Source of the DNA: Pseudideonella sakaiensis | GTDB lineage: Bacteria > Pseudomonadota > Gammaproteobacteria > Burkholderiales > Burkholderiaceae_C | DNA length: 64,000 nucleotides | Assembly: GCF_001293525.1 (NCBI RefSeq) | Contig: NZ_BBYR01000059.1 | Span: 1 to 64,000 of the forward strand | Direction: 5' to 3' | Program-made: the position numbers and the translations under genes | Notes under the pieces: model-generated | What the model was told of the DNA's origin: nothing | The model's input: only the letters and a program-made list of their open reading frames with translations | The model's database searches: none | In this document: piece by piece, positions 1-64,000 of the stretch | Layout: each line of letters opens with the position of its first letter | Numbering within the stretch: position 1 is the first letter of the stretch

Positions 1-76
1 GACCCTCCTGTAGTGGCAATTCCGAAGGGCCGACCTATACGGATCAAGGACTTACAGCGGTTGGTGTCGAACTCCG

Positions 77-316
77 GAGATCATCGGGTTCCTCAAGCAG
101 GCGGAGGCCGGCTTGGCTGTGGCGGAGATCTGCCGCAAGGGCGGGTTTTCGGACGCGACGTTCTACAAGTGGCGCGCCAAGTTCGGCGGCATGGAGGCGT
201 CGGACGCCCGGCGGCTGCGCGAGCTGGAGGCGGAGAACGCCAAGCTCAAGAGCCTGCTGGCCGAGGCGCACCTGGACATGCATGCGCTCAAGAGCGTTCT
301 CGGGGTAAAGCGCTAG
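77..316 (+). pseudogene. IS3 transposase OrfA, 5'-truncated
   Basis: This is the frame-2 reading of the first transposase gene. It begins within the helix-turn-helix (EIIGFLKQAEAG, then the recognition segment GGFSDATFYKWRAKFGG) and runs through the leucine-zipper-like part (LRELEAENAKLKSLLAEAHLDM) to the tag stop at 314-316. OrfA normally binds the terminal repeats and supplies the N-terminus of the OrfAB fusion transposase. The normal start and first residues (usually a charged MK.SRFT.EQ-type opening) are absent. A TTG at 113 could in principle start a shortened product, but the DNA-binding helix would be incomplete, so the element is probably not self-mobile. Confidence 0.75.
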
Positions 317-1188
317 CCCCACAGGTCAAGCGGGAGGCCATCGGGCAGCTGATCAGCCGGCATCAGATGTCCGAGCGGCACGCCTGCAGGCTTGTGGGGC
401 TGAGCCGAGACAGCTATCGCAACGCACCGGTGGCCAGTGCGCAGACCGAGGCGCTGAAGACGAAGATCGTCGAGATCGCCCACGCGCGCCGGCGCTTCGG
501 ATACAGGCGAGTGCACGATCTGCTGCGCCTGGACTTCCCCGGCGTCAATCACAAACGGGTGTACCGGTTGTACAGCGACGCCGACCTTGCCGTGCGCAAG
601 CGCAAGAAGGTGCGCAGGCCGCCGGCCGAGCGCACACCGCTGAACATTGCCACCAAGGTCAACGAGGTGTGGAGCATGGATTTCGTCAGCGACAGCCTGG
701 CCAATGGCAGGCGCCTGAAGTGCCTGACCGTGGCCGACGACTTCAGCCACGAGGCCGTGGACATTGCGGTGGACTACGGATTCAGCGGGAATTACGTGAC
801 GCGTCTGCTGGACCAGGCAGCGCTGTTCCGGGGCTACCCAGCGGCCGTTCGGACAGACAACGGCCCGGAGTTCACCAGCAGAGCGTTCATCGCCTGGGCG
901 CAGGGCCACGGCATCCGGCACATCCTGATTGAACCGGGGCGACCCATGCAAAACGGCTACATCGAGAGCTTCAACGGAAGGTTCCGGGACGAGTGCCTGA
1001 ACGAGCACTGGTTCGAGACGCTGCACCAGGCGCGGACCGAGATCGCCAGATGGCGCAGGGACTACAACGAGGTGCGGCCGCACAGCAGCATCGGACGGAT
1101 ACCACCGGCGCGCTTCGCGGAGCAGCATCGCCGGCATGCCGCCGATGCTGCTCGGCACCTCACCCCTGCAGACAACGAGATCCAGTAA
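301..1188 (+). CDS. IS3 transposase OrfB, DDE integrase domain
   Basis: The frame-1 reading overlaps the end of OrfA, so it would normally be made as an OrfAB fusion by -1 ribosomal frameshifting; no convincing independent start is visible. It carries the HTH_21-like segment (YGYRRVH-type, here RRFGYRRVHDLL) and the rve core: first Asp in WSMDFVSD (about 677), second Asp in RTDNGPEF (about 856) and the Glu in GYIESFNGRFRDECLNEHWF (about 964). All three metal-binding residues and the following K/R-rich helix are present, and the C-terminal NEVRPHSSIG-type motif is complete, so OrfB itself looks intact even though OrfA is not. Confidence 0.9.
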   Translation, partial: RGKALAPQVKREAIGQLISRHQMSERHACRLVGLSRDSYRNAPVASAQTEALKTKIVEIAHARRRFGYRRVHDLLRLDFPGVNHKRVYRLYSDADLAVRKRKKVRRPPAERTPLNIATKVNEVWSMDFVSDSLANGRRLKCLTVADDFSHEAVDIAVDYGFSGNYVTRLLDQAALFRGYPAAVRTDNGPEFTSRAFIAWAQGHGIRHILIEPGRPMQNGYIESFNGRFRDECLNEHWFETLHQARTEIARWRRDYNEVRPHSSIGRIPPARFAEQHRRHAADAARHLTPADNEIQ

Positions 1189-1240
1189 CCTTCAAACCCA
1201 GGACTCCTGCCGAATCATTGGTACGGCGGATGGGGGCAGG

Positions 1241-1357
1241 TCAACTCCACCGCGCCCTGAAGCGGCCGGACATGCCAAGCCACATCAGGAAGTCCCGCAA
1301 CGGCGCCGGGTAGAGCACGCAGGCGTCGTAGACAGCGGTGAAGTTCGAGTGCCTCAT
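1241..1357 (-). pseudogene. PIN-domain toxin, cut after 38 codons by the IS
   Basis: The ATG overlaps the stop of the antitoxin gene (ATGA at 1357-1354). The product begins MRHSNFTAVYDACVLYP and continues PLRDFLMWLGMSGRFRARWS before a TGA made from the first three bases of the IS end (1243-1241). The N-terminal strand with its first acidic residue (VYDACVLYP) is the start of a VapC/PIN-like nuclease and matches the layout of the intact PIN gene at 61615. The rest of the nuclease, including the later acidic residues, is not found on the far side of the IS within the window. The fragment cannot be an active toxin. Confidence 0.8.
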
Positions 1358-1821
1358 TCGTAGCCCATCCGCAGGTCCTGAGCCTGCCTGGACAGGGCTG
1401 CCATCGCGGCATGGCTGGCCTCTTCGCGCTCACCGCGGTAGCGCATCAGATCGGCAAACAGCACGCGGCGATGCTTGCCTGTCTTGTGGAAGGGCAGAAC
1501 GCCGTCCTCGAGCAGCTTCACGAGGTGGGGACGCGACACGTTGAGCAGGTCTGCCGCTTCCTGGGTCGTCAGCTCGGCGTGGATCGGCACCACCTTGACG
1601 GCGTTGCCATCGGCGAGTTCAGCCAGGATGTCGACGAGCAACCTCAGCGCAGTGGTTGGGAGCTCGACCTGGTGCGCCTGGTTGGTCTCGTCGACGATCT
1701 GGATGCGCTGGATCTCGCCGTGGGTGGCGAGGTAAGCCGCCAGCGCCCGCTGGCCCTTGGCCGCGGCCTGCACCTCTTGCTCGAGCGGCAAGGTCGTACG
1801 GGTCAGGTCGTTCGTCGTCAT
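1354..1821 (-). CDS. Excisionase/MerR-like HTH antitoxin of a PIN toxin pair
   Basis: 155 residues. The N-terminal half resembles the partner-binding region of this antitoxin family (ELPTTALRLLVDILAELADGNAV). The C-terminal half is a winged helix-turn-helix of excisionase type: AELTTQEAADLLNVSRPHLVKLLEDGVLPFHKTGKHRRV, shown here as the family hallmark (about residues 85-125). It is a clear paralogue of the gene at 61057, which shares the ELTTQE.AD.LNVSRP core and the PP.ALRLLVD segment. Its toxin gene overlaps by four bases and is IS-disrupted, so this antitoxin is now an orphan, possibly still able to neutralise or regulate the second pair. Confidence 0.85.
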   Translation of the reverse strand: MTTNDLTRTTLPLEQEVQAAAKGQRALAAYLATHGEIQRIQIVDETNQAHQVELPTTALRLLVDILAELADGNAVKVVPIHAELTTQEAADLLNVSRPHLVKLLEDGVLPFHKTGKHRRVLFADLMRYRGEREEASHAAMAALSRQAQDLRMGYE

Positions 1822-1854
1822 GGTGGTCTCCGGGATGCGCCAGCATCATGATCG

Positions 1855-1886
1855 AAGCAAACGAAAATCGCAATACTCGAAACGCG
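1855..1886 (-). promoter_or_regulatory. TTCG-rich control region of the orphan antitoxin
   Basis: Reading on the minus strand, the 60 bases before the antitoxin start contain several TTTCG/TTCGA motifs at irregular spacing (within GTTTCGAG, TTTTCGTT and GCTTCGAT). The region upstream of the paralogous antitoxin at 61057 has a similar array of ATTCG/CGAAT motifs. Antitoxins of this type usually autoregulate, so these are candidate operators. This is inference from similarity of position and motif only. Confidence 0.4.
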
Positions 1887-1927
1887 GGTGGCCGCGGGCC
1901 TCGCCGAGCGGCCCCTCGCCTCGCCGC

Positions 1928-2305
1928 TCAGGTCGGCCAGGGCAGCGCCAGCGCCGAACCGTCCGGCAGCATCGTGCCGACCGGGGTGCCGCCGAAGACG
2001 CCGAGGATCTCCATCGGCTCGGTGCCGGTGTTGAAGATCTGGTGCAGCGGCCCCTGGACCAGCACCACGGTGGCGCCGGCGGCGAAGCGGTGCACGCGGC
2101 CGTCGACGTGGACCTCGCCGCGGCCGGACTGGCAGAGCACCACCTCGTCGCAGTCGTGCTTGTGCGGGGGGGTGGCGGCGCCGGGCTCGAGGCGCTGGCG
2201 CCAGACCGAGAGCTGGGTCAGGCCGTCGGCCTGGCCGGCCCAGGTGGCGTGGGCGACGCCGGGGATCGGCGTGGGTTGGGGGGTGGGCTGGTCGCAGACG
2301 ATCAT
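1928..2305 (-). CDS. Small cupin-fold protein
   Basis: 125 residues forming a single cupin barrel. The first motif is PPHKHDCDEVVLCQSGRGEV (His, His and Glu metal ligands around residues 48-54) and the second is the GPLHQIFNTG segment (third His near residue 88). Such proteins bind a metal and may be small dioxygenases, isomerases or ligand sensors; the substrate cannot be told from sequence. The ATG at 2305 was chosen because upstream codons in this frame are rich in Arg/Pro and run through the LysR promoter. It is divergent from the LysR gene at 2475 with a 169-bp shared control region, so it is the likely target of that regulator. Confidence 0.75.
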   Translation of the reverse strand: MIVCDQPTPQPTPIPGVAHATWAGQADGLTQLSVWRQRLEPGAATPPHKHDCDEVVLCQSGRGEVHVDGRVHRFAAGATVVLVQGPLHQIFNTGTEPMEILGVFGGTPVGTMLPDGSALALPWPT

Positions 2306-2431
2306 GGGAATCTCCAGGCGACGCACGCGTCGCGGGCGGGGTGGCGGGTGGCGGTCGATCCGATGGCGCCCTCGGATGCCCGGCAGTGTCGGGCGGCGGC
2401 GGCGGTTGCGGAACAGCCGTGAACGTCGCAA

Positions 2432-2456
2432 CATTGACGACTTTCGTTCGTCAATG
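2432..2456. promoter_or_regulatory. LysR-type operator, perfect 9-bp inverted repeat
   Basis: CATTGACGA at 2432-2440 is matched exactly by TCGTCAATG at 2448-2456, with a 7-base spacer. It lies 18 bases before the LysR start and between the divergent LysR and cupin genes, where LysR regulators bind to repress themselves and activate the neighbour. The repeat is seen directly; the regulator assignment is inference from position. Confidence 0.7.
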
Positions 2457-2474
2457 GCGGGTCGCGGAGGGTGC

Positions 2475-3482
2475 ATGAAGGGGCTGCAGCAATTCGTCGC
2501 CTTCGCGGAGACGGCCCGGCTCGGCAACTTCGCGGCGGCGTCGCGGGCGCTGGGCGTGGCGCCGTCCACGCTGGCCAAGGCGGTGGCGCGGCTGGAAGGC
2601 GGGCTGGGCGTCAAGCTCTTCCACCGGACGACCCGGCAGGTGCGGCTCACGCCGGACGGCGAGCGGCTCTACCAGCGCTGCCAGCGCGTGCTGGCCGAGG
2701 TGGAAGCGCTGCAGGCCGATGCGGCCGGCACGAGCGGCATCGTCTCCGGGTTGCTGAAGATCGACGCGCCGGTCGTCTGGGGCCTGCGCAAGCTCGTGCC
2801 GATGCTCGGGCGCCTGACGCGGGAGCACCCGGGCCTGCAACTCGACCTGCGGCTCAACGACGGCCAGGCGGACCTGGTGCACGACGGCATCGACCTGGCC
2901 GTGCGCATCGGCCGCCTGCAGGATTCCACGCTGGTGGCCCGGCGCATCGACTGGCAGGAGATGGTGCTCTGCGCGAGCCCGGGCTACCTCGAGGAGCATG
3001 GCGCCCCGCGGCGCCTCGACGAGCTGCAGCAGCATGTCGCCCTCGCGTTCCGGCTGCCGAGCAGCGGGCGCAACCGCCCCTGGCAGTTCGCCCGCCGCGG
3101 CGGCGAGACGGTGGAGATCCACCCGGCGTCACGGGTGCGCATCAACGACGGGCAAGGCCTCGTCGTCGCGCTGTGCCATGGCATGGGCATCGGGCAGGTG
3201 CCGGCCTACATGGTGGCCGACGAACTGGCCGATGGCCGGCTGGTGGAACTGCTGCCGAGCCTGCGGCCGCCGGCGCTGCCGATCAGCGTCGTGTACCCGT
3301 CGGCGCGGCTGGTGCCGGCGCGGGTGCGGGTGGCGCTGGACTGGCTGGGGAGCCTGGCCGAGTCCCACGACACGCCCGCACGGGCTCCGAGCTCAATAGA
3401 CGGCGCCCGGCAAGCGCCTTCCAGCAGGAGCGACTCGATCAGGATGCGGCCGGGTGGCTTTCCAGCGCCAGACGGGCAATGA
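2475..3482 (+). CDS. LysR-family transcriptional regulator
   Basis: 335 residues. The N-terminal winged helix-turn-helix (residues about 1-60: FVAFAETARLGNFAAASRAL then PSTLAKAVARLEGGLGVKLF) is standard, as is the linker helix and the periplasmic-binding-like effector domain (LASPGYLEEHG-type segment near 170, GMGIGQVP near 245). It belongs to the branch whose members usually control a divergent neighbour, here a small cupin. The last 35 residues after the LDWLGSLAE end helix are low-complexity and run 44 bases into the convergent hicB gene, so the C-terminus may be a read-through extension caused by a lost stop. The ATG at 2475 is preceded by a GGAGGG Shine-Dalgarno sequence. Confidence 0.88.
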   Translation: MKGLQQFVAFAETARLGNFAAASRALGVAPSTLAKAVARLEGGLGVKLFHRTTRQVRLTPDGERLYQRCQRVLAEVEALQADAAGTSGIVSGLLKIDAPVVWGLRKLVPMLGRLTREHPGLQLDLRLNDGQADLVHDGIDLAVRIGRLQDSTLVARRIDWQEMVLCASPGYLEEHGAPRRLDELQQHVALAFRLPSSGRNRPWQFARRGGETVEIHPASRVRINDGQGLVVALCHGMGIGQVPAYMVADELADGRLVELLPSLRPPALPISVVYPSARLVPARVRVALDWLGSLAESHDTPARAPSSIDGARQAPSSRSDSIRMRPGGFPAPDGQ

Positions 3483-3846
3483 ACCCCGAGCGCGTCTCGC
3501 CCGAGGCGCGCGCCAAGGCATCGAGCCGGTGCAGCACGCGGCGCGGCAGGCTGATGTTGACGCGCTCCAGCGTGTCGTCGAGCACGGCGGGGTCCACCTT
3601 GACGACGGCCCAGACCCAGGCCTTCCACGCCTTGTGCTGCTTGCGCAGGGCGTCGACGCTGGTCGGCTGGGGAATGTCCTGGCCCGCGTCCAGCGCGGCT
3701 TCGATCCAGGCCGCGATGGCCTCTTCCGCCTGGGACAGGGCCTCTTCCAGCGTGTCGCCGGCCGAGAAGCACCCCGGCAGGTCGGGCACGACGACGCCGA
3801 AGGCTTCGGTCTCGGTGCCGGGCTCGATCGCGACGGGGTAACGCAT
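3439..3846 (-). CDS. hicB: HicB-family antitoxin
   Basis: 135 residues. The N-terminal partially degraded RNase H-like fold (YPVAIEPG, FGVVVPDLPGCFSAGDTLEEAL) is the HicB hallmark, and the C-terminal half ends in a ribbon-helix-helix-like segment (RVNISLPRRVLHRLDALARASGETRSGFIARLA core) used for DNA binding. HicB normally neutralises the mRNA-cleaving HicA encoded just upstream. Here only the HicA tail survives 16 bases upstream, so the antitoxin is orphaned. Its 3' end overlaps the tail of the convergent LysR gene. Confidence 0.9.
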   Translation of the reverse strand: MRYPVAIEPGTETEAFGVVVPDLPGCFSAGDTLEEALSQAEEAIAAWIEAALDAGQDIPQPTSVDALRKQHKAWKAWVWAVVKVDPAVLDDTLERVNISLPRRVLHRLDALARASGETRSGFIARLALESHPAAS

Positions 3847-3862
3847 GCTGCTGCCTTCCTTC

Positions 3863-3940
3863 TCAGATGCCGGCCTGCTGCCGTATGGCCTTCACGAGCC
3901 CGATCCCCAGGTCCTTCTTGGGGTGAGGCACGACCTCATT
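3863..3940 (-). pseudogene. hicA: hicA toxin, only the C-terminal 25 codons
   Basis: Read on the minus strand, the codons just upstream of hicB spell NEVVPHPKKDLGIGLVKAIR followed by QQAGI and a stop. This is the conserved C-terminal end of HicA, the small double-stranded-RNA-binding-fold mRNA interferase. Nothing upstream resembles its first 35 residues with the catalytic His, and the homology stops exactly where the palindrome of the neighbouring phd locus begins. This marks a deletion junction that fused two toxin-antitoxin loci. Confidence 0.8.
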
Positions 3941-3955
3941 TGTGTATGATACACA
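3941..3955. promoter_or_regulatory. Perfect 15-bp palindrome, antitoxin operator candidate
   Basis: TGTGTAT-G-ATACACA is a perfect inverted repeat at the junction between the hicA remnant and the phd-like gene. AT-rich palindromes of this form are typical operators of toxin-antitoxin operons. It may belong to the phd-like gene on the plus strand or be the former operator of the hic locus. The palindrome is direct observation; its owner is not determined. Confidence 0.55.
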
Positions 3956-4049
3956 CGAAAGCAAGCCCGCGCCTCTGCCCAAGGCCTCGGCACCTCCACT
4001 GCCGCGCACGAGGGACGCGGATCACATGGCTGAAGCGATTGGAAGTTGC

Positions 4050-4322
4050 ATGCGCGTCACCGCCACGGAAGCGACGAGCCGTCTCGGCAGCCTCAGCGCC
4101 CAGGCCGGGCGCGAGCCCGTCTTCGTGGAGAAGGCGGGCAGGGTCGACCCGGTGACCCTCTCTGCCGAGCAGGTGGAGGCCCTGCGAAGCCAACAGACGG
4201 AGCCAGGCCGTGAGCTGCGCAGGCGGCAAGCGTTCGAAGCGACCTATGGCACTTGGATCGCCGCCGAGAACGCCCGTTGCGAAACCCAAGGCATCCCAGG
4301 GGCCGATCTCCGCCCCTGGTGA
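4050..4322 (+). CDS. Phd/YefM-type antitoxin, no toxin partner
   Basis: 90 residues. It starts MRVTATEATSRLGSLSAQAG, the Phd/YefM N-terminal DNA-binding and dimer segment, followed by REPVFVEKAGRVDPVTLSAEQVEAL, and ends with the GIPGADLRPW tail seen in Phd antitoxins that are paired with CcdB- or Doc-like toxins. The ATG at 4050 has a GGAAG ribosome site and removes a non-conserved 36-residue leader of the longer frame. No toxin frame follows; the next gene is convergent and metabolic. It may be an anti-addiction antitoxin or a remnant. Confidence 0.8.
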   Translation: MRVTATEATSRLGSLSAQAGREPVFVEKAGRVDPVTLSAEQVEALRSQQTEPGRELRRRQAFEATYGTWIAAENARCETQGIPGADLRPW

Positions 4323-4406
4323 GACCGGGGAATGACGCTGGGGGCCGTCATGGGCCCGCGCGCCGATCGCCGCGCGGGCCCGTGCCGTCGAGCGCGCAGC
4401 CGCTGC

Positions 4407-6140
4407 CTAGCGCTCGCAGGCAAAGCTCGCCGCAGCCTCCTGGTCACCGCCCTTGTAGCGCGCGACGGTGGGGTAGGGGCACAGCGGCCGCGTGCGGGTG
4501 GCGGACCAGGCGGCGGGCAGTTCGGTGTTGACGCCGCCGGCGTTGCCGGCGCCGCGCGCGGCGGCGAGGATGCGGTCCGGCGCCTGGCCGTTCTCGACCC
4601 AGTCGACCAGCGCGGAGAGCGCGTCGAACTGGTCAGTGGCCGGGCCGCCGCGCGAGTGGCCCATGCCGGGCACGCGGAAGAAGCGCACGGCGTCGCCGGC
4701 CTTGCCGCTGAGGCGGGCGTTCAGCGCGTCGTACCACGCGGTGGTGTCGTCGACGGAGAAGACCGGGTCCGCGTTGCCGTGCACGACGATCATCTTGGCG
4801 CCGCGGTTGCGCAGCGCGTCGAGGTTGGTCGGGTCGGGCGGGGTCATGAAGGCCATCGCGCTCTCGGTGTAGGTGGCGTCGGTGGCGAAGATCTTCGGCG
4901 CGTCGGTGTCGGCGCTGAAGTTCAGCGCATAGGCGAGCGAGTCGGGCAGCGCGGTGGTGATCGGGGGCACGGAGAAGATGTGCGCGAGCGCGACGGGGTC
5001 GCGGCCGCCGCGCACCGCGTTGCGGAACTTCCAGTCGGCCCAGCCCGTCTGGACGAGGCCGGCGTCGTAGGGCCAGCGGCTGTAGAGCGCCTCGCCGCGC
5101 GAGTTCTTCACGCCGGCGAACACGGCCTGCACGACGTCCTTCTGCGCGGCGGTGAGGCAGCTGCCGTCGCGCGCGCCGGGGCAGGTGGGCACGTCGCGGG
5201 CGAGGTCGAAGGCGCCGCGGCAGGCCTCGACGTCCTGGACGAGGCCGTCGGCCACGCCGTCCAGCGCATCGCACTTCGCCAGCAGCGCCTGCGCGATCAC
5301 GCGGCGCTCCGCCTGCGGCAGCGCCGATTCGAGGTCGAAGTTCGGCGCGGTGCCGGTGCTGGTGGCCACGCTGCGCCAGCGCTGCGCGCCCAGCAGCTGG
5401 GCCACGGCGGCCTTGGGCAGGTTGAAGCCGGGCGAGACGGCGAGGAAGCCGTCGTAGTCGGTCGGGTAGCGCGCCGCGGCGACCATGGTGTGGCGGCCGC
5501 CGTTCGAGCTGCCGCCGATGTAGGAGCGGTCCGGCCCGCGGCCGTAGGCGGCGCGGATCAGGGCCTTGGCCATCGGCGTGAGCGAGCGCACGGCCTGGTA
5601 GCCGTAGTCGAGCCGGGCCTGCGGGTCCACGCCGAACAGCGGGTTCTGCGCCGCGCTGTGGCCGGCGTCGGAGCTGATCACCGCGAAGCCGAGCTGCAGG
5701 CCGTGCTTCAGCGGCCCGCCGCCGCTGAAGCCGCCCACCGCCTGGCTGACGACGCCGTCGGTGCCGCCGTTGCCCTGGTACAGGAAGCGGCCGCTCCAGG
5801 CCAGCGGCAGGCGCATCTCGAAGCCGATGGCGTAGGTCTGGCCATCGACGGCGCTGACGCGCTGGTTCATCCGGCCGGTGACGAGGCAGTGCTCGCCGAC
5901 CGGCTGGCCGGCGTTGGTCAGGGTGCCGGCCGCGATCCGCTGCGCGGCCGTGATCGTGGTGTTGGCGAAGCTGAAGCCGGCCGCGAGGCCGGTGCATTCG
6001 GCCAGGGTGCCGGCGGTGGCGGCGCCGAGGCGGGGCAGCGGCGCGTCTTCTTCGCTGCCGCCGCAGGCGGCCGCCAGCACGGTGCACGCGAGCACGGCCG
6101 GAACGCCGAACGTCAGCCGGCGAAGCAGGGGGCGGTTCAT
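4407..6140 (-). CDS. Tannase/feruloyl-esterase family lipoprotein
   Basis: 577 residues, the usual length of the family. A signal peptide ends in a lipobox-like LAAACGG, so the protein is probably an outer-membrane or periplasmic lipoprotein. It has the alpha/beta-hydrolase serine in GGSSNGGRHT, the acid in HGNADPVFS and the His in GMGHSRGG, plus paired cysteines (CTG, CLVTG, CDALDGVADG, CRG) as in tannases, where one pair links Ser and His loops. The calcium-loop Asp run (CDALDGVADGLV) is present. Substrates are aromatic esters such as gallate, ferulate or phthalate-type esters. The divergent MarR at 6349 suggests induction by an aromatic ligand. Confidence 0.88.
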   Translation of the reverse strand: MNRPLLRRLTFGVPAVLACTVLAAACGGSEEDAPLPRLGAATAGTLAECTGLAAGFSFANTTITAAQRIAAGTLTNAGQPVGEHCLVTGRMNQRVSAVDGQTYAIGFEMRLPLAWSGRFLYQGNGGTDGVVSQAVGGFSGGGPLKHGLQLGFAVISSDAGHSAAQNPLFGVDPQARLDYGYQAVRSLTPMAKALIRAAYGRGPDRSYIGGSSNGGRHTMVAAARYPTDYDGFLAVSPGFNLPKAAVAQLLGAQRWRSVATSTGTAPNFDLESALPQAERRVIAQALLAKCDALDGVADGLVQDVEACRGAFDLARDVPTCPGARDGSCLTAAQKDVVQAVFAGVKNSRGEALYSRWPYDAGLVQTGWADWKFRNAVRGGRDPVALAHIFSVPPITTALPDSLAYALNFSADTDAPKIFATDATYTESAMAFMTPPDPTNLDALRNRGAKMIVVHGNADPVFSVDDTTAWYDALNARLSGKAGDAVRFFRVPGMGHSRGGPATDQFDALSALVDWVENGQAPDRILAAARGAGNAGGVNTELPAAWSATRTRPLCPYPTVARYKGGDQEAAASFACER

Positions 6141-6253
6141 GGGCAGGGTCTCCTGGTGGTTCCCGGCCGCGTCGGTGGCCGGGCCGGGCCCGAGCCGGCC
6201 CGACGTGGCGGCGCAGCGGGAAGGCCGCGTCCATCTCGTTAATTTACTTTTCT

Positions 6254-6319
6254 ATCTGGCGCCAGATCGATGCGGACTTACCCTGTTAACGCTGCCATCG
6301 TCCCGTGCAGCTTGTTAAC
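6254..6319. promoter_or_regulatory. Palindromes in the tannase/MarR control region
   Basis: The 208-bp gap between the divergent genes holds a perfect 14-bp palindrome ATCTGGCGCCAGAT (6254-6267) and two copies of GTTAACG 29 bases apart (6285 and 6314), each containing the palindrome GTTAAC. It is also the only AT-rich patch here. These are candidate MarR operators covering both promoters. Ownership is inferred from position. Confidence 0.5.
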
Positions 6320-6348
6320 GAACCGGCCCCGCCCGGACAATCGCCGGC

Positions 6349-6843
6349 ATGACCAGCCCGACGCCCGCGGCCGACGAGTCCACGCCCCGCGGCGGGCTCG
6401 GTGAAGGCGCCATCCACCGCCTGCTCGGCTACCGGCTGGCGCAGGCCGCGGTGGTCACCACGCACGCCTTCGAGCGCGAGGTGGGCGAGCCGCTGGGCCT
6501 GCGCCCGGTGGAGTTCACGATCCTGCAGCTGGTGCACGAGAACCCCCACGCGGGCCCGAGCCACCTGTCGAAGGCGCTGGACATCTCGCGCCCCGGCGTG
6601 AAGCAGTGGCTCGACCGGCTCGAGGCGCGGCAGCTGCTGCGCCGGGCGCCGCACGAGACCGATGGGCGCGCGCACCGGCTCGCGCTCACGCGTGAAGGGG
6701 CCCGCCTCCTCGCGACCGCCGTCGAGCGGCTGCTGCAGGCCGACGAGGCCCTGCTGGCCGGCCTGAGCACCGGCGAGCAGCACCTGCTGATCGAGCTGCT
6801 CAAGAAGGTGGCGCGGCTGGACGAGGCCCGCCCGCGCGGCTAG
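6349..6843 (+). CDS. MarR-family transcriptional regulator
   Basis: 164 residues with the MarR winged helix: [20 protein letters not shown] dimer helix, the [27 protein letters not shown] / [20 protein letters not shown] recognition region and the [13 protein letters not shown] wing, then the C-terminal dimer helices. MarR proteins repress by binding palindromes and release DNA on binding phenolic ligands, which fits the divergent tannase-like esterase. The start at 6349 leaves a 20-residue flexible leader. Confidence 0.9.
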
Positions 6844-6908
6844 CGTCCGCGCCCGGCGCGGGCCCGCTACGATCGGCCTTCGATCCGCACCGGGCCGGTC
6901 TTGCGACC

Positions 6909-9743
6909 ATGGACGCCTCCACGCTGCTGTTGACCCACGCGCTGCTGTCGTCGGCCGCCGCGGTGGTGATGGTCGTGGTGCTGCGCACGCGCCGCACCTA
7001 CCCCGGCTTCGGCTTCTGGACGGCCGGCATCGCCTGCCTGGCGCTCGGTGCGGCGCTGCTGGTGCCGGGCGTGCTGCCGCCGTCGTGGGCCAGCCGCGTC
7101 GGCCGCAACGCGTTGCTGATCGGTGGCCACCTGCTGCTGCTGCGCGGCATGCTGGTGTTCCGCGGCGGGCGGGTCGGGCCCGGGCTGGAGGCGGGCGTCG
7201 CGCTGCTGTTCCTGGTGCCCTTCGGCTACCTCAGCCTGGACGCCGGCAACCTGGCCGGCCGCATCGAGCTGTACTGCCTGTGCTCCGCGTCGCTCAACGT
7301 GGCCACGGTGGTGGTCACGCTGCGCCGCCGCCCGCCGCACTTCGGCTCCAACGACTGGCTGCTGGCGCTGTGGCTGCTGTTGTTCGCGGCGATCACGCTG
7401 GTGCGCGCCGCGCAGGAGCTGGCCGACATCAGCACGGCCTTCGAAAGCCTCCAGGGCTTCGGCAGCGTCTACGCGCTGGCGCAGATCCTGTCGGTGCAGC
7501 TGGTGACGCTGACCCTGATCAGCATCAACTCGCAGCGCATCGAGTGGGACCACCGCGCCAGCGCGGCCGACCTGCAGGCGCGCGAGCAGCAGCTGCGCCT
7601 GATGGGCGACAACCTGCCCGCCGGCTTCATCTACCGCTACACGCTGGCCGGGGGCCACCGCCGCTTCGAGAGCGTCAGCAGCGGCCTCACCCGCACCCTC
7701 GGCCTGGCGCCCGCCGACGTGATGCGCCATGCCGGCCCGATGTTCGCGATGCTGGCGCCGGCCTCGCTGGAACGCTACCTGGCCGACGAGGCGCACAGCG
7801 CCGCGGCCCTGACCGACTTCCACGCCAGCCTGGGCTTCCAGCTGCCCGCGGGCCGCGTGTGCTGGCTGGAGCTGCGCTCGCACCCGCAGCGCCGCCCCGA
7901 CGGCTCGACCTACTGGGACGGCGTGGCGCTGGACGTCACCGAGGCGATGGCGGACCGCGCCCGCGTGGCGCGGCAGGCCGGCCTCTACCGCTGCCTGTCG
8001 CAGTGCAATGCCGCGGTGGCCCGCTGCGTGGACCCGAAGGCGCTGTTCGATGCCGTCTGCGAGGCCATCATCGACGCCGCCGGCATGCGCCTCGCGTGGG
8101 TCGGCCTGGCCGACGCACACGGCCGGCTGCAGCTGCAGGCGCAGGCCGGCCGGCCCGCGGACCTGCCGCTGCGGCTGCAGCGCAGCGGCCCGCCGGCGCC
8201 GGGGCAGCCTGCCACGCCCGACGAACAGGCCCTGCGCAGCGGCGAGCCCGTGTGGTGCCAGGACTTCGGGCGCGACCCGGCGACGCAGGCCTGGCAGGCG
8301 CTCGCGCCCGATGCGGGGCTGCAGGCGCTGGCCGCGCTGCCGGTTCGGCGCTCGGGGCAGGTGGTGGGCAGCCTGAGCATCGGTGCCGGCGAGCCGCAGG
8401 CCTTCGATCCGCAGACGCAGCGGCTGCTGATCGACCTCGCCGCGAACATCAGCTTCGCGCTCGACAACGTCGACCGGGAGGCCGCGCGCCTGCAGGCCCA
8501 GCAGGCGCTGGACGCGCACCGCCAGCAGCTGGAGGACACGGTGACGCGGCGCACCGCCCAGCTGGCCGACGCCCGCGAGCGCGCCGAATCCGCGAGCCTG
8601 GCCAAGTCGGCCTTCCTGGCCAACATGAGCCACGAGATCCGCACACCGCTGAACGCGATGATCGGCATGGCCTACCTGATCCGGCGCGAGGAGCTCAGCC
8701 CGCGCCAGGCCGACCGCCTGTCCAAGCTGGAGGTGGCCGCCCGGCACCTGCTGGAGGTGCTGAACGCGGTGCTCGACCTGTCCAAGATCGAGGCCGGCAA
8801 GATGACGCTGGAGCGCGTGCCGCTGCGCGTCGAGTCCACCGTGGCGAACGTGCTGTCGATGCTGGGCGAGCGCGCGGAGGCGCGGCAGCTGCAGTTGCAC
8901 AGCGAGGTGGGGCCGATGCCGCGCGACCTGCTGGGCGACCCGACGCGGCTGCAGCAGGCCCTGCTGAACTACGCGAACAACGCGATCAAGTTCACCGAGC
9001 ACGGCGGCGTGACGCTGCGCGCGCACGTGCTGGACGAGGATGCGCACAGCGCCGCGCTGCGCTTCGAGGTGGAGGACACCGGCATCGGCATCGACCCCGA
9101 GGTGATGCCGCGCCTGTTCGAGGCCTTCGAGCAGGCCGACCGGTCCAGCACCCGCAGCGCGGCCGGCACCGGGCTGGGCCTCGCCATCACCCGCAAGCTG
9201 GCGCGGCTGATGGGCGGCGATGCCGGCGCCAGCAGCCGGCCCGGCGAAGGCAGCAGCTTCTGGTTCACCGTGCGGCTGCCGCGCGCACCGGCCGCGGCCG
9301 ATGCGCCGCAGGCGCGCAGCGGCGAACCGGCCGAGGACGCGCTGCGCCGCCGCCATGCCGGCGCGCGCATCCTGGTGGCCGAGGACAACCCGGTGAACGC
9401 CGAGGTGGCCCAGGCGCTGCTGGAGGAGGTCGGCCTGGTGGCCGACCTGGCCGGCGACGGCCTGGCGGCCGTGGACAAGGCCTTGAAAGGCGGCCACCGC
9501 CTGGTGCTGATGGACATGCAGATGCCCCGGCTGGACGGCCTGGACGCCTGCCGCGCGATCCGCCAACACCGGCCTTCCTCGGCGCTGCCGGTGATCGCGA
9601 TGACCGCCAACGCCTTCGCCGAGGACCGGGCGCGCTGCCAGGCCGCCGGCATGGACGACTTCCTCAGCAAGCCGGTGGACCCGGCGGCGCTGTACCGCCT
9701 GCTGCTGCACTGGCTGGACCGGCAGGCGGGGGCGGCTGGCTGA
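6909..9743 (+). CDS. Hybrid sensor histidine kinase with receiver domain
   Basis: 944 residues. Order: seven-helix N-terminal membrane sensor (about 1-205), PAS-like domain (about 225-350), GAF domain (about 360-520, starting near [13 protein letters not shown]), coiled coil, HisKA with the phospho-acceptor His in [16 protein letters not shown] (about 578), HATPase_c with N box [10 protein letters not shown]1 DTGIGIDPE and G2 [13 protein letters not shown], then a receiver domain (about 815-935) with acidic pair [10 protein letters not shown], phospho-acceptor Asp in [13 protein letters not shown] and Lys in SKPVD. No output domain or cognate regulator sits next to it, so it likely feeds a phosphorelay elsewhere. 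The signal is unknown. Confidence 0.92.
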
Positions 9744-9932
9744 GCGGTCGGCGCCGCGGCGCGGGCCGGCGCCGTGCGATGACTCGGGACTGCGCGATCG
9801 CGGGCACGCGCCCAGAGGCAGACCCTGCCCGGCAGCCCCGGGGTATACCCGCCTGTTGAACGCCACAGTTGTTCACGCCTGGCGTGCTTCCTAAAGTCTT
9901 TCGACGCAAAGAACCAAGGGAGGAGCGAGGCC

Positions 9933-10370
9933 GTGACGAAGGTCGAGCAGGGGGCAGCTTCATTGATCGTGGTCGCGCTGGCCGCGATCGTCTACGGCAC
10001 GCTCCCCGACGACGCCGTGGAGGTCCATCGGCCGGATGGTCCGGTGCCTGCACCGGCTGTTGCGCCTGCGCCTGGCCCGGCGTCTACCGCACCCGCGCTC
10101 GTCGGCAGCGCCACGGCAGACCTCCGCTCACGGAGCGACGCCCCAGGCTCGGCGGCAGGGCGACCGGCTGCTCCGGTGCAGGCCGAGACGCTGGGCGTCC
10201 ACCAGTCACCCTCGCCACCACCCCTGCCACCCGCCACGGCTGCATGGCTGCCACCCAGCCCCGGATCCCAAGTGAGCCGGGAGGTCTTCGCCGAGGACGT
10301 GCTCGCCCGCCGCGCGGCCTACGGTCGCACGGCACGGGCCGCTCCCGCCGAGGACGCCGCCGGCAACTGA
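9933..10370 (+). CDS. Small Pro/Ala-rich membrane-anchored protein, unknown
   Basis: 145 residues from a GTG at 9933, preceded by a good AAGGGAGGAG ribosome site. A single hydrophobic stretch at residues 9-24 (ASLIVVALAAIVYGTL) is followed by a long Pro/Ala/Ser-rich linker and a short charged C-terminus (EVFAEDVLARRAAYGR). This looks like an inner-membrane anchor with a periplasmic tail. No family is recognised. The next gene begins 98 bases downstream on the same strand, so they may be co-transcribed. The strong ribosome site and the stop just before a new gene support reality; composition alone would not. Confidence 0.5.
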   Translation: MTKVEQGAASLIVVALAAIVYGTLPDDAVEVHRPDGPVPAPAVAPAPGPASTAPALVGSATADLRSRSDAPGSAAGRPAAPVQAETLGVHQSPSPPPLPPATAAWLPPSPGSQVSREVFAEDVLARRAAYGRTARAAPAEDAAGN

Positions 10371-10468
10371 CGTTCGTCGACCACCGGCCTGATCGGCCTG
10401 CACTCGCTTCGTCGCGGCCTCGCCGCGATTCACCCGCCCCACCTCACAACGACCCCAAGGAGATGACG

Positions 10469-12397
10469 ATGAACCGATCCCTGTCCGCCCTCATGATGGC
10501 CGTGGCCGCCCTGGCCGCCTGCGGCGGCAACGACGGCGACACGCCCGTCGCAGCCGCACCCGTCCCGGCACCGGCTCCCGCCGCATCGGCACCGGCTACC
10601 GCGAAGGATCCGCTCAGCTACATCGACGAGACGAAGATGATCACCTCGGCTGAAGCCAAGGAATGGCTCGTCACCAAGGACAACTACGGGCCGGCGTACG
10701 CCGGGTCTGCGAAGTACGACGCCTACATCGCCTTCCTCGAGAAGAAGATGCGCGAGTACGGCCTGGTCGACTTCACGCGCTACACCTTCCCGTACTCGTT
10801 CTGGGAAACGACCGAGTGGCCGGACAAGTCCGGCTGGTCGCTGACCTCCGACGGCACGAAAGTCGACGTGGCGTCCTACGCGACCAACTCCGGCAACACC
10901 GGCACGGCCGGCGTGACGGGCCAGATGATCGTCTACGACCCGACGCTTCCTGCCGCGCAGCGTCCGACCGCCGCGCAGATGAAGGGCAAGATCGTCGTGA
11001 TCAAGCACCCGGCCTACGCCACGCAATCCACGCCGGGAACCGGCAACTCCCTGTCCGACTACGAGTATCGGAGCGACCCCGAGACCTTCGCGCAGGTCGG
11101 CGAGATCATGCCGCTCAACAAGGACGCCGACTTCCGCAACCGCACGCAGCTGAGCACCGCGACCACCTACGGCATCAACGTCTGCCAGGCGGCAGGCGGC
11201 CTGGCGGCGATCTGGGTGCTGGACATGTCGCCGCTGGCCGCGCAAGGCGCGCGCCAGCACGGCACGCCGCGCCACTACAACTGCCCCGGCGTGCTGCTGG
11301 ACCGCAATGCGGGCCAGAAGGTCCTGGCCGACGCCGCCGCCGGCAAGACGGCCACGGTCACGCTCAACGCCACCGTGAAGGACACGCGGCCGGCCCAGCT
11401 GATCGCCTACCTTCCCGGCAAGAACTACGGCAAGGCGAACGACCAGAAGCTCCTGATGGTCACCCACACGGAGGGACAGAGCAACGTCGAGGACAACGGC
11501 TCGCTGGGCATCATGGGCGTGCTGCACTACTACGCCAAGATCCCGCAGGCACAGCGCCCGCGCACGATCATGGTCTACCTGGACAACCGCCACTTCGTGG
11601 CCGGCGCCGAGTCCGCCTACCCCTTCGACTACATGGAGGATTTCCCAGACGCGGCGCAGGGCCTGGTCGGCGGGCTCGCGATGGAGCACTTCGGCGGCGT
11701 GCAGTTCAACGAGGTCGGCGATGACTACAAGGGCACCGGCTGGCCCGCCCACACCAGCGTCTACACCTTCCCCAACCAGCTCGCGACCGAGACGGCCATC
11801 TCGATCGTCAAGGAGGTGAAGCAGCAGCGTGCCAACGTCGCCGCGCCTCCGGCCACCGGCCTCGGCAGCGTCTACAGCAAGCCCGGCGTGAACGGCAAGA
11901 GCCAAGGCTTCTGGTACGGGCCCGGGTTCATGTCGGCCTTCGTCGAGCACGGTCGTCTGCCCGCCTTCCATGTCACGGGTGACTGGCCCAGCGCAGGCTA
12001 CCAGGCGTACTACCCGTCGGTGGGCGTGCGCGTCGATCCGGAGTACTTCCGCACCAATGTCCGGACCTCGCTGCGCCTCCTGCAGACCCTGTCGACGGAG
12101 GACCTCACCAAGTACGCGCCGGACTGGGGGATCGTGCGCGCCAACATCGCGGCCCTCACCGCCGCGAACTTCCAGACGGGGATCGCTGCCGATGCGGCCC
12201 GAACCGAGCTGCTGGCACAGTTCGACGCCATCTTCACGCTGGTGCGCAACGGCGACTACGCGAATGCCTCGCTGCAGCTGCCGGCGCTGCGCACGAAGCT
12301 GCAGTCCCAGGTCGTGGCGGAAGCCGCGAGCAATCCGCTGGCAAACATCGACCGCGTGATCGCGCTCGCGAAGAAGGGAGCGAACCTCCCGTCCTGA
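10469..12397 (+). CDS. Lipoprotein with PA-like and degenerate M28 peptidase fold
   Basis: 642 residues. The AAGGAG at 10457-10462 sits 6 bases before the ATG at 10469 and directly against the ATG at 10463, so 10469 is the real start. The signal peptide ends LAACGG (lipobox). Residues about 130-300 resemble a protease-associated insert; the region LLMVTHTEGQSNVEDNGSLG and PRTIMVYLDNRHFVAGAES occupies the place of the M28 zinc site, but the usual HxD is HTE and the Glu-Glu pair is DN, so zinc peptidase activity is doubtful. It could be a binding protein or an esterase-like relative. The gene is followed by the copper protein gene 76 bases on. Confidence 0.6.
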   Translation: MNRSLSALMMAVAALAACGGNDGDTPVAAAPVPAPAPAASAPATAKDPLSYIDETKMITSAEAKEWLVTKDNYGPAYAGSAKYDAYIAFLEKKMREYGLVDFTRYTFPYSFWETTEWPDKSGWSLTSDGTKVDVASYATNSGNTGTAGVTGQMIVYDPTLPAAQRPTAAQMKGKIVVIKHPAYATQSTPGTGNSLSDYEYRSDPETFAQVGEIMPLNKDADFRNRTQLSTATTYGINVCQAAGGLAAIWVLDMSPLAAQGARQHGTPRHYNCPGVLLDRNAGQKVLADAAAGKTATVTLNATVKDTRPAQLIAYLPGKNYGKANDQKLLMVTHTEGQSNVEDNGSLGIMGVLHYYAKIPQAQRPRTIMVYLDNRHFVAGAESAYPFDYMEDFPDAAQGLVGGLAMEHFGGVQFNEVGDDYKGTGWPAHTSVYTFPNQLATETAISIVKEVKQQRANVAAPPATGLGSVYSKPGVNGKSQGFWYGPGFMSAFVEHGRLPAFHVTGDWPSAGYQAYYPSVGVRVDPEYFRTNVRTSLRLLQTLSTEDLTKYAPDWGIVRANIAALTAANFQTGIAADAARTELLAQFDAIFTLVRNGDYANASLQLPALRTKLQSQVVAEAASNPLANIDRVIALAKKGANLPS

Positions 12398-12473
12398 CCG
12401 ACAACCGCGAAGCCACGCGAGCCGCCGCCAGGGCGGCGGCCCGCGATTGCACCCTCCACTCCCAGCAAGAACC

Positions 12474-12968
12474 ATGGCATGCCATTCCAGGCGCATCGTG
12501 GCGAGCATGGCAGCCGCGCTGCTCGTCGCACCCCTCCTCTGCAGAGCCGGCCCGACCGGCAAGGTCGTCATCACCGACGCCTGGCTGCGCTCACCGCCGC
12601 ATGGACACCGCACGACACTGGGCTTCATGACCCTGCGCGCCACCGAGGACATGACGCTGGTGGGCATCAAGACGGCGTCCGCCAAGAGCGTCTCTCTGCA
12701 GCTGATGACGCGTGAAGGCAGCGTTGTCCGGATGGACCCGGTCGACAGCGTGCCACTCGCAGCTGGAGCACCGGTCACGTTCAAGATGGGCCCGGGCCAG
12801 CATTTCATGCAGCTGACGGGCATCGGGGCCGGCGTGAGGGCGGGCCAGGTCGTCACGATGATCGCGATCGTCCAGGATCCCAAGAGCGGCATCAAGCAGG
12901 CGGTTCGCTTCGAAGCCCGGGTCCGGCCACCGGAAGGGGGTCACGCGGAGCCCCATGGGGAGCATTGA
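12474..12968 (+). CDS. PCu(A)C-family periplasmic copper chaperone
   Basis: 164 residues with a signal peptide (residues about 1-25, ending near CRAGP). The cupredoxin-like domain shows the family pattern: ITDAWLRSPPHGHRTT, LGFMTLRA, a MTREGSVVRM segment and GPGQHFMQLTGI. The family binds Cu(I) through a His and Met early and an HxM later. The later HFM and both Met residues are here, but the first His, normally just before the first Met, is Gln (SLQLMT). Copper affinity may be altered. A C-terminal HAEPHGEH tail adds extra His residues that could compensate. The start at 12474 is the first ATG giving a signal peptide. Confidence 0.8.
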   Translation: MACHSRRIVASMAAALLVAPLLCRAGPTGKVVITDAWLRSPPHGHRTTLGFMTLRATEDMTLVGIKTASAKSVSLQLMTREGSVVRMDPVDSVPLAAGAPVTFKMGPGQHFMQLTGIGAGVRAGQVVTMIAIVQDPKSGIKQAVRFEARVRPPEGGHAEPHGEH

Positions 12969-13016
12969 GCCCACCGGGAGGCGCACCGCCTCCGCCTGAA
13001 GCAGGGACAATGGCCC

Positions 13017-13958
13017 ATGGATCAGTCATCCTCCGCGATCTGGCGCCGGTTGCAGTCCCGGTCCCGGCTGCGCCAATGGCAGTTGGTCGACGCCGTCGCG
13101 TCGATCGGCAACATCCAGGGTGCGGCGGATCTGGTGGGCATCAGTCAACCGGCAGCGACCCACTCCGTGGCCGAGATCGAGAAGCTGCTCGGCTTCCCGC
13201 TGTTCGAACGCCATGCCAAGGGCGCACGCCCGACACCGGCCGGCGAAGCCGTGCTGCCGAAGATCCGCGCCGCGTTGGCAGCCTTCGCAGAGTGCGCCGA
13301 CATCGCGAGCGACATCTGGGCGGGCAGCCAGAGCGAGCTCAGACTCGGCGCGATCGATGCGGCCATCGGGTCCTTCCTGCCCGACGCCATCGCCAGGTTC
13401 ACGTCGCGGCTGCCTGCCACGGCGGTCCACGTCAGCCACGCCTCGCCGGAACGCCTGGTGCAGCAGCTGGCCGACGGCACGATCGACCTGCTGTTCATCC
13501 GCCGGCCGACCCAACTGCCGGCGCATGCCGTGTTCGAGGCCCTCGCGTCGGACCGCTATGCCGTGGTCTGTGCGGCCGGCCATCCGGCCGCCACACTGCA
13601 GCTTGCTTCACGCGATCTGCTGTCGACGTTCCTTTGGCTGATGCCACCCAAGGGATCGATTGCGGAAGCCGATTTCCTGGCATTCTGGAGCGGCTCGACA
13701 CGCCCACGCGACTACTGCTGGGTGGCGTCCCGCGCGATCACCCTGGCCGTGGCGCTGATCGCCAAGCGGCAGGCGCTGGCCTTCGTGCCGCGCAACCTGG
13801 TGCTCCCCTACCTCACGCAGGGGTCGCTGACCGAGGTGCGCGGCGACTGGACACTGCCGATGGCGCCGATCGGCGCGCTCTACCGGCCGGATACCGCGGC
13901 GCGCAGCAGCCAGATGCAGGTGTTGCTGGAGATCGTGCGCGGCATCGCGGACGTCTGA
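13017..13958 (+). CDS. LysR-family transcriptional regulator
   Basis: 313 residues. The DNA-binding domain is displaced by about 15 residues (RQWQLVDAVASIGNIQGAAD, then PAATHSVAEIEKLLGFPLFERHAKG), followed by the effector-binding fold (LRLGAIDAAIGSFLPDAIARF, VQQLADGTIDLLFIRRP). This subgroup (GbpR/CbsB-like) often controls aromatic or sugar-acid catabolism together with Bug proteins. It converges on the Bug gene at 13975 with only 16 bp between stops and has no divergent partner, so its target is unclear. Confidence 0.85.
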   Translation: MDQSSSAIWRRLQSRSRLRQWQLVDAVASIGNIQGAADLVGISQPAATHSVAEIEKLLGFPLFERHAKGARPTPAGEAVLPKIRAALAAFAECADIASDIWAGSQSELRLGAIDAAIGSFLPDAIARFTSRLPATAVHVSHASPERLVQQLADGTIDLLFIRRPTQLPAHAVFEALASDRYAVVCAAGHPAATLQLASRDLLSTFLWLMPPKGSIAEADFLAFWSGSTRPRDYCWVASRAITLAVALIAKRQALAFVPRNLVLPYLTQGSLTEVRGDWTLPMAPIGALYRPDTAARSSQMQVLLEIVRGIADV

Positions 13959-13974
13959 CCGCTGGCCGAGCCGC

Positions 13975-14913
13975 TCACCGCAGGCCCGTACGGGGAGGGA
14001 GCATGGACCTCAGCCAAGCGACGGACTGTGCGACCTCGTCGCTGAAGCCCATGGAAGGCGGCCGGGTATCGACGCCCAGGCGCTGCAGGCTGGCAGCCAC
14101 CGCCGGGTCGGCCATGGCCTGCTCGACAGCCCCTGACACGGCCTTCGCCCAGCCCGGATCGGTGCCGCTGGCCGCGAACAAGCCGCTCCAGGCGACGGCC
14201 GGCTCCCCTTCGCCCTGGCCGACGCCCGCGACGATGCGGACCTGCCCGCGCGGCAGCAGCCCCGCGAGCGCCGGCTGGGCCAGGATGGCCAGGTCGATGT
14301 GGTCCCCCTCGAGCGCCTGGGCCAGGGCAGCGGCCCCGGCAAAGGGCACCTGGATGAACTCGGTCCGGGCTGCACGCTCCAGACGCTGCAGCAGCAAGGC
14401 TTGCAGGCTCTCCGGCCCGAGGTTCCCGGCCCGCCAGGCGGAGCCCGGCGTCGACAGGTCGGACAGGCGGTGGACCGACGAGCGAGCGCTCACGACGAGG
14501 TAGGACGCCACCGAGCCCGTCCGGGCCACGGCCATGAACTGTTCCGGCGCGAACCCGGCTCCCGTGTTCTGCAGCGGCAGCAGCCCCACCTGGCTGATGG
14601 TTGCGCTGAGCAGCGTGCAGCCATCGACCGGTGCACGCAGGACCCGCCGCGCAGCGAACAAGCCGGACGCGCCGGGCAGGTCGACCACATCGACGCGCCG
14701 ACCCAGGCGCGGGGCCAGCGCGGCAACGAGGGTGCGCGTGGTGACGTCCAGCGACCCTCCGGCGGCGTAGGGCACCACGACCGTCAGCGGCCTGTCCGAC
14801 GGGCAAGCCTGTGCGCAACCGAAGCCCACGAGCAGCGCGAACGCGGCGGCAGCGACGACACGATGCACCGCGATGCGGGGTGCGCCCTGCAACGGAACAG
14901 ACATCTCGTTCAA
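13975..14913 (-). CDS. Bug/TctC-family periplasmic binding protein
   Basis: 312 residues. Signal peptide (about 1-36) then the family opening RPLTVVVPYAAGGSLDVTTR, the VDLPGASGLFAARRV loop that carries ligand contacts, and IQVPFAGAAALAQALEGDHIDLAI. Bug proteins bind carboxylates such as citrate, nicotinate or terephthalate and are found in great excess over their TctAB membrane partners in Burkholderiales; none is adjacent here. The ALEGDHIDL and PP-rich C-terminus are standard. It is divergent from the dctP-kinase operon at 15131 with a 217-bp gap, so it could be under that two-component system. Confidence 0.88.
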   Translation of the reverse strand: MNEMSVPLQGAPRIAVHRVVAAAAFALLVGFGCAQACPSDRPLTVVVPYAAGGSLDVTTRTLVAALAPRLGRRVDVVDLPGASGLFAARRVLRAPVDGCTLLSATISQVGLLPLQNTGAGFAPEQFMAVARTGSVASYLVVSARSSVHRLSDLSTPGSAWRAGNLGPESLQALLLQRLERAARTEFIQVPFAGAAALAQALEGDHIDLAILAQPALAGLLPRGQVRIVAGVGQGEGEPAVAWSGLFAASGTDPGWAKAVSGAVEQAMADPAVAASLQRLGVDTRPPSMGFSDEVAQSVAWLRSMLPPRTGLR

Positions 14914-15130
14914 CGGCGAAGACGGTGGAAAGCGCGTAGGGAATCACCCTTGGCCTCGGGCGAGGCCCTGCGTAACGGCCCAGCTTGCCATAAGTCCGGC
15001 GAATACCGATCCGGCGTTTCCGATACCCCGCCCTCCCCCGCCATCGCATGATGCCGCCGCGCAACCCGGCCGCGTTGCCGGCGCACGCCGCCTCCCCGCC
15101 TCACCCACCGCCGCTCGAACCGACGATCCC

Positions 15131-16159
15131 ATGCCGATGCCACGCCACTTCCGGCCATGGGCGACGCTCTTCGTGCTGCTCCTGCTGGCGTGCCGCGCGG
15201 CCGCGGCCTCACCCGAAGGCATCGTCATCCGCTTCTCGCACGTGGTGGCAGACGACACGCCCAAGGGGATCGCAGCGCGGGCCTTCAAGCGCATCGCCGA
15301 ATCGCGCTCGAACGGGCGCATCCGCGTCGAGGTCTATCCCCGCTCCACCCTGTTCGACGACAACGACGAGATCCTCGCGCTGCAGATGGGTGCCGTCGAG
15401 ATCGTCGCGCCCTCGCTCTCGAAGTTCGGAAAGATCGGCTTCCCATCGTTCGAGCTGTTCGACCTGCCCTTCCTGTTCAGGGACACCGAAGAGGTGCACC
15501 GGATCATGCGGGGCCCGGTGGGCCGTCAGCTGCTCGCCGACCTCAACCGCCAGCAGATCCTCGGCCTGGGCTATCTCGACAACGGCTTCAAGCAGATGAG
15601 CGCCAACCGGCCACTGCTTCGCCGAAGCGACTATGCCGGTCTGCGCATGCGGATCCAGCCCTCGCGGATCATCGCGGCCCAGATGATCGCACTCGGCGCG
15701 CAGGCCGTGCCACTGGCACTGAGCGAGACCCGCCTGGCCCTGTCGACGCGCGTCGTGGACGGCACGGAGAACCCCCTGTCCAACTTCGTGACGCAGGGTA
15801 TCCACGAAGTCCAGTCCCACCTGAGCCTGACGCAGCACGGCTACCTGGGCTATGCCGTCGTCACGAGCCAGCGCTTCTGGCAGCAGCTGAAACCGGCAGA
15901 CCGCGAACTGCTGGAGGGCGCGATGCACGAGGCGATCGAGATCGGCAACAACGTCGCCTCCGCGCATGAACGCCGCGCCCTCGATGTCATCCACGCGTGG
16001 AAGGAAACACACGTTCATCGGCCGAGCGAGGCCCAGCGCAGCGAGCTCGAAGCCGCCATGCGTCCGGTCTACGAGCGCGCGAAGACCCGCATCGGCGCCA
16101 GGCTGCTCGAGCAGACGCTGCACGAACTGTCCGAGGCGCGGCTTCGTCGACGGCCATGA
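15131..16159 (+). CDS. TRAP-type substrate-binding protein, DctP family
   Basis: 342 residues. Signal peptide (WATLFVLLLLACRAAAA) then IRFSHVVADDTPKGIAARAFKRI, the DctP hallmark; the conserved carboxylate-binding Arg lies in GLRMRIQPSRI (about residue 175) and the NPLSNF / GYLGYAVV segments follow. It would bind a C4-dicarboxylate or other organic acid in the periplasm. No DctQ or DctM membrane gene follows. Instead its stop overlaps the start of a histidine kinase (ATGA), suggesting it serves as the sensory receptor of that kinase. The start at 15131 gives a proper signal peptide; an ATG two codons later is also possible. Confidence 0.88.
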   Translation: MPMPRHFRPWATLFVLLLLACRAAAASPEGIVIRFSHVVADDTPKGIAARAFKRIAESRSNGRIRVEVYPRSTLFDDNDEILALQMGAVEIVAPSLSKFGKIGFPSFELFDLPFLFRDTEEVHRIMRGPVGRQLLADLNRQQILGLGYLDNGFKQMSANRPLLRRSDYAGLRMRIQPSRIIAAQMIALGAQAVPLALSETRLALSTRVVDGTENPLSNFVTQGIHEVQSHLSLTQHGYLGYAVVTSQRFWQQLKPADRELLEGAMHEAIEIGNNVASAHERRALDVIHAWKETHVHRPSEAQRSELEAAMRPVYERAKTRIGARLLEQTLHELSEARLRRRP

Positions 16160-18141
16160 GGTCGGCACGGGCTCGGGGCATGGCCATGCAGGATCGCATG
16201 CAGTTGCCGCTCTCCCAGCCCGTGTCCGGCAGCGGGCCCGTGCTCGGCATCCTGGCCGTCCTCGCGAGCCTCGTCCTGCTGGCGTCCGTGGGCTTGATGG
16301 TCTACCTGCATCGCTTCGAATCGGCAGAGAACCTGAAGCGGCAGTCCGCAAACGCCTTCTGGCTCGAAGAGACCTTGCGGTTCCACCTCAGGCGACTGGA
16401 GGGCGACCTCGAAGGGCTGGCGCTCCAGAGCGCGGGCGGGCCGCCAGGCCGACGCCCTGCGACGGTGGCACTGGGCGGATCGATCCGCGCCTACGAGGAC
16501 GGGCTCAAGGCCCACGGCTGGCGGCCTGCAGGACAAGCGATGCCGGCGGAGCTTCGAGCCTGCTGGACCCGCAGCGTGGCGAGCGCAGGCAACGAGGACG
16601 CCATTGGCGCGATGCTCGACATGGCGCAGGGACTTCGGCGTCCCGCCTACACGGCACCGCTCACGACCGCCGCCCAGCCCGTGCCGGACGAGATCTGGAT
16701 GGCCGTGCCCATCTTCGGCCAGGGACAGTACCTGGGAGCCTACATCGCCGTCTTCTCGTTGAGCCGATCGATCGAGCTCGTGGTGCCCGCCTGGTTCAGG
16801 CTGGCCCACGAGATCCGGATCGTCGATCCCGAGCAGGCTGGCGACCGGGGCGACGCAGGCGAGCCGGAGGACCACGAGCGGCAGTTCCTGGCCAGTGTCG
16901 ACATGCCCGGCAGCGACACCTACCTCCAGGTTCGTTCGCTCACCACCCAGCATGCCAGCGAGCCCCGCGCGCTGCTCGCCGTGGCGCTGCTCTTCCTGGC
17001 CGGAATGGCCGTCAGTCTCCTGCTGCTCCGCAAGGACATCGTCATTCGCCGCCGGGCAGAGCACGCGCTGGCTTCGCAGGTCGCACTCCGGCGATCGATG
17101 GAGGATTCGATCGGGATCGGGCTGTTCGCGAGAGACCTCGGCGGCGCGATCGTCTACACGAACCGCGCCTTCGACGAGATGGTGCGACCCCTCCACGGCG
17201 TGATGCTCGGGCGCAACGCCTCGCTGCTCGGATGGCCGGGTACGATGCACGGCAGCCAGGAGGAGCCGGAGTTCGAGTTCGAGTTCCGGCGCACGGCGCA
17301 CGGCGAGCCGCTGCGCCTGGTGACGCAGACCGTGCCCCTCGTGCAGGATGGGGATATCCACATCGGCTGGATGACCTCGGTGGTCGATGTCACCGAGCGA
17401 CGGCGCGCCGAGGAAGCCGCGCAGGCCCAGCAGCTGCGCATGGACGCGGCGGGCAGGCTGGTGGCGGTCGGCGAGGTGGCCTCGACACTCGCGCACGAGC
17501 TGAACCAACCGCTCGGCGCGATCTCCAGCTTCGCGAGTGGGCTGGTGAACCGCATCCGCCTGGGCAACATCGACTCGCCGCAGATCCATGGCGTCGCCGA
17601 GCGGATCGCGTTGCTGGCCGAGAAGGCCGGGGAGATCATCCGCCGCGTCAATGCCTTCGCCCGTCGGCGCGAGATGGAGCGGGCCCCGGTCGAGCTGCGG
17701 GCTTTCCTCCGCGGACGTTGGGCGGGCGATGGATCCACGCCCGTCCGCATCGACCTGTCTGCCCTGCCAGGCCACCTGATCGTGCTGGCGGACGTCGTGC
17801 TGCTCGAGCAGGCGATCCACAACGTGCTGCAGAACGCGATCGAGGCAGCGCAGGGCCTGCCCACGCCCCCTGCGCCCGAGGTGCTGCTGAAGGCCTACCG
17901 CTCCGACGATGGCAGCGAGGCCGTGATCGACGTCTCCGACAGCGGCCCGGGCATCGATGCGACGGCCCTCCATCGGCTCTTCGAGCCGTTCTACAGCTCC
18001 AAATCGGGCGGCATGGGCATGGGCTTGTCGATCGTCCGATCCATCCTGGAAGCGCACCACGGAAGGGTCGAGGTCGTCCGCAGGGGCGATCTCGGCGGGG
18101 CGACATTCAAGATGCGCATACCTTGCATCGAGGCCACATGA
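16156..18141 (+). CDS. DctB-like sensor histidine kinase
   Basis: 661 residues if begun at the ATG that overlaps the dctP stop; an ATG at 16180 or 16186 would trim 8-10 residues. Membrane helix about 30-52, periplasmic sensor domain (about 55-275), second helix (LLAVALLFLAGMAVSLLLL), PAS-like domain (SMEDSIGIGLFARDLGGAIVYTNRAF), then the HisKA His in VASTLAHELNQPLGAIS and HATPase_c with N box NVLQNAIEAAQ, G1 SDSGPGID and G2 GMGMGLSIV. The two-helix periplasmic layout and HELNQPL box are DctB/FixL-like. Its partner regulator overlaps by four bases downstream. Confidence 0.9.
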   Translation: MRSARARGMAMQDRMQLPLSQPVSGSGPVLGILAVLASLVLLASVGLMVYLHRFESAENLKRQSANAFWLEETLRFHLRRLEGDLEGLALQSAGGPPGRRPATVALGGSIRAYEDGLKAHGWRPAGQAMPAELRACWTRSVASAGNEDAIGAMLDMAQGLRRPAYTAPLTTAAQPVPDEIWMAVPIFGQGQYLGAYIAVFSLSRSIELVVPAWFRLAHEIRIVDPEQAGDRGDAGEPEDHERQFLASVDMPGSDTYLQVRSLTTQHASEPRALLAVALLFLAGMAVSLLLLRKDIVIRRRAEHALASQVALRRSMEDSIGIGLFARDLGGAIVYTNRAFDEMVRPLHGVMLGRNASLLGWPGTMHGSQEEPEFEFEFRRTAHGEPLRLVTQTVPLVQDGDIHIGWMTSVVDVTERRRAEEAAQAQQLRMDAAGRLVAVGEVASTLAHELNQPLGAISSFASGLVNRIRLGNIDSPQIHGVAERIALLAEKAGEIIRRVNAFARRREMERAPVELRAFLRGRWAGDGSTPVRIDLSALPGHLIVLADVVLLEQAIHNVLQNAIEAAQGLPTPPAPEVLLKAYRSDDGSEAVIDVSDSGPGIDATALHRLFEPFYSSKSGGMGMGLSIVRSILEAHHGRVEVVRRGDLGGATFKMRIPCIEAT

Positions 18142-18785
18142 ACCAGGTCATCCATGTCGTGGACGACGACGCCGATACACGAGACGCCCTCGCATGGCTC
18201 TTCGACTCCCGCGAGCACCGCTGCCGGACCTGGGAGGGGGGCGAACGGTTCCTGGAACACGCTTCAGCCTGCCCCGCTTCGACGCCGCCGGCCGTCGTCC
18301 TGCTCGACATCCGGATGGAGCCACTGTCCGGCCTCGCCACCTTTTCGCGGCTGCGCGCACTCGGCAACGCATGGCCGGTGCTGTTCCTGACGGGCCATGG
18401 CGACGTCGGCATGGCGGTGGCAGCCGTCAAGGCGGGCGCCATGGATTTCCTGGAGAAGCCCTTCCAAAACAACCAGCTGGTCGACAAGGTCGAGGCGGCC
18501 CTCGCGTTCGCCCGGTCCGATGCCGCCTACCGTGCGGAAGCAGAGCGCTTCCGAAGGGCCTACCAGCAACTGAGCACGCGCGAACGCGACGTGATGAAGC
18601 TGCTGCTGGAGGGCCACTACAACAAGAACATCGGTGACGCGCTCGGCATCGCCCCGCGCACCGTCGAGTTTCACCGCGCCAACGTCTTCCTCAAGATGGG
18701 CGTCAGCAAGGCGGTGGAGCTCGCCCACAAGCTCGGGCGCTACCGCGTAGAGGAGCTGCTCGTCCCGGGCGACTGGCAAGGGTAG
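18138..18785 (+). CDS. FixJ/DctR-family response regulator
   Basis: 215 residues, start overlapping the kinase stop (ATGA). Receiver domain: VVDDDADTRDALAWLF, phospho-acceptor Asp in VVLLDIRMEPLSG (about 55), TGHGDVGMAV, Lys in DFLEKPF. Output: LuxR-type helix-turn-helix, LSTRERDVMKLLLEGHYNKNIGDALGIAPRTVEFHRANVFLKMG as the family core. It therefore activates sigma-70 promoters directly, unlike the sigma-54-dependent DctD. Likely targets are the own operon, the divergent Bug gene and a transporter elsewhere. Confidence 0.92.
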   Translation: MNQVIHVVDDDADTRDALAWLFDSREHRCRTWEGGERFLEHASACPASTPPAVVLLDIRMEPLSGLATFSRLRALGNAWPVLFLTGHGDVGMAVAAVKAGAMDFLEKPFQNNQLVDKVEAALAFARSDAAYRAEAERFRRAYQQLSTRERDVMKLLLEGHYNKNIGDALGIAPRTVEFHRANVFLKMGVSKAVELAHKLGRYRVEELLVPGDWQG

Positions 18786-18921
18786 TGTCGTACGTCACGC
18801 CGACGCGGGCCCGCTGGGAACGGAACCGCGCGCCGGGCTTGTCCACCGGCATCCGCTGCCGCGCGGCAGCATGTAGCGGGAGCGCTCAAGCCGCCGCCGC
18901 CAAGGCGCTGACCTTCACATT

Positions 18922-18941
18922 GCCGGCGCCCGGGCGCCGGC
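18922..18941. terminator. Perfect 20-bp GC palindrome after a minus-strand gene
   Basis: A perfect self-complementary 20-mer (GCCGGCGCCC plus its mirror) lies 3 bases past the stop of the minus-strand gene at 18945 and would form a very stable stem if extruded or transcribed. It has no T tract, so it may act as a weak terminator or RNA-stabilising stem, or be a dispersed palindromic repeat. Confidence 0.4.
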
Positions 18942-18944
18942 CCC

Positions 18945-19874
18945 TCAGAGCTCGATGCCCAGCTCCTCGGGCTGACGCATCATCACGCTGCGCTTGACGT
19001 CCATCTTCAGCAGCGCCAGCTGGAAGATCCTCTCGGAGTAGCCGCCGGAGGACGTCGTCGGCGCGAAGTAGATCGACTTGCGGTTGCCGGTCTGGCGCCA
19101 GTAGCCCTTGGTCTCCTTGTCGCAGCGGGTGCTCATCAGCGTCTGGCCTTCCTTGTGGTGCTTCTCGCTGATGGCCGCGCCGAAGTCGGTGCTGACGAGC
19201 AGGATCGGCGCCCCGTCCTTCGCTTCGTGCAGCAGCAGGAACTGCCCGTCCAGGTGGCCCTTGGAGAAGATCGAGCCGTCGATCTTCTCCTTCTGCTTGC
19301 GGCGCAGCTTCTCGAGCCCCTTGCCGATGTCGGATTCCATCAGCAGCCCGAGTTCCCTGCGCTCGAGGTGGAACTGGCCCGCGCGCGTCAAGACGAACGC
19401 CTTCCACGGCTCCTCGAACAGCTGATTCAGGATCGGGCGCATCTCGATGATCTCGCGGAACACCGCCTGCATGTTCACGCCGTTCTTCGCCGCGACGGTC
19501 AGGGCCTGCTTGTAGCCTTCGTAGTTGCGATCGGTGATGGTGGGCACGAGCCTGACGAGCTTCATCACCTCGGGACCCCTGTTGGCAAGCGGTCCGCCCT
19601 TGCAGAAGCCGAACACGAACTCGGCCACCAGGATCTGGGTGGTCACGAGCTCCTTGCCCTTGTCCTTGAGCGAGTTGAACGTGAACATGACGTGGGGGTT
19701 GGGCGGCGTCTTCCCCTCCAGGGCATACATGCAGCCCCACGCCCCCATCAGCGCGCTGATGGACTTCCTGTCGCCGCCAGTCGTGTCGTACCCGTAAAGC
19801 CCCTTCTTCGAGTTCAGGAAGCTGACGAAGTCCGAGTAGTCCTGCACGCTGCGAATCTCGGTGTACCAAGGCAT
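18945..19874 (-). CDS. Conserved-looking cytoplasmic protein of unknown function
   Basis: 309 residues, begins MPWYTEIRSVQDYSDFVSFL. No signal peptide, membrane helix or known motif. It is mixed alpha/beta by composition, Lys/Arg-rich at about 205-225 (LRRKQKEKIDG), and has a GQFLLLHEAKDGAPILLVSTDFG segment and a C-terminal Met-rich stretch. I do not recognise a family. The codon usage and GC3 look native, and the ATG at 19874 follows a plausible ribosome site. It is divergent from the redoxin gene with a 221-bp gap. Confidence 0.65.
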   Translation of the reverse strand: MPWYTEIRSVQDYSDFVSFLNSKKGLYGYDTTGGDRKSISALMGAWGCMYALEGKTPPNPHVMFTFNSLKDKGKELVTTQILVAEFVFGFCKGGPLANRGPEVMKLVRLVPTITDRNYEGYKQALTVAAKNGVNMQAVFREIIEMRPILNQLFEEPWKAFVLTRAGQFHLERRELGLLMESDIGKGLEKLRRKQKEKIDGSIFSKGHLDGQFLLLHEAKDGAPILLVSTDFGAAISEKHHKEGQTLMSTRCDKETKGYWRQTGNRKSIYFAPTTSSGGYSERIFQLALLKMDVKRSVMMRQPEELGIEL

Positions 19875-20015
19875 ATCGCTTCTCCAGCCGCCCCTGGCGA
19901 CACGACACGGCGCCGCGCCACTCCATGAGGCCTTGCTGGTGAAACCGGAAACGCGCGTCAAAAGCGCCACCGCCCCACCCCCCGATTCGCGGGGTCCCCG
20001 GCGGCCCTGGCCCGT

Positions 20016-20030
20016 GGGTACGGCTCTTGC
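20016..20030 (+). promoter_or_regulatory. Possible sigma-54 promoter before the redoxin gene
   Basis: GGGTACGGCTCTTGC matches the -24/-12 pattern: GG, then ACG, four bases, then TTGC, with GG-to-GC spacing of 12. The first T is G and one base of the -24 block differs. It lies 66 bases before the redoxin start. No activator binding site was identified, so this is a candidate only. Confidence 0.35.
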
Positions 20031-20095
20031 CGGGTGCCGGCACCGATCCACCGGCCCGCGGTCGACAGCCCGCGGGTCCCTCACCGGAGACCCGC

Positions 20096-20746
20096 ATGCA
20101 CAAGGATTTCGAGCCGGGCGGCCGCTTTCCCGACATCGTGCTGCCCGACCACACGAAGACACCCCGGCAGCTGTCGGCCCTGCAGGGCGACGATCCGCTG
20201 CTGCTGGTGCTGATCCGCGGCTTTTTCTGCCCGAAGGACCGGGAGCAGCTCAAGGCCCTGACCGCCTTCTACCCGGCGCTGGTCGTCGGAACCTGCCGGC
20301 TCGTGGTCGTGACGACCGACGACTGGCACACGACCAACAACCTGCGGCAGCAGCTGGACGCGCACTACCCCTTCCTCTACGACGAGCAGAAGACGCTGCG
20401 CGACCGGCTCGGGATCCTCGAGTACACCGATCCGGAGCACGCGCCGATGATCCCGCACACCTTCCTGCTCGCCCCCGGGCTCGGCATCCGCAGGGTCTGG
20501 AACGGCTACTACTACTGGGGGCGGCCGTCGACCGCGGAGCTGCACCAGGCGCTGCGCGAGCTGACGCGGGAGATCCGGCCCGACTGGGACCTCGCCAACC
20601 CCGACCGCCGGCGCGAATGGGACGCGGGAGACCAGCGCAACTTCTACCCCTATGGGGTGAAGTCCATGGAGACGATGCTGCGCGAGATGGCCGGTGCGGT
20701 GGACCAGTACGCCGGGGCGGCGCAGCAGGCGGCGGCGCCGGGTTGA
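20096..20746 (+). CDS. Peroxiredoxin-like (AhpC/TSA fold) protein
   Basis: 216 residues. Opening PGGRFPDIVLPDHTKTPRQLS, then LLLVLIRGFFCPKDREQL, where the single Cys occupies the peroxidatic position of the thioredoxin-like fold; VVVTTDDWHTTNNLRQQLDAHYPFLYDEQKTLRDRLGI follows as the redoxin core. Lacking a second nearby Cys it would be a one-Cys type. The C-terminal extension of about 45 residues (ITREIRPDWDL...) is not part of the basic fold. The GGAGA at 20085 sets the ATG at 20096. It is followed after 74 bp by a DUF305 protein on the same strand. Confidence 0.8.
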   Translation: MHKDFEPGGRFPDIVLPDHTKTPRQLSALQGDDPLLLVLIRGFFCPKDREQLKALTAFYPALVVGTCRLVVVTTDDWHTTNNLRQQLDAHYPFLYDEQKTLRDRLGILEYTDPEHAPMIPHTFLLAPGLGIRRVWNGYYYWGRPSTAELHQALRELTREIRPDWDLANPDRRREWDAGDQRNFYPYGVKSMETMLREMAGAVDQYAGAAQQAAAPG

Positions 20747-20820
20747 GCCGCCGCGGAGCGCCTCGCCACATCGCCCGCCTGGCATCCCGCCTGCCCTTGC
20801 CCGCTTCCCGCGACCGCACC

Positions 20821-21294
20821 ATGCCGAATCCCGACCCCCCCTCGCATGCCCACCCCTGCCGCCGCTTCCTGGCGATGGTGGCCGCCTCCACCGTGGTGAT
20901 GTTCGGGCTGATGTACCTGAACACCGAGCGGCTGGACCACGTCTTCTTCAGCGAGACCCGGGCCTTCATGGCGCTCGTGATGGGGGCCGCGATGGCGCTG
21001 GTGATGCTGCCGTTCATGCACGCCATGCTGCCGGACCGGCGCGCCAAGCTGGCGATCGGGCTCGGCAGCGTGGCCGTCTTCGCGGGCGCGCTCTGGCTGG
21101 TGCGCAGCCAGGCCACGGTGGACGAGGTCAGCTACATGAAGGCGATGATCCCGCACCACTCGATCGCCCTCCTGACCAGCTCGCGCGCCGAGATCCACGA
21201 CCCACGCGTGCGCCGCTTAGCCGACGGCATCATCGCGTCGCAGCAGCGCGAGATCGAGGAGATGAAGCAGCTGGTGCGGGAACGGGGCCGCTGA
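20821..21294 (+). CDS. DUF305-family membrane protein
   Basis: 157 residues. Three hydrophobic segments (about 18-35, 45-65, 75-92) precede the short DUF305 motif SYMKAMIPHHSIALLTSSRAEIHDPRVRRLADGIIASQQREIEEM, with the MIPHHS and QxxEIxxM signatures. DUF305 proteins are exported, His/Met-rich and often sit in metal-stress clusters; function is unproven. This version keeps the membrane anchors and a short domain. It may be in one unit with the redoxin. Confidence 0.8.
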   Translation: MPNPDPPSHAHPCRRFLAMVAASTVVMFGLMYLNTERLDHVFFSETRAFMALVMGAAMALVMLPFMHAMLPDRRAKLAIGLGSVAVFAGALWLVRSQATVDEVSYMKAMIPHHSIALLTSSRAEIHDPRVRRLADGIIASQQREIEEMKQLVRERGR

Positions 21295-21313
21295 CCGGGG
21301 CCGGCGCCGCCGC

Positions 21314-21877
21314 TCAGGCGCCGGGCTCCGGCCGGTCGCGCTGCAGCTGCGCGACGATGGCGTCGAACAGCAGCGCGCTGGCGGCTTCGACCTCGCGCCG
21401 GGCCGCGCCCTGCGCGACGAGCGACAGCACGCCGTTGCAGCCCGCCCAGACCGCCCGCGCCGCGTCGTCGACGCCGATGCGGAACACCTGCCGGTCCACC
21501 AGCCGCTGCACGCGGGCCCGCACGAGGCCATAGGCCTCGGCGGCCAGCGCGGGCTGCTGCCGCAGCTGCTGCGTGTACAGCGCATGCAGCGCCGGCCGCT
21601 GCAGCGCGAAGGCGACGGCCTCGTCCCAGCCCGCGCGCAGCTGCTGCAGCGGGTCGTCCGTGTCCTGCACGGCACGCTTGCGGGCCATGAACTGCGCCAG
21701 CCCGCGGCGCACCAGCGCGGCTGACAGGCCGTCCTTGTCGCCGAAGTGGTGGTACAGCGTCGGCGACTTGATCCCGGCCGCCTCGCAGACGGCCCGCGTC
21801 GTGAGCGCCGCCGGGCCGCCCCGCTCCAGCAGCTCGGCCGCGGCGGCCAGGATCACCTCCTCGGTGTCCTCCCTCAT
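21314..21877 (-). CDS. TetR-family repressor
   Basis: 187 residues. Helix-turn-helix: EEVILAAAAELLERGGPAALTTRAVCEAAGIKSPTLYHHFGDKDGL, a textbook TetR N-terminus, followed by a helical ligand-binding domain. The ATG at 21877 was chosen because upstream codons run through the operator region. It is divergent from the reductase-like gene at 21959, and two operators fill the 81-bp gap, so it most likely represses both. Confidence 0.92.
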   Translation of the reverse strand: MREDTEEVILAAAAELLERGGPAALTTRAVCEAAGIKSPTLYHHFGDKDGLSAALVRRGLAQFMARKRAVQDTDDPLQQLRAGWDEAVAFALQRPALHALYTQQLRQQPALAAEAYGLVRARVQRLVDRQVFRIGVDDAARAVWAGCNGVLSLVAQGAARREVEAASALLFDAIVAQLQRDRPEPGA

Positions 21878-21912
21878 GGCGATGGGGCCTCCTGCGTCCG
21901 TTGACACGCGAC

Positions 21913-21949
21913 TGTATCGTCGATACATTTTTCTTGTATCAACGATATA
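21913..21949. promoter_or_regulatory. Tandem TetR operators
   Basis: TGTATCG-T-CGATACA (21913-21927) is a perfect 15-bp palindrome. A second, imperfect copy TGTATC-AAC-GATATA lies at 21935-21949, so the two are 22 bp apart, two helical turns, and on the same face. Both lie between the divergent TetR and reductase genes. Two dimers could bind cooperatively, as in QacR/TetR systems. Confidence 0.8.
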
Positions 21950-21958
21950 GGACTGACC

Positions 21959-22942
21959 ATGGCAGCGAGAACAGTGCTGGTAACGGGGGGTTCGGGCTTC
22001 GTCGGCGGCCGGCTCATCGAGCGGCTGCGCAGCGACGGCTGGACCGTGCGCGCGCTGGCCCGCTCCGGCGCGGCGCGGGCGCGCGTGGCGGCCTGCGGCG
22101 CCGAGCCGGTCGACGGCGACCTCGACGACGAGGCCGCGCTCGAGCGCGCCGTGCGCGGCTGCGACGCCGTCGTCCACGGCGCGGCGCTGTTCACGCTGTG
22201 GGGCCGGCCCGCCGACTTCGAGCAGGCCAACGTGCAGGGCACGCGCCGGCTGCTCGCGGCCGCCCGCCGCGCGGGCACGGTGCGCCGCTTCGTGCAGATC
22301 GGCGCGGCGGCGGTCGTGATGGGCGACATGGCGGCGATGCTACGCGTGAACGAAGCGCTGCCGCGCCAGCAGCGGCCCTGGGCGCCCTACAGCGCCTCCA
22401 AGGCGCGCAGCGAGGCCCTGGTGCTCGACGCCAGCGAGCCGGGGCGCTTCGAGACCGTGGTGCTGCGGCCGCCGATGATCTGGGGCCGCGGCATGCCGAT
22501 GCTCGACCACCTGGTGGCGACCGTCGGCCGCGGCCAGTTCCGCTGGGTCGGCGACGGCTCGCAGGCGATGTCCACGGCGCACGTCGACAACGTGTGCCAC
22601 GCCGCCGTGCTGGCGCTCACGCACGGCCCCGGCGGCCAGGCCTACTTCGTCAGCGACGGCCGGGACGGCACGCTGCGCGAGGTGCTCTCCGCGTTCCTGG
22701 CCACGCGCGGCGTCGCGCCCCCGCGGGCATCGGCGCCCTGGCCGCTGGCCTGGGCCCTCGCCGCGGCGATGGAGTGGGTGTGGCGCCGCCTCGACCGCCC
22801 CGGCGAGCCGCCGCTCACGCGCCAGATGCTGCGCCTGATCGGCCGGCCCTTCACGCTCGACATCGCGAAGGCCGAGCGCGAACTCGGCTACCGGCCCGTG
22901 GTGTCGTGGGAGCAGGGGCTGGCCGCGATGCGGCGCCCGTGA
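21959..22942 (+). CDS. NAD(P)-dependent epimerase/reductase, extended SDR
   Basis: 327 residues. Rossmann nucleotide site VLVTGGSGFVGGRLIERL (residues 7-20), GDLDDEAALERAV adenine-binding region, the active-site Tyr-x-x-x-Lys in PYSASKARSEALVL (about 142-146) with preceding Ser/Ala-rich strand, and the RPPMIWGRG segment typical of sterol-dehydrogenase/dihydroflavonol-reductase-like SDRs. Substrate unknown. Control by the divergent TetR suggests a detoxification or secondary-metabolite role. The start at 21959 is the only ATG before the glycine motif. Confidence 0.88.
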   Translation: MAARTVLVTGGSGFVGGRLIERLRSDGWTVRALARSGAARARVAACGAEPVDGDLDDEAALERAVRGCDAVVHGAALFTLWGRPADFEQANVQGTRRLLAAARRAGTVRRFVQIGAAAVVMGDMAAMLRVNEALPRQQRPWAPYSASKARSEALVLDASEPGRFETVVLRPPMIWGRGMPMLDHLVATVGRGQFRWVGDGSQAMSTAHVDNVCHAAVLALTHGPGGQAYFVSDGRDGTLREVLSAFLATRGVAPPRASAPWPLAWALAAAMEWVWRRLDRPGEPPLTRQMLRLIGRPFTLDIAKAERELGYRPVVSWEQGLAAMRRP

Positions 22943-22963
22943 GGATGCGCGGCCGCCGCGGCG

Positions 22964-24004
22964 TCAGGCATAGGCTGCGCAGAGCTCGCCTTCGGCCTGC
23001 ATGCGGCCGAAGGCGCTGTAGTCGGGCCGCCAGGCCGTCGCGTGGCGCTGCGTCAGCGCGCCGAGCTCGTCCAGCGTGCGCACGCCCTGCGCCTGCAGCC
23101 GCGCCCGGCAGGCCTCCAGGTCCGGGAAGGCCTGCAGCGCCTCCCACCAGATCGCGCGCCCGGCGAGGAAGCCGTTTGCGCCGGCGGCATAGGCATAGGC
23201 CATCACGCGCTGGAACTGCGCCGGCGTGACGCCGGCCGACAGCATCACCCAGGGAATCCCGGCCTGGCGGCAGATCGCCCCCAGGTCGTCGAACCAGCGC
23301 TGCGCGGCCGCGTGCGCCGCGCTGCCGTCGGGCGCCGGCAGCGTGGCGCCGGGCAGCGGCGATTCGAGCTTGTACAGGTCCACGCCGTACTCGGGCCGGG
23401 CGAACTCGGCCACGCTGTCCAGCACCAGCTGCGGCAGCTTCTCGGGCGCCTCCACGTAGTCGGTGGTGTGGCCGGCGCTCTTCGGGAAGGGGTAGACGAG
23501 CAGCTCCAGCACATAGGGGATGTCCCAGCGCCGGCAGGCCTCGCCGATCGTGCGCACGTAGTCCTTCTGGTGGGCGAGCACGTCGGGGGCCGCGTCGGGC
23601 CGGTACCAGGCCAGCACCTTCACGCCGTCGCCGCCGGCCCGCTTGATCTTCTCGACGCTCCAGTCGCGGATCGAATGCGAGAGCCGGCCGCCGGGGGTGT
23701 CGCGGAAGCGGTGGTCCTCGAGCGTGACGACGAGGCCGGCCTGCGCCGGCAGCCGGTCGAGCGCGGCCGGGAAGGCGTAGTTCGGGTCCATCAGCATCGC
23801 GCTGGCGCTGCGCCCCAGCACGTCGACCAGCAGCCGCTTCACCGCCACCATGTCGGCGAAGCCGACATCGGCCGGCGCGATGCCGCGCTTGGCGGCCACG
23901 AGGTTGGCGATCGGCGGGCGCTGGTCGAGCGCGACCATCGTGAAATGGCCCGCCTCGTTGGCCATGCGTCGCAGGCCCCAGGTCTTGCCGAGGTGCAGGT
24001 TCAT
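22964..24004 (-). CDS. Class I sugar-phosphate aldolase, LacD/YihT-like
   Basis: 346 residues. The family opening is GHFTMVALDQRPPIANLV; GVKVLAWYRPDA and VLELLVYPFP are barrel strands, and the presumed Schiff-base Lys is in VDLYKLESPLPG, as in tagatose-1,6-bisphosphate aldolase LacD and sulfofructose-phosphate aldolase YihT. It would split a ketose phosphate to dihydroxyacetone phosphate and an aldehyde. As the last gene of the operon, 2 bp after the kinase, it completes uptake-oxidation-phosphorylation-cleavage. The exact substrate is not determined; WVMLSAGV is the C-terminal phosphate site. Confidence 0.8.
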   Translation of the reverse strand: MNLHLGKTWGLRRMANEAGHFTMVALDQRPPIANLVAAKRGIAPADVGFADMVAVKRLLVDVLGRSASAMLMDPNYAFPAALDRLPAQAGLVVTLEDHRFRDTPGGRLSHSIRDWSVEKIKRAGGDGVKVLAWYRPDAAPDVLAHQKDYVRTIGEACRRWDIPYVLELLVYPFPKSAGHTTDYVEAPEKLPQLVLDSVAEFARPEYGVDLYKLESPLPGATLPAPDGSAAHAAAQRWFDDLGAICRQAGIPWVMLSAGVTPAQFQRVMAYAYAAGANGFLAGRAIWWEALQAFPDLEACRARLQAQGVRTLDELGALTQRHATAWRPDYSAFGRMQAEGELCAAYA

Positions 24005-24006
24005 TG

Positions 24007-24963
24007 TCAGGACTCCTTCAGTTCTTCGAACGCGGCGAACACCCGGTCGAGCGACGGAACGCCGGCCCGCCCTCCGGCTTGCATGCACTTCAACGCGGCC
24101 ACCGCAGCCGCGAAACGGAACGACTCGGCAACGGCCGCGCGCGCGCCCAGCGCCAGCGCGAGCGCCCCGTGGAATACGTCGCCGGCGCCGGTGGTGTCGA
24201 CGGCGGCAACGCGGAAGGCCGGCTGCCGCTGCACGGGGCCGCCATCGGTCCAGGCCACGCCGCGTTCGCCGAGCGTCACCGCGGCCAGGCGGCAGCCGCG
24301 CGACAGCGCATGCCGCAGGCGGGCCTCGTCATCGGCGTGGCCGGCGGCACAGCCCGCGAGGCCCGGCTCCGAGAAGACCGCGAAGTCGCTGAGCGGCAGC
24401 AGGGCCTCGAACACCGCGGGCTCGGCCACGTCGCCGTCGAGCACGGTCGGCACGCCGGCGGCACGCGCCGCGCCGAAGGCGGCGGCCACGCCGGCCGGCC
24501 AGCGCACGTCGCCCAGCACGGCCCCGGCCTCGGCCACCGACGCGAGCGGCAGCCACGCGGGATCGTCCGGCAGGTCCGCGCCGCGGAAGTTGACGATGCT
24601 GCGCTCGCCCCGCGCATCCACCAGGATGCCGGACACCGACGAGCGTGCGCCGGGGAAGAGGCGCAGGCCGGACACGTCGACCCCGAGCACCCGCAGCTCG
24701 TCGACCATCGCGTGGCCCGCGGCATCGTCGCCGGCCCGGCCCCAGAAGCGGACCTGCCCGCCGAGCCGCGCCGCCGCCACCGCGGCATTGGCCGCCATGC
24801 CGCCGCCGCCCTGGCGGAAGTTCGTGGCGCGCCGCTTGCCGCCGCCCGCGGGCAGCGTGTCGACCTCCCAGCTCATGTCGTAGGCCGTCAGCCCGACGCA
24901 CACCAGCGCCGTCGGCGCGCGCAGGCGGCGTTGCAGGGCCCGGTCGGCGGTGTCGGGGACCAT
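24007..24963 (-). CDS. PfkB-family sugar kinase
   Basis: 318 residues. The N-terminal lid/GG motif is FRQGGGGMAANAAVAAARLGG (about 50-70) and the C-terminal signature DTTGAGDVFHGALALALG (about 255-272) contains the anion hole and catalytic Asp. Ribokinase/fructokinase/sulfofructokinase-type phosphorylation of a ketose is expected. The stop lies 2 bp before the aldolase start, and the gene follows the ABC ATPase by 8 bp, so it is in one operon. The substrate is likely the ketose formed by the Zn-dehydrogenase. Confidence 0.88.
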   Translation of the reverse strand: MVPDTADRALQRRLRAPTALVCVGLTAYDMSWEVDTLPAGGGKRRATNFRQGGGGMAANAAVAAARLGGQVRFWGRAGDDAAGHAMVDELRVLGVDVSGLRLFPGARSSVSGILVDARGERSIVNFRGADLPDDPAWLPLASVAEAGAVLGDVRWPAGVAAAFGAARAAGVPTVLDGDVAEPAVFEALLPLSDFAVFSEPGLAGCAAGHADDEARLRHALSRGCRLAAVTLGERGVAWTDGGPVQRQPAFRVAAVDTTGAGDVFHGALALALGARAAVAESFRFAAAVAALKCMQAGGRAGVPSLDRVFAAFEELKES

Positions 24964-24971
24964 GCGGCCGC

Positions 24972-26042
<1,071 letters not shown>

Positions 26043-26050
26043 CGCCGTGC

Positions 26051-27025
26051 TCAGTCGAAGGCCAGCATCGGCTTGACCAGCTCGCCTGAGGCGAAGCGGG
26101 CGAACATGCCGGGCAGCTCGGCCAGGCCGAACTGCGCGTCGACCAGGCGCCGGTAGGTGGCCTTGTCGCGCCGCAGCCATGCCACGTTCTCGGCGAAGTC
26201 GCCGACCGGGAAGTAGAAGGTGCGCACCATGTGGAAGTCCTTGCGCCGGATCGCCTTGTTCTCCTGCACCGGCCAGGGCTCGTCGCTCTCGCCGACGAGC
26301 ACCAGCACCCCGCGCGGCGCCACGATCTCCATGCCGAGGCTGCGCGCGGCATGGGCGCCGCTGCACTCGAGGATCAGCCGGAAGCGGCGCGACGCGTCGC
26401 CGACCGGGTGGCGCTGCGCGCCGAAGGACTCGGCGAGCCGCAGCCGCTCCTCCTTCAGGTCGGACACGAAGACGTCGCGGTAGCCCAGGTTGCGCAGCGC
26501 CAGGATGCCCCCCAGCCCGACCGGCCCGGCCCCGGTGACGAGCACCGGGCCCGGTTCATCGGGCGGCACCAGCCGCTGCACGAAGCGCACGGCATGCGCG
26601 GTGGTGCCGATGGTGTCGAGCAGCAGCGGCGCGAGCTCGTCCTCGATGTCGTCGGGCACCGCCAGCAGGCATTGCTCGGGCACCGCGAGGTACTCGGCAT
26701 AGCCGCCCGGCTTGTCCCAGCCCATCAGCAGCGAAATCGACTGGCACATGTGGGTGTCGCCGAGCGCACAGCTGCTGCACTGGCCGCAGTACACCGGGAT
26801 GTAGACCAGCGAGCGCTGGCCGTGCAGGCGGTGGCCGGGCTGCTCGACGACGCCGAAGATCTCGTGCCCCGGCGTGACCTTCTGGCCCTTGACCCAGGGC
26901 TTCGCATCCGAGCCGCACAGCGCGACGCGCCGCACCCGCAGCAGGACCTCGCCGACGCCCGGCTCGGGCCGCGGCCCGTCGACCAGCGTGACCCGGCGAT
27001 CACCGTGGAAGTAGGCAGACTGCAT
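26051..27025 (-). CDS. Zinc-dependent medium-chain dehydrogenase
   Basis: 324 residues. Catalytic zinc Cys in RRVALCGSDAKPW, GHEIFGVV, the structural-zinc cluster CGQCSSCALGDTHMC (four Cys, though compactly arranged), and the Rossmann motif VTGAGPVGLGGILAL. It most resembles sorbitol/threonine-type dehydrogenases that oxidise a polyol to a ketose. The GAGGAG five bases before the ATG at 27025 decides the start over a GTG two codons upstream. It lies between permease and ATPase genes, so it acts on the imported substrate. Confidence 0.88.
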   Translation of the reverse strand: MQSAYFHGDRRVTLVDGPRPEPGVGEVLLRVRRVALCGSDAKPWVKGQKVTPGHEIFGVVEQPGHRLHGQRSLVYIPVYCGQCSSCALGDTHMCQSISLLMGWDKPGGYAEYLAVPEQCLLAVPDDIEDELAPLLLDTIGTTAHAVRFVQRLVPPDEPGPVLVTGAGPVGLGGILALRNLGYRDVFVSDLKEERLRLAESFGAQRHPVGDASRRFRLILECSGAHAARSLGMEIVAPRGVLVLVGESDEPWPVQENKAIRRKDFHMVRTFYFPVGDFAENVAWLRRDKATYRRLVDAQFGLAELPGMFARFASGELVKPMLAFD

Positions 27026-27034
27026 GTTCACTCC

Positions 27035-27847
27035 TCACCCCTTGACTGCGCCGATCGCCAGCCCGGCGACCAGCCTGCGCTGCACGACGAAGGCGAGCAG
27101 CAGCGGCGGCAGCGCGATCAGCGTGGCGGCGGCCATCAGCGCGCCCCAGTAGGTCGCGCCCTCGCCGATGAAATTGAAGGACGCCGCGATCAGCGTCTTG
27201 GTGTCGCCGTTGGACAGCACCAGCGCGAACAGGAAGTAGTTCCACGAGAACACGAAGGCGAGGATGGCCGACACCACCAGCCCGGGCATGACCAGCGGCA
27301 GCGCGATGCGCCAGAGGATGCGCGGCACGCTGCAGCCGTCGACCTGCGCGCTCTCGAGCACGCTGCGCGGGATCGCGTCGAAGAAGGGCAGCAGCACCCA
27401 GATCGCGATCGGCATCGTGATCACGGCATGGGTGAGGATCAGGGCGCCGTAGGTGCCGACCATGCCGAGCTCGCGGAACAGCAGGTACCAGGGCAGCAGG
27501 AACAGCGTGCCGGGCGCCATGCGGGCGAGCAGCGTCACGGTGGCCGGCCAGGTGATGCGCGTCCAGCTCACCGCGAAGGCCGCGGGCACGCCGAGCAGCA
27601 GGCCGATCAGCGTCGAGCCCACCGTGACGACGAGGCTGTTCCAGGTGTAGGCAGCGAAGGGCGTGGTCTCGAACAGCTGCCGGTAGTTGTCGAGCGTCGG
27701 CGAGAAGAACAGCCGCGGCGGGTAGGCCGTCACCTGCGCGGAGGGCTTGAAGGAGCCGAGCACCATCCACGCGATCGGCAGCAGGATGAGCACCGCCACG
27801 ACGACGATCTGCAGGGTGTTGAGGCGGCGGATCCAGCGCTCGTCCAT
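27035..27847 (-). CDS. ABC sugar importer permease, MalG type
   Basis: 270 residues with six predicted helices. The EAA loop that docks the ATPase is SVLESAQVDGCSVPRILWRIALPLVMPG (about 165-190). First helix LQIVVVAVLILLPIAWMVLG, and the PTLDNYRQLF segment is usual for the inner-membrane MalG partner. It forms the transmembrane channel with the permease encoded 11 bp upstream. The start ATG at 27847 is 11 bp after that gene's stop. Confidence 0.93.
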   Translation of the reverse strand: MDERWIRRLNTLQIVVVAVLILLPIAWMVLGSFKPSAQVTAYPPRLFFSPTLDNYRQLFETTPFAAYTWNSLVVTVGSTLIGLLLGVPAAFAVSWTRITWPATVTLLARMAPGTLFLLPWYLLFRELGMVGTYGALILTHAVITMPIAIWVLLPFFDAIPRSVLESAQVDGCSVPRILWRIALPLVMPGLVVSAILAFVFSWNYFLFALVLSNGDTKTLIAASFNFIGEGATYWGALMAAATLIALPPLLLAFVVQRRLVAGLAIGAVKG

Positions 27848-27858
27848 GGCCGCGCCCC

Positions 27859-28728
27859 TCACCAGGCCACGCGCTTGCGCGCCTGCGTCATCACCAGCAC
27901 CGCGCCCAGCACGATAGTGGACAGGGTGATCATCAGCGCACTCGCGTAGCCGATCTCGAAGAACTCGAAGCCCTTGCGGAAGCCGTAGATGTTGAGCGTG
28001 TTCGACGCGTTGCCGGGCCCGCCCTGGGTGGTGATGTAGATGATGTCGAAGAAGCGCAGCAGGTCGACGCTGCGCAGGATGGCCGCGGTGACGAGCGTGG
28101 GCAGCAGCAGCGGCAGCGTGATGCGGCGGAAGATGCGCGCGCGCGACGCGCCGTCGATCTGCGCCGCCTCGTAGACGTTCGGCGGCAGGCTCTGCAGGCC
28201 GCCGAGCACGATCAGCGCCACGTAGGGCGTCCACTGCCAGGTGTCGATCAGCGCGACGGTGGGGATCACCCAGGTCGGCGAGGCCAGCCAGTCCGAGCGC
28301 GGCAGGCCGCCCTGCTGCAGCAGCCAGTTGGCCGCGCCGATGGCCGGGTCCAGGATGACCAGCCACATCATGCCGACCACCACCGGCGGCAGCACGAAGG
28401 GCGAGATCATCAGCGTGCGCACCACGCCCGACAGGCGCTTCGCGCCGTGCAGCAGCAGCGCGACCCAGGTGCCAAGCACGAGCTGCAGCAGCAGCGACAG
28501 CAGGTACAGGCCGAAGGTGATCCACAGCCCGTTCCAGAACTCGGCGTCGCGCAGCATCGCGGCGTAGTTGCCCGCGCCGGCGAAGCGCGGCGTGCCGCCC
28601 ATCGCCACCTCGTGCAGGCTGAGCCAGACCGTGTAGCCGAACGGAAAGGCGATCAGCAGCAGCGTGAACAGGACCGCCGGCGTCGACAGCGCGTAGAGCT
28701 GGCGGCGGGTGCCGATCGACTGGCTCAT
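27859..28728 (-). CDS. ABC sugar importer permease, MalF type
   Basis: 289 residues with six helices. N-terminal FTLLLIAFPFGYTVWLSL, and an EAA loop PPNVYEAAQIDGASRARIFRRITLPLLLP (about 190-215). The GGPGNASNTLNIYGF segment is the common C-terminal periplasmic loop of CUT1 permeases. It pairs with the MalG-like protein encoded just downstream and is separated from the binding-protein gene by 34 bp. Confidence 0.93.
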   Translation of the reverse strand: MSQSIGTRRQLYALSTPAVLFTLLLIAFPFGYTVWLSLHEVAMGGTPRFAGAGNYAAMLRDAEFWNGLWITFGLYLLSLLLQLVLGTWVALLLHGAKRLSGVVRTLMISPFVLPPVVVGMMWLVILDPAIGAANWLLQQGGLPRSDWLASPTWVIPTVALIDTWQWTPYVALIVLGGLQSLPPNVYEAAQIDGASRARIFRRITLPLLLPTLVTAAILRSVDLLRFFDIIYITTQGGPGNASNTLNIYGFRKGFEFFEIGYASALMITLSTIVLGAVLVMTQARKRVAW

Positions 28729-28762
28729 GGTGTCGGGCGACGGGCCGGGCCGCGCTGGCCCC

Positions 28763-30067
28763 TCATTCCTTCGCGATCAGCGCATTCAGCGCCGCATCCG
28801 CATCGGCGCAGGCCTGCGCCACCGTCTTCTGGCCCAGGATCAGCTCGCTGATCGCCTGGCCGATCGGTTCGCGCGACGCGGGGTTCGCGACGATCGGGTA
28901 GCCCACCTCGGAGATGCCGGTCTGGCTCAGCGCGTTCAGCGCGGCGATCCATTCGCGGCGCACCGGCAGCTCGTCGATCCACTTGCGGAAGTCCGGGTCC
29001 GAGGCCACGCTGGCGCGCGGCGGCGCGATGCCCTCGAGCGCCATCTTCTCCTGCACGGCGCGGCTGGTGGCCCATTGCAGGAAGTACCAGGCGGCTTCCT
29101 TGTTCCGGCTGTGCGCCGACACCGACAGCGTCCAGCCGATCACCGTCGGCTTGCTGCCACCCGGGCCCGCCGGCAGCGGCATGATCCCGGTGTCGTTCAG
29201 GCGGGCGCCGCCGTCCATCACGTTGCGCAGCTCGTTCGACGACTCGAAGGCCATCGCGGCGCGGCCTTCGCGGTACAGCGCGCTGATCTGCGGGAAGCTG
29301 TAGTTCACGACGCCCGGCGGGCCGAAGTCCTTCAGCAGGCGGCTGTACTGGCCCAGCGCCGCCTGCCCCGCGGGGCTGCACAGCTGGGACTTGCGGTCCT
29401 TCATGTAGCTGCCGCCCTGGTTGTGCAGGAAGACGCTGAAGGTGAAGGGCGCGGCCGGCTTCAGCCCGCGGCTGACGAAGGGCGCGACGTTGGCGTCGCA
29501 GGCCTTCAGCTTCGCGGCGCCGGCCTCCAGCTCGGCCAGCGTGCGCGGCACCGCGACCCCGCACTTCTGCAGCAGGTCCTTGCGGTAGAAGACGACCGGC
29601 CCCTCGACGTTCAGCGGCAGGCCCATCACCTTGCCGTCGTAGGTGGCGTCGGCCACCATGCCGGCGCTCAGGTCCTTCAGGTCGTAGTCCTTCGCGACGG
29701 CGGTCTTGAGGAACTCGTTCAGGTCGGCATACCAGCCGGCCTTGGCGAACTGCATGCCCTCGCGCGACGGCAGCGACATGAACAGGTCGACCTCGTCGCT
29801 GCGCGCGTTCATCACCGTCACCAGGCGCTGGCGCATCTGCTGCTCCTGGTAGCCGTCGACCTTCAGCGTGATGCCCGTCAGCTTCTCGAACTCGGGCTTG
29901 AGCTTGACGAGCGCATTGCCGATCGGGTTGTTGTTGACCAGGAAGGTGACGGTCTTGCCCTCGTGCTTGCGCCAGTTGAAGCCCGGGGCCGCCTGCGCCA
30001 GCGCCTGCCCCGCGGAGGCGGCGAGCAGCGAGAAGGCCAGGGCACGGAGGGGAAAGGTCGGGTGCAT
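28763..30067 (-). CDS. ABC sugar-binding protein
   Basis: 434 residues. Signal peptide (LALAFSLLAASAGQALAQA-like, cleaved near residue 25). The cluster B/CUT1 fold is shown by VTFLVNNNPIGNALVKLKPEFEKLTGITLK, DLFMSLPSREGMQFAKAGWYADL and KEAAWYFLQWATS. First gene of the operon; a LacI-type operator lies 33 bases before its start, so it is induced by the imported sugar or its metabolite. High-copy expression of the binding protein relative to the membrane parts is usual. Confidence 0.92.
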   Translation of the reverse strand: MHPTFPLRALAFSLLAASAGQALAQAAPGFNWRKHEGKTVTFLVNNNPIGNALVKLKPEFEKLTGITLKVDGYQEQQMRQRLVTVMNARSDEVDLFMSLPSREGMQFAKAGWYADLNEFLKTAVAKDYDLKDLSAGMVADATYDGKVMGLPLNVEGPVVFYRKDLLQKCGVAVPRTLAELEAGAAKLKACDANVAPFVSRGLKPAAPFTFSVFLHNQGGSYMKDRKSQLCSPAGQAALGQYSRLLKDFGPPGVVNYSFPQISALYREGRAAMAFESSNELRNVMDGGARLNDTGIMPLPAGPGGSKPTVIGWTLSVSAHSRNKEAAWYFLQWATSRAVQEKMALEGIAPPRASVASDPDFRKWIDELPVRREWIAALNALSQTGISEVGYPIVANPASREPIGQAISELILGQKTVAQACADADAALNALIAKE

Positions 30068-30099
30068 GGTGTCTCCTGGGTCGGCGCGCGAGGCGCTCT

Positions 30100-30113
30100 T
30101 GAAAACGGTTACG
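30100..30113. promoter_or_regulatory. LacI-type operator of the sugar operon
   Basis: TGAAA-ACGG-TTACG resembles the LacI-family half-site pair TGAAA-N4-TTTCA with one arm degenerate, and lies 33-46 bases upstream of the binding-protein ATG. A second, better copy lies before the divergent lacI gene at 30235. Spacing of the two centres is about 135 bp, compatible with looping. Confidence 0.6.
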
Positions 30114-30234
30114 CGATTGTGCGAAAGATTCGCGGCGCGTCAACCCGACGACGGTGACGGCTAGCGCGATCTCCGTAGGTGATTTCCCTCGACGAAGGGC
30201 CTTGGCGGCGTGCCATCATGGCCGTATCGTTGCC

Positions 30235-30248
30235 TGAAAACTGTTTCA
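30235..30248. promoter_or_regulatory. LacI-type operator overlapping the lacI leader
   Basis: TGAAA-ACTG-TTTCA is a perfect 5+5 inverted repeat with a four-base centre, ending three bases before the lacI ATG. Bound protein would block translation-start-proximal transcription and give tight autorepression. No Shine-Dalgarno fits between, so the operator also occupies the ribosome-site position. Confidence 0.75.
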
Positions 30249-30251
30249 CCC

Positions 30252-31298
30252 ATGAAGCGGAAGATCGTCGGCATCCGGGACGTGGCGCAGCAGGCTGCGG
30301 TGTCGATCGCCACCGTCTCGCGCGCCCTCAACAACCCGGGCTCGGTGCGGCCGGAGGTGCGCTCCCGCATCGATGCGGCGGCCGAGGCGCTGGGCTACAT
30401 CCCCGATGCGGCGGCGCGCGCGCTGTCCTCGCGGCGCACGCGCACGATCGGCGCGGTCATCCCCACGGTGGACAACGCGATGTTCGCGCGCGGCATCGAG
30501 GCGCTGCAGCGCCACCTGTCACTGCAGGGCTACCTGCTGCTGCTGGCCACCAGCGGCTACGACCCCGAGGTCGAGTACCGGCAGGCGCAGAACATGGTGA
30601 GCCGCGGCATCGACGGGCTGATCCTGCGCGGCGACGTCCACACGGAGGCCCTGCGGCGGCTGCTCGCGACGCAGCGCATCCCCTTCATCAACGTCGGCGT
30701 CTACCACCCGGACCGGCCCTATCCCTCGGTGGGCGCCGACAACGAGATGGCGGCCTACCGTGCGTGCCGGCACCTGCTGGACCTCGGCCACCGCCAGATC
30801 GGCATGGTGGCCGCGCTGTCGGCCCACAACGACCGCGCGTCGGCGCGCGTGCTGGGCGTGCGGCGCGCGCTCGCCGAGCACGGCCTCGAGCTGCCCGCGC
30901 GCTGGCTGCTGGAGGTGCCCTACCACCTCGACGATGCGCGGCAGGCGGCACGCGCACTGCTCGCGCTGCCCGAGCACCCGACGGCGCTCGTCTGCGGCAA
31001 CGACGTCATCGCCTACGGCGTGCTGCTGGAGGCCGAACGCAGCGGCATCCGCGTGCCCGACGACCTCTCGGTGATGGGCTTCGACGACCTGGAGTGGAGC
31101 CGCCACCTGCGGCCCAGCCTGACCACCATGCACCTGCCGACCGACGAGGTCTGGACCCGGGCGGGCGACTACCTGATGCGCACCCTCGGCGGCCAGCCGG
31201 CCGCGATGCACCATGAGGTGGACGCGTCGCTGGTGGTGCGGGAGTCGACGGCGCCGCCGCGGTCGCCGCGGCGCCGGGCGAAGGCGCCCGGGGGCTGA
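30252..31298 (+). CDS. LacI-family repressor of the sugar operon
   Basis: 348 residues. Helix-turn-helix and hinge: GIRDVAQQAAVSIATVSRALNNPGSVRPEVRSRIDAAAEALGY, then PDAAARALSSRRTRTIGAVIPTVDNAMFARGIEAL, a sugar-binding fold with SVMGFDDLEWSRHLRPSLTT near the end. The ATG at 30252 begins immediately before the helix-turn-helix and follows the operator; an earlier ATG at 30210 would put the operator inside the gene. Divergent from the ABC/kinase/aldolase operon, which it very probably represses. Confidence 0.92.
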   Translation: MKRKIVGIRDVAQQAAVSIATVSRALNNPGSVRPEVRSRIDAAAEALGYIPDAAARALSSRRTRTIGAVIPTVDNAMFARGIEALQRHLSLQGYLLLLATSGYDPEVEYRQAQNMVSRGIDGLILRGDVHTEALRRLLATQRIPFINVGVYHPDRPYPSVGADNEMAAYRACRHLLDLGHRQIGMVAALSAHNDRASARVLGVRRALAEHGLELPARWLLEVPYHLDDARQAARALLALPEHPTALVCGNDVIAYGVLLEAERSGIRVPDDLSVMGFDDLEWSRHLRPSLTTMHLPTDEVWTRAGDYLMRTLGGQPAAMHHEVDASLVVRESTAPPRSPRRRAKAPGG

Positions 31299-31456
31299 CG
31301 CGGGACGTGATGCGCGCGGCCAGGCCGCGCGCCGGCACCGCACCACGGGAGCTCGGGTCCGGTGAGGGGATCCAGGCCCCGGCAACGTTCTACAGGGGAG
31401 CCCCGCCCGCCGCGCCGCCGGCGCCGGGATGTTTGACGCCACAGGACGACCACCCC

Positions 31457-32104
31457 ATGCCCCTCCGCGCCAGCTCCGTTCGCCACCCGCTCGCCACGGC
31501 CACCCTCGCGCTGGCCCTCGCGCCGGCCCTCGCGCAGGGCCAGGACTGCAAGCTGCTGGCACTGCAGCCGACCCCGTGCCAGCTCGTCGGCGCCGACGTG
31601 GTCGCCCGCCACATGGGCACGCCCGCGGCGAGCCTGCGTGTCGAGGACAACGTGAAGATCATGGGGCGCATGCCCCACCTGACGAGCTGCATCTACCAGC
31701 TGCCCGACGGCGGCGAGGTGCGCATCGGGCAGATCGCGACCAGCAGCCCGCAGGCCTTCGACCAGCGCTACCGCAGCCAGAGCGAGGCCGAGATCGCCGC
31801 AGGCATGGGCAGCGGCACGCGCCAGGCCGAACAGGCGATCGGGCGCAGCGTGAGCGGTGCCGAGAAGGCCACCGCCCAGGCCGGCGCCGCCGCGATCGTG
31901 CGCAGCATGCAGTACAGCACGGTGGACGGCCTCGGCGAGAAGGCCCGCCTGATGGTCAGCGGCAACAGCCCGAACGTCCACCTCATCACGCTGGTGAAGA
32001 ACCAGACCTTCGTCGTGCAGGTGCGCGCCCACCAGGGCACGCGCGAGAAGAACGCGGCGCTTGCCCGGCCGATTGCGGCGGCGATCGCGGCGCGTTGCCG
32101 CTGA
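31457..32104 (+). CDS. Exported protein of unknown function
   Basis: 215 residues with a signal peptide (TATLALALAPALAQGQ) and two Cys close to the mature N-terminus (DCKLLALQPTPC) plus one at SCIYQL and one at the end. The mature domain is alpha/beta with a Gln/Ala-rich helix around 100-140. It has the look of a small periplasmic domain that senses or binds a ligand, but I recognise no family. It stands alone between the lacI gene and the convergent rtcB. Confidence 0.65.
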   Translation: MPLRASSVRHPLATATLALALAPALAQGQDCKLLALQPTPCQLVGADVVARHMGTPAASLRVEDNVKIMGRMPHLTSCIYQLPDGGEVRIGQIATSSPQAFDQRYRSQSEAEIAAGMGSGTRQAEQAIGRSVSGAEKATAQAGAAAIVRSMQYSTVDGLGEKARLMVSGNSPNVHLITLVKNQTFVVQVRAHQGTREKNAALARPIAAAIAARCR

Positions 32105-32117
32105 CGCCATCATCGCC

Positions 32118-33335
32118 TCACCCCTTCACGCACACCACCTGCTTCAAGGTGTGCACCACGTCCACCAGGTCCCGCTGCGCAGCCATCACCGCGTCGATGT
32201 CCTTGTAGGCCGCGGGCGTCTCGTCGATCACGTCCTTGTCCTTGCGGCACTCGACGCCTTCGGTGGCGGCGCGGTGGTCGGCCAGCGTGAAGCGGCGCTT
32301 GGCCTCGCCGCGGCTCATGACCCGGCCCGCGCCGTGCGAGCAGGACTCGAACGACGCCGGGTGGCCCTTGCCGCGCACGATGTAGCTGCGCGCGCCCATG
32401 CTGCCGGGGATGATGCCCAGCTGGCCGGCCTTCGCGCTCACCGCGCCCTTGCGGGTGACGTAGACGTCCTCGCCGTAGTGGTGCTCCAGGTTCACGTAGT
32501 TGTGGTGGCAGTTCACCGCTTCGACGTGGCTCTGGAAGTTCTTGCGGATCACCGTCTTCGCGGCCTCGATCACCCGCTTCATCATCACCTCGCGGTTGGT
32601 GGCGGCGAACTTCTGCGCCCAGCCCACGGCGCGGACGTAGTCGCCGAAGTAGCGGCTGCCTTCGGCGAAGTAGGCCAGGTCACGGTCCGGAAGGTTGGCC
32701 TGCTGGCGGATCGCGTCCTGCTTCGCCAGCTCGATGAACATCGTGCCGATGAAGTTGCCCACGCCGCGCGAGCCGCTGTGCAGCATGAACCACACCTGGC
32801 CCGCCTCGTCCAGGCACACCTCGATGAAGTGGTTGCCGGTGCCCAGCGTGCCCAGGTGCTGGAGGTGGTTGGTCTTCGCGAGCTTGGGGTAGTCGCGGCA
32901 GAGCTCGGTGAACTCCGGTTCCAGCTGCGCCCAGGCCGTGTTCACGCTGCCCGGCGGCTTCTGCCAGGCGCCCGGGTCGCGGCTGCCGGGCTGGCGGCCA
33001 TGCGGCACCGCGCGTTCGATGGCCGAGCGCAGCGGGCCCAGGTTGTCGGGCAGGTCCTCGGCGGTCAGCGTGGTCTTGCAGGCCATCATGCCGCAGCCGA
33101 TGTCCACGCCCACCGCCGCCGGGATGATGGCGCGCAGCGTCGGGATCACCGAGCCCACGGTGGCGCCGATGCCGACGTGCACGTCCGGCATCGCCGCGAT
33201 GTGGTGGTGCACGATCGGCAGCCGCGCGGCGTTGGCCAGCTGGCGCTTCGCTTCGTCTTCCACCGGCACGCCGCGGGTCCACAGCTTCAGCGGCACGCCG
33301 CCGGGCACGTCTTCGTGGAGGTGATTGGTGTCCAT
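32118..33335 (-). CDS. rtcB: RtcB-family RNA 3'-phosphate ligase
   Basis: 405 residues. It joins RNA 2',3'-cyclic-phosphate or 3'-phosphate ends to 5'-OH ends using GTP and Mn. Visible hallmarks: DVHVGIGATVGSVIP, AVGVDIGCGMMA with the metal-binding Asp and Cys, GTGNHFIEV, LHSGSRGVGN, the HHNYVNLEHH metal His cluster and SHGAGRVMSR with the guanylylated His. The ATG at 33335 has a GAAGGA ribosome site; the longer frame adds a non-conserved leader. Not next to the usual rtcA or rtcR. Notably a tRNA anticodon nuclease (prrC) that makes exactly these ends is encoded 15 kb away. Confidence 0.95.
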   Translation of the reverse strand: MDTNHLHEDVPGGVPLKLWTRGVPVEDEAKRQLANAARLPIVHHHIAAMPDVHVGIGATVGSVIPTLRAIIPAAVGVDIGCGMMACKTTLTAEDLPDNLGPLRSAIERAVPHGRQPGSRDPGAWQKPPGSVNTAWAQLEPEFTELCRDYPKLAKTNHLQHLGTLGTGNHFIEVCLDEAGQVWFMLHSGSRGVGNFIGTMFIELAKQDAIRQQANLPDRDLAYFAEGSRYFGDYVRAVGWAQKFAATNREVMMKRVIEAAKTVIRKNFQSHVEAVNCHHNYVNLEHHYGEDVYVTRKGAVSAKAGQLGIIPGSMGARSYIVRGKGHPASFESCSHGAGRVMSRGEAKRRFTLADHRAATEGVECRKDKDVIDETPAAYKDIDAVMAAQRDLVDVVHTLKQVVCVKG

Positions 33336-33460
33336 GTCGATTCCTTCATTGTCGGGCGGACCCCGCGCTTCGTCGCCAGGACACGCCAAGTGACGCAGGG
33401 CGGGTGCGGCAAGCGCGGGCCGGGGGCCCCCGCGTCGTCAGCGCTGGTAGTGCTGGCGAT

Positions 33461-33637
33461 TCACGCCGTCGAAAGCAGCCGCTGCGCAGGCAGCAGTGCT
33501 TGAAACGACCTCGCGGAGCCACACGGGCAGGGGTCGTTGCGGCCGAGCTTCTCGCTCAGCTCCTTGGTGCCGCGGACGACCCGGTCACCCCGCTTGACGC
33601 CCGTTTCGGACGGGAAGCCCTTGCGGCGCTTGCTCAT
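33461..33637 (-). pseudogene. SEC-C-motif small protein, frameshifted in the zinc motif
   Basis: 58 residues as it stands: [20 protein letters not shown], then [20 protein letters not shown]. This is the normal opening of a small SEC-C protein, whose zinc motif should continue with CC about eight residues after CPCGS. An extra T in the run just after the Ser codon (near 33502-33504) shifts the frame; reading one base on gives [11 protein letters not shown], the expected ending. So either the gene is frameshifted or the base is a sequence error. The annotated frame lacks two of four zinc ligands. Confidence 0.75.
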
Positions 33638-33680
33638 GGTCGTGAAAGCACACGTCCTCGTCTTCGTCGTACGGTTGCAT
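33585..33680 (-). CDS. 31-residue leader ORF overlapping the SEC-C gene
   Basis: Starts at an ATG (33680) with the best ribosome site in the area, AGGAGG six bases upstream, and reads [17 protein letters not shown] before becoming an out-of-frame reading of the SEC-C gene. The SEC-C ATG (33637) lies inside it and has no ribosome site of its own. Acidic, His/Cys-containing start. The arrangement suggests translational coupling or a regulatory leader peptide. A real tiny protein is also possible. Confidence 0.45.
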
Positions 33681-33906
33681 GGCAAACCTCCTCGTGTGGT
33701 TGATGGACCATCCGGTCACGGGTTCCGGCGCCGCCCGATCGTTGCGGCCGATTTCCACCCCGCAGCGTGAGCGCGTCGAGGTTCCTGGTTGTTCTGGCAT
33801 CGCGTGCGATCGCGACAGGCGTCCACTTCGGCTGTGCCCACACGCGAGCATCCCGTCGGATGTGGTGTCTCGCTGCACGTGGCCCAGGCCTTGGGCCGCG
33901 CACATC

Positions 33907-33939
33907 CCGGGGCCACCACACCGTGTCGCGTGGCCCCGG
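33907..33939 (-). terminator. Strong 10-bp hairpin after the tRNA gene
   Basis: CCGGGGCCAC (33907-33916) is perfectly matched by GTGGCCCCGG (33930-33939), loop 13 bases, 22 bases past the tRNA 3' end in its direction of transcription. There is no T tract, so it may be a weak terminator or a processing stem. A 275-bp gap to the SEC-C leader otherwise shows nothing. Confidence 0.4.
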
Positions 33940-33960
33940 AGTGCATGGACACACCCGAAG

Positions 33961-34036
33961 TGGAGCGGATGACGGGTCTCGAACCCGTGGCCTCGGCCCT
34001 GGCATGGCCGCGCTCTACCCACTGAGCTACATCCGC
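33961..34036 (-). tRNA. tRNA-Gly, anticodon GCC
   Basis: 76 bases with the CCA end encoded (TGG at 33961-33963 on the plus strand). Acceptor stem GCGGATG pairs with CATCCGC; D arm GCTC/GAGC; anticodon stem CGGCC/GGCCG with a 7-base loop ATGCCAG, anticodon GCC; T arm ACGGG-TTCGAGA-CCCGT. All arms pair without mismatch. It is a single-copy tRNA here with no neighbouring tRNA. An intrinsic terminator ends only 13 bases before its 5' end. Confidence 0.95.
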
Positions 34037-34049
34037 AGAAGTTGCAATG

Positions 34050-34081
34050 AAAAAGGCCCGGATCCTTGCGGAATCCGGGCC
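34050..34081 (-). terminator. Intrinsic terminator just upstream of the tRNA
   Basis: On the minus strand a perfect 9-bp stem GGCCCGGAT/ATCCGGGCC with a 9-base loop is followed by TTTTTC. It sits between the small transcription unit starting near 34360 and the tRNA gene on the same strand. Either it ends that unit, leaving the tRNA with almost no room for a promoter, or it acts as an attenuator in front of the tRNA. Confidence 0.85.
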
Positions 34082-34110
34082 TCTGCGAACAGAGCTTGGA
34101 GGAAGGCGCG

Positions 34111-34302
34111 CTATGCGCTTGCCTCTCCCGGATGCATCGGGCACTCCCCCCGCTCCAGCCAGCCCAGGCCGGCCGGGGCGCAGGAACCCGCGGTACCGAT
34201 GTGCATGCCCGAGCCGACCGAGGCCAGCCCCGCGGCAGCGCGCACGAACGCACCCGAACCCTGCGCGGGTCGGTGTGTGCTGATGACGTGGGCTGGCTTC
34301 AC
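34111..34302 (-). CDS. Possible 63-residue protein in a short transcription unit
   Basis: Begins with GTG at 34302 (AAGG eight bases upstream), reads MKPAHVISTHRPAQGSGAFV and ends LERGECPMHPGEASA. No family recognised. Support is contextual: a good promoter lies 62-90 bases upstream and an intrinsic terminator 30 bases downstream, so the stretch is probably transcribed. It could equally be a non-coding RNA of about 300 bases. Confidence 0.35.
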   Translation of the reverse strand: MKPAHVISTHRPAQGSGAFVRAAAGLASVGSGMHIGTAGSCAPAGLGWLERGECPMHPGEASA

Positions 34303-34363
34303 GGTCCGTGCCTTGGTGGAGAGGTGGGCTGCCCCGACAGGTCGGGGATTCGATGTGGAGCGG

Positions 34364-34392
34364 ACTGTAAAGAGTCTTTACCTCGTGGTCAA
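34364..34392 (-). promoter_or_regulatory. Sigma-70 promoter for the unit upstream of the tRNA
   Basis: On the minus strand TTGACC and TACAGT are separated by exactly 17 bases. The spacer contains the palindrome at 34367-34381, so a bound repressor would block it. It reads toward the terminator at 34050 and the tRNA-Gly gene. Confidence 0.6.
34367..34381. promoter_or_regulatory. Perfect 15-bp palindrome, operator candidate
   Basis: GTAAAGA-G-TCTTTAC lies 60 bases before the small HTH-like regulator gene at 34441 and overlaps the -10 region of the divergent minus-strand promoter. It is the likely binding site of that regulator, which would then control itself and the tRNA-proximal unit. Confidence 0.65.
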
Positions 34393-34440
34393 GCCCCTGC
34401 GACAATCCTGTTCAGCCCGCGTTGCTTCGCCCAGACACCC

Positions 34441-34812
34441 GTGCCCAACATCACCATCGCCAGGCGGCAGAACGCCCTGACCCTGTTCCAGGACTACGCC
34501 GAGAAGGCCTTCGCGCAGGGAGCCGCGCCCAAGGGCCTGGAGCAGGCCTTCGCCGCCACGCTGCAGATCTCGCCGAGCATGTGGAGCCAGGTCAAGTCGT
34601 CGCGGCCCATCGGCGACAAGCTGGCCCGGCAGATCGAGGCGCTGTGCGGCAAGCCCGCGGGCTGGCTGGATCAGCCGCAGAGCGACCCGAAGCCCTCGCC
34701 GGCCGAAGCCGCCTTCCTGGCCCTGGCATTGGCCGCCTGGCGCGCCACCAACAGCGCGGGGCGCAAGGCCCTGCGGGCGACGCTGAAGCAGGTGCTCGAG
34801 AGCGCCGCCTGA
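34441..34812 (+). CDS. Small helix-turn-helix regulator
   Basis: 123 residues from a GTG, VPNITIARRQNALTLFQDYA. The central part, TLQISPSMWSQVKSSRPIGDKLARQIEALCGKPAGWLDQ, is the Cro/C1-like pattern (LGISxSxxSxxxxGRxIGxxxARxIE) seen in small phage-type regulators of betaproteobacteria. The C-terminal helix EAAFLALALAAWRATNSAGRKAL may dimerise. The palindrome 60 bp upstream is the probable operator. The start is the GTG closest to the first conserved residue; the longer frame runs back across the terminator and is not credible. Confidence 0.7.
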   Translation: MPNITIARRQNALTLFQDYAEKAFAQGAAPKGLEQAFAATLQISPSMWSQVKSSRPIGDKLARQIEALCGKPAGWLDQPQSDPKPSPAEAAFLALALAAWRATNSAGRKALRATLKQVLESAA

Positions 34813-35060
34813 GCGTGCCCGTGGTGGCGGACGCCGGACCTGATCAGACGGTGCGGCGGCGGCCTGCGCCCGCGCCGTCTCGTTCGGCGCTGGCGGCTTG
34901 CTCCGGGAAAGAGGCGACGACCTGCCTCCCGGCTGAGCGCCTGTCAGGCGCCTGCAACGCCGATCCATCGAAAGCACCGAGGCCGGAAGCCCCCAGGCGC
35001 CGCGGCGGCTATCCTCCACACTTTTGATGATGCCGGCGGGGCCCAGACGCCGAACCAACC

Positions 35061-35417
35061 ATGGCCAAGAAAAGCTACGAAGCCCTCCAGGCGGAGATCC
35101 AGAAGCTGCAGAAGGAGGCGGAGGCCGTCCGGGCGCAGGAAGTCGCCGAGGTGGTGGCCAAGATCAAGGCGGCGATCGCCGTCTATGGCATCACCGCCAA
35201 GGACCTGGGCCTCGTCGCCGCGCCCGGCAAGGCGAAGACCGGCCCGAAGCCCGCCGCGAAGGCCGGCACCCGCGCCCGGCGCAAGCCCAAGGCCGGCCGG
35301 CCCGCGAAGTACCGCGACGACGCCGGCAACGAATGGGTCGGCTTCGGCAAGCGGCCGGCGTGGTTCGTGGCGGCGCTGGCGAGCGGCAAGACGGCGAAGG
35401 ACCTGCTCGTCAAGTAG
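35061..35417 (+). CDS. H-NS-family nucleoid-associated protein
   Basis: 118 residues. N-terminal coiled coil MAKKSYEALQAEIQKLQKEAEAVR for dimerisation, a Lys/Ala-rich linker, and the C-terminal AT-hook-like DNA-binding motif KYRDDAGNEWVGFGKRPAWF. Such proteins silence AT-rich acquired DNA; the nearest such DNA is the hsdS-prrC segment. It stands alone, preceded by a 248-bp gap with a small GCGCCT-GTC-AGGCGC hairpin near 34939. Confidence 0.9.
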   Translation: MAKKSYEALQAEIQKLQKEAEAVRAQEVAEVVAKIKAAIAVYGITAKDLGLVAAPGKAKTGPKPAAKAGTRARRKPKAGRPAKYRDDAGNEWVGFGKRPAWFVAALASGKTAKDLLVK

Positions 35418-35452
35418 GCCGGCGGCGGGCGGCTGCGTCGGCGGCAGGCCGG

Positions 35453-36424
35453 TCAGTCGCTGAAGCGGACGCTGCGGGTCCGTGCGACCTCGCTGTAGCG
35501 CTCACGTTCGTCGGCGATGAACCTGGCGAGCTCCGCTCCACGCAGCCCCGACGGCGCGACGCCGGCGTCCTCCAGCTTCGCCTGGACGGACGGCGTCTGA
35601 ACGACCTGGGCGACGTCGCTGCCCAGCTTGTCGACGATCGCCGCAGGCGTACCGGCCGGGGCCATCAGCAGCATCCAGTTCGAGAACCGATACTGGGCCA
35701 GGCCCGGGACTTCGGCGACCGTGGGCACCTGCGGAAACGCCGGGGAGCGCTTCGCCGTCGTGACGGCGAGCAGCTTGAGCTTCCCCGCCTTCACGTGGGC
35801 GACGACGGGTGGCAGGCCCACGATGCCCAGCGGGATCTGGTTGCCGAGCAGATCGTTGACGGCCGGTGCGGCACCACGGTAGGGGATGTGGGTCAACTCC
35901 ACCCCGCTGGCCTGGCTCAGGGCCTCGCCCGCGAAGTGCATGCTGCTGCCCGCGCCAGGCGTGCCATACGCGAGCTTCTGCGATGAGCGCTTGGCGACCG
36001 CCAGCAGCTCCGCGATGCTGCCGCCGGGTGTCGAAGGATGGGCGACGATGCCGAGCGGCGTCTCGCCCGCCAGCGAGACCGGAACGAAGGCCTTGGCCGG
36101 GTCATACGGCGTCTTCTGCCCTGCGATCGGCCCCACCAGGACTTCCGCAGGCGATGCCAGCAGGAGCGTGAGGCCATCCGGCCTGGCCTTCGCCACGGTG
36201 TCCGCGCCGATCGAACCGCTCGCCCCGGCCTTGTTCTCCACCACGATGGGCTGGCCCCAGACGACCCGCAGCTGATCGGCCAGCACACGAGCGACGTAGT
36301 CGAGGCCGCCGCCCGCAGGGTAGGCGACCACCAGGCGGACCGGCTTGTCCGGGAATGTCTGCGCGCCTGCCGTGGCCGTCACGAGCGCGGTCGCGAGGCC
36401 TGCAAGGGTGGCCTTGATCTTCAT
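35453..36424 (-). CDS. Bug/TctC-family periplasmic binding protein
   Basis: 323 residues. Signal peptide ending ATAGAQTFP; family core KPVRLVVAYPAGGGLDYVARVLADQL, VENKAGASGSIGADTVAKA and HIPYRGAAPAVNDLLGNQIPLGI. It is cotranscribed with, and 27 bp downstream of, a sulfatase, so it probably delivers an organosulfate or the carboxylate left after desulfation. No TctAB membrane genes are adjacent. The ATG at 36424 is the only start giving a signal peptide. Confidence 0.9.
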   Translation of the reverse strand: MKIKATLAGLATALVTATAGAQTFPDKPVRLVVAYPAGGGLDYVARVLADQLRVVWGQPIVVENKAGASGSIGADTVAKARPDGLTLLLASPAEVLVGPIAGQKTPYDPAKAFVPVSLAGETPLGIVAHPSTPGGSIAELLAVAKRSSQKLAYGTPGAGSSMHFAGEALSQASGVELTHIPYRGAAPAVNDLLGNQIPLGIVGLPPVVAHVKAGKLKLLAVTTAKRSPAFPQVPTVAEVPGLAQYRFSNWMLLMAPAGTPAAIVDKLGSDVAQVVQTPSVQAKLEDAGVAPSGLRGAELARFIADERERYSEVARTRSVRFSD

Positions 36425-36451
36425 GAGCGTGTCTCCCTGTCGTGTCGGTGA

Positions 36452-37909
36452 TCACTGAAAGTCGGCTGCCACGCCCGGGGCCGGCGTGAACCCCAGGTCG
36501 CCACGTGCGATGACCGCCTCGCGGCCCCCGTTGGCTTCGAGCAGCTCGGCTTGCCGCGCCCGTGCGCGACGGTCGACCGCATCCGGGTCGAGCAGGGCTT
36601 CCAGCCGGCGGCGGCAATCCGCGAGAACAGCGCCCATCGACAGGTCGGACGCGAGGTCGATGGTCTCCTCCGGGTCGGCCTCCAGATCGAACAGCTGGGG
36701 CGCGTACTTGCAGTAGTGCACGTACTTGTAGCGACCCACGCGGATCATGTAGGCGGCGGTGGAGGACCCCATGCCGTGGTACTCGCTCAGCACGGTGCGC
36801 TCGGGCTGAGCGCCCGTGGCGAGGTCGACCAGCGACACCCCGGGACGCCCGTCCTGGTGGCGAAGGAAGGATTCGCCGGCGACCTCCAGCACGGTGGGAA
36901 ACACGTCCACGTGGCTGACCGGCGTGGAGACGACGCGACCCTTCGGGAAGCTCGGGCCGGCACAGATCATCGGAACGCCGGCGATCTCCTCGTACATCGT
37001 CGACTTGCCCCAGAGCCCGCGCGCGCCGAGGTTGTCGCCGTGGTCACTGGTATAGATGACATCGGTGCTCCCCGCGAGCCCCATCTCGGAGACCACGTTC
37101 AGGATCTTCCCGAGGTTCTCGTCGAAGAAGCTCACCAGGCCGAAGTAGCCCGAGAGCGCCCGGCGCACGTCTTCCTCCGACTCGAAGTAGTCGTCGTAGC
37201 AGAAGCTGTTGCGGTAGTCCTCGAGGTAGGGATGCCGCGGCCGCTGCTCCCGCGCGTAGAGCTTGGGCATTGGCAGCGACTGGTCGTAGTAGCGGTAGAA
37301 GTGCTCCGGCGGCGCCGTCAGCGGGAAGTGAGGCGCAACGAAGGACACGAACAGCACCCAGGGCTTCTCCCGCGCCCGTGCCGCGTTCTCGCGCAGCCAC
37401 ACCTGTGCGCGGGCGCAGATCTCGCGGTCATACAACGTGTAGGAGGACTCGCCGGGCTTGGCGAGTGCAGCCATCTTCTTGGCGCCGCCACGCCGGGGCA
37501 GCTCGTCGCGGACCAGGCCCATCAGATCGCCCTTGCCGCCGAGGATGTGCATCGGAACCTGCTCCTCGGAGAAGCCGTGGTCCTCGTCGCTGGCGCGAAA
37601 GTGCAGCTTGCCGATCGACACCACCTCGTGGCCGCCATCGCGCAGCACGTGGTGCCAGGTCGGCACGGAGCCGTCGTAGGCATCGGCGTTGTCCCAGAAG
37701 CCGATCTGGTGGATGTACTTGCCGATGGCGAAGGCGGCGCGGGCCGGCACACAGACCGGGCTGGTGGTGTAGGCGGAGGTGAAGCGCGTGCCTCTGGCGG
37801 CCAACGCATCGAGGTTCGGGGTCGCGATGACCGGGTGACCGGAGCAGCCCATCACCTTCGGGTTGTGCTCGTCCGACATGACGACGATGAGGTTGCGCGG
37901 GGCAGTCAT
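36452..37909 (-). CDS. Type I sulfatase
   Basis: 485 residues. Formylglycine motif C-V-P-A-R in TSPVCVPARAAFAIG (about residue 53), with the metal-binding Asp in VVMSDEHNPKVMGCSGHP at the N-terminus and the second metal site TSDHGDNLGARGLWGKSTMYEE (about 290). The Cys must be oxidised to formylglycine by a maturase not encoded here. Cytoplasmic, as no signal peptide is visible, and closest in style to choline-sulfatase and aryl-sulfatase groups. The ATG at 37909 follows GGAG; a TTG four codons upstream is less likely. Divergent from GntR. Confidence 0.92.
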   Translation of the reverse strand: MTAPRNLIVVMSDEHNPKVMGCSGHPVIATPNLDALAARGTRFTSAYTTSPVCVPARAAFAIGKYIHQIGFWDNADAYDGSVPTWHHVLRDGGHEVVSIGKLHFRASDEDHGFSEEQVPMHILGGKGDLMGLVRDELPRRGGAKKMAALAKPGESSYTLYDREICARAQVWLRENAARAREKPWVLFVSFVAPHFPLTAPPEHFYRYYDQSLPMPKLYAREQRPRHPYLEDYRNSFCYDDYFESEEDVRRALSGYFGLVSFFDENLGKILNVVSEMGLAGSTDVIYTSDHGDNLGARGLWGKSTMYEEIAGVPMICAGPSFPKGRVVSTPVSHVDVFPTVLEVAGESFLRHQDGRPGVSLVDLATGAQPERTVLSEYHGMGSSTAAYMIRVGRYKYVHYCKYAPQLFDLEADPEETIDLASDLSMGAVLADCRRRLEALLDPDAVDRRARARQAELLEANGGREAVIARGDLGFTPAPGVAADFQ

Positions 37910-37925
37910 GCAGCTCTCCAATTTT

Positions 37926-37938
37926 TATAGCTATATAG
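37926..37938. promoter_or_regulatory. AT-rich palindromes between sulfatase and GntR
   Basis: TATAGCTATA (37926-37935) and CTATATAG (37931-37938) overlap in the only AT-rich stretch of the 92-bp divergent gap. This is the likely promoter core and GntR operator for the sulfatase-Bug operon. Assignment by position only. Confidence 0.45.
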
Positions 37939-38001
37939 TATCGTAGCTTCAGGCACTGTCAAGCTTGTGCCACACTCGGGCATCGAGTTGCCTTGCTTCC
38001 C

Positions 38002-38811
38002 ATGACATTGACTGCGCCGGGCCGAGTCGCGCCCGAGGAGATCTCGAGGCTCCTGGAGCGCTTCTCCAGGCCGGGTGTGCCCAAGTACACGGCGCTGCGC
38101 GACGCCGTGGTCCACGCGGTGTCGACGGGCCGGTTCGCGCCCGGAGATCGGCTGCCCAACGAGCAGGCGCTCGCGGAACGGCTGCCGATCAGCCTCGGGA
38201 CCATCCAGCGCGCCCTGAGACAGCTGGTGGACGACGGTGTCCTGGAGCGGCGCCACGGGCAGGGCTCGTTCATCACCGGCCGTGCGGCGGACGCGGAGAT
38301 GGCGCACCCTCTGCACTGCCGGTTCGTGGACGCTCAAGGCAAGGGCTACCTCAGCGTCTACCCGGAAGCCACGCGGCGCACCCGCGTCACCTCGGGAGAA
38401 TGGACCACCGTGCTCGGCGCCAGCGAAGGCATCGAGATCACCCGGCGCATCGGCATCGGCACGGAGTTCGCCGTGTCCAGCTCGTTCATCGTCGACGCCA
38501 AAAGGCTGCCGGTCTTCGCGACGATGTCGCTGAAGGCGCTCAGCGGCCAGAACTTCAAGGACGTGATCTTCAAGTCCTCCGGCCAGATCATCCAGCGCGT
38601 GGACCTGTTCCTGCGCCAGCGAGCGGCGCCGCACGACGTGGCCGACCTCATCGGCGTGCGCCCGGGCGCCCCTTGCCTGTCGCTGCGTGCCCTGGCCTAC
38701 CTCGGCGAGGGCGACCCGATCTACTACCAGCAGATCTTCATTCCCCCGAACGAACGCGAGCTGCACGTCATCGCGGACGCACGCGCGACGGGCCTGCGCC
38801 AGACGCCCTGA
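38002..38811 (+). CDS. GntR/HutC-family regulator with UTRA domain
   Basis: 269 residues. Winged helix (about 25-95): PKYTALRDAVVHAVSTGRFAPGDRLPNEQALAERL then SLGTIQRALRQLVDDGVLERRHGQGSFI. The C-terminal half is a UTRA effector domain (RRIGIGTEFAVSSSFIVDAKRLP, DLFLRQRAAP, YYQQIFIPPNEREL). It likely represses the divergent sulfatase operon and responds to the organosulfate or its product. The ATG at 38002 is preferred over a TTG at 37993. Confidence 0.88.
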   Translation: MTLTAPGRVAPEEISRLLERFSRPGVPKYTALRDAVVHAVSTGRFAPGDRLPNEQALAERLPISLGTIQRALRQLVDDGVLERRHGQGSFITGRAADAEMAHPLHCRFVDAQGKGYLSVYPEATRRTRVTSGEWTTVLGASEGIEITRRIGIGTEFAVSSSFIVDAKRLPVFATMSLKALSGQNFKDVIFKSSGQIIQRVDLFLRQRAAPHDVADLIGVRPGAPCLSLRALAYLGEGDPIYYQQIFIPPNERELHVIADARATGLRQTP

Positions 38812-39000
38812 CGCCCCAGTCCTGGCGCCGGCCCGTCATGCGGCGCCGCGCAGGACCGTTGCGCAGCAAGCCAGGCCGCTGGTGGCGACCAACCGACCGG
38901 CCCATGGCGGGTGCGCTCGTCCGCATCCTCAATCCGCGGATGGGCCAAGCGCAGCCTCTTGCCTAGACTGCCGGTCGGTTTCCATTCCCCGCCCACCGAC

Positions 39001-41025
39001 GTGCTGCTTCGCTGCTTCCTCCGCTCCCTTGGTCCGTGTCTGCTCGTACTGTCCCTCGCGGGCTGCGGCGGTGGAGGAGGGGGTGGCGGAGCTGCCGATC
39101 CGGGCGGTGCGGGGACCGGCGGCGGCGTTGCCTCCGCCACCGGGCTGGTTCCGGCGGCACCGTCCACCGGCGCGACCTTGCAGCGCGATGCCAGCGTGCT
39201 CAGGCCGGCCCGGGCCGGGCACGTGTGGACCTATGCCGGCACGGCCGTCTACGGCACGGGCGCCACGCCCGTGGCCTACGAGACGGTGACCAGCCACGCT
39301 GCCGCGGCCTCCGGCTTCGACGAACGGTCGACCAATCCCACGAACGGCGGCGCCGATGCCGTCACCCTGCTGGTCGATGGCGGCACGGTCCGAACGGTCG
39401 AGCGGGTCGACTTCGCCGGCAAGGGCGTGCTGGAGACCCTGAGCGTCCTCGAGCTCCGCTCACCCGTCGTGCAAGGCGACCAGTACACCATCGTCGATCG
39501 GCGCTACACGGACACGGCGATCGATGCCGACCGGGACGGCCGGCCCGATGCGCTGGACGTGGCCGCGTACGCACGGGTCGTCGGGCGCGAGACCGTGAGC
39601 CTGCCCGACCTGCCCGTGCTGCAGGCCGTGCGCGTCGACACGACCGTGTTGACGCGCATCCGCACCAGCAGCGATGGCCAGTTCTCTGCCGTGCAGGCGT
39701 CGATCCTCCAGGCCTGGTATGTCGAGGGCATCGGCATCGTGCGGCGACGCCTGCAGGCCCCGGGCGTGCCCGCGTCGCAGACCGAGGTCTTCGACGAGCG
39801 GCTGCTGCGCTGGGACGGCCAGACGGTCGGCTTCGGCGTGATGCCGGAGGTCCCTGCCATCGTGCCGGCGTCGGCGGGCCCGCTCGCCGGGCTGCCCATC
39901 ACCGGATTGTTCGGAAACTCCGTGAAGGCCTCGATCGCCTTCGACGAGCACGCGCTGGTGTTCGTCGTACGCGAGTCGACGGTGGCGGGCGAAAGCCAAT
40001 CGATGTTCGTGAGCCGGATGGATCGGCGCGGCCAGATCACCGCCGCCCAGGAACTGCCGATCCTGCCTTCTGCCGACAGCAAGTTCCTGCGACACGGCAA
40101 CGAGGTGGTCGGTATCGAAGTGACGTCCAGCACGCAGGTCTCGGAAGCGCGGATGACGAGGTTCAGCGCGGACGGTGCGCTGATCGACACCCCCTGGTCG
40201 ACCCGACTGGACCTCGGGGGCCTGCGCGCCAGCCGCACCGAGACACGGCTCGTCGACGCAGCCAGCGACGGCTCGGCCCTGTGGCTGCTGTGGACTAGGA
40301 GCCAGCCCTTCGACGCCGCCGTCGGGAGGCAGCTCCTGCTGCGTGCGTTCCGCAGCGACGGCACGCCCCTCACGCCCGAGACCGTGATCATCGGCAACGG
40401 CGACGTCTTCCCTCCGCCGGCGCTGTCCGCCCGCGCGGGGCGGGCCCTCGTGACCTGGAGTGAAGGCCTCGACACCGGCCGCTACGACCGCTACTACGGC
40501 TTCGCCTCCCTGGCAGGCGAGGCCTTCGACCGCCGGCTGCTGGTGTCCGGCGGCTTGCGGCCGTCGACGCCGGCGTCGGTGATCACCCCCTTGGCCCTGG
40601 CCCAGGGCGACGCGCTGCTCTGGGGCGCCCGGCTGGCCGAGGACGGGCCGGCGCTGCCGTCGGCCGCCGGCCTGCGCCTCGACGCCACCGGATCGCCGGT
40701 CCGGTCGGCCGCCGCCAGCCTCGATGCCGAACTGCTCGCCGGCATGCCGACCCCCTACCGCGCGGAGGCGGCCGGCAACCGCCTCGTGCTGGCCAAGATC
40801 GGTGGCGGGAAGGTCACCGTGGCCTGGCTCGATGCGGGCACCACCGCCTTGGCCGACAGCCCGGTGCGCAGCCTGGCCGCGCCCGGCACCGGCTTCCTCG
40901 GCGGAAGCCTTCCCTCGGCCATGCTGACCTGGCCGGACCGGGTGATCGTGTTCTCGCCATCGGAGTCGCGGACGATTCCGCTGACCACGCAGGTCTACTG
41001 GCTGAACGCCGGCAACCCGCCGTGA
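39001..41025 (+). CDS. Large lipoprotein, possible beta-propeller, unknown
   Basis: 674 residues from a GTG; signal peptide LRSLGPCLLVLSLAGC with the lipobox LAGC followed by a poly-Gly linker and Pro/Gly/Ala-rich region to about 50. The rest is beta-rich, with repeated blocks of alternating hydrophobic strands and a Asp-rich DADRDGRPDALD segment near 165 that looks like a calcium-binding loop. Repeated FVVRES/LVLAKIGGGK-like strands suggest a propeller. No known family is recognised. Upstream in-frame codons back to 38911 lack a signal peptide and are not used. Confidence 0.7.
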   Translation: MLLRCFLRSLGPCLLVLSLAGCGGGGGGGGAADPGGAGTGGGVASATGLVPAAPSTGATLQRDASVLRPARAGHVWTYAGTAVYGTGATPVAYETVTSHAAAASGFDERSTNPTNGGADAVTLLVDGGTVRTVERVDFAGKGVLETLSVLELRSPVVQGDQYTIVDRRYTDTAIDADRDGRPDALDVAAYARVVGRETVSLPDLPVLQAVRVDTTVLTRIRTSSDGQFSAVQASILQAWYVEGIGIVRRRLQAPGVPASQTEVFDERLLRWDGQTVGFGVMPEVPAIVPASAGPLAGLPITGLFGNSVKASIAFDEHALVFVVRESTVAGESQSMFVSRMDRRGQITAAQELPILPSADSKFLRHGNEVVGIEVTSSTQVSEARMTRFSADGALIDTPWSTRLDLGGLRASRTETRLVDAASDGSALWLLWTRSQPFDAAVGRQLLLRAFRSDGTPLTPETVIIGNGDVFPPPALSARAGRALVTWSEGLDTGRYDRYYGFASLAGEAFDRRLLVSGGLRPSTPASVITPLALAQGDALLWGARLAEDGPALPSAAGLRLDATGSPVRSAAASLDAELLAGMPTPYRAEAAGNRLVLAKIGGGKVTVAWLDAGTTALADSPVRSLAAPGTGFLGGSLPSAMLTWPDRVIVFSPSESRTIPLTTQVYWLNAGNPP

Positions 41026-41421
41026 CGCATCGCGGGCTCCGGCCCCGGCCGGGGTGGCCGGTCACGGCAGGCGGGGGTCGGCCGCTTCAATCGCACTTCA
41101 GCAGGTCGATGAATGGCGGAGGAAGAGGCCGGCCCGCGACTCCACGTCGACCCCCGTCGGAAGCGCCGGCAGGTCGTTGCGGGGCGTGGAGGGGTGGAAT
41201 GCCTTCTGTCGATCGAGGGCACTGACATCGACCGGTGCCGTTGGACTTGTCGATCCGATCGACATGAGGCCAGAACATGTCGATTGGGGGCCGATTCTTC
41301 GACACATGCTGGCCATCTGTCGATCCGCCGGCTCGGGCCGATCCAGCCGGGCCGCAGCGGCGAGGGGTGCGCCGGGTGCGCGGGTCTTACAGCACGGAGA
41401 CCGTGCCGCAGCGGCCTGCGG
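41026..41421. other. 396-bp gene-free stretch with TGTCGA motif cluster
   Basis: No ORF here shows credible codon usage. The first 130 bases are G/C-rich with no feature. From 41207 to 41325 there is a cluster of TGTCGA motifs in alternating orientation, listed separately. The end of the stretch runs into the tail of the convergent minus-strand gene at 41422. The small ORFs in both frames between 41087 and 41316 overlap each other and look like remnants or chance. Confidence 0.6.
41207..41325. repeat. Cluster of alternating TGTCGA(T) motifs
   Basis: TGTCGATC occurs at 41207, 41248 and 41318, TGTCGATT at 41278, and the reverse form at 41257 (GATCGACA) and 41298 (TCGACA), with a weaker TCGAC at 41228. 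The copies at 41248 and 41257 form a perfect 17-bp palindrome (41248-41264). Orientation alternates along the array and like-oriented copies are 40-41 bp apart. It may be a protein-binding array; its owner is unknown. Confidence 0.55.
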
Positions 41422-41742
41422 TCAGCGCGATGAACCCCGGGCCCGCGCCCGGCCGCCCCGCCGCGCATGCGCCTGCTGCTCGGAGAAGGCCAGCGCGGCC
41501 ATCACCGGCCCGATCACCGCACGCACCGCCCCGGCGACGTTCGGCGCGACGACGGGGCTGTCGTGGCCACGGTCGACCGCGTCCAGCAGCGTGTCCAGCG
41601 TCGACAGCTGGCTCCATGCCCAGCTGACCAGCGCACCGGGAGCCGCGTCGGCGTGGAACACGAGCGCGGGGGGTTCGTCACGGCCGACGACGATGCGGAT
41701 GCCGTCGTGGCCCTCGGGCATCGCGCTCGGGGCGGCGGTCAT
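41422..41742 (-). CDS. Small protein of unknown function
   Basis: 106 residues from the ATG at 41742 with GAGGTG five bases upstream. Reads MTAAPSAMPEGHDGIRIVVGRDEPPALVFHADAAPGALVSWAWSQLSTLDTLLDAV as a compact alpha/beta domain, followed by a Pro-rich and Arg/Ala-rich tail ending ARARGSSR. No known motif. The N-terminal part has normal codon bias; the Arg-rich end is less convincing. Divergent from the small regulator at 42031 across a 288-bp gap that holds an 8-bp inverted repeat. Confidence 0.55.
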   Translation of the reverse strand: MTAAPSAMPEGHDGIRIVVGRDEPPALVFHADAAPGALVSWAWSQLSTLDTLLDAVDRGHDSPVVAPNVAGAVRAVIGPVMAALAFSEQQAHARRGGRARARGSSR

Positions 41743-41925
41743 GCAGCACCTCGGCGAGCCGTCGGCCAGGAGGCTCCGACGAGTGGAGATTGCGAACCGG
41801 GTGGACGACTCGATGCAGGCATGGCGGCTCCCAGCGGTGAAGAAGCGGTGCGCTTCACATGCGCCCCCGCCACGAGAAGGCTTCACGCGGCGGAAACGGA
41901 GACGAGGCGGGCAGCGAAGCGCTTT

Positions 41926-41975
41926 GCTAGACAGCAAGACTGTGCGCTCATTGTCGGCCGGCGTCAATGTCTAGC
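41926..41975. repeat. Inverted repeat GCTAGACA / TGTCTAGC
   Basis: Perfect 8-bp arms at 41926-41933 and 41968-41975, 34 bases apart, in the divergent gap between the small genes at 41742 and 42031. The separation suggests two half-sites or a looped operator rather than a hairpin terminator. It may be bound by the ribbon-helix-helix-like protein at 42031. Confidence 0.4.
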
Positions 41976-42030
41976 GCTACGCGTCGCAGCAAGGCCACGG
42001 GCTAAGATTCCGCGCACTCGGGAGGGCGAC

Positions 42031-42264
42031 ATGCCGCGTGCACAACTGAACGTCCGAATCAGCGACACCCTGGAAACCGCCATCGACGAGAAGCGCATCG
42101 CGCTGCGGCAGACGCTGGGCTACATCCCGACGCGGTCGGATGTGCTGCGGATGGCGTTGGAGGCTTACCTTGGGGTCACGCTGGGGTCAGAGGACGACGA
42201 TGGGCGGAGTTCGTCGGGACCGGCGCGGAGAAGGGTGGGGGCGGGGGCGCGAAAAGCTGGATAG
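42031..42264 (+). CDS. Small ribbon-helix-helix-like DNA-binding protein
   Basis: 77 residues. The MPRAQLNVRISDTLETAIDEKRIALRQTLGYIPTRSDVLRMALEAYLG core resembles ribbon-helix-helix antitoxins and repressors (N-terminal strand LNVRIS, then two helices). A GGAGGG lies four bases before the ATG. The Ser/Gly/Arg-rich tail is disordered. No toxin gene follows; the next gene is hsdR. It could regulate the restriction operon that starts 281 bp downstream. Confidence 0.65.
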   Translation: MPRAQLNVRISDTLETAIDEKRIALRQTLGYIPTRSDVLRMALEAYLGVTLGSEDDDGRSSSGPARRRVGAGARKAG

Positions 42265-42545
42265 CTGAACGCCTGGAACTTCGCGAATCGGCCCTCTGAA
42301 AGCTGCCACCCGCGAACCGCACCGCCATCGCAGAGCGCTGAGACCGATGCTACAGACTGCATCTGTCAAATGTCGGCTGCCGCCTGAGAGCGGTCGTTTG
42401 ACTCCAACGAGCAATCTTGTAGTCCGCACGGGACCCAGCAAAAGGAAGCTGCGCCTGCGCACAGCCCCTGGGCCGCGGCCACAATCCGTAGCCATACGCT
42501 CGTCGCGCAGCCTGTCGCTTCATCGCCTACCGCGTTCGTTGCCCC

Positions 42546-45500
42546 ATGCCTTCGTCCAAGTCTGCATACGACCCGTCGCCCGGAGCACCGAGCCCCGTCG
42601 TCAAAGAAGAGCACATCGAGTACGGCTTCATCGGCAAACTCCAGAGCCTCAAGTACGAGTACCGCCCCGACATCCGGGACCGCGCCGCGCTGGAACGCAA
42701 CTTCCGCGAGAAGTTCGAAGCCCTGAACCGGGTCCACCTGTCCGACGGCGAGTTCACCCGCCTGCTGGACGACCTCGTCACGCCCGACGTCTTCACCGCG
42801 TCCCGGAAGCTGCGTGAGCGCGAAACGTTCACCCGCGACGACGGCACGCCGCTGAACTACACCCTGGTCAACCTCAAGGACTGGTGCAAGAACAGCTTCG
42901 AGGTCGTCAACCAGCTGCGCATCAACACCGACTACAGCCACCACCGCTACGACGTTCTCATCCTCATCAACGGTGTGCCCTGCGTGCAGATCGAGCTCAA
43001 GACGCTGGGCATCAGCCCGCGCCGCGCCATGGAGCAGATCGTTGACTACAAGAACGACCCCGGCAACGGCTACAGCAAGACCCTGCTGTGCTTCCTGCAG
43101 CTGTTCATCGTCAGCAACCGCACCCACACCTGGTACTTCGCCAACAACAACGCGCGGCACTTCGCCTTCAACGCCGACGAGCGCTTCCTGCCCATTTACC
43201 AGTTTGCCGACGAGGCCAACAAGAAGATCACCCACCTCGACCATTTCGCCGAGACCTTCTTGCCCAAGTGCACGTTGGGCCAGGCCATCAGCCGCTACAT
43301 GGTGCTGGTGGCCAGCGAGCAAAAGCTGCTGATGATGCGGCCCTACCAGGTGTATGCGGTCAAAGCCATCGTGGAGTGCATCCACCAGAACAGCGGCAAC
43401 GGCTACATCTGGCACACCACCGGCAGCGGCAAGACGCTCACATCCTTCAAGGCGTCGACACTGTTGAAGGACAACCCCGACATCGAGAAGTGCCTCTTTG
43501 TGGTCGACCGCAAGGACCTGGACCGCCAGACCCGCGAAGAATTCAACCGCTTCCAGGAAGGCTGCGTAGAGGAGAACACCAATACCGGCGCGCTGGTGCG
43601 CCGCCTGCTGTCAGACGATTACGCCGATAAGGTCATCGTCACCACCATCCAGAAGCTGGGCCTGGCGCTGGACGAAAACAGCAAGCGCAACAAACAACGC
43701 AAGAAAAAACGACCTCAAAACCTACAAGGAACAGCTCGAACCGCTGAGCGACAAACGCATCGTCTTCATCTTCGACGAATGCCACCGCTCGCAGTTTGGC
43801 GACAACCACGAGGCCATCAAGACCTTCTTCCCCAAGGCCCAGCTCTTCGGGTTCACCGGCACGCCCATCTTCGAGAAGAACGCCACCGCCAAACAGTTCG
43901 AAGGCGAGGAAGGCCAGTTCAAGACCACCGAAGACCTGTTCCAGAAACAGCTGCACGCCTACACCATTACCCACGCGATTGAAGACGCCAACGTGCTGCG
44001 CTTCCACGTGGACTACTACAAGCCCGAAGGCAAGAACCCGCCCAAGCCCGGCGAAGCCCTGGCCAAGAAAGCCGTGGTCGAAGCCATCCTGGCCAAGCAC
44101 GACACCGCCACCGCCGGCCGCCGCTTCAACGCCGTGCTGGCCACCGCCAGCATCAACGACGCCATCGAATACCACGGCCTGTTCGATGAACTGCAAAAAG
44201 CAAAGCAGGCGGCCGACCCCGACTTCCAGCCGCTCAACATCGCCTGCGTGTTCTCACCCCCGGCCGAAGGCAACCCCGACGTGAAGCAACTGCAGCAAGA
44301 CCTGCAGCAGGAAAGAGCCGACAACGAGGAAGACCCCGAAGGCAAGAAGGCCGCGCTCAAAGCCATCCTGGCCGACTACAACGCCCGCTACGGCACCAAC
44401 CACCAGATCGGCGAGTTCGACCTGTATTACCAGGACGTGCAAAAGCGCATCAAAGACCAGCAGTGGCCCAACGCCGACTTCCCCGCCGCCAAGAAGATCG
44501 ACATCACCATCGTGGTGGACATGCTGCTCACCGGCTTTGACAGCAAGTACCTGAACACGCTGTACGTCGACAAGAACCTCAAGTACCACGGGCTCATTCA
44601 GGCCTTCTCGCGCACCAACCGCGTGCTCAACGGCAGCAAGCCCTACGGCAACATCCTCGACTTCCGCCAACAGCAAGCCAACGTGGACGAAGCCATCGCG
44701 CTGTTCTCGGGCGAAAACGCCACCGAGGAAGAACGCAAGATCTGGCTGGTGGACAAAGCCCCCGTGGTCATTGCGAAGCTCGACGCCGCCGTGCAGAAGC
44801 TGGCCGATTTCATGCAGACCCAGGGCCTGCCCTGCGCGGCCGAGGCCGTGCCCCAGCTCAAGGGGGACGACGCCCGCGCCGCCTTCATCAAGGCCTTCAA
44901 GGAAGTGCAGCGCCTCAAGACCCAGCTCGACCAATACACCGACTTGACCACCGACAACGCCGCCGCCATCGAAGCCATCCTGCCGCGCGAAGACCTGCAG
45001 GCCTTCCGTGGCGTGTACCTCGACACCGCCCAGCGCCTCAAGGCCCAGCAGGGCAAGACCCTGCCCGACACTGATGACAAGACCGGCGCCGACGAAGTGG
45101 ACCAGCTCGACTTTGAGTTCGTGCTGTTCGCCAGCGCCGTCATCGACTACGACTACATCATGGGCCTGATGTCTCGCTTCACCCAGCAGGGCACGGGCGG
45201 CAGCAAGCTCAAGATGAGCCGCGAGCAGCTCATCGGCATCATCGCGGCCGACGCCAAGTTCATGAACGAGCGCGACGACATCGCCGCCTACATCAACACC
45301 CTGAAGGCCGGCGAAGGCCTCAGCGAAACCGCCATCCGCGAGGGCTACCTCCGGTTCAAGAAGGAACGCGACAGCGCCGAGCTGGCCGCCATCGCCACGC
45401 GGCACGGCCTGGCCACCCCCGCCCTGCAAGCCTTTGTAGACCAGACGCTGCAACGCCTGATCTTGGACGGCGAGCGCTTAAGTGCACTCATGGAACCGCT

Positions 45501-45621
45501 TCAACTCGGCTGGAAGGCGCGAGCGCAAGCCGAGACCGCGCTGATGGCTCAGCTGATGCCCTTGCTGAACAAACGCGCCCAGGGCCGCGAGATTTCAGGA
45601 CTCAGCGCCTATGAGCAGTAA
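42546..45621 (+). pseudogene. hsdR: hsdR, type I restriction endonuclease subunit, frameshifted
   Basis: Nuclease domain: Asp136, Glu150 and Lys152 in YDVLILINGVPCVQIELKT, then helicase Walker A TTGSGKT (291-297) and VDRKDLDRQTREEF. The frame breaks at an A6 tract (43704-43709), where five A would keep frame; skipping one base restores KIVFIFDECHRSQFG-like motif II, GFTGTPIF and VDMLLTGFDSKYLN, then ALFSRTNRVL-type motif VI to the stop at 45621. The intact protein would be about 1,025 residues, normal for HsdR. As read, a 478-residue product lacks the helicase. The upstream frame starts at ATG 42546. Whether the extra A is real, phase-variable or an error cannot be told. Confidence 0.88.
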
Positions 45622-46765
45622 GAAGGCGCCCACACCCGTGAACAAGCCTTCGGCGCCATCCGCCACACCCGGCGACTTTGATGCGCTGGTGTCCGCCATC
45701 GTCCGCATCCATGGCCAATCGCAGGCCCTGGCGGCCAAGGCCGTCAACACCAGCCTGACCGTGCGCAACTGGCTGATCGGCCACCGCATCGTGGCGTTCG
45801 AGCAGCAGGGCAAAGACCGCGCGGCCTATGGCGAAAGGCTCTTGCCCGCCTTGGCCCAGCGCCTGGCGGCCGCCGGGCTCAAGCGGGTGGACGCCCGCGA
45901 GCTGCGCCGCTTTCGGCTGTTCTACAGCGTGTACCCGCAGATTCGGGAGGCGCTGTCTCCCGAATGGCTGGCGGGCCCTGGGGCTGCGGCATCGCCAGCG
46001 GCGCTGGCTGCACAGTCAGATCCCAAACGGGAGTCGGCGTCTCCCGTTTTGATCCACCACCTCTCCTTCTCCCACCTGGCCGAGCTGTGTGACCTGCCGG
46101 ACGACACCCAGCGCCGCTTCTACGAGGTGGAGTGCCTGCGCGGCAACTGGTCGGTACGCGAGCTGCGCCGCCAGATCGACAGCCTGTACTACCAGCGCAG
46201 CGGCCTGTCCAAAGACAAGGCCCAGCTCTCCGCCCTGGCCCACGCGGCGGCCGACACGCTGCAGCCCGCCCACGTCATCCGCGACCCCTATGTCTTTGAG
46301 TTTCTCGGCCTGCGCTCGCGCGACGTGATGGCCGAGTCCGACCTGGAAGACGCCCTGCTCGACCGCCTGCAAGACTTTCTGCTGGAGCTGGGCCACGGCT
46401 TCTGCTTCGAGGCCCGGCAAAAGCGCATCCTCATCGGCGATGAACACTTCTTCATCGACCTCGTCTTCTACCACCGCATCCTCAAGTGCCACGTGCTGGT
46501 CGAGCTCAAGACCGACGCCTTCCGCCACGAACACCTGGGCCAGCTCAACACTTACGTGGCCTATTACAAGAAACACCAGATGACCCCGGGCGACCAGCCG
46601 CCCATCGGCATCTTGCTGTGCACCCGCAAGAACGACGCGCTGGTCGAGTTCGCCCTGGGCGACCTGAACAACCAGGTCTTCGTCTCCCGCTACGCCGTGG
46701 AGCTGCCCCGCAAGGAAGAGATGGAACGCTTCATCACCCAGATCAGCCAGGAGGCGGGGGCATGA
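45611..46765 (+). CDS. YhcG/DUF1016-family PD-(D/E)xK nuclease
   Basis: 384 residues. The N-terminal DUF1016_N region (VRIHGQSQALAAKAVNTSLTVRNWLIGHRIV, GERLLPALAQRL, RFRLFYSVYPQI, HLSFSHLAELCDLPDDTQRRFYEVECL) and C-terminal nuclease core: Asp283 in FFIDLVFYHRIL, Glu298 and Lys300 in VLVELKTDAF, GQLNTYVAYYKKHQM. It belongs to the widespread group in defence islands, often inside restriction systems. The start lies 11 bases inside hsdR and the stop overlaps hsdS by four, so it is an integral operon member. Confidence 0.92.
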   Translation: MSSKKAPTPVNKPSAPSATPGDFDALVSAIVRIHGQSQALAAKAVNTSLTVRNWLIGHRIVAFEQQGKDRAAYGERLLPALAQRLAAAGLKRVDARELRRFRLFYSVYPQIREALSPEWLAGPGAAASPAALAAQSDPKRESASPVLIHHLSFSHLAELCDLPDDTQRRFYEVECLRGNWSVRELRRQIDSLYYQRSGLSKDKAQLSALAHAAADTLQPAHVIRDPYVFEFLGLRSRDVMAESDLEDALLDRLQDFLLELGHGFCFEARQKRILIGDEHFFIDLVFYHRILKCHVLVELKTDAFRHEHLGQLNTYVAYYKKHQMTPGDQPPIGILLCTRKNDALVEFALGDLNNQVFVSRYAVELPRKEEMERFITQISQEAGA

Positions 46766-48003
46766 AGACTGGCGCCACGAAGGACAAGGCCACGAAGGCA
46801 CTGGTGCCGAAGCTGAGGTTTCCTGAGTTTCGGGGGGCTGAAGGGTGGAACGAAAGGCCGCTTGCCGAATTGATGAGTGAAAGCCGCCTGCCTGGAAGCA
46901 AAGGCAACGTCGCGAAGAAGATCACTGTGAAGCTGTGGGGAAACGGCGTCTTTGAAAAGAACGACTCTATCCAAGGCAGCATCAACACCCAGTACTTCAG
47001 GCGGAAAGCTGGGCAGTTCATTTACAGCAAACTGGATTTCCTGAACCAGGCTTTCGGAATCATTCCACCGAGCTTGGATAACTTCGAGTCAACGGTTGAT
47101 TTGCCGTGCTTCGACTTCGCGGATGAGCTGAATCCCGTGTTCTTGTTGGAATACGTGAAGCGTCGGGACTTTTACGAAAGACTGGGTGAAACGGCCGACG
47201 GAAGTCGAAAGGCGCGACGCATACATGCTGAAACTTTCCTGTCGTTCCCAATCGCGCTGCCAATCCGGGCCGAACAACAGAAAATCGCCAACTGCCTAAG
47301 TTCCCTGGACGAACTGATCGCCGCGCAAGGGCGCAAGGTGGAGGCGCTCAAGACCCACAAAAAAGGGCTGATGCAGCAACTCTTCCCCCGCGAAGAAGAA
47401 AGCCAACCGCGCCTCCGCTTCCCCGAGTTTCAGGATGCGGGGAACTGGAAAAAGATGACCTTAGGCACTGCTGCGAATTTCTATAACGGGCGGGCGTACA
47501 AACAGGAAGAGCTTCTCGACGCCGGAAAATATAAAGTACTGCGCGTTGGCAATTTCTTTACCAACAACAATTGGTATTACTCCAATCTTGAGCTGGATGA
47601 AACCAAATATTGCGAAGATGGAGACCTGCTTTATGCATGGTCTGCATCATTCGGCCCACGCGTTTGGAGCGGCGAGAAAACCATTTATCACTACCACATT
47701 TGGAAAGTTGTCGAGCAGTCGGGCATCGATAAAAAGTTCCTCTTTATCGTCCTTGAGCATGAAACTGAGCGAATGAAAGCGAAGACCACAAATGGACTTG
47801 GCATCATGCACATCACAAAGGGCGCCATTGAGAGCTGGGAAAGCCTTTTCCCGGACTTGGCAGAGCAGAGAAAGATTGCTGACCGGCTAATGAATTTGGA
47901 AGGTGCGGCAAAAGCCGAGGCGCAAAAGCTAAAACTTCTGACCGTACATAAAGAAGCGCTGATGCAGCAACTCTTTCCGTCTATTGATGAAATCAAGCTA
48001 TGA
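46762..48003 (+). CDS. hsdS: hsdS, type I specificity subunit
   Basis: 413 residues with the two-fold S layout: start repeat KLRFPEF (about 17-23), first target-recognition domain, coiled coil EQQKIANCLSSLDELIAAQGRKVEALKTHKKGLMQQLFP, second repeat RLRFPEF (about 218), second domain, coiled coil EQRKIADRL ... AEAQKLKLLTVHKEALMQQLFP. Each half reads one part of the bipartite target. The second half is clearly AT-rich compared with its neighbours, a sign of recent domain exchange. Overlaps both neighbours by four bases (ATGA). Confidence 0.94.
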   Translation: MKTGATKDKATKALVPKLRFPEFRGAEGWNERPLAELMSESRLPGSKGNVAKKITVKLWGNGVFEKNDSIQGSINTQYFRRKAGQFIYSKLDFLNQAFGIIPPSLDNFESTVDLPCFDFADELNPVFLLEYVKRRDFYERLGETADGSRKARRIHAETFLSFPIALPIRAEQQKIANCLSSLDELIAAQGRKVEALKTHKKGLMQQLFPREEESQPRLRFPEFQDAGNWKKMTLGTAANFYNGRAYKQEELLDAGKYKVLRVGNFFTNNNWYYSNLELDETKYCEDGDLLYAWSASFGPRVWSGEKTIYHYHIWKVVEQSGIDKKFLFIVLEHETERMKAKTTNGLGIMHITKGAIESWESLFPDLAEQRKIADRLMNLEGAAKAEAQKLKLLTVHKEALMQQLFPSIDEIKL

Positions 48004-49220
48004 GCAAGGCATCCACCATCACCAGATTCAGGTCTTTGGAATCTTTGGCGCGAAAGTTTCGGAGAGACTTAAAGGGAGTCCAAAGGCGCAAGAAGACCTC
48101 TCAGCGCAAAGGAACTACACCGGTTGCCGGCAATGACTTCGTTTTGGTGTTTGCCCACAACGGTGTGGGTAAAACCCGGCTGTCAATGGAGTTTAAGAAT
48201 CTGGGCAAGAGCGAAGAGAAGCGAGATACTCTTTACTTCAATGCCTTTACGGAAGATCTCTTCGATTGGGACAATGATCTCGATGAAGACAAGGATCGCA
48301 GGATCAAATTCAAGGCCGAGTCTCATTTCTTTGATGGGCTCGATGGGATGGGTATTGAAGATCAGATTCGTCCGCTTCTTCATCAATATGCAGACTTTGA
48401 CTTCAGGATCAACTACGCCGCAGCGGAGATACGCTTTTATCGAGACGTGACGATTTCCGGTGTCCGTAGGCGACTAGAGGACATCAAGATTTCGCGAGGT
48501 GAAGAGAATATTTTTATCTGGTGTTTCTTCTTGGCTATCCTACAGTTGGCAATCGAAGCAGAGAAGGGGCAACCGTACGATTGGGTGAAGTATGTATATA
48601 TCGATGATCCCATTTCCTCCCTGGACGAACAAAACACTATTGCTGTTGCCGCTGGCCTCGGTAGCTTACTGAAACGCGAAGACAATAATCTAAAGGTTGT
48701 CGTATCTACGCACCACGGTCTATTTTTTAACGTAATGTTCAATGAGCTCACGGGGAAACGAACCCCCGAAGGCAAAGACAATATTAGGAAGAAGGCGTAC
48801 ATCCTTCATCGGTTGAATGAGGCGCAGACATACACGCTTGAAGATACGGGCGAATCGCCATTTCTGCATCACGTCGCAGCCTTAGAAGAGCTACGAGCTG
48901 TTGCAAAGTCCGGAAAAATATCGCAGTACCATTTCAATTCGCTGCGAAGTATCCTGGAGAAGACAGCGACATTTTTTGGCCGCCAACACATATCTACCTG
49001 CTTTGAAGGTCTGCCTAAGAAGTCGCTGTATGCGCGCTTTCTGAATGTGCGGAGTCACGCGAAATATTCTGTATTTGAATCAGAATCTATAACCGCAACC
49101 GACAAGAAGATGTTTCGAGAAATTCTCGACACTTTTCTCGAGCGCTATGCATTCCGATTGGCATCTACAGGTGCATCGACTGCGCGTGTGTCCCACCCGG
49201 CAACTACGGGGACTCCATGA
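48000..49220 (+). CDS. prrC: PrrC-family anticodon nuclease
   Basis: 406 residues, like E. coli PrrC (396). It cuts tRNA-Lys in the anticodon loop when phage blocks the restriction enzyme. N-terminal ABC-type ATPase: Walker A FAHNGVGKTRLS (52-62), the PrrC hallmark YFNAFTEDLFDWDNDL (79-94), signature-like ISRGEENIFIW (164-174), Walker B YVYIDDPISSLDEQN (198-212), switch STHHGLFFNVMFNEL. C-terminal nuclease: Arg316 and Glu320 in SLRSILEKTATFFG and His353 in VRSHAKYS, matching Arg320, Glu324 and His356 of E. coli PrrC. Roughly half G+C by eye, far below neighbours, so imported. Lies between hsdS and hsdM. Confidence 0.95.
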   Translation: MSKASTITRFRSLESLARKFRRDLKGVQRRKKTSQRKGTTPVAGNDFVLVFAHNGVGKTRLSMEFKNLGKSEEKRDTLYFNAFTEDLFDWDNDLDEDKDRRIKFKAESHFFDGLDGMGIEDQIRPLLHQYADFDFRINYAAAEIRFYRDVTISGVRRRLEDIKISRGEENIFIWCFFLAILQLAIEAEKGQPYDWVKYVYIDDPISSLDEQNTIAVAAGLGSLLKREDNNLKVVVSTHHGLFFNVMFNELTGKRTPEGKDNIRKKAYILHRLNEAQTYTLEDTGESPFLHHVAALEELRAVAKSGKISQYHFNSLRSILEKTATFFGRQHISTCFEGLPKKSLYARFLNVRSHAKYSVFESESITATDKKMFREILDTFLERYAFRLASTGASTARVSHPATTGTP

Positions 49221-50845
49221 CCGAAGAAAAACAGAAGCAACTGGGCAAGACGCTGTGGGCGATTGCCGACCAGCTGCGCGGCGCGATGGACGCGGACGAC
49301 TTCCGCGACTACATGCTGTCGTTCCTGTTTCTGCGCTACCTGTCGGACAACTACGAAGCCGCCGCCAAGAAGGAGCTGGGCAGCGACTACCCGGACATCA
49401 GCGAAGACTTGCTAAAGCAGACCGGGGCCAGCACGCCGCTGCAGGTTTGGTATGAAGAGAACCGCGGCGACGTGCCCGCGTTCGAAAAGCAGATGCGCCG
49501 CAAGGTGCACTACGTCATCCAGCCAGAGCACCTGTGGAGCGCCGTGGCCAACATGGCGCGCACGCAAGACGCGTCTCTGCTGAACACGCTGCAAGAGGGC
49601 TTCAAGTACATCGAGACCGAGTCGTTCGAGAGCACCTTCCAGGGCCTGTTCTCTGAGATCGACCTGGCCTCGAACAAGCTGGGCAAGGGCTATACCGAGC
49701 GCAATGCCAAGCTGTGCGCCATCATCCAGAAGATAGCCGAGGGGCTGGCGTCGTTCTCCACCGACGTGGACACGCTGGGCGATGCGTATGAATACCTGAT
49801 CGGCCAGTTCGCGGCGGGCTCGGGCAAGAAGGCGGGCGAGTTCTACACGCCGCAGCAGGTGTCAGACGTGCTGTCGGCCATCGTCACGCTGGACAGCCAG
49901 GAGCCCAAGACGGGGGTGAGGCCACGGCTGGACAGCGTGATGGACTTTGCCTGCGGCTCGGGCTCGCTGTTGATGAACGTGCGCCGCCGCATGCAAAAGG
50001 CGGGGGGCACGATCGGCAAGATCTACGGTCAGGAGAAGAACGTCACCACCTACAACCTGGCGCGCATGAACATGCTGCTGCACGGGGTGAAGGACACCGA
50101 GTTTGAAATCTTCCACGGCGATACGCTGGCCAACGAGTGGGACAAGCTGCGCGAGCTGAACCCTGCCAAGCAACCGAAGTTCGATGCCATCGTGGCCAAC
50201 CCGCCCTTCAGCCTGCGTTGGGAGCCTGACGAGGCGATGGCGGACGACGTGCGCTTCAAGAACCACGGCCTGGCGCCCAAGTCAGCGGCGGACTTTGCCT
50301 TTCTGCTGCACGGCTTTCACTTCCTGAAGGACGAAGGGGTGATGGCCATCATCCTGCCGCACGGGGTGCTGTTCCGGGGCGGGGCAGAGGAACGCATCCG
50401 CACCAAGCTGCTGAAGGACGGGCACATCGACACCGTGATCGGTCTGCCATCCAACCTGTTCTATTCCACGGGCATCCCGGTCTGCATCCTGGTGCTGAAG
50501 AAGTGCAAGAAGCCGGACGACGTGCTGTTCATCAACGCGGCGGAACACTTCGTCAAAGGCAAGCGCCAGAACCAGCTGACCGACGAGCACATCGCCAAGA
50601 TCATCAAGACCTACCAGTTCCGTGAGCAAGAAGCCCGCTACTCGCGCAGGGTGGAGATGCCCGAAGTCGAGAAGAACGATTTCAACCTGAACATCTCGCG
50701 CTACATCAGCACGGCGGTGGGTGAGACGGAAATCGATCTGGATGACACGCACCAAGCGCTGCTGGATATCGAGAAGGCGATCGCGGCGGCGAAGGACACC
50801 CACAACGGCTTCTTGAAAGAGCTGGGGTTGAAGCCGTTGCCGTAG
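49217..50845 (+). CDS. hsdM: hsdM, type I DNA methyltransferase subunit
   Basis: 542 residues. N-terminal helical domain (QLGKTLWAIADQLRGAMDADDFRDYMLSFLFLRYLSD), SAM site DFACGSGSLLMNVRRRM (motif I), target-adenine motif IV NPPFSLRWEP, and GEFYTPQQVSDVLSAIVTLD ahead of it. It methylates the target read by HsdS and forms M2S. Start overlaps prrC by four bases. Being last in the operon is unusual, as hsdM normally leads. It restores native-like G+C after prrC. Confidence 0.96.
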   Translation: MTEEKQKQLGKTLWAIADQLRGAMDADDFRDYMLSFLFLRYLSDNYEAAAKKELGSDYPDISEDLLKQTGASTPLQVWYEENRGDVPAFEKQMRRKVHYVIQPEHLWSAVANMARTQDASLLNTLQEGFKYIETESFESTFQGLFSEIDLASNKLGKGYTERNAKLCAIIQKIAEGLASFSTDVDTLGDAYEYLIGQFAAGSGKKAGEFYTPQQVSDVLSAIVTLDSQEPKTGVRPRLDSVMDFACGSGSLLMNVRRRMQKAGGTIGKIYGQEKNVTTYNLARMNMLLHGVKDTEFEIFHGDTLANEWDKLRELNPAKQPKFDAIVANPPFSLRWEPDEAMADDVRFKNHGLAPKSAADFAFLLHGFHFLKDEGVMAIILPHGVLFRGGAEERIRTKLLKDGHIDTVIGLPSNLFYSTGIPVCILVLKKCKKPDDVLFINAAEHFVKGKRQNQLTDEHIAKIIKTYQFREQEARYSRRVEMPEVEKNDFNLNISRYISTAVGETEIDLDDTHQALLDIEKAIAAAKDTHNGFLKELGLKPLP

Positions 50846-50856
50846 GCCTCGTGCGG

Positions 50857-54612
<3,756 letters not shown>

Positions 54613-54830
54613 GTGAATCTCTTCCTTCGTAGCCTTGGTAGAGAGGGCCGCCCGCTGTGGAGAACGCTATTTTCTTCTTTTCGATCAGGGCCTTAGGCCC
54701 GGGGCAAGCCTGTGGGCGGAGGGCCTGATCGCGCGGGACTCGCCGACAACAACCCGGCGGCCGGCGCGCACGCGGTGGACAACTGCCCGGTTGTTCCAGA
54801 CTTGTCCCCAGGCTTGCGCAGCGGCCGTGC
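54613..54830. other. dnaA-dnaN gap with weak DnaA boxes
   Basis: Holds one reverse box TGTGGAGAA (54656-54664), a short T-rich stretch just after it (54669-54681), an 8-bp inverted repeat CGATCAGG / CCTGATCG (54682 and 54724), and a GTGGACAA site near 54777. The T-rich piece could be an unwinding element, but perfect TTATCCACA boxes are elsewhere. It may also contain the dnaN promoter. Confidence 0.5.
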
Positions 54831-56297
54831 TCATCCCTTCAGCGTCTGTTCCAGCACGTGCAGCTGCTGGTTCAGCTCGGTGTTCTTCTGGCGCTCGCCG
54901 CCGATCTTGCGCACCGCGTGCAGCACCGTGGTGTGGTCGCGCCCGCCGAACAGCTCGCCGATCTCGGGCAGGCTCTTCTGCGTCATCTCCTTGGCCAGGT
55001 ACATCGCGATCTGGCGCGGCCGGGCGATCGAGGCCGGGCGCTTCTTGCTGTACATGTCGGCCACCTTGATCTTGTAGAAGTCGGCCACCGTCTTCTGGAT
55101 GTTCTCGACGCCGATCTGGCGGTTCTGGATCGACAGCAGGTCCTTCAGCGCCTCGCGCGCGAGCGCAATGTTGATGTCCTTGTGGCTGAAGCGCGCATAG
55201 GCCAGCACCTTGCGCAGCGCGCCTTCCAGCTCGCGCACGTTGGCGCGCACGTTCTTCGCGACGAAGAAGGCCACGTCCTCGGGCATCACCGTGGCCTCGG
55301 CCTCGGCCTTGCGCATCAGGATGGCCACGCGCATCTCCAGCTCGGGCGGCTCGATGGCCACCGTCAGGCCGGCGTCGAAGCGGCTGGTCAGCCGTTCGTC
55401 GATGTCGACCAGGCCCTTGGGGTAGGTGTCGCTGGTCATGATGATGTGCGCGCGCTTGGCCAGCAGCGCCTCGAAGGCGTTGAAGAACTCCTCCTGGGTG
55501 CGCTCCTTGCCGGCGAAGAACTGCACGTCGTCGATCAGCAGCAGGTCGAGCGAGTGGTACTTGGCCTTCAGCTCGTCGAAGGTCTTGCGCTGGTAGTTCT
55601 TGACGACGTCGCTGATGAACTGCTCGGCGTGCAGGTAGAGGATGCGGGCGTCCGGCCGGTCGGCCAGCAGCGCGTTGCCGACGGCGTGGATCAGGTGGGT
55701 CTTGCCGAGGCCGACGCCGCCGTAGATGAACAGCGGGTTGTACATCTGCCCCGGCGCGCCGGCCACGTGCAGCGCGGCGGTGCGCGCCATCTGGTTGGCG
55801 CGGCCGGGCACCAGGTTCTCGAAGGTCCACTGGGTGTTGAGCCGGTGCGTGGGCTCGGGCGGCCGCGCACGGGCGGCGCTGCCCGCGTCGCCTGCCCGCG
55901 GGGCCGCGGCGCCGGGCAGGCCGGCGCCCGCCACCGCGCCCGGCGGCAGCGGCACGCGGGTGGTGGCGTCGGTGGTGGCGACGAGGTGGCGGGTGGCGAG
56001 GCGGCGCGGGTCCGCGCCGGCGCCGGGCACGACGCCCACCTCCAGCCGCACCGCGCGGCCGGCCAGTTCGCTCAGCACGTGCTCGATCCGCGCACCGTAC
56101 TGGCTGCGGATCCAGTCGAGCTTGAAGCGGTTCGGGACCTGCAGCGTGGCCACCAGCGTGGCGCCCGCCGCATCGTCCTTCCCTCCCACCTCCGTGATCT
56201 CTGCCGGCGCGAGCGGGCGGATCCACGTGTTGTATTGAATTTCGGGCAGTTCGGCGGCGAGTCGCTCGCAGCCGCGCTGCCACAGATCAGCGCTCAT
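54831..56297 (-). CDS. dnaA: Replication initiator DnaA
   Basis: 488 residues. Domain I ([25 protein letters not shown]), a Pro/Ala/Gly-rich domain II (about 95-165), AAA+ domain III with [19 protein letters not shown] and [22 protein letters not shown], and domain IV with the box-reading [15 protein letters not shown]. It unwinds the origin at DnaA boxes. The ATG at 56297 begins at the conserved MSADLWQRG; longer frames run through the origin boxes. Divergent from rpmH. Confidence 0.97.
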
Positions 56298-56300
56298 CGT

Positions 56301-56370
56301 TGTGGAGAAGTTCTCGGGCAGCGGCCGGGATTCTACGCCGGCAGGGGCCGGTCGTGGGCGGTTATCCACA
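56301..56370. promoter_or_regulatory. DnaA boxes upstream of dnaA, part of oriC candidate
   Basis: A perfect consensus box TTATCCACA at 56362-56370 and a variant TTCTCCACA (reverse, 56301-56309) lie in the 208-bp dnaA-rpmH gap. They probably autoregulate dnaA and may belong to the origin. The gap also holds the rpmH promoter. Fewer boxes than a full oriC, which may extend into rnpA. Confidence 0.7.
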
Positions 56371-56422
56371 GCCTGGGTGACGGGTCGCGCGCCGATGTCC
56401 CGGCGGCCGCGGGGCCAAGTCT

Positions 56423-56451
56423 TTGACTGGATTGGCTCTTTTTGGTCTAAT
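56423..56451 (+). promoter_or_regulatory. Sigma-70 promoter of rpmH
   Basis: TTGACT and TCTAAT are spaced by 17 bases, followed by a 54-base leader to the rpmH ATG. One of the best promoter matches in this GC-rich window, as expected for a ribosomal protein gene. It probably drives rpmH, rnpA, yidD and yidC together. Confidence 0.75.
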
Positions 56452-56505
56452 GCTCGGTTTCCCCGATGTGTGGCCGGCAAGCTGGCCCTTCGCCTGGACA
56501 GCATC

Positions 56506-56640
56506 ATGAAACGCACCTACCAAGCCTCCAAGACCCGCCGCGCCCGCACCCACGGCTTCCTCGTGCGCATGAAGACGCGCGGCGGCCGTGCCGTGATCGC
56601 CGCACGCCGCGCCAAGGGCCGCAAGCGCCTGGCCGTCTGA
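56506..56640 (+). CDS. rpmH: 50S ribosomal protein L34
   Basis: 44 residues, [20 protein letters not shown] then [24 protein letters not shown], standard for L34 except for the betaproteobacterial [17 protein letters not shown] spelling. Arg/Lys-rich and binds 23S rRNA. First gene of the rpmH-rnpA-yidD-yidC-mnmE row, divergent from dnaA. Confidence 0.98.
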
Positions 56641-56711
56641 GCGGGCCCGGGCCCGTCGCGGCAGGCTCCGTCCGCCCCGCCACCGCCCCCGACAGCGCCG
56701 TCGACACCACC

Positions 56712-57251
56712 GTGTGGGGCCGCATCGTCCGGCCGGGTGATTTCCAGCGCGTCCTCGGCAAACCGCCGGCGGCGCGCAGTGCGCATTTCGCGGTCCACTT
56801 CCTGGGCCAGGGGCCGTTGCGCCCCGCGCGGCCGGCGCCCAAGCCAGCGTCCGAAAAGTTATCCACACCGGATGAACAAACTTGTTCACAGGGTGTGGAT
56901 GACCGGGCCGATGCCGCATCCGTCGCCGTGTCAGTGCCCACTCCGGCGGCAGCGCCCGTGGCTGCGCCGCCGCCCACCGGCGGCTGGCTCGGCATGGTGG
57001 TGCCGAAGCGGCACGCGAAGCGCAGCGTCACGCGCAACCTCGTGAAGCGGCAGATCCGCGCGGTGTTCGACGACGTCGGCCTGGCCGGTGAGCGCGCCGC
57101 GGGCCTGCGGCCCGGCCTCTGGGTCGTGCGCCTGCGCGCGCCGATCGACCGCAGCCGCTTCCCGAGTGCCGCGTCCGACGCGCTGCGCCGCGCGATGCGC
57201 GACGAACTCGCGGGCATGCTGCGCCAGGCGGCGCGCCGCCGCGAGGCCTGA
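56712..57251 (+). CDS. rnpA: RNase P protein component with an extra segment
   Basis: 179 residues if begun at the GTG 71 bases after rpmH; about 50-60 more than usual. The fold is split: N-terminal GRIVRPGDFQRVLG and SAHFAVHF, then about residues 36-95 of Pro/Ala-rich insert, then GWLGMVVPKRHAKRSVTRNLVKRQIRAVF (the RNR signature), and the ending WVVRLRAPIDRSRF. It helps RNase P RNA cut tRNA leaders. The start lacks a ribosome site; translation may be coupled to rpmH. The insert DNA carries DnaA boxes (listed separately). Confidence 0.9.
   Translation: MWGRIVRPGDFQRVLGKPPAARSAHFAVHFLGQGPLRPARPAPKPASEKLSTPDEQTCSQGVDDRADAASVAVSVPTPAAAPVAAPPPTGGWLGMVVPKRHAKRSVTRNLVKRQIRAVFDDVGLAGERAAGLRPGLWVVRLRAPIDRSRFPSAASDALRRAMRDELAGMLRQAARRREA
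56858..56903. repeat. Symmetric inverted repeat with DnaA boxes inside rnpA
   Basis: Outer arms ATCCACACC (56861-56869) and GGTGTGGAT (56892-56900) and inner arms GAACAA (56874-56879) and TTGTTC (56882-56887) are perfectly symmetric about 56880/56881. The left outer arm with its flank is the consensus DnaA box TTATCCACA (56859-56867); the right is TCATCCACA reversed (56894-56902). It encodes part of the rnpA insert. Candidate part of the origin. Confidence 0.8.
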
Positions 57252-57254
57252 GCC

Positions 57255-57590
57255 ATGCCGCCGCGCCTGCACCGCATCGGGTCCGCGCTGTGGCGCCTGC
57301 CGCGCCGCGCGCTGGTGCTGCTGCTGCGCGGCTACCGGCTGCTGCTGAGCCCCTGGCTCGGCGCGAGCTGCCGCTTCCATCCCACCTGCTCCGCGTACGC
57401 GATCGAGGCGCTCGAGCGCCACGGCGCGCTGGCGGGCTCCCTGCTGACCACCGGCCGGCTGCTGCGCTGCCACCCCTGGTGCACCCCCGGCGACGACCCC
57501 GTGCCCGCGCGGCCCTGGCGTCCGTTCACCGGGCTGCTGCCGGGATCGTCCGCGCCGACCCCGTCGAACCTGAAGAAGCCTTCGCCATGA
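57255..57590 (+). CDS. yidD: Membrane protein insertion efficiency factor YidD
   Basis: 111 residues. Amphipathic N-terminus then RALVLLLRGYRLLLSPWLGASCRFHPTCSAYAIEAL with the conserved Cys residues, and GRLLRCHPWCTPGDDPVP. Helps YidC insert proteins. The stop overlaps the yidC start by four bases; 3 bp after rnpA. Confidence 0.94.
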   Translation: MPPRLHRIGSALWRLPRRALVLLLRGYRLLLSPWLGASCRFHPTCSAYAIEALERHGALAGSLLTTGRLLRCHPWCTPGDDPVPARPWRPFTGLLPGSSAPTPSNLKKPSP

Positions 57591-59335
57591 CCGACATCCG
57601 TCGCACCCTGCTGTGGGTGGTGTTTTCGATGTCCCTGCTGCTGATCTGGGACGCGTGGAACAAGCACAACGGCCAGCCCGGGCTGTTCGGCCCGTCGACC
57701 TCGGCGCCGCGCGCCGCGGCGCCGGCCTCGCAGCCGGGCGGCACGCCCCCGGCCCCGGCCGTGTCCGCGCTGCCCACGCCGGCCGCGGTGCCCGGCACGC
57801 CCGCCGTTGCGGGCACGCCGCCGGCCGCCGCGCCCGCCGCGGTCGCGTCGGAGCAGGTCACGCTGACCACCGACGTGGTCAAGGCCACCTTCGACAGCCG
57901 CGGCGGCAGCCTGGTGCGGCTGGAGCTGCTGAAGCAGGTGGACCAGAACGACCGCACGCGCAACGTCGTGCTGTTCGACCAGTCCGCGCAGCGCCTGTAC
58001 ACCGCGCAGACCGGCCTGATCGCGGCCCCTGGCGGCGCGGCGCTGCCGAATCACCAGACGGCGATGACCGTGCTGCCGGGCGAGCGCAGCCTGCGCGACG
58101 GCAGCGACACGCTGGAGCTCAAGTTCGAGTCGCCCGCGGTGGGCGGCGCCAAGCTGGTGAAGACCTTCCGCTTCCAGCGCGGCAGCTACGTGGTCGCGGT
58201 GCACCACGACATCGTCAACACCGGCAGCGAGCCGATCCAGCCCCAGCTCTACCTGCAGCTGGTGCGCGACGGCAACCCGCCGGCCGGCGAGAGCAGCTTC
58301 TACTTCACCTTCACCGGCCCGGCGCTCTACACCGACGCGAACAAGTTCCACAAGGTGGACTTCAAGAGCATCGAGAAGCGCACCGCCGGCGAGGCCCCGG
58401 GCCACGACACCAAGGCCGACAACGGCTGGGTGGCGATGGTGCAGCACTACTTCGCGTCGGCCTGGCTGCTCGGCGCCAACAACGAAGACCGCCGCCCGCG
58501 CGAGTTCTTCACCCGCAAGGTCGACACCAACCAGTACGCGATCGGCATGATCGTGCCGCTGGGCACGCTGGCGCCTGGCGCCACGCAGGCGGTGGACGCG
58601 CGCCTGTTCGCCGGCCCGCAGGAGGAGAACAAGCTCAGCGCGCTGGCGCCCGGGCTCGAGCTGGTGAAGGACTATGGCTGGTTCACGATCCTGGCCAAGC
58701 CCATCTTCTGGCTGCTGACGCAACTGCACGCGCTGATCGGCAACTGGGGCTGGTCCATCGTCGCGCTGGTGGTGCTGCTGAAGATCGCCTTCTACTGGCT
58801 CAACGCCAGTGCCTACCGCTCGATGGCGAAGATGAAGGCCATCAACCCGCGCATCATGGAGATGCGCGAGCGCCTGAAGGACAAGCCGCAGCAGATGCAG
58901 CAGGAGATGATGCGCATCTACCGCGAGGAGAAGGTGAACCCGATCGGTGGCTGCCTGCCGATCGTGGCGCAGATGCCCTTCTTCATCGCGCTGTACTGGG
59001 TGCTGCTGTCCAGCGTGGAGATGCGCAATGCCGGCTGGCTCTACATTGCCGACCTGGCCCAGCCCGACAACCTGTTCGGCACCATCCCGTGGATCAACCT
59101 GCCGCTCGGCCCGCTGCCGCTGCTGATGACGGCGTCCAGCCTGCTGCAGACCTGGCTCAACCCGACCCCGCCGGACCCGGTGCAGGCCCGCATGATGTGG
59201 ATCATGCCGCTGGTGTTCTCGGTGATGTTCTTCTACTTCCCGGCCGGCCTGGTCGTGTACTGGCTGACGAACAACATCCTGTCGATCGCCCAGCAGTACC
59301 TGATCAACAAGCAGCTGGGCGTGATCGGCAAGTGA
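57587..59335 (+). CDS. yidC: Membrane protein insertase YidC
   Basis: 582 residues. N-terminal membrane helix RRTLLWVVFSMSLLLIWDAW, a Pro/Ala-rich linker (about 30-85), the large periplasmic P1 domain of gram-negative YidC (about 90-350), then the conserved insertase core with helices WGWSIVALVVLLKIAFYWLN, the NPIGGCLPIVAQMPFFIALYWVL groove motif and SVMFFYFPAGLVVYWLTNNILSI. Inserts proteins alone or with Sec. Ends VIGK. Confidence 0.97.
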   Translation: MTDIRRTLLWVVFSMSLLLIWDAWNKHNGQPGLFGPSTSAPRAAAPASQPGGTPPAPAVSALPTPAAVPGTPAVAGTPPAAAPAAVASEQVTLTTDVVKATFDSRGGSLVRLELLKQVDQNDRTRNVVLFDQSAQRLYTAQTGLIAAPGGAALPNHQTAMTVLPGERSLRDGSDTLELKFESPAVGGAKLVKTFRFQRGSYVVAVHHDIVNTGSEPIQPQLYLQLVRDGNPPAGESSFYFTFTGPALYTDANKFHKVDFKSIEKRTAGEAPGHDTKADNGWVAMVQHYFASAWLLGANNEDRRPREFFTRKVDTNQYAIGMIVPLGTLAPGATQAVDARLFAGPQEENKLSALAPGLELVKDYGWFTILAKPIFWLLTQLHALIGNWGWSIVALVVLLKIAFYWLNASAYRSMAKMKAINPRIMEMRERLKDKPQQMQQEMMRIYREEKVNPIGGCLPIVAQMPFFIALYWVLLSSVEMRNAGWLYIADLAQPDNLFGTIPWINLPLGPLPLLMTASSLLQTWLNPTPPDPVQARMMWIMPLVFSVMFFYFPAGLVVYWLTNNILSIAQQYLINKQLGVIGK

Positions 59336-59415
59336 GCGGCTCGTGAGCGCCCCCAGGGCCGGGCGTTGCTCGTCCCGCCCCCCGCGCGTCGACGCGACCA
59401 GCGAGGCCTGACCCG

Positions 59416-60837
59416 GTGCTCGGCCGCCACCACGAACCCATCGTCGCGGTGGCGACCGCGGCCGGCCGCGGCGCGGTCGGCATCGTCCGCGCGTCGGGGC
59501 GGGACCTCGGCGTGCTGGTGCAGGCGCTGTGCGGCCGCCCGCTGCTGCCGCGCCACGCCACCTACCTGCCCTTCCTCGGCGCCGATGGCCAGCCGCTGGA
59601 CCAGGGCCTCGCGCTGCACTTCCCGGCGCCGCACAGCGCCACCGGCGAAGAGGTGCTGGAGCTGCAGGCGCACGGCGGCCCGGTGCTGCTGCAGCTGCTG
59701 CTCGCGCGCTGCCTCGAGGCCGGCCGGCCGATCGGGCTGCGGCTGGCCGAGCCGGGCGAGTTCACGCAGCGCGCATTCCTGAACGACAAGCTCGACCTGG
59801 CCCAGGCCGAGGCCGTGGCCGACCTGATCGACGCCAGCACCGAGGCCGCCGCGCGCTCGGCAGGCCGTGCGCTGGCCGGCGCCTTCTCCGGCGAGGTGAA
59901 CGCGCTGCGCGACGAGCTGGTGGCGCTGCGCCTGCTGGTGGAGGCCACGCTCGACTTCCCCGAGGAGGAGATCGACTTCCTGCAGCAGGCCGATGCGCGC
60001 GGCCGGCTCGAGCGCGTCGCGGCCACGCTGGACGCGGTGCTCGCGCGCACCCGCCAGGGCGCACTGCTGCGCGAGGGCATGCAGGTGGTGCTCGCGGGGC
60101 AGCCGAACGTGGGCAAGAGCTCGCTGCTGAACGCGCTCGCCGGCGCCGAGCTGGCCATCGTCACGCCGATCGCCGGCACCACGCGCGACCGCGTGCGCGA
60201 GACGATCCAGATCGACGGCGTGCCGGTGCACGTGACCGACACCGCCGGGCTGCGCGCGGACGGCGAGGCGGCCGACGAGGTGGAGCGCATCGGCATCGGC
60301 CGCAGCTGGTCGGCGATCGAGGCGGCCGATGCGGTGGTGTTCCTGCGCGACCTGGCGCGCGCCGGCGAGCCCGCGCACGATGCCGCCGACGACCGCATCG
60401 CCGAGCGCCTGGCCGCCCACCCGGCGGCCGCCGGCCGGCTGCTGTGCGTCTGGAACAAGGCCGATGCCGTGCCGCCCGGCACGCCGCTGCCGCCGCTGCC
60501 GGCTGCGCTGCAGGCGCTCGAGCCGCCGGTGCTGCGCCTGTCCGCCGCCACCGGCGAGGGCCTCGAGGCCCTGCGCCGCGCGCTGCTGCGCCAGGTCGGC
60601 TGGGACAGCCTGCCCGAGGGGCTGACGATCGCCCGCAGCCGCCACGTCGAAGCGCTGCACCGCACCCGCGGGCACCTGCAGCAGGCGCGCGCCCTCGCCG
60701 CCCGCGACGACGCCGCGCTCGACCTGCTCGCCGAGGAACTGCGCCTCGCGCAGGACGCCCTCGGCGCGATCACCGGCGCCTTCAGCGCCGACGACCTGCT
60801 CGGCGAGATCTTCGGGCGCTTCTGCATCGGGAAGTAG
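59416..60837 (+). CDS. mnmE: tRNA modification GTPase MnmE
   Basis: 473 residues from a GTG. N-terminal folate-binding domain ([65 protein letters not shown]), G domain with [29 protein letters not shown] and NKAD, and C-terminal FCIGK whose Cys is essential. With MnmG it modifies the wobble uridine of several tRNAs. 80 bp after yidC. Confidence 0.97.
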
Positions 60838-60957
60838 AGTCGCTTCCAGGAAGGTGGGCGCAGCCCAGCGCCTGCAGCAGCTCCAGGGCGAGCTGCTTCG
60901 CCAGCGAAAGCTCGGCGCCACTGACGGACGGTTCCTTCGCCTTCACCACGGGTGCCA
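60782..60957 (-). CDS. Small ORF facing mnmE, doubtful
   Basis: About 58 residues, [32 protein letters not shown] then Arg/Ser-rich tail that runs antisense to the mnmE end. The first 35 residues lie in the gap and have good codon bias; the tail looks like antisense shadow. A GGGGG lies upstream of the start. It could be a truncated gene whose original 3' end was replaced. Low certainty. Confidence 0.25.
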
Positions 60958-60991
60958 TGCCCAATCCCCCTGCTCCCCGACATTTCGTTGA

Positions 60992-61031
60992 ATTCGCTCG
61001 ATTCGTTCGTTTCGAATAAGTGCTAGATTCG
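60992..61031. promoter_or_regulatory. ATTCG repeat array before the antitoxin
   Basis: ATTCG occurs at 60992, 61001 and 61027, with the inverse CGAAT at 61013, so 61001-61017 is an inverted repeat. A TAGATT at 61024 could be the -10. The array lies 26 bases before the antitoxin start and resembles the TTCG-rich leader of the paralogue at 1821. Autoregulation is expected. Confidence 0.5.
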
Positions 61032-61056
61032 ACGCCACATCGAAGGAGACCCCGCC

Positions 61057-61530
61057 ATGGCCGCGCAGAACCGCCGCCCACCCCGGCTGCCCACCGACGA
61101 CGAAATCACCCAGGCCCGCGAGGCCAGCCGCCAACTGGCCCGCCTGCTGCCGTCCGGCGGCGACGATGCGGCCACTCCGGTGCCTGCGCTGCGCCTGGTG
61201 ACCGACGATAACCAGCACGAGATGATCGCCATACCGCCCGGCGCGCTGCGCCTGCTGGTAGACATGCTCACGCAACTGGGGCAGGGCCGCGCCGTGACGC
61301 TGCTGCCGCAGAACGCCGAACTCACCACGCAGGAAGTGGCCGACTACCTGAACGTGTCGCGCCCCTACGTGGTGAAGCTGATCGAGGACGAGAAGCTGCC
61401 CGCCCGCAAGGTGGGCACGCGCCGCCGCGTGGCCTTCGAGCACCTGCTGCGCTACGACGAGCAGCAGCGCGTGCAAAGCCGTGCTGCGCTGGATGAGCTG
61501 GCCCGCATCGACCAGGAACTGGGGCTCTGA
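61057..61530 (+). CDS. Excisionase-type HTH antitoxin of the intact PIN pair
   Basis: 157 residues, paralogue of the gene at 1354. N-terminal part IPPGALRLLVDMLTQLGQGRAV; C-terminal HTH LTTQEVADYLNVSRPYVVKLIEDEKLPARKVGTRRRV (about 90-130). GGAG seven bases upstream of the ATG. It should bind and block the PIN nuclease encoded 84 bp downstream and repress the operon. Independent toxin and antitoxin starts, no overlap, unlike the copy at 1354. Confidence 0.85.
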   Translation: MAAQNRRPPRLPTDDEITQAREASRQLARLLPSGGDDAATPVPALRLVTDDNQHEMIAIPPGALRLLVDMLTQLGQGRAVTLLPQNAELTTQEVADYLNVSRPYVVKLIEDEKLPARKVGTRRRVAFEHLLRYDEQQRVQSRAALDELARIDQELGL

Positions 61531-61614
61531 GCCCGGGCCGGCGCTGCGCCGCGCATGCGCCCGCCGGGCCGCCCCAAGGGCGAATACCGGAGTGCGCAGC
61601 ACGAAGGTAGTCCA

Positions 61615-62184
61615 GTGAGCCACTTCACCGCGCTGCTGGATGCCAACGTCCTGCACAGCCAGCCCATCACCAGCCTGCTGCTGGAACTCGCCGAGGCGCG
61701 GTTGTACCGGCCGGCCTGGAGCGAAGACATCCACGCCGAGTGGCGCCGTTCGGTGCTGCGCGTGCGGCCCGACGTGGACCCGGCCGCTCTGGACCGCCGC
61801 CGCGCCGCAATGGATGCCGCTCTGCCCGATGCCTGCATCACCGGTCACGCACCGCTGATCCCCGGCCTGACGCTGCCCGACCCCGACGACCGCCATGTCC
61901 TGGCCGCCGCCATCCGTGCCAAGGCCCAGGCGATCGTCACCTTCAACGAGACCGACTTCCCGGCCGCCACGCTGGCCGGCTTCGACATCGTGGCGCAGCA
62001 CCCTGACGTGTTCCTGCGCCATCTGGTGGACCTGAACCCGGCCATCGTGCGAGCGCGGGTGACGCAGATGCTGCAGCGCTGGCGCCAGCCGCCCAACACG
62101 CCCGAGGCCTTCATCGGCGCGCTGGAGCGCACCGGCCTGCCCGAAGCGGCCGCGGCGCTGAGAGAGCTGTTCGAGGCGGGGTGA
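61615..62184 (+). CDS. PIN-domain toxin ribonuclease
   Basis: 189 residues from the GTG after GAAGG. PIN acidic residues: Asp in FTALLDANVLHS, Glu region in YRPAWSEDIHAEWRRS, Asp-Asp in LPDPDDRHVLAAAI, then FNETDFP. A C-terminal extension of about 60 residues (LDLNPAIVRARVTQMLQRW to FEAG) is typical of this group of long PIN toxins. It probably cleaves RNA and is held in check by the preceding antitoxin. Intact counterpart of the fragment at 1241. Confidence 0.85.
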   Translation: MSHFTALLDANVLHSQPITSLLLELAEARLYRPAWSEDIHAEWRRSVLRVRPDVDPAALDRRRAAMDAALPDACITGHAPLIPGLTLPDPDDRHVLAAAIRAKAQAIVTFNETDFPAATLAGFDIVAQHPDVFLRHLVDLNPAIVRARVTQMLQRWRQPPNTPEAFIGALERTGLPEAAAALRELFEAG

Positions 62185-62577
62185 AGGCATCGGCCGGCGG
62201 CCTTCAGGACGTCGCCAGAGATGAGCGGGGGAGGAGGTCGCGGGAGGCGACGAGCCGCTTGTTCGCCTCGCTCAACTGGGCGACCAGCTCCAGCATCGGC
62301 TACGCAAGAGCATCGAAGCCGTCGAGGAGCTGCTTCGAAGGGCGCGCGTGTCGACCGCTCGCAGAGCTTCTGCCCAAGACCTTTGCGGCCTCGGCAGGCC
62401 CGCGGCGCTGCGGGCCCATGTCACGCCCGCCAGGCCCTCGAGCTCTGCGGCGCTTCGCCTCGCGAAGCCCCACGACGGAACCCGCGGGCCGCTTCGGCGA
62501 TCATCCGCACTCCCTGCGCCGAAGCCGCCGCATCCTGCGCGTGCCGGCGCCGCCCGACGAACCCTCCAGGAGCCCGG
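62185..62577. other. 393-bp gap after the PIN gene
   Basis: No credible complete gene. A minus-strand stretch near 62214-62303 reads MLELVAQLSEANKRLVASRD before a stop, resembling the coiled-coil start of IS66-type transposases, so it may be a transposon scar. The rest is G+C-rich and without repeats. The region also holds the promoter of the gene at 62578. Confidence 0.4.
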
Positions 62578-63552
62578 ATGACTTCTCGCCGCCGATTCCT
62601 CGCCGCCGGTGCGGCCAGCCTCGCCAGCCTCTCGACCGCCGGCTGGAACGGGGCCTTCGCGCAGGCCGCGCCGGACCTGGGCGCGCCCACGCTGCCGGAG
62701 AACGGCGTGCGCCGCATCCCGCTCGGCGACGCGGAGCTGCTGGCCATCAACGACGGCGCGGCGCGCCGGCCGTTGACCGAGGGCTTCGTGCGCAATGCCG
62801 CGCTGGCCGACGTGAAGTCGGCGCTGGCCGCCGGCGGGCTGAGCCAGGACTACCTCGAGATCAGCTTCACCGCCTTCGTCGTGATCACGCCGCGGCACCG
62901 CATCCTGATGGACACCGGCAACGGCGAGTTCGGCGGCCCGACCTCGGGCCGGCTGCTGGCCAACCTGGCGCAGGCCGGCATCGCGCCGGAGAGCATCGAC
63001 ACGGTGCTGATCAGCCACTTCCACGGCGACCACATCAACGGCCTGCGCCGCCGCGACGGCGGCTGGGTGTTCCCGAAGGCCCAGGTGATGGTGCCGGCGG
63101 CCGAGTGGGGCTTCTGGATGGACGACGCGCGCATGGCCGCGGCGCCCGACGCGATGAAGGGCGCCTTCCAGAACGTGCGCCGCGTGTTCGGGCCGGTGGC
63201 CGACAAGCTGCGCCGCTTCGAGCCCGGCAGCGAGCTGGTGTCGGGCGTGAAGGCGCTGCCGGCGCCGGGCCACACGCCCGGGCACACGCTGTTCGAGGTG
63301 ACCGGCCGCGAGCGCCGCTTCGTCTACCTGGCCGACCTGTCGAACATCCCGGCGCTGTTCGTGCGCCAGCCGGAGTGGTCGGTGCAGTTCGACATGGACG
63401 CCGAGCTGGCGCGCCAGACGCGCCGGCGCGTGCTGGAGGAGGTGGCCGAGAGCAAGGCGCTGGTCGGCGGCTACCACTTCCCCTTCCCCGCGGTGGGCAG
63501 CATCGTGAAGGACGGCGCCGGCTTCGACTTCGATCCCTTCCGCGTGACCTGA
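62578..63552 (+). CDS. Exported metallo-beta-lactamase-fold hydrolase
   Basis: 324 residues. Twin-arginine signal TSRRRFLAAGAASLASLS. Zinc motif HFHGDH (about 145) with preceding SIDTVLISHFHGDHINGL, HTPGHT (about 235, second His), ADLSNIP (Asp) and HFPFP (last His), the full set of a two-metal site. MBL-fold enzymes of this kind are lactonases, phosphodiesterases or sulfatases; substrate not clear. ATG at 62578 precedes the twin Arg. Confidence 0.88.
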   Translation: MTSRRRFLAAGAASLASLSTAGWNGAFAQAAPDLGAPTLPENGVRRIPLGDAELLAINDGAARRPLTEGFVRNAALADVKSALAAGGLSQDYLEISFTAFVVITPRHRILMDTGNGEFGGPTSGRLLANLAQAGIAPESIDTVLISHFHGDHINGLRRRDGGWVFPKAQVMVPAAEWGFWMDDARMAAAPDAMKGAFQNVRRVFGPVADKLRRFEPGSELVSGVKALPAPGHTPGHTLFEVTGRERRFVYLADLSNIPALFVRQPEWSVQFDMDAELARQTRRRVLEEVAESKALVGGYHFPFPAVGSIVKDGAGFDFDPFRVT

Positions 63553-63712
63553 CGCCGGAAGCGGCCGGGGGCGGGCACCGCCCGCCCGGCCGGCAGAGGC
63601 GCCGCGCCGGCCGGGCGCGCGTCCTGTCGAGCCGGGGCCGTCTGCTTCGTCGTGCACGAGGCGCTGCCCGCAGGGCGGCCGGCGGGCCGGGCGACCGGCG
63701 ACGGAGGACGGC

Positions 63713-64000
63713 ATGGGGTCGTGGCGGGCGCGCCTGCGGGCGCACGAGGGCTGGGTCATCGTGGCGGCGGGCGGCGCACTGGGTTGCGTCGCGATCGGCG
63801 CGCTCTTCTCGCTGCCGGTGCTGCTGCGGCCGATCGCACAGGACACCGGCTGGTCCGCGACCGGCGTCTCCGGCGCGATGACCGTGGCCTTCCTCGCGCT
63901 GGCGGCCGGCAGCCTGGGCTGGGGCCACCTGTCCGACCGGCTCGGGCCGCGCCCGGTGCTGCTGGCCGGCTCGGCGCTGCTGGCGCTCGGCCTTGCGCTG
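63713..64000 (+). CDS. MFS transporter, cut by window end
   Basis: First 96 residues only. GGAGG eight bases before the ATG. Helices GWVIVAAGGALGCVAIGALFSLPVLL and TGVSGAMTVAFLALAAGSLGWGHLSDRLGPRPVLLAGSALLALGLAL, with the MFS loop 2-3 motif GHLSDRLGPRPV. Reads like the anion:cation or monocarboxylate group with a long first loop. Direction and spacing (160 bp) suggest its own unit, not that of the MBL gene. Confidence 0.85.
   Translation, partial: MGSWRARLRAHEGWVIVAAGGALGCVAIGALFSLPVLLRPIAQDTGWSATGVSGAMTVAFLALAAGSLGWGHLSDRLGPRPVLLAGSALLALGLAL

What the first reader, a model, noticed from the sequence alone, without database searches (positions are those of the whole stretch)
42546..50845. 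PrrC anticodon-nuclease operon with novel gene order R - DUF1016 - S - prrC - M
Five genes overlap end to start (ATGA or longer). prrC has the complete PrrC hallmark set and all three nuclease residues. In the E. coli prr locus the order is M-S-C-R; here R leads, a PD-(D/E)xK DUF1016 nuclease is inserted before S, and M is last. This combines three defence activities (type I restriction, a second nuclease, tRNA-cutting guard) under one promoter. The combination and order look unusual to me and may be undescribed.
Basis: partly seen in the sequence, partly recalled or inferred. Interest (0 to 1): 0.85.

Follow-up and report, generated by a model that had tools for sequence, protein, structure and literature searches.

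The report
Restriction operon carrying a tRNA-cutting guard
This is a bacterial DNA-restriction operon that also carries a tRNA-cutting suicide enzyme (PrrC) and an extra predicted nuclease gene; the gene order called new turns out to be a common one for this family, and only the extra gene is a little out of the ordinary.

Summary
The genes are real: hsdR, a DUF1016/YhcG gene, hsdS, prrC and hsdM lie on one strand and overlap by 11, 4, 4 and 4 bases. PrrC is a true family member by sequence: the PADLOC PrrC model scores 425 bits and the Arg-Glu-His triad aligns with E. coli R320/E324/H356. The claimed novelty, the order R-S-prrC-M, fails. Of 15 strong PrrC loci in 397 other genomes of the window's phylum, 8 are R-S-C-M (one cut by its contig) and 7 are M-S-C-R; the two orders follow two deep PrrC clades. 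R-S-PrrC-M loci are annotated on IncC and IncF plasmids, and one from Klebsiella was tested in print in 2024: it blocked T1 and T7 and targeted tRNA-Lys. Between the core genes these loci carry varied extra genes. DUF1016 occurs inside 8 of 79 fetched relatives, in four subfamilies and two slots, so it was gained repeatedly. RhuM in such loci is published; no held paper names both PrrC and DUF1016. Most likely this is a known guard system with an exchangeable cargo gene, its restriction subunit broken in this copy or mis-sequenced.

The parts
42546..45621 (+). hsdR, type I restriction subunit (EcoR124_C type), frameshifted near 43,700-43,710: frame 1 runs 42546-43982, the HsdR sequence continues in another frame from 43711 to 45621
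   Evidence: ORFs and translations; Pfam HSDR_N/SWI2_SNF2 on the first part, T1R_D3-like/EcoR124_C on the second; 66 relatives cross the spot in one frame
45611..46765 (+). DUF1016/YhcG gene, predicted PD-(D/E)xK nuclease (E259, D283, E298-x-K300), 384 aa
   Evidence: Pfam DUF1016_N and YhcG_C, PADLOC PDC-S02; E259, D283 and K300 kept in 9 of 9 aligned rows, position 298 E in 7 and D in 2
46762..48003 (+). hsdS, specificity subunit, 413 aa
   Evidence: Pfam Methylase_S; PADLOC Specificity_I over residues 7-411
48000..49220 (+). prrC, ABC-ATPase plus anticodon-nuclease domain, 406 aa; Walker A 55-60, signature 165-170, Walker B 200-209, H-loop 236-240, triad R316/E320/H353
   Evidence: PADLOC PrrC 4.8e-128; alignment of 98 PrrC rows including a 396-aa E. 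coli PrrC; motif positions; predicted fold matches Rad50/SMC heads over about residues 8-294
49217..50845 (+). hsdM, N6-adenine methyltransferase subunit, 542 aa, NPPF at 328
   Evidence: Pfam HsdM_N and N6_Mtase; NCBIfam hsdM above cut-off

Best explanation
A guarded type I restriction-modification locus of the R-S-PrrC-M clade. HsdM and HsdS methylate host sites and, with HsdR, cut unmodified foreign DNA. PrrC is held latent by the Hsd complex and released when a phage disables that complex, then cleaves a tRNA anticodon loop (tRNA-Lys is the first guess) and stops translation. The DUF1016 gene is an exchangeable cargo gene, probably a DNA nuclease, that entered the R|S slot and is coupled to its neighbours by gene overlap; I think it is a second, independent nuclease arm and not part of PrrC control. 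In this copy hsdR carries a frameshift, so either restriction is lost here or the sequence has an error. Shown here: gene content, overlaps, motifs, clade, gene-order frequency, repeated cargo gain, the frameshift. Known for relatives and only inferred here: latency, release, tRNA cleavage. Inferred without direct support: DNA cleavage by DUF1016 and its role against phage.
For: PADLOC PrrC model 425 bits, next family 53; triad and ATPase motifs aligned column by column with a 396-aa E. coli PrrC in an M-S-C-R locus; strong purifying selection on prrC (pN/pS 0.09-0.20 against six relatives, lowest of the operon in each, though its synonymous sites are near or at saturation); R-S-C-M in 8 of 15 strong loci of the phylum sample; PrrC tree of 97 rows: 8 of 8 M-S-C-R rows on one side of a branch with full SH-aLRT support and 89 of 89 R-S-C-M rows on the other (quick tree). 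A cloned HsdR-HsdS-PrrC-HsdM system stops T1 and T7, arrests growth and targets tRNA-Lys (PMC11555353). DUF1016 inside 8 of 79 fetched relatives, in four subfamilies (69-85% identity inside, 28-41% between) and two slots.
Against: hsdR is broken in the deposited sequence, so the restriction half, and the partner that anti-PrrC serum brings down in E. coli (PMC3014915, passages), may be missing. The tRNA-contact peptide of E. coli PrrC (residues 284-294) is not conserved: E. coli GDSNKSF against window GES--PF, with Asp287 aligned to Glu285, so the tRNA target is open. No sigma-70-like promoter was found. DUF1016 was in 0 of the 15 strong loci of the phylum sample, so it is an occasional partner.
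Confidence: 0.8

Rival explanations
1. Decaying locus: hsdR is truly inactivated, restriction is gone, and what remains is a methyltransferase with a silenced or drifting PrrC and DUF1016.
For: Frameshift private to this sequence. In all six comparisons with the window, pN/pS is higher after the break than before it (ratio 1.13-1.95, mean 1.36), against a mean of 1.08 (0.65-1.77) in the 15 pairs of relatives without the window: a hint of relaxed constraint, though the six share one branch and the ranges overlap. Two other relatives also have an interrupted hsdR match, L026 and L079.
Against: The other four genes of the operon are open, and prrC is the most constrained of them. Constraint after the break is still clear (0.20-0.40), so a break would be recent.
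Confidence: 0.42
2. Sequencing or assembly artefact: hsdR is intact in the organism and the operon is fully working.
For: One extra base at an A-run in a 227-contig draft assembly; 66 relatives cross the spot in one frame.
Against: Read data are not available here. gyrB, yidC and the other four genes of the operon are open, so indel errors are not frequent in this stretch. The pN/pS hint leans the other way.
Confidence: 0.43
3. DUF1016 is a functional part of the PrrC control circuit (a sensor, a second guarded effector or a processing enzyme), not mere cargo.
For: Four DUF1016 subfamilies sit in R|S or C|M slots of PrrC loci, and in 7 of 8 the gene overlaps at least one neighbour by match coordinates; RhuM and DOC genes in PrrC/RloC R-M loci were proposed as a third defence level (PMC3710099, section 10).
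Against: Close PrrC relatives (83-90% identity) have none (L011) or a different DUF1016 at C|M (L005, L002), so PrrC works without this one. DUF1016 is also common away from PrrC: of 29 other loci from the window's order looked at, 2 lie beside prrC (in L152 only part of prrC matched) and 7 beside other hsdM/hsdS-like genes, with one more (L147) marginal.
Confidence: 0.15
4. The protein is RloC-like and senses DNA breaks, not R-M inhibition.
For: The ATPase head matches Rad50/SMC heads, best Z 12.3 with rmsd 3.3 over 199 residues.
Against: 406 aa with no room for the zinc-hook/coiled-coil insert of RloC (PMC2610378, abstract and passages); linked to all three hsd genes; the PADLOC PrrC model scores 425 bits against 53 for the next family.
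Confidence: 0.04

Closest known systems
PrrC170 system of Klebsiella quasipneumoniae (HsdR, HsdS, PrrC, HsdM; PMC11555353, 2024)
   Same: Same four genes, listed in the same order with the promoter stretch taken before HsdR; 35% identity to E. coli PrrC as printed, against 33% for the window protein with another E. coli PrrC.
   Different: No DUF1016 among its four genes; a working antiphage system. Its sequence was not held here, so placing it in the R-S-C-M clade is inference from gene order and percent identity.
E. coli prr locus (EcoprrI + PrrC; prrABCD)
   Same: PrrC triad, ATPase motifs, size (396 against 406 aa), embedding in an hsd operon directly after hsdS (the E. coli record read is a plasmid, CP057689.1).
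   Different: Order hsdM-hsdS-prrC-hsdR; other deep clade of PrrC; HsdM and HsdR of that clade 32-38% identical to the window's; different tRNA-contact peptide.
R-X-X-S-PrrC-M loci on IncC, IncA and IncF plasmids of E. coli and Klebsiella (LC744502.1, NZ_AP022145.1, CP052535.1)
   Same: Same R-[cargo]-S-C-M plan with tightly packed, overlapping genes; PrrC 48-51% identical.
   Different: The cargo is two other genes in place of DUF1016 (annotated TrlF-family AAA-like ATPase and RNA-binding-domain protein in NZ_AP022145.1; other names in the other two records).
PrrC-like + R-M + RhuM loci (PMC3710099, 2013)
   Same: Three-part locus: R-M, HEPN ribonuclease, and a third gene in the same neighbourhood.
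   Different: The third gene is RhuM (DOC for RloC-like proteins), not DUF1016.
Campylobacter jejuni rlo/mlo genes in hsd loci (Miller et al. 2005, as cited in PMC5183652)
   Same: Extra genes between hsdR and hsdS and between hsdS and hsdM, i.e. comparable slots.
   Different: The passage read does not name PrrC.

Membership tests
PrrC anticodon nuclease | Catalytic triad Arg-x3-Glu ... His (E. coli R320, E324, H356) | tested here: met
   R316, E320, H353 in the same columns; kept in 98, 98 and 97 of 98 rows; the exception is L126, a broken gene
PrrC anticodon nuclease | N-terminal ABC ATPase motifs: Walker A, degenerate signature, Walker B, linchpin His | tested here: met
   GVGKTR 55, SRGEEN 165, YIDDPISSLD 200, STHHG 236; key residues invariant in the 38 rows of A1; predicted head fold
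PrrC anticodon nuclease | Linkage to a type Ic hsd locus | tested here: met
   hsdS before, hsdM after, hsdR upstream with EcoR124_C domain
PrrC anticodon nuclease | 15-residue 'PrrC box' in the N-domain | tested here: inconclusive
   A largely invariant block lies at residues 76-93, but the box's letters were not given in the text read, so I cannot say that it is the box
PrrC anticodon nuclease | tRNA-contact peptide of E. coli PrrC (284-294, Asp287) | tested here: not met
   Peptide not conserved, Asp287 aligned to Glu285; PMC3014915 section 33 says this stretch varies among PrrC proteins, so it does not define the family
PrrC anticodon nuclease | tRNA cleavage, latency with Hsd and release on its inhibition | not testable with these tools
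Type IC restriction-modification system | HsdM, HsdS and HsdR of EcoR124 type | tested here: met
   Pfam and PADLOC hits
Type IC restriction-modification system | Uninterrupted HsdR | tested here: not met
   Frameshift near 43,700-43,710 in the deposited sequence
YhcG/DUF1016 PD-(D/E)xK family | DUF1016_N plus YhcG_C with motif E-D-E-x-K | tested here: met
   Pfam both domains; E259, D283, E298-L-K300; motif as stated in PMC1189080 (passages); which Glu is the first motif residue is my assignment
YhcG/DUF1016 PD-(D/E)xK family | DNA cleavage | not testable with these tools
   Only predicted in PMC1189080 too (passages)
RloC anticodon nuclease | Zinc-hook/coiled-coil insert | tested here: not met
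   406 aa in all, motifs spaced as in PrrC

The most novel reading that the evidence does not exclude
PrrC R-M loci are a chassis with fixed cargo slots (R|S, S|C, C|M) into which different effectors are loaded again and again, and the Hsd complex holds the cargo in check as it does PrrC. DUF1016, present as four separate subfamilies in two slots, would then be a second guarded effector: a DNA nuclease released together with the tRNA nuclease when a phage disables restriction.
Probability: 0.2. Interest if true: 0.6.

Novelty: new variant of a known kind. Interest (0 to 1): 0.3.

Why it matters
It corrects the impression that PrrC loci are ordered M-S-C-R: 8 of 15 strong loci sampled in the window's phylum are R-S-C-M, and the two orders follow two deep PrrC clades, each with its own HsdM and HsdR. 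It also shows that these operons carry swappable extra genes in set slots, of which DUF1016 is a recurrent one that I did not find described next to PrrC. If any cargo is controlled by the Hsd complex, that would widen the guard idea beyond PrrC; if not, this is an ordinary defence operon.

Tried and rejected
Novel gene order: rejected by the phylum sample, the seeded set, plasmid annotations and a 2024 paper.

RloC identity: rejected on size and model score. Programmed frameshift in hsdR: considered, rejected because the 66 relatives with a match over the spot cross it in one frame.

A different tRNA target because the contact peptide differs: kept as open, lowered because a Klebsiella PrrC of the same gene order targets tRNA-Lys (PMC11555353).

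Sequence searches of the PDB with PrrC and with its profile gave no real relative (best E 0.09 with the single protein, nothing at E 1 with the profile); DUF1016 gave none. The PrrC model (mean pLDDT 79.5, pTM 0.71) matched by its ATPase head; the nuclease part (about 295-383) is barely tested by that search, so the HEPN assignment is taken from PMC3710099. Foldseek TM-scores by query were 0.19-0.31 in the 50 rows shown. Rfam and tRNA scans showed nothing in the operon. The genus-level search was useless: only the window's own genome is held for the genus. The careful tree did not finish; the tree quoted is the quick one.

Counting choices. Taxon names: the genome tool names neither phylum nor order of the window; Pseudomonadota and Burkholderiales are my guess from the nearest PrrC relatives. 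One search kept the best 80 of 237 confirmed stretches (79 loci) and is seeded with the window's PrrC, so it says nothing on the share of M-S-C-R. 'Strong' in the phylum sample means E below 1e-100; G082 (1e-50, in pieces) and the weak matches in the other genomes (55 of 398 genomes in all at E 0.001) are not counted. Of 98 PrrC rows, 8 have a stop in the stretch taken: 6 near the C-terminal end (L003, L008, L036, L059, L077, L115), two further in (L047, L051); the stop signs were dropped for the tree. L126 was left out of the tree. In the cargo clustering I dropped minus-strand ORFs, ORFs under 110 aa and the M|C gaps (the 394-430-aa ORF there is taken to be hsdS, not tested). Only representatives of clusters were scanned with Pfam; other members are named by blastp linkage. 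One RhuM of the 14 (L058) lies after hsdM, not between core genes. L032 (DUF1016 3.2 kb past hsdM) is not counted as an insertion. Of the 83 genomes with a DUF1016 match, context was looked at only for the 29 other loci fetched, with short flanks. In one search the window's hsdR third-position value is wrong because of the frameshift (one search has the right ones); the single exception for hsdS there is the window itself for that reason. Literature: of the three papers I read passages of one (PMC1913061); of the 48, passages of PMC11341870 and PMC1189080.

It showed slightly weaker constraint after the break in the window's pairs, so I moved the decay rival from 0.35 to 0.42 and the artefact rival from 0.5 to 0.43.
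Full report
What is there. The window holds, on the + strand, hsdR (42546-45621), a DUF1016/YhcG gene (45611-46765), hsdS (46762-48003), prrC (48000-49220) and hsdM (49217-50845). Each gene overlaps the next, by 11, 4, 4 and 4 bases. Pfam and PADLOC recognise all five genes; NCBIfam names hsdM above its cut-off and matches the two hsdR parts below it, and gave no match for hsdS or prrC. The operon ends 111 bases before the 3' end of gyrB, which lies on the other strand; dnaN (label from recall) and yidC follow.

hsdR is not one open gene. The first frame is HsdR up to about 43,700 and then runs as unrelated sequence to a stop at 43982; the HsdR sequence continues in another frame from 43711. 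A tblastn of the 120-residue stretch found 66 relatives (67 rows, one locus twice), all of which cross the spot in one frame; one of them, L026, has a stop elsewhere in the stretch. The nucleotide alignments show the window with one base more than its near relatives at an A-run. As deposited the protein ends before the DECH motif. Selection: pN/pS is 0.14-0.30 before the break and 0.20-0.40 after it in six comparisons with the window. The ratio after/before is 1.13-1.95 (mean 1.36) in those six and 0.65-1.77 (mean 1.08) in the 15 pairs of relatives without the window. That is a weak hint of real decay; a draft error in a 227-contig assembly remains as likely. Two other relatives also have an interrupted hsdR match (L026, L079); two further flags in that call, L050 and L065, look like two hsdR copies joined by my merging rule.

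Is it PrrC? Yes by sequence. The PADLOC PrrC model scores 425 bits, the next family 53. An alignment of 98 PrrC proteins, one of them a 396-aa E. coli plasmid protein annotated 'anticodon nuclease' in an M-S-C-R locus, puts R316, E320 and H353 of the window in the columns of E. coli R320, E324 and H356. Walker A, signature, Walker B and H-loop are all there. The AlphaFold2 model (mean pLDDT 79.5) matches Rad50 and SMC heads over about residues 8-294 with Z up to 12.3. prrC has the lowest pN/pS of the operon in each of six comparisons (0.09-0.20), with the caution that its synonymous sites are near saturation. The 11-residue peptide that contacts tRNA in E. coli PrrC is not conserved: GDSNKSF there, GES--PF here, Asp287 against Glu285. 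The review PMC3014915 (sections 33 and 34) already says that this stretch varies and that substrates may vary.

Is the order new? No. The PADLOC PrrC model was run on 398 genomes drawn evenly from the window's phylum, the window's own among them; 55 had a match at E 0.001, most of them weak. Fifteen others than the window had a strong PrrC (E below 1e-100) and one a broken one (G082). Neighbourhoods of all sixteen were fetched. Of the fifteen, eight are R-S-C-M (one cut by its contig to S-C-M) and seven are M-[394-430-aa ORF]-C-R. In the 79 loci fetched with the window's own PrrC (the best 80 of 237 confirmed stretches, so a seeded set), none has hsdM before or hsdR after prrC. A quick IQ-TREE tree of 97 PrrC proteins puts all 8 M-S-C-R rows on one side of a branch with full SH-aLRT support and all 89 R-S-C-M rows on the other; HsdM and HsdR of the M-S-C-R loci share only 32-38% identity with the window's. 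Plasmid records of E. coli and Klebsiella show R-X-X-S-PrrC-M, the two X genes being annotated in NZ_AP022145.1 as TrlF-family AAA-like ATPase and RNA-binding-domain protein; 113 plasmid records in all carry a relative of the window's PrrC, 71 of them from Klebsiella. In PMC11555353 (section 9 and passages) a Klebsiella quasipneumoniae system of four genes, listed as HsdR, HsdS, PrrC and HsdM with 300 bases before HsdR, protects against T1 and T7; its PrrC arrests growth and targets tRNA-Lys. I did not have its sequence.

The cargo. Between the core genes there are slots. Measured gaps of 600 bases or more: R|S 17 of 75, S|C 9 of 75, C|M 11 of 85 (DUF1016 genes fall inside these gaps). Clusters of the gene products, named from Pfam scans of representatives: RhuM 14, BRO-N 8, AlbA_2 and/or HATPase_c_4 4, DEAD helicase 3, a large AAA protein 3, PIN 3 (two clusters), others single. 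RhuM is found in 6 of the 15 sample loci, DUF1016 in none of them. In the seeded set DUF1016 is inside 8 of 79 loci: at R|S in L003, L004, L014, L026, L075 and at C|M in L002, L005, L045. These eight and the window fall into four subfamilies: window+L004 (81%), L003/L014/L026/L075 (69-77%), L002+L005 (85%), L045; between subfamilies 28-41%. The window's nearest PrrC relative, L005 (90%), carries RhuM and a different DUF1016 at C|M and nothing at R|S; L011 (83%) carries none. So the cargo is exchanged faster than PrrC changes. E259, D283 and K300 of the window's DUF1016 are kept in all nine rows, and position 298 is E in seven and D in two.

What is in print. PrrC orthologues are said to be invariably linked to type Ic systems (PMC2610378, passages). 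R-M loci with PrrC-like and RhuM, or RloC-like and DOC, genes were described as multi-level defence in 2013 (PMC3710099, section 10). Extra genes between hsdR and hsdS and between hsdS and hsdM were named rlo and mlo in C. jejuni (PMC5183652, passages). YhcG was predicted to be a PD-(D/E)xK nuclease in 2005, with one case beside a type I cluster in Methanosarcina (PMC1189080, passages). No held paper contains both 'PrrC' and 'DUF1016'. Three contain 'DUF1016' and 'type I restriction', of which I read passages of one. The library lacks most subscription papers, and a paper that calls the gene YhcG or by another name beside PrrC could be missed.

How it most likely works. By homology: R-M first; PrrC bound and latent; release when a phage blocks the Hsd complex; tRNA cleavage and growth arrest. 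None of this was shown for this locus. DUF1016 most likely acts as a separate nuclease arm carried by the operon; a link to PrrC control is possible but not needed by the data. If hsdR is truly broken, restriction is off and PrrC control may be altered, since in E. coli anti-PrrC serum precipitates HsdR and activation needs cleavable restriction sites (PMC3014915, passages).

Verdict. A PrrC R-M operon in the ordinary order of its clade, with a recurrent cargo gene that I did not find described beside PrrC, and a frameshifted hsdR. Modest interest.

Noticed in passing
window 50957-59332: The operon sits beside gyrB, with dnaN (label from recall) and yidC next, which looks like a replication-origin neighbourhood; none of the 95 related loci has a gyrB or dnaN match (E 1e-20) in its fetched stretch.
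   Followed up: partly
window 46762-49220: hsdS and prrC have low third-position GC (0.63 and 0.53) inside an operon at 0.88-0.91 (hsdR, DUF1016, hsdM). Across 75 R-S-C-M loci prrC is lower than both hsdR and hsdM in 69; hsdS in 74, the exception being the window by a frame error. An exchanged S-C cassette, or selection for weak expression.
   Followed up: partly
L002, L003, L004, L005, L007, L011: Synonymous divergence from the window is larger for prrC (1.5 to saturated) than for hsdR or hsdM (0.5-0.9), though in four of the six (L002, L003, L004, L005) prrC is at least as well conserved as protein. Codon bias may explain part of it.
   Followed up: no
LC744502.1 (L128), NZ_AP022145.1 (L159), CP052535.1 (L161): Plasmids of the IncC, IncA and IncF groups carry R-X-X-S-PrrC-M with the same two cargo genes by length; 71 of 113 plasmid records with a relative of this PrrC are Klebsiella.
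   Followed up: partly
L126 (G082): A same-family relative of the window's genome has prrC in pieces, with about 1.3 kb between the prrC piece and hsdR, which follows it.
   Followed up: no
L047, L051: The prrC match of these two loci has a stop well before its end (residue 299 of 383 and 73 of 455 of the stretch taken): a broken gene, an error, or a wrong start in my extraction.
   Followed up: no
G000:C12:12590-12832: The window's own genome has a second, weak PrrC-model match inside a 901-codon open frame, possibly RloC-like.
   Followed up: no
L039, L051, L053: A long ORF of 1,079-1,142 codons (DEAD-box helicase by Pfam in L039, the others by blastp linkage) lies between hsdS and prrC in three loci.
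   Followed up: no
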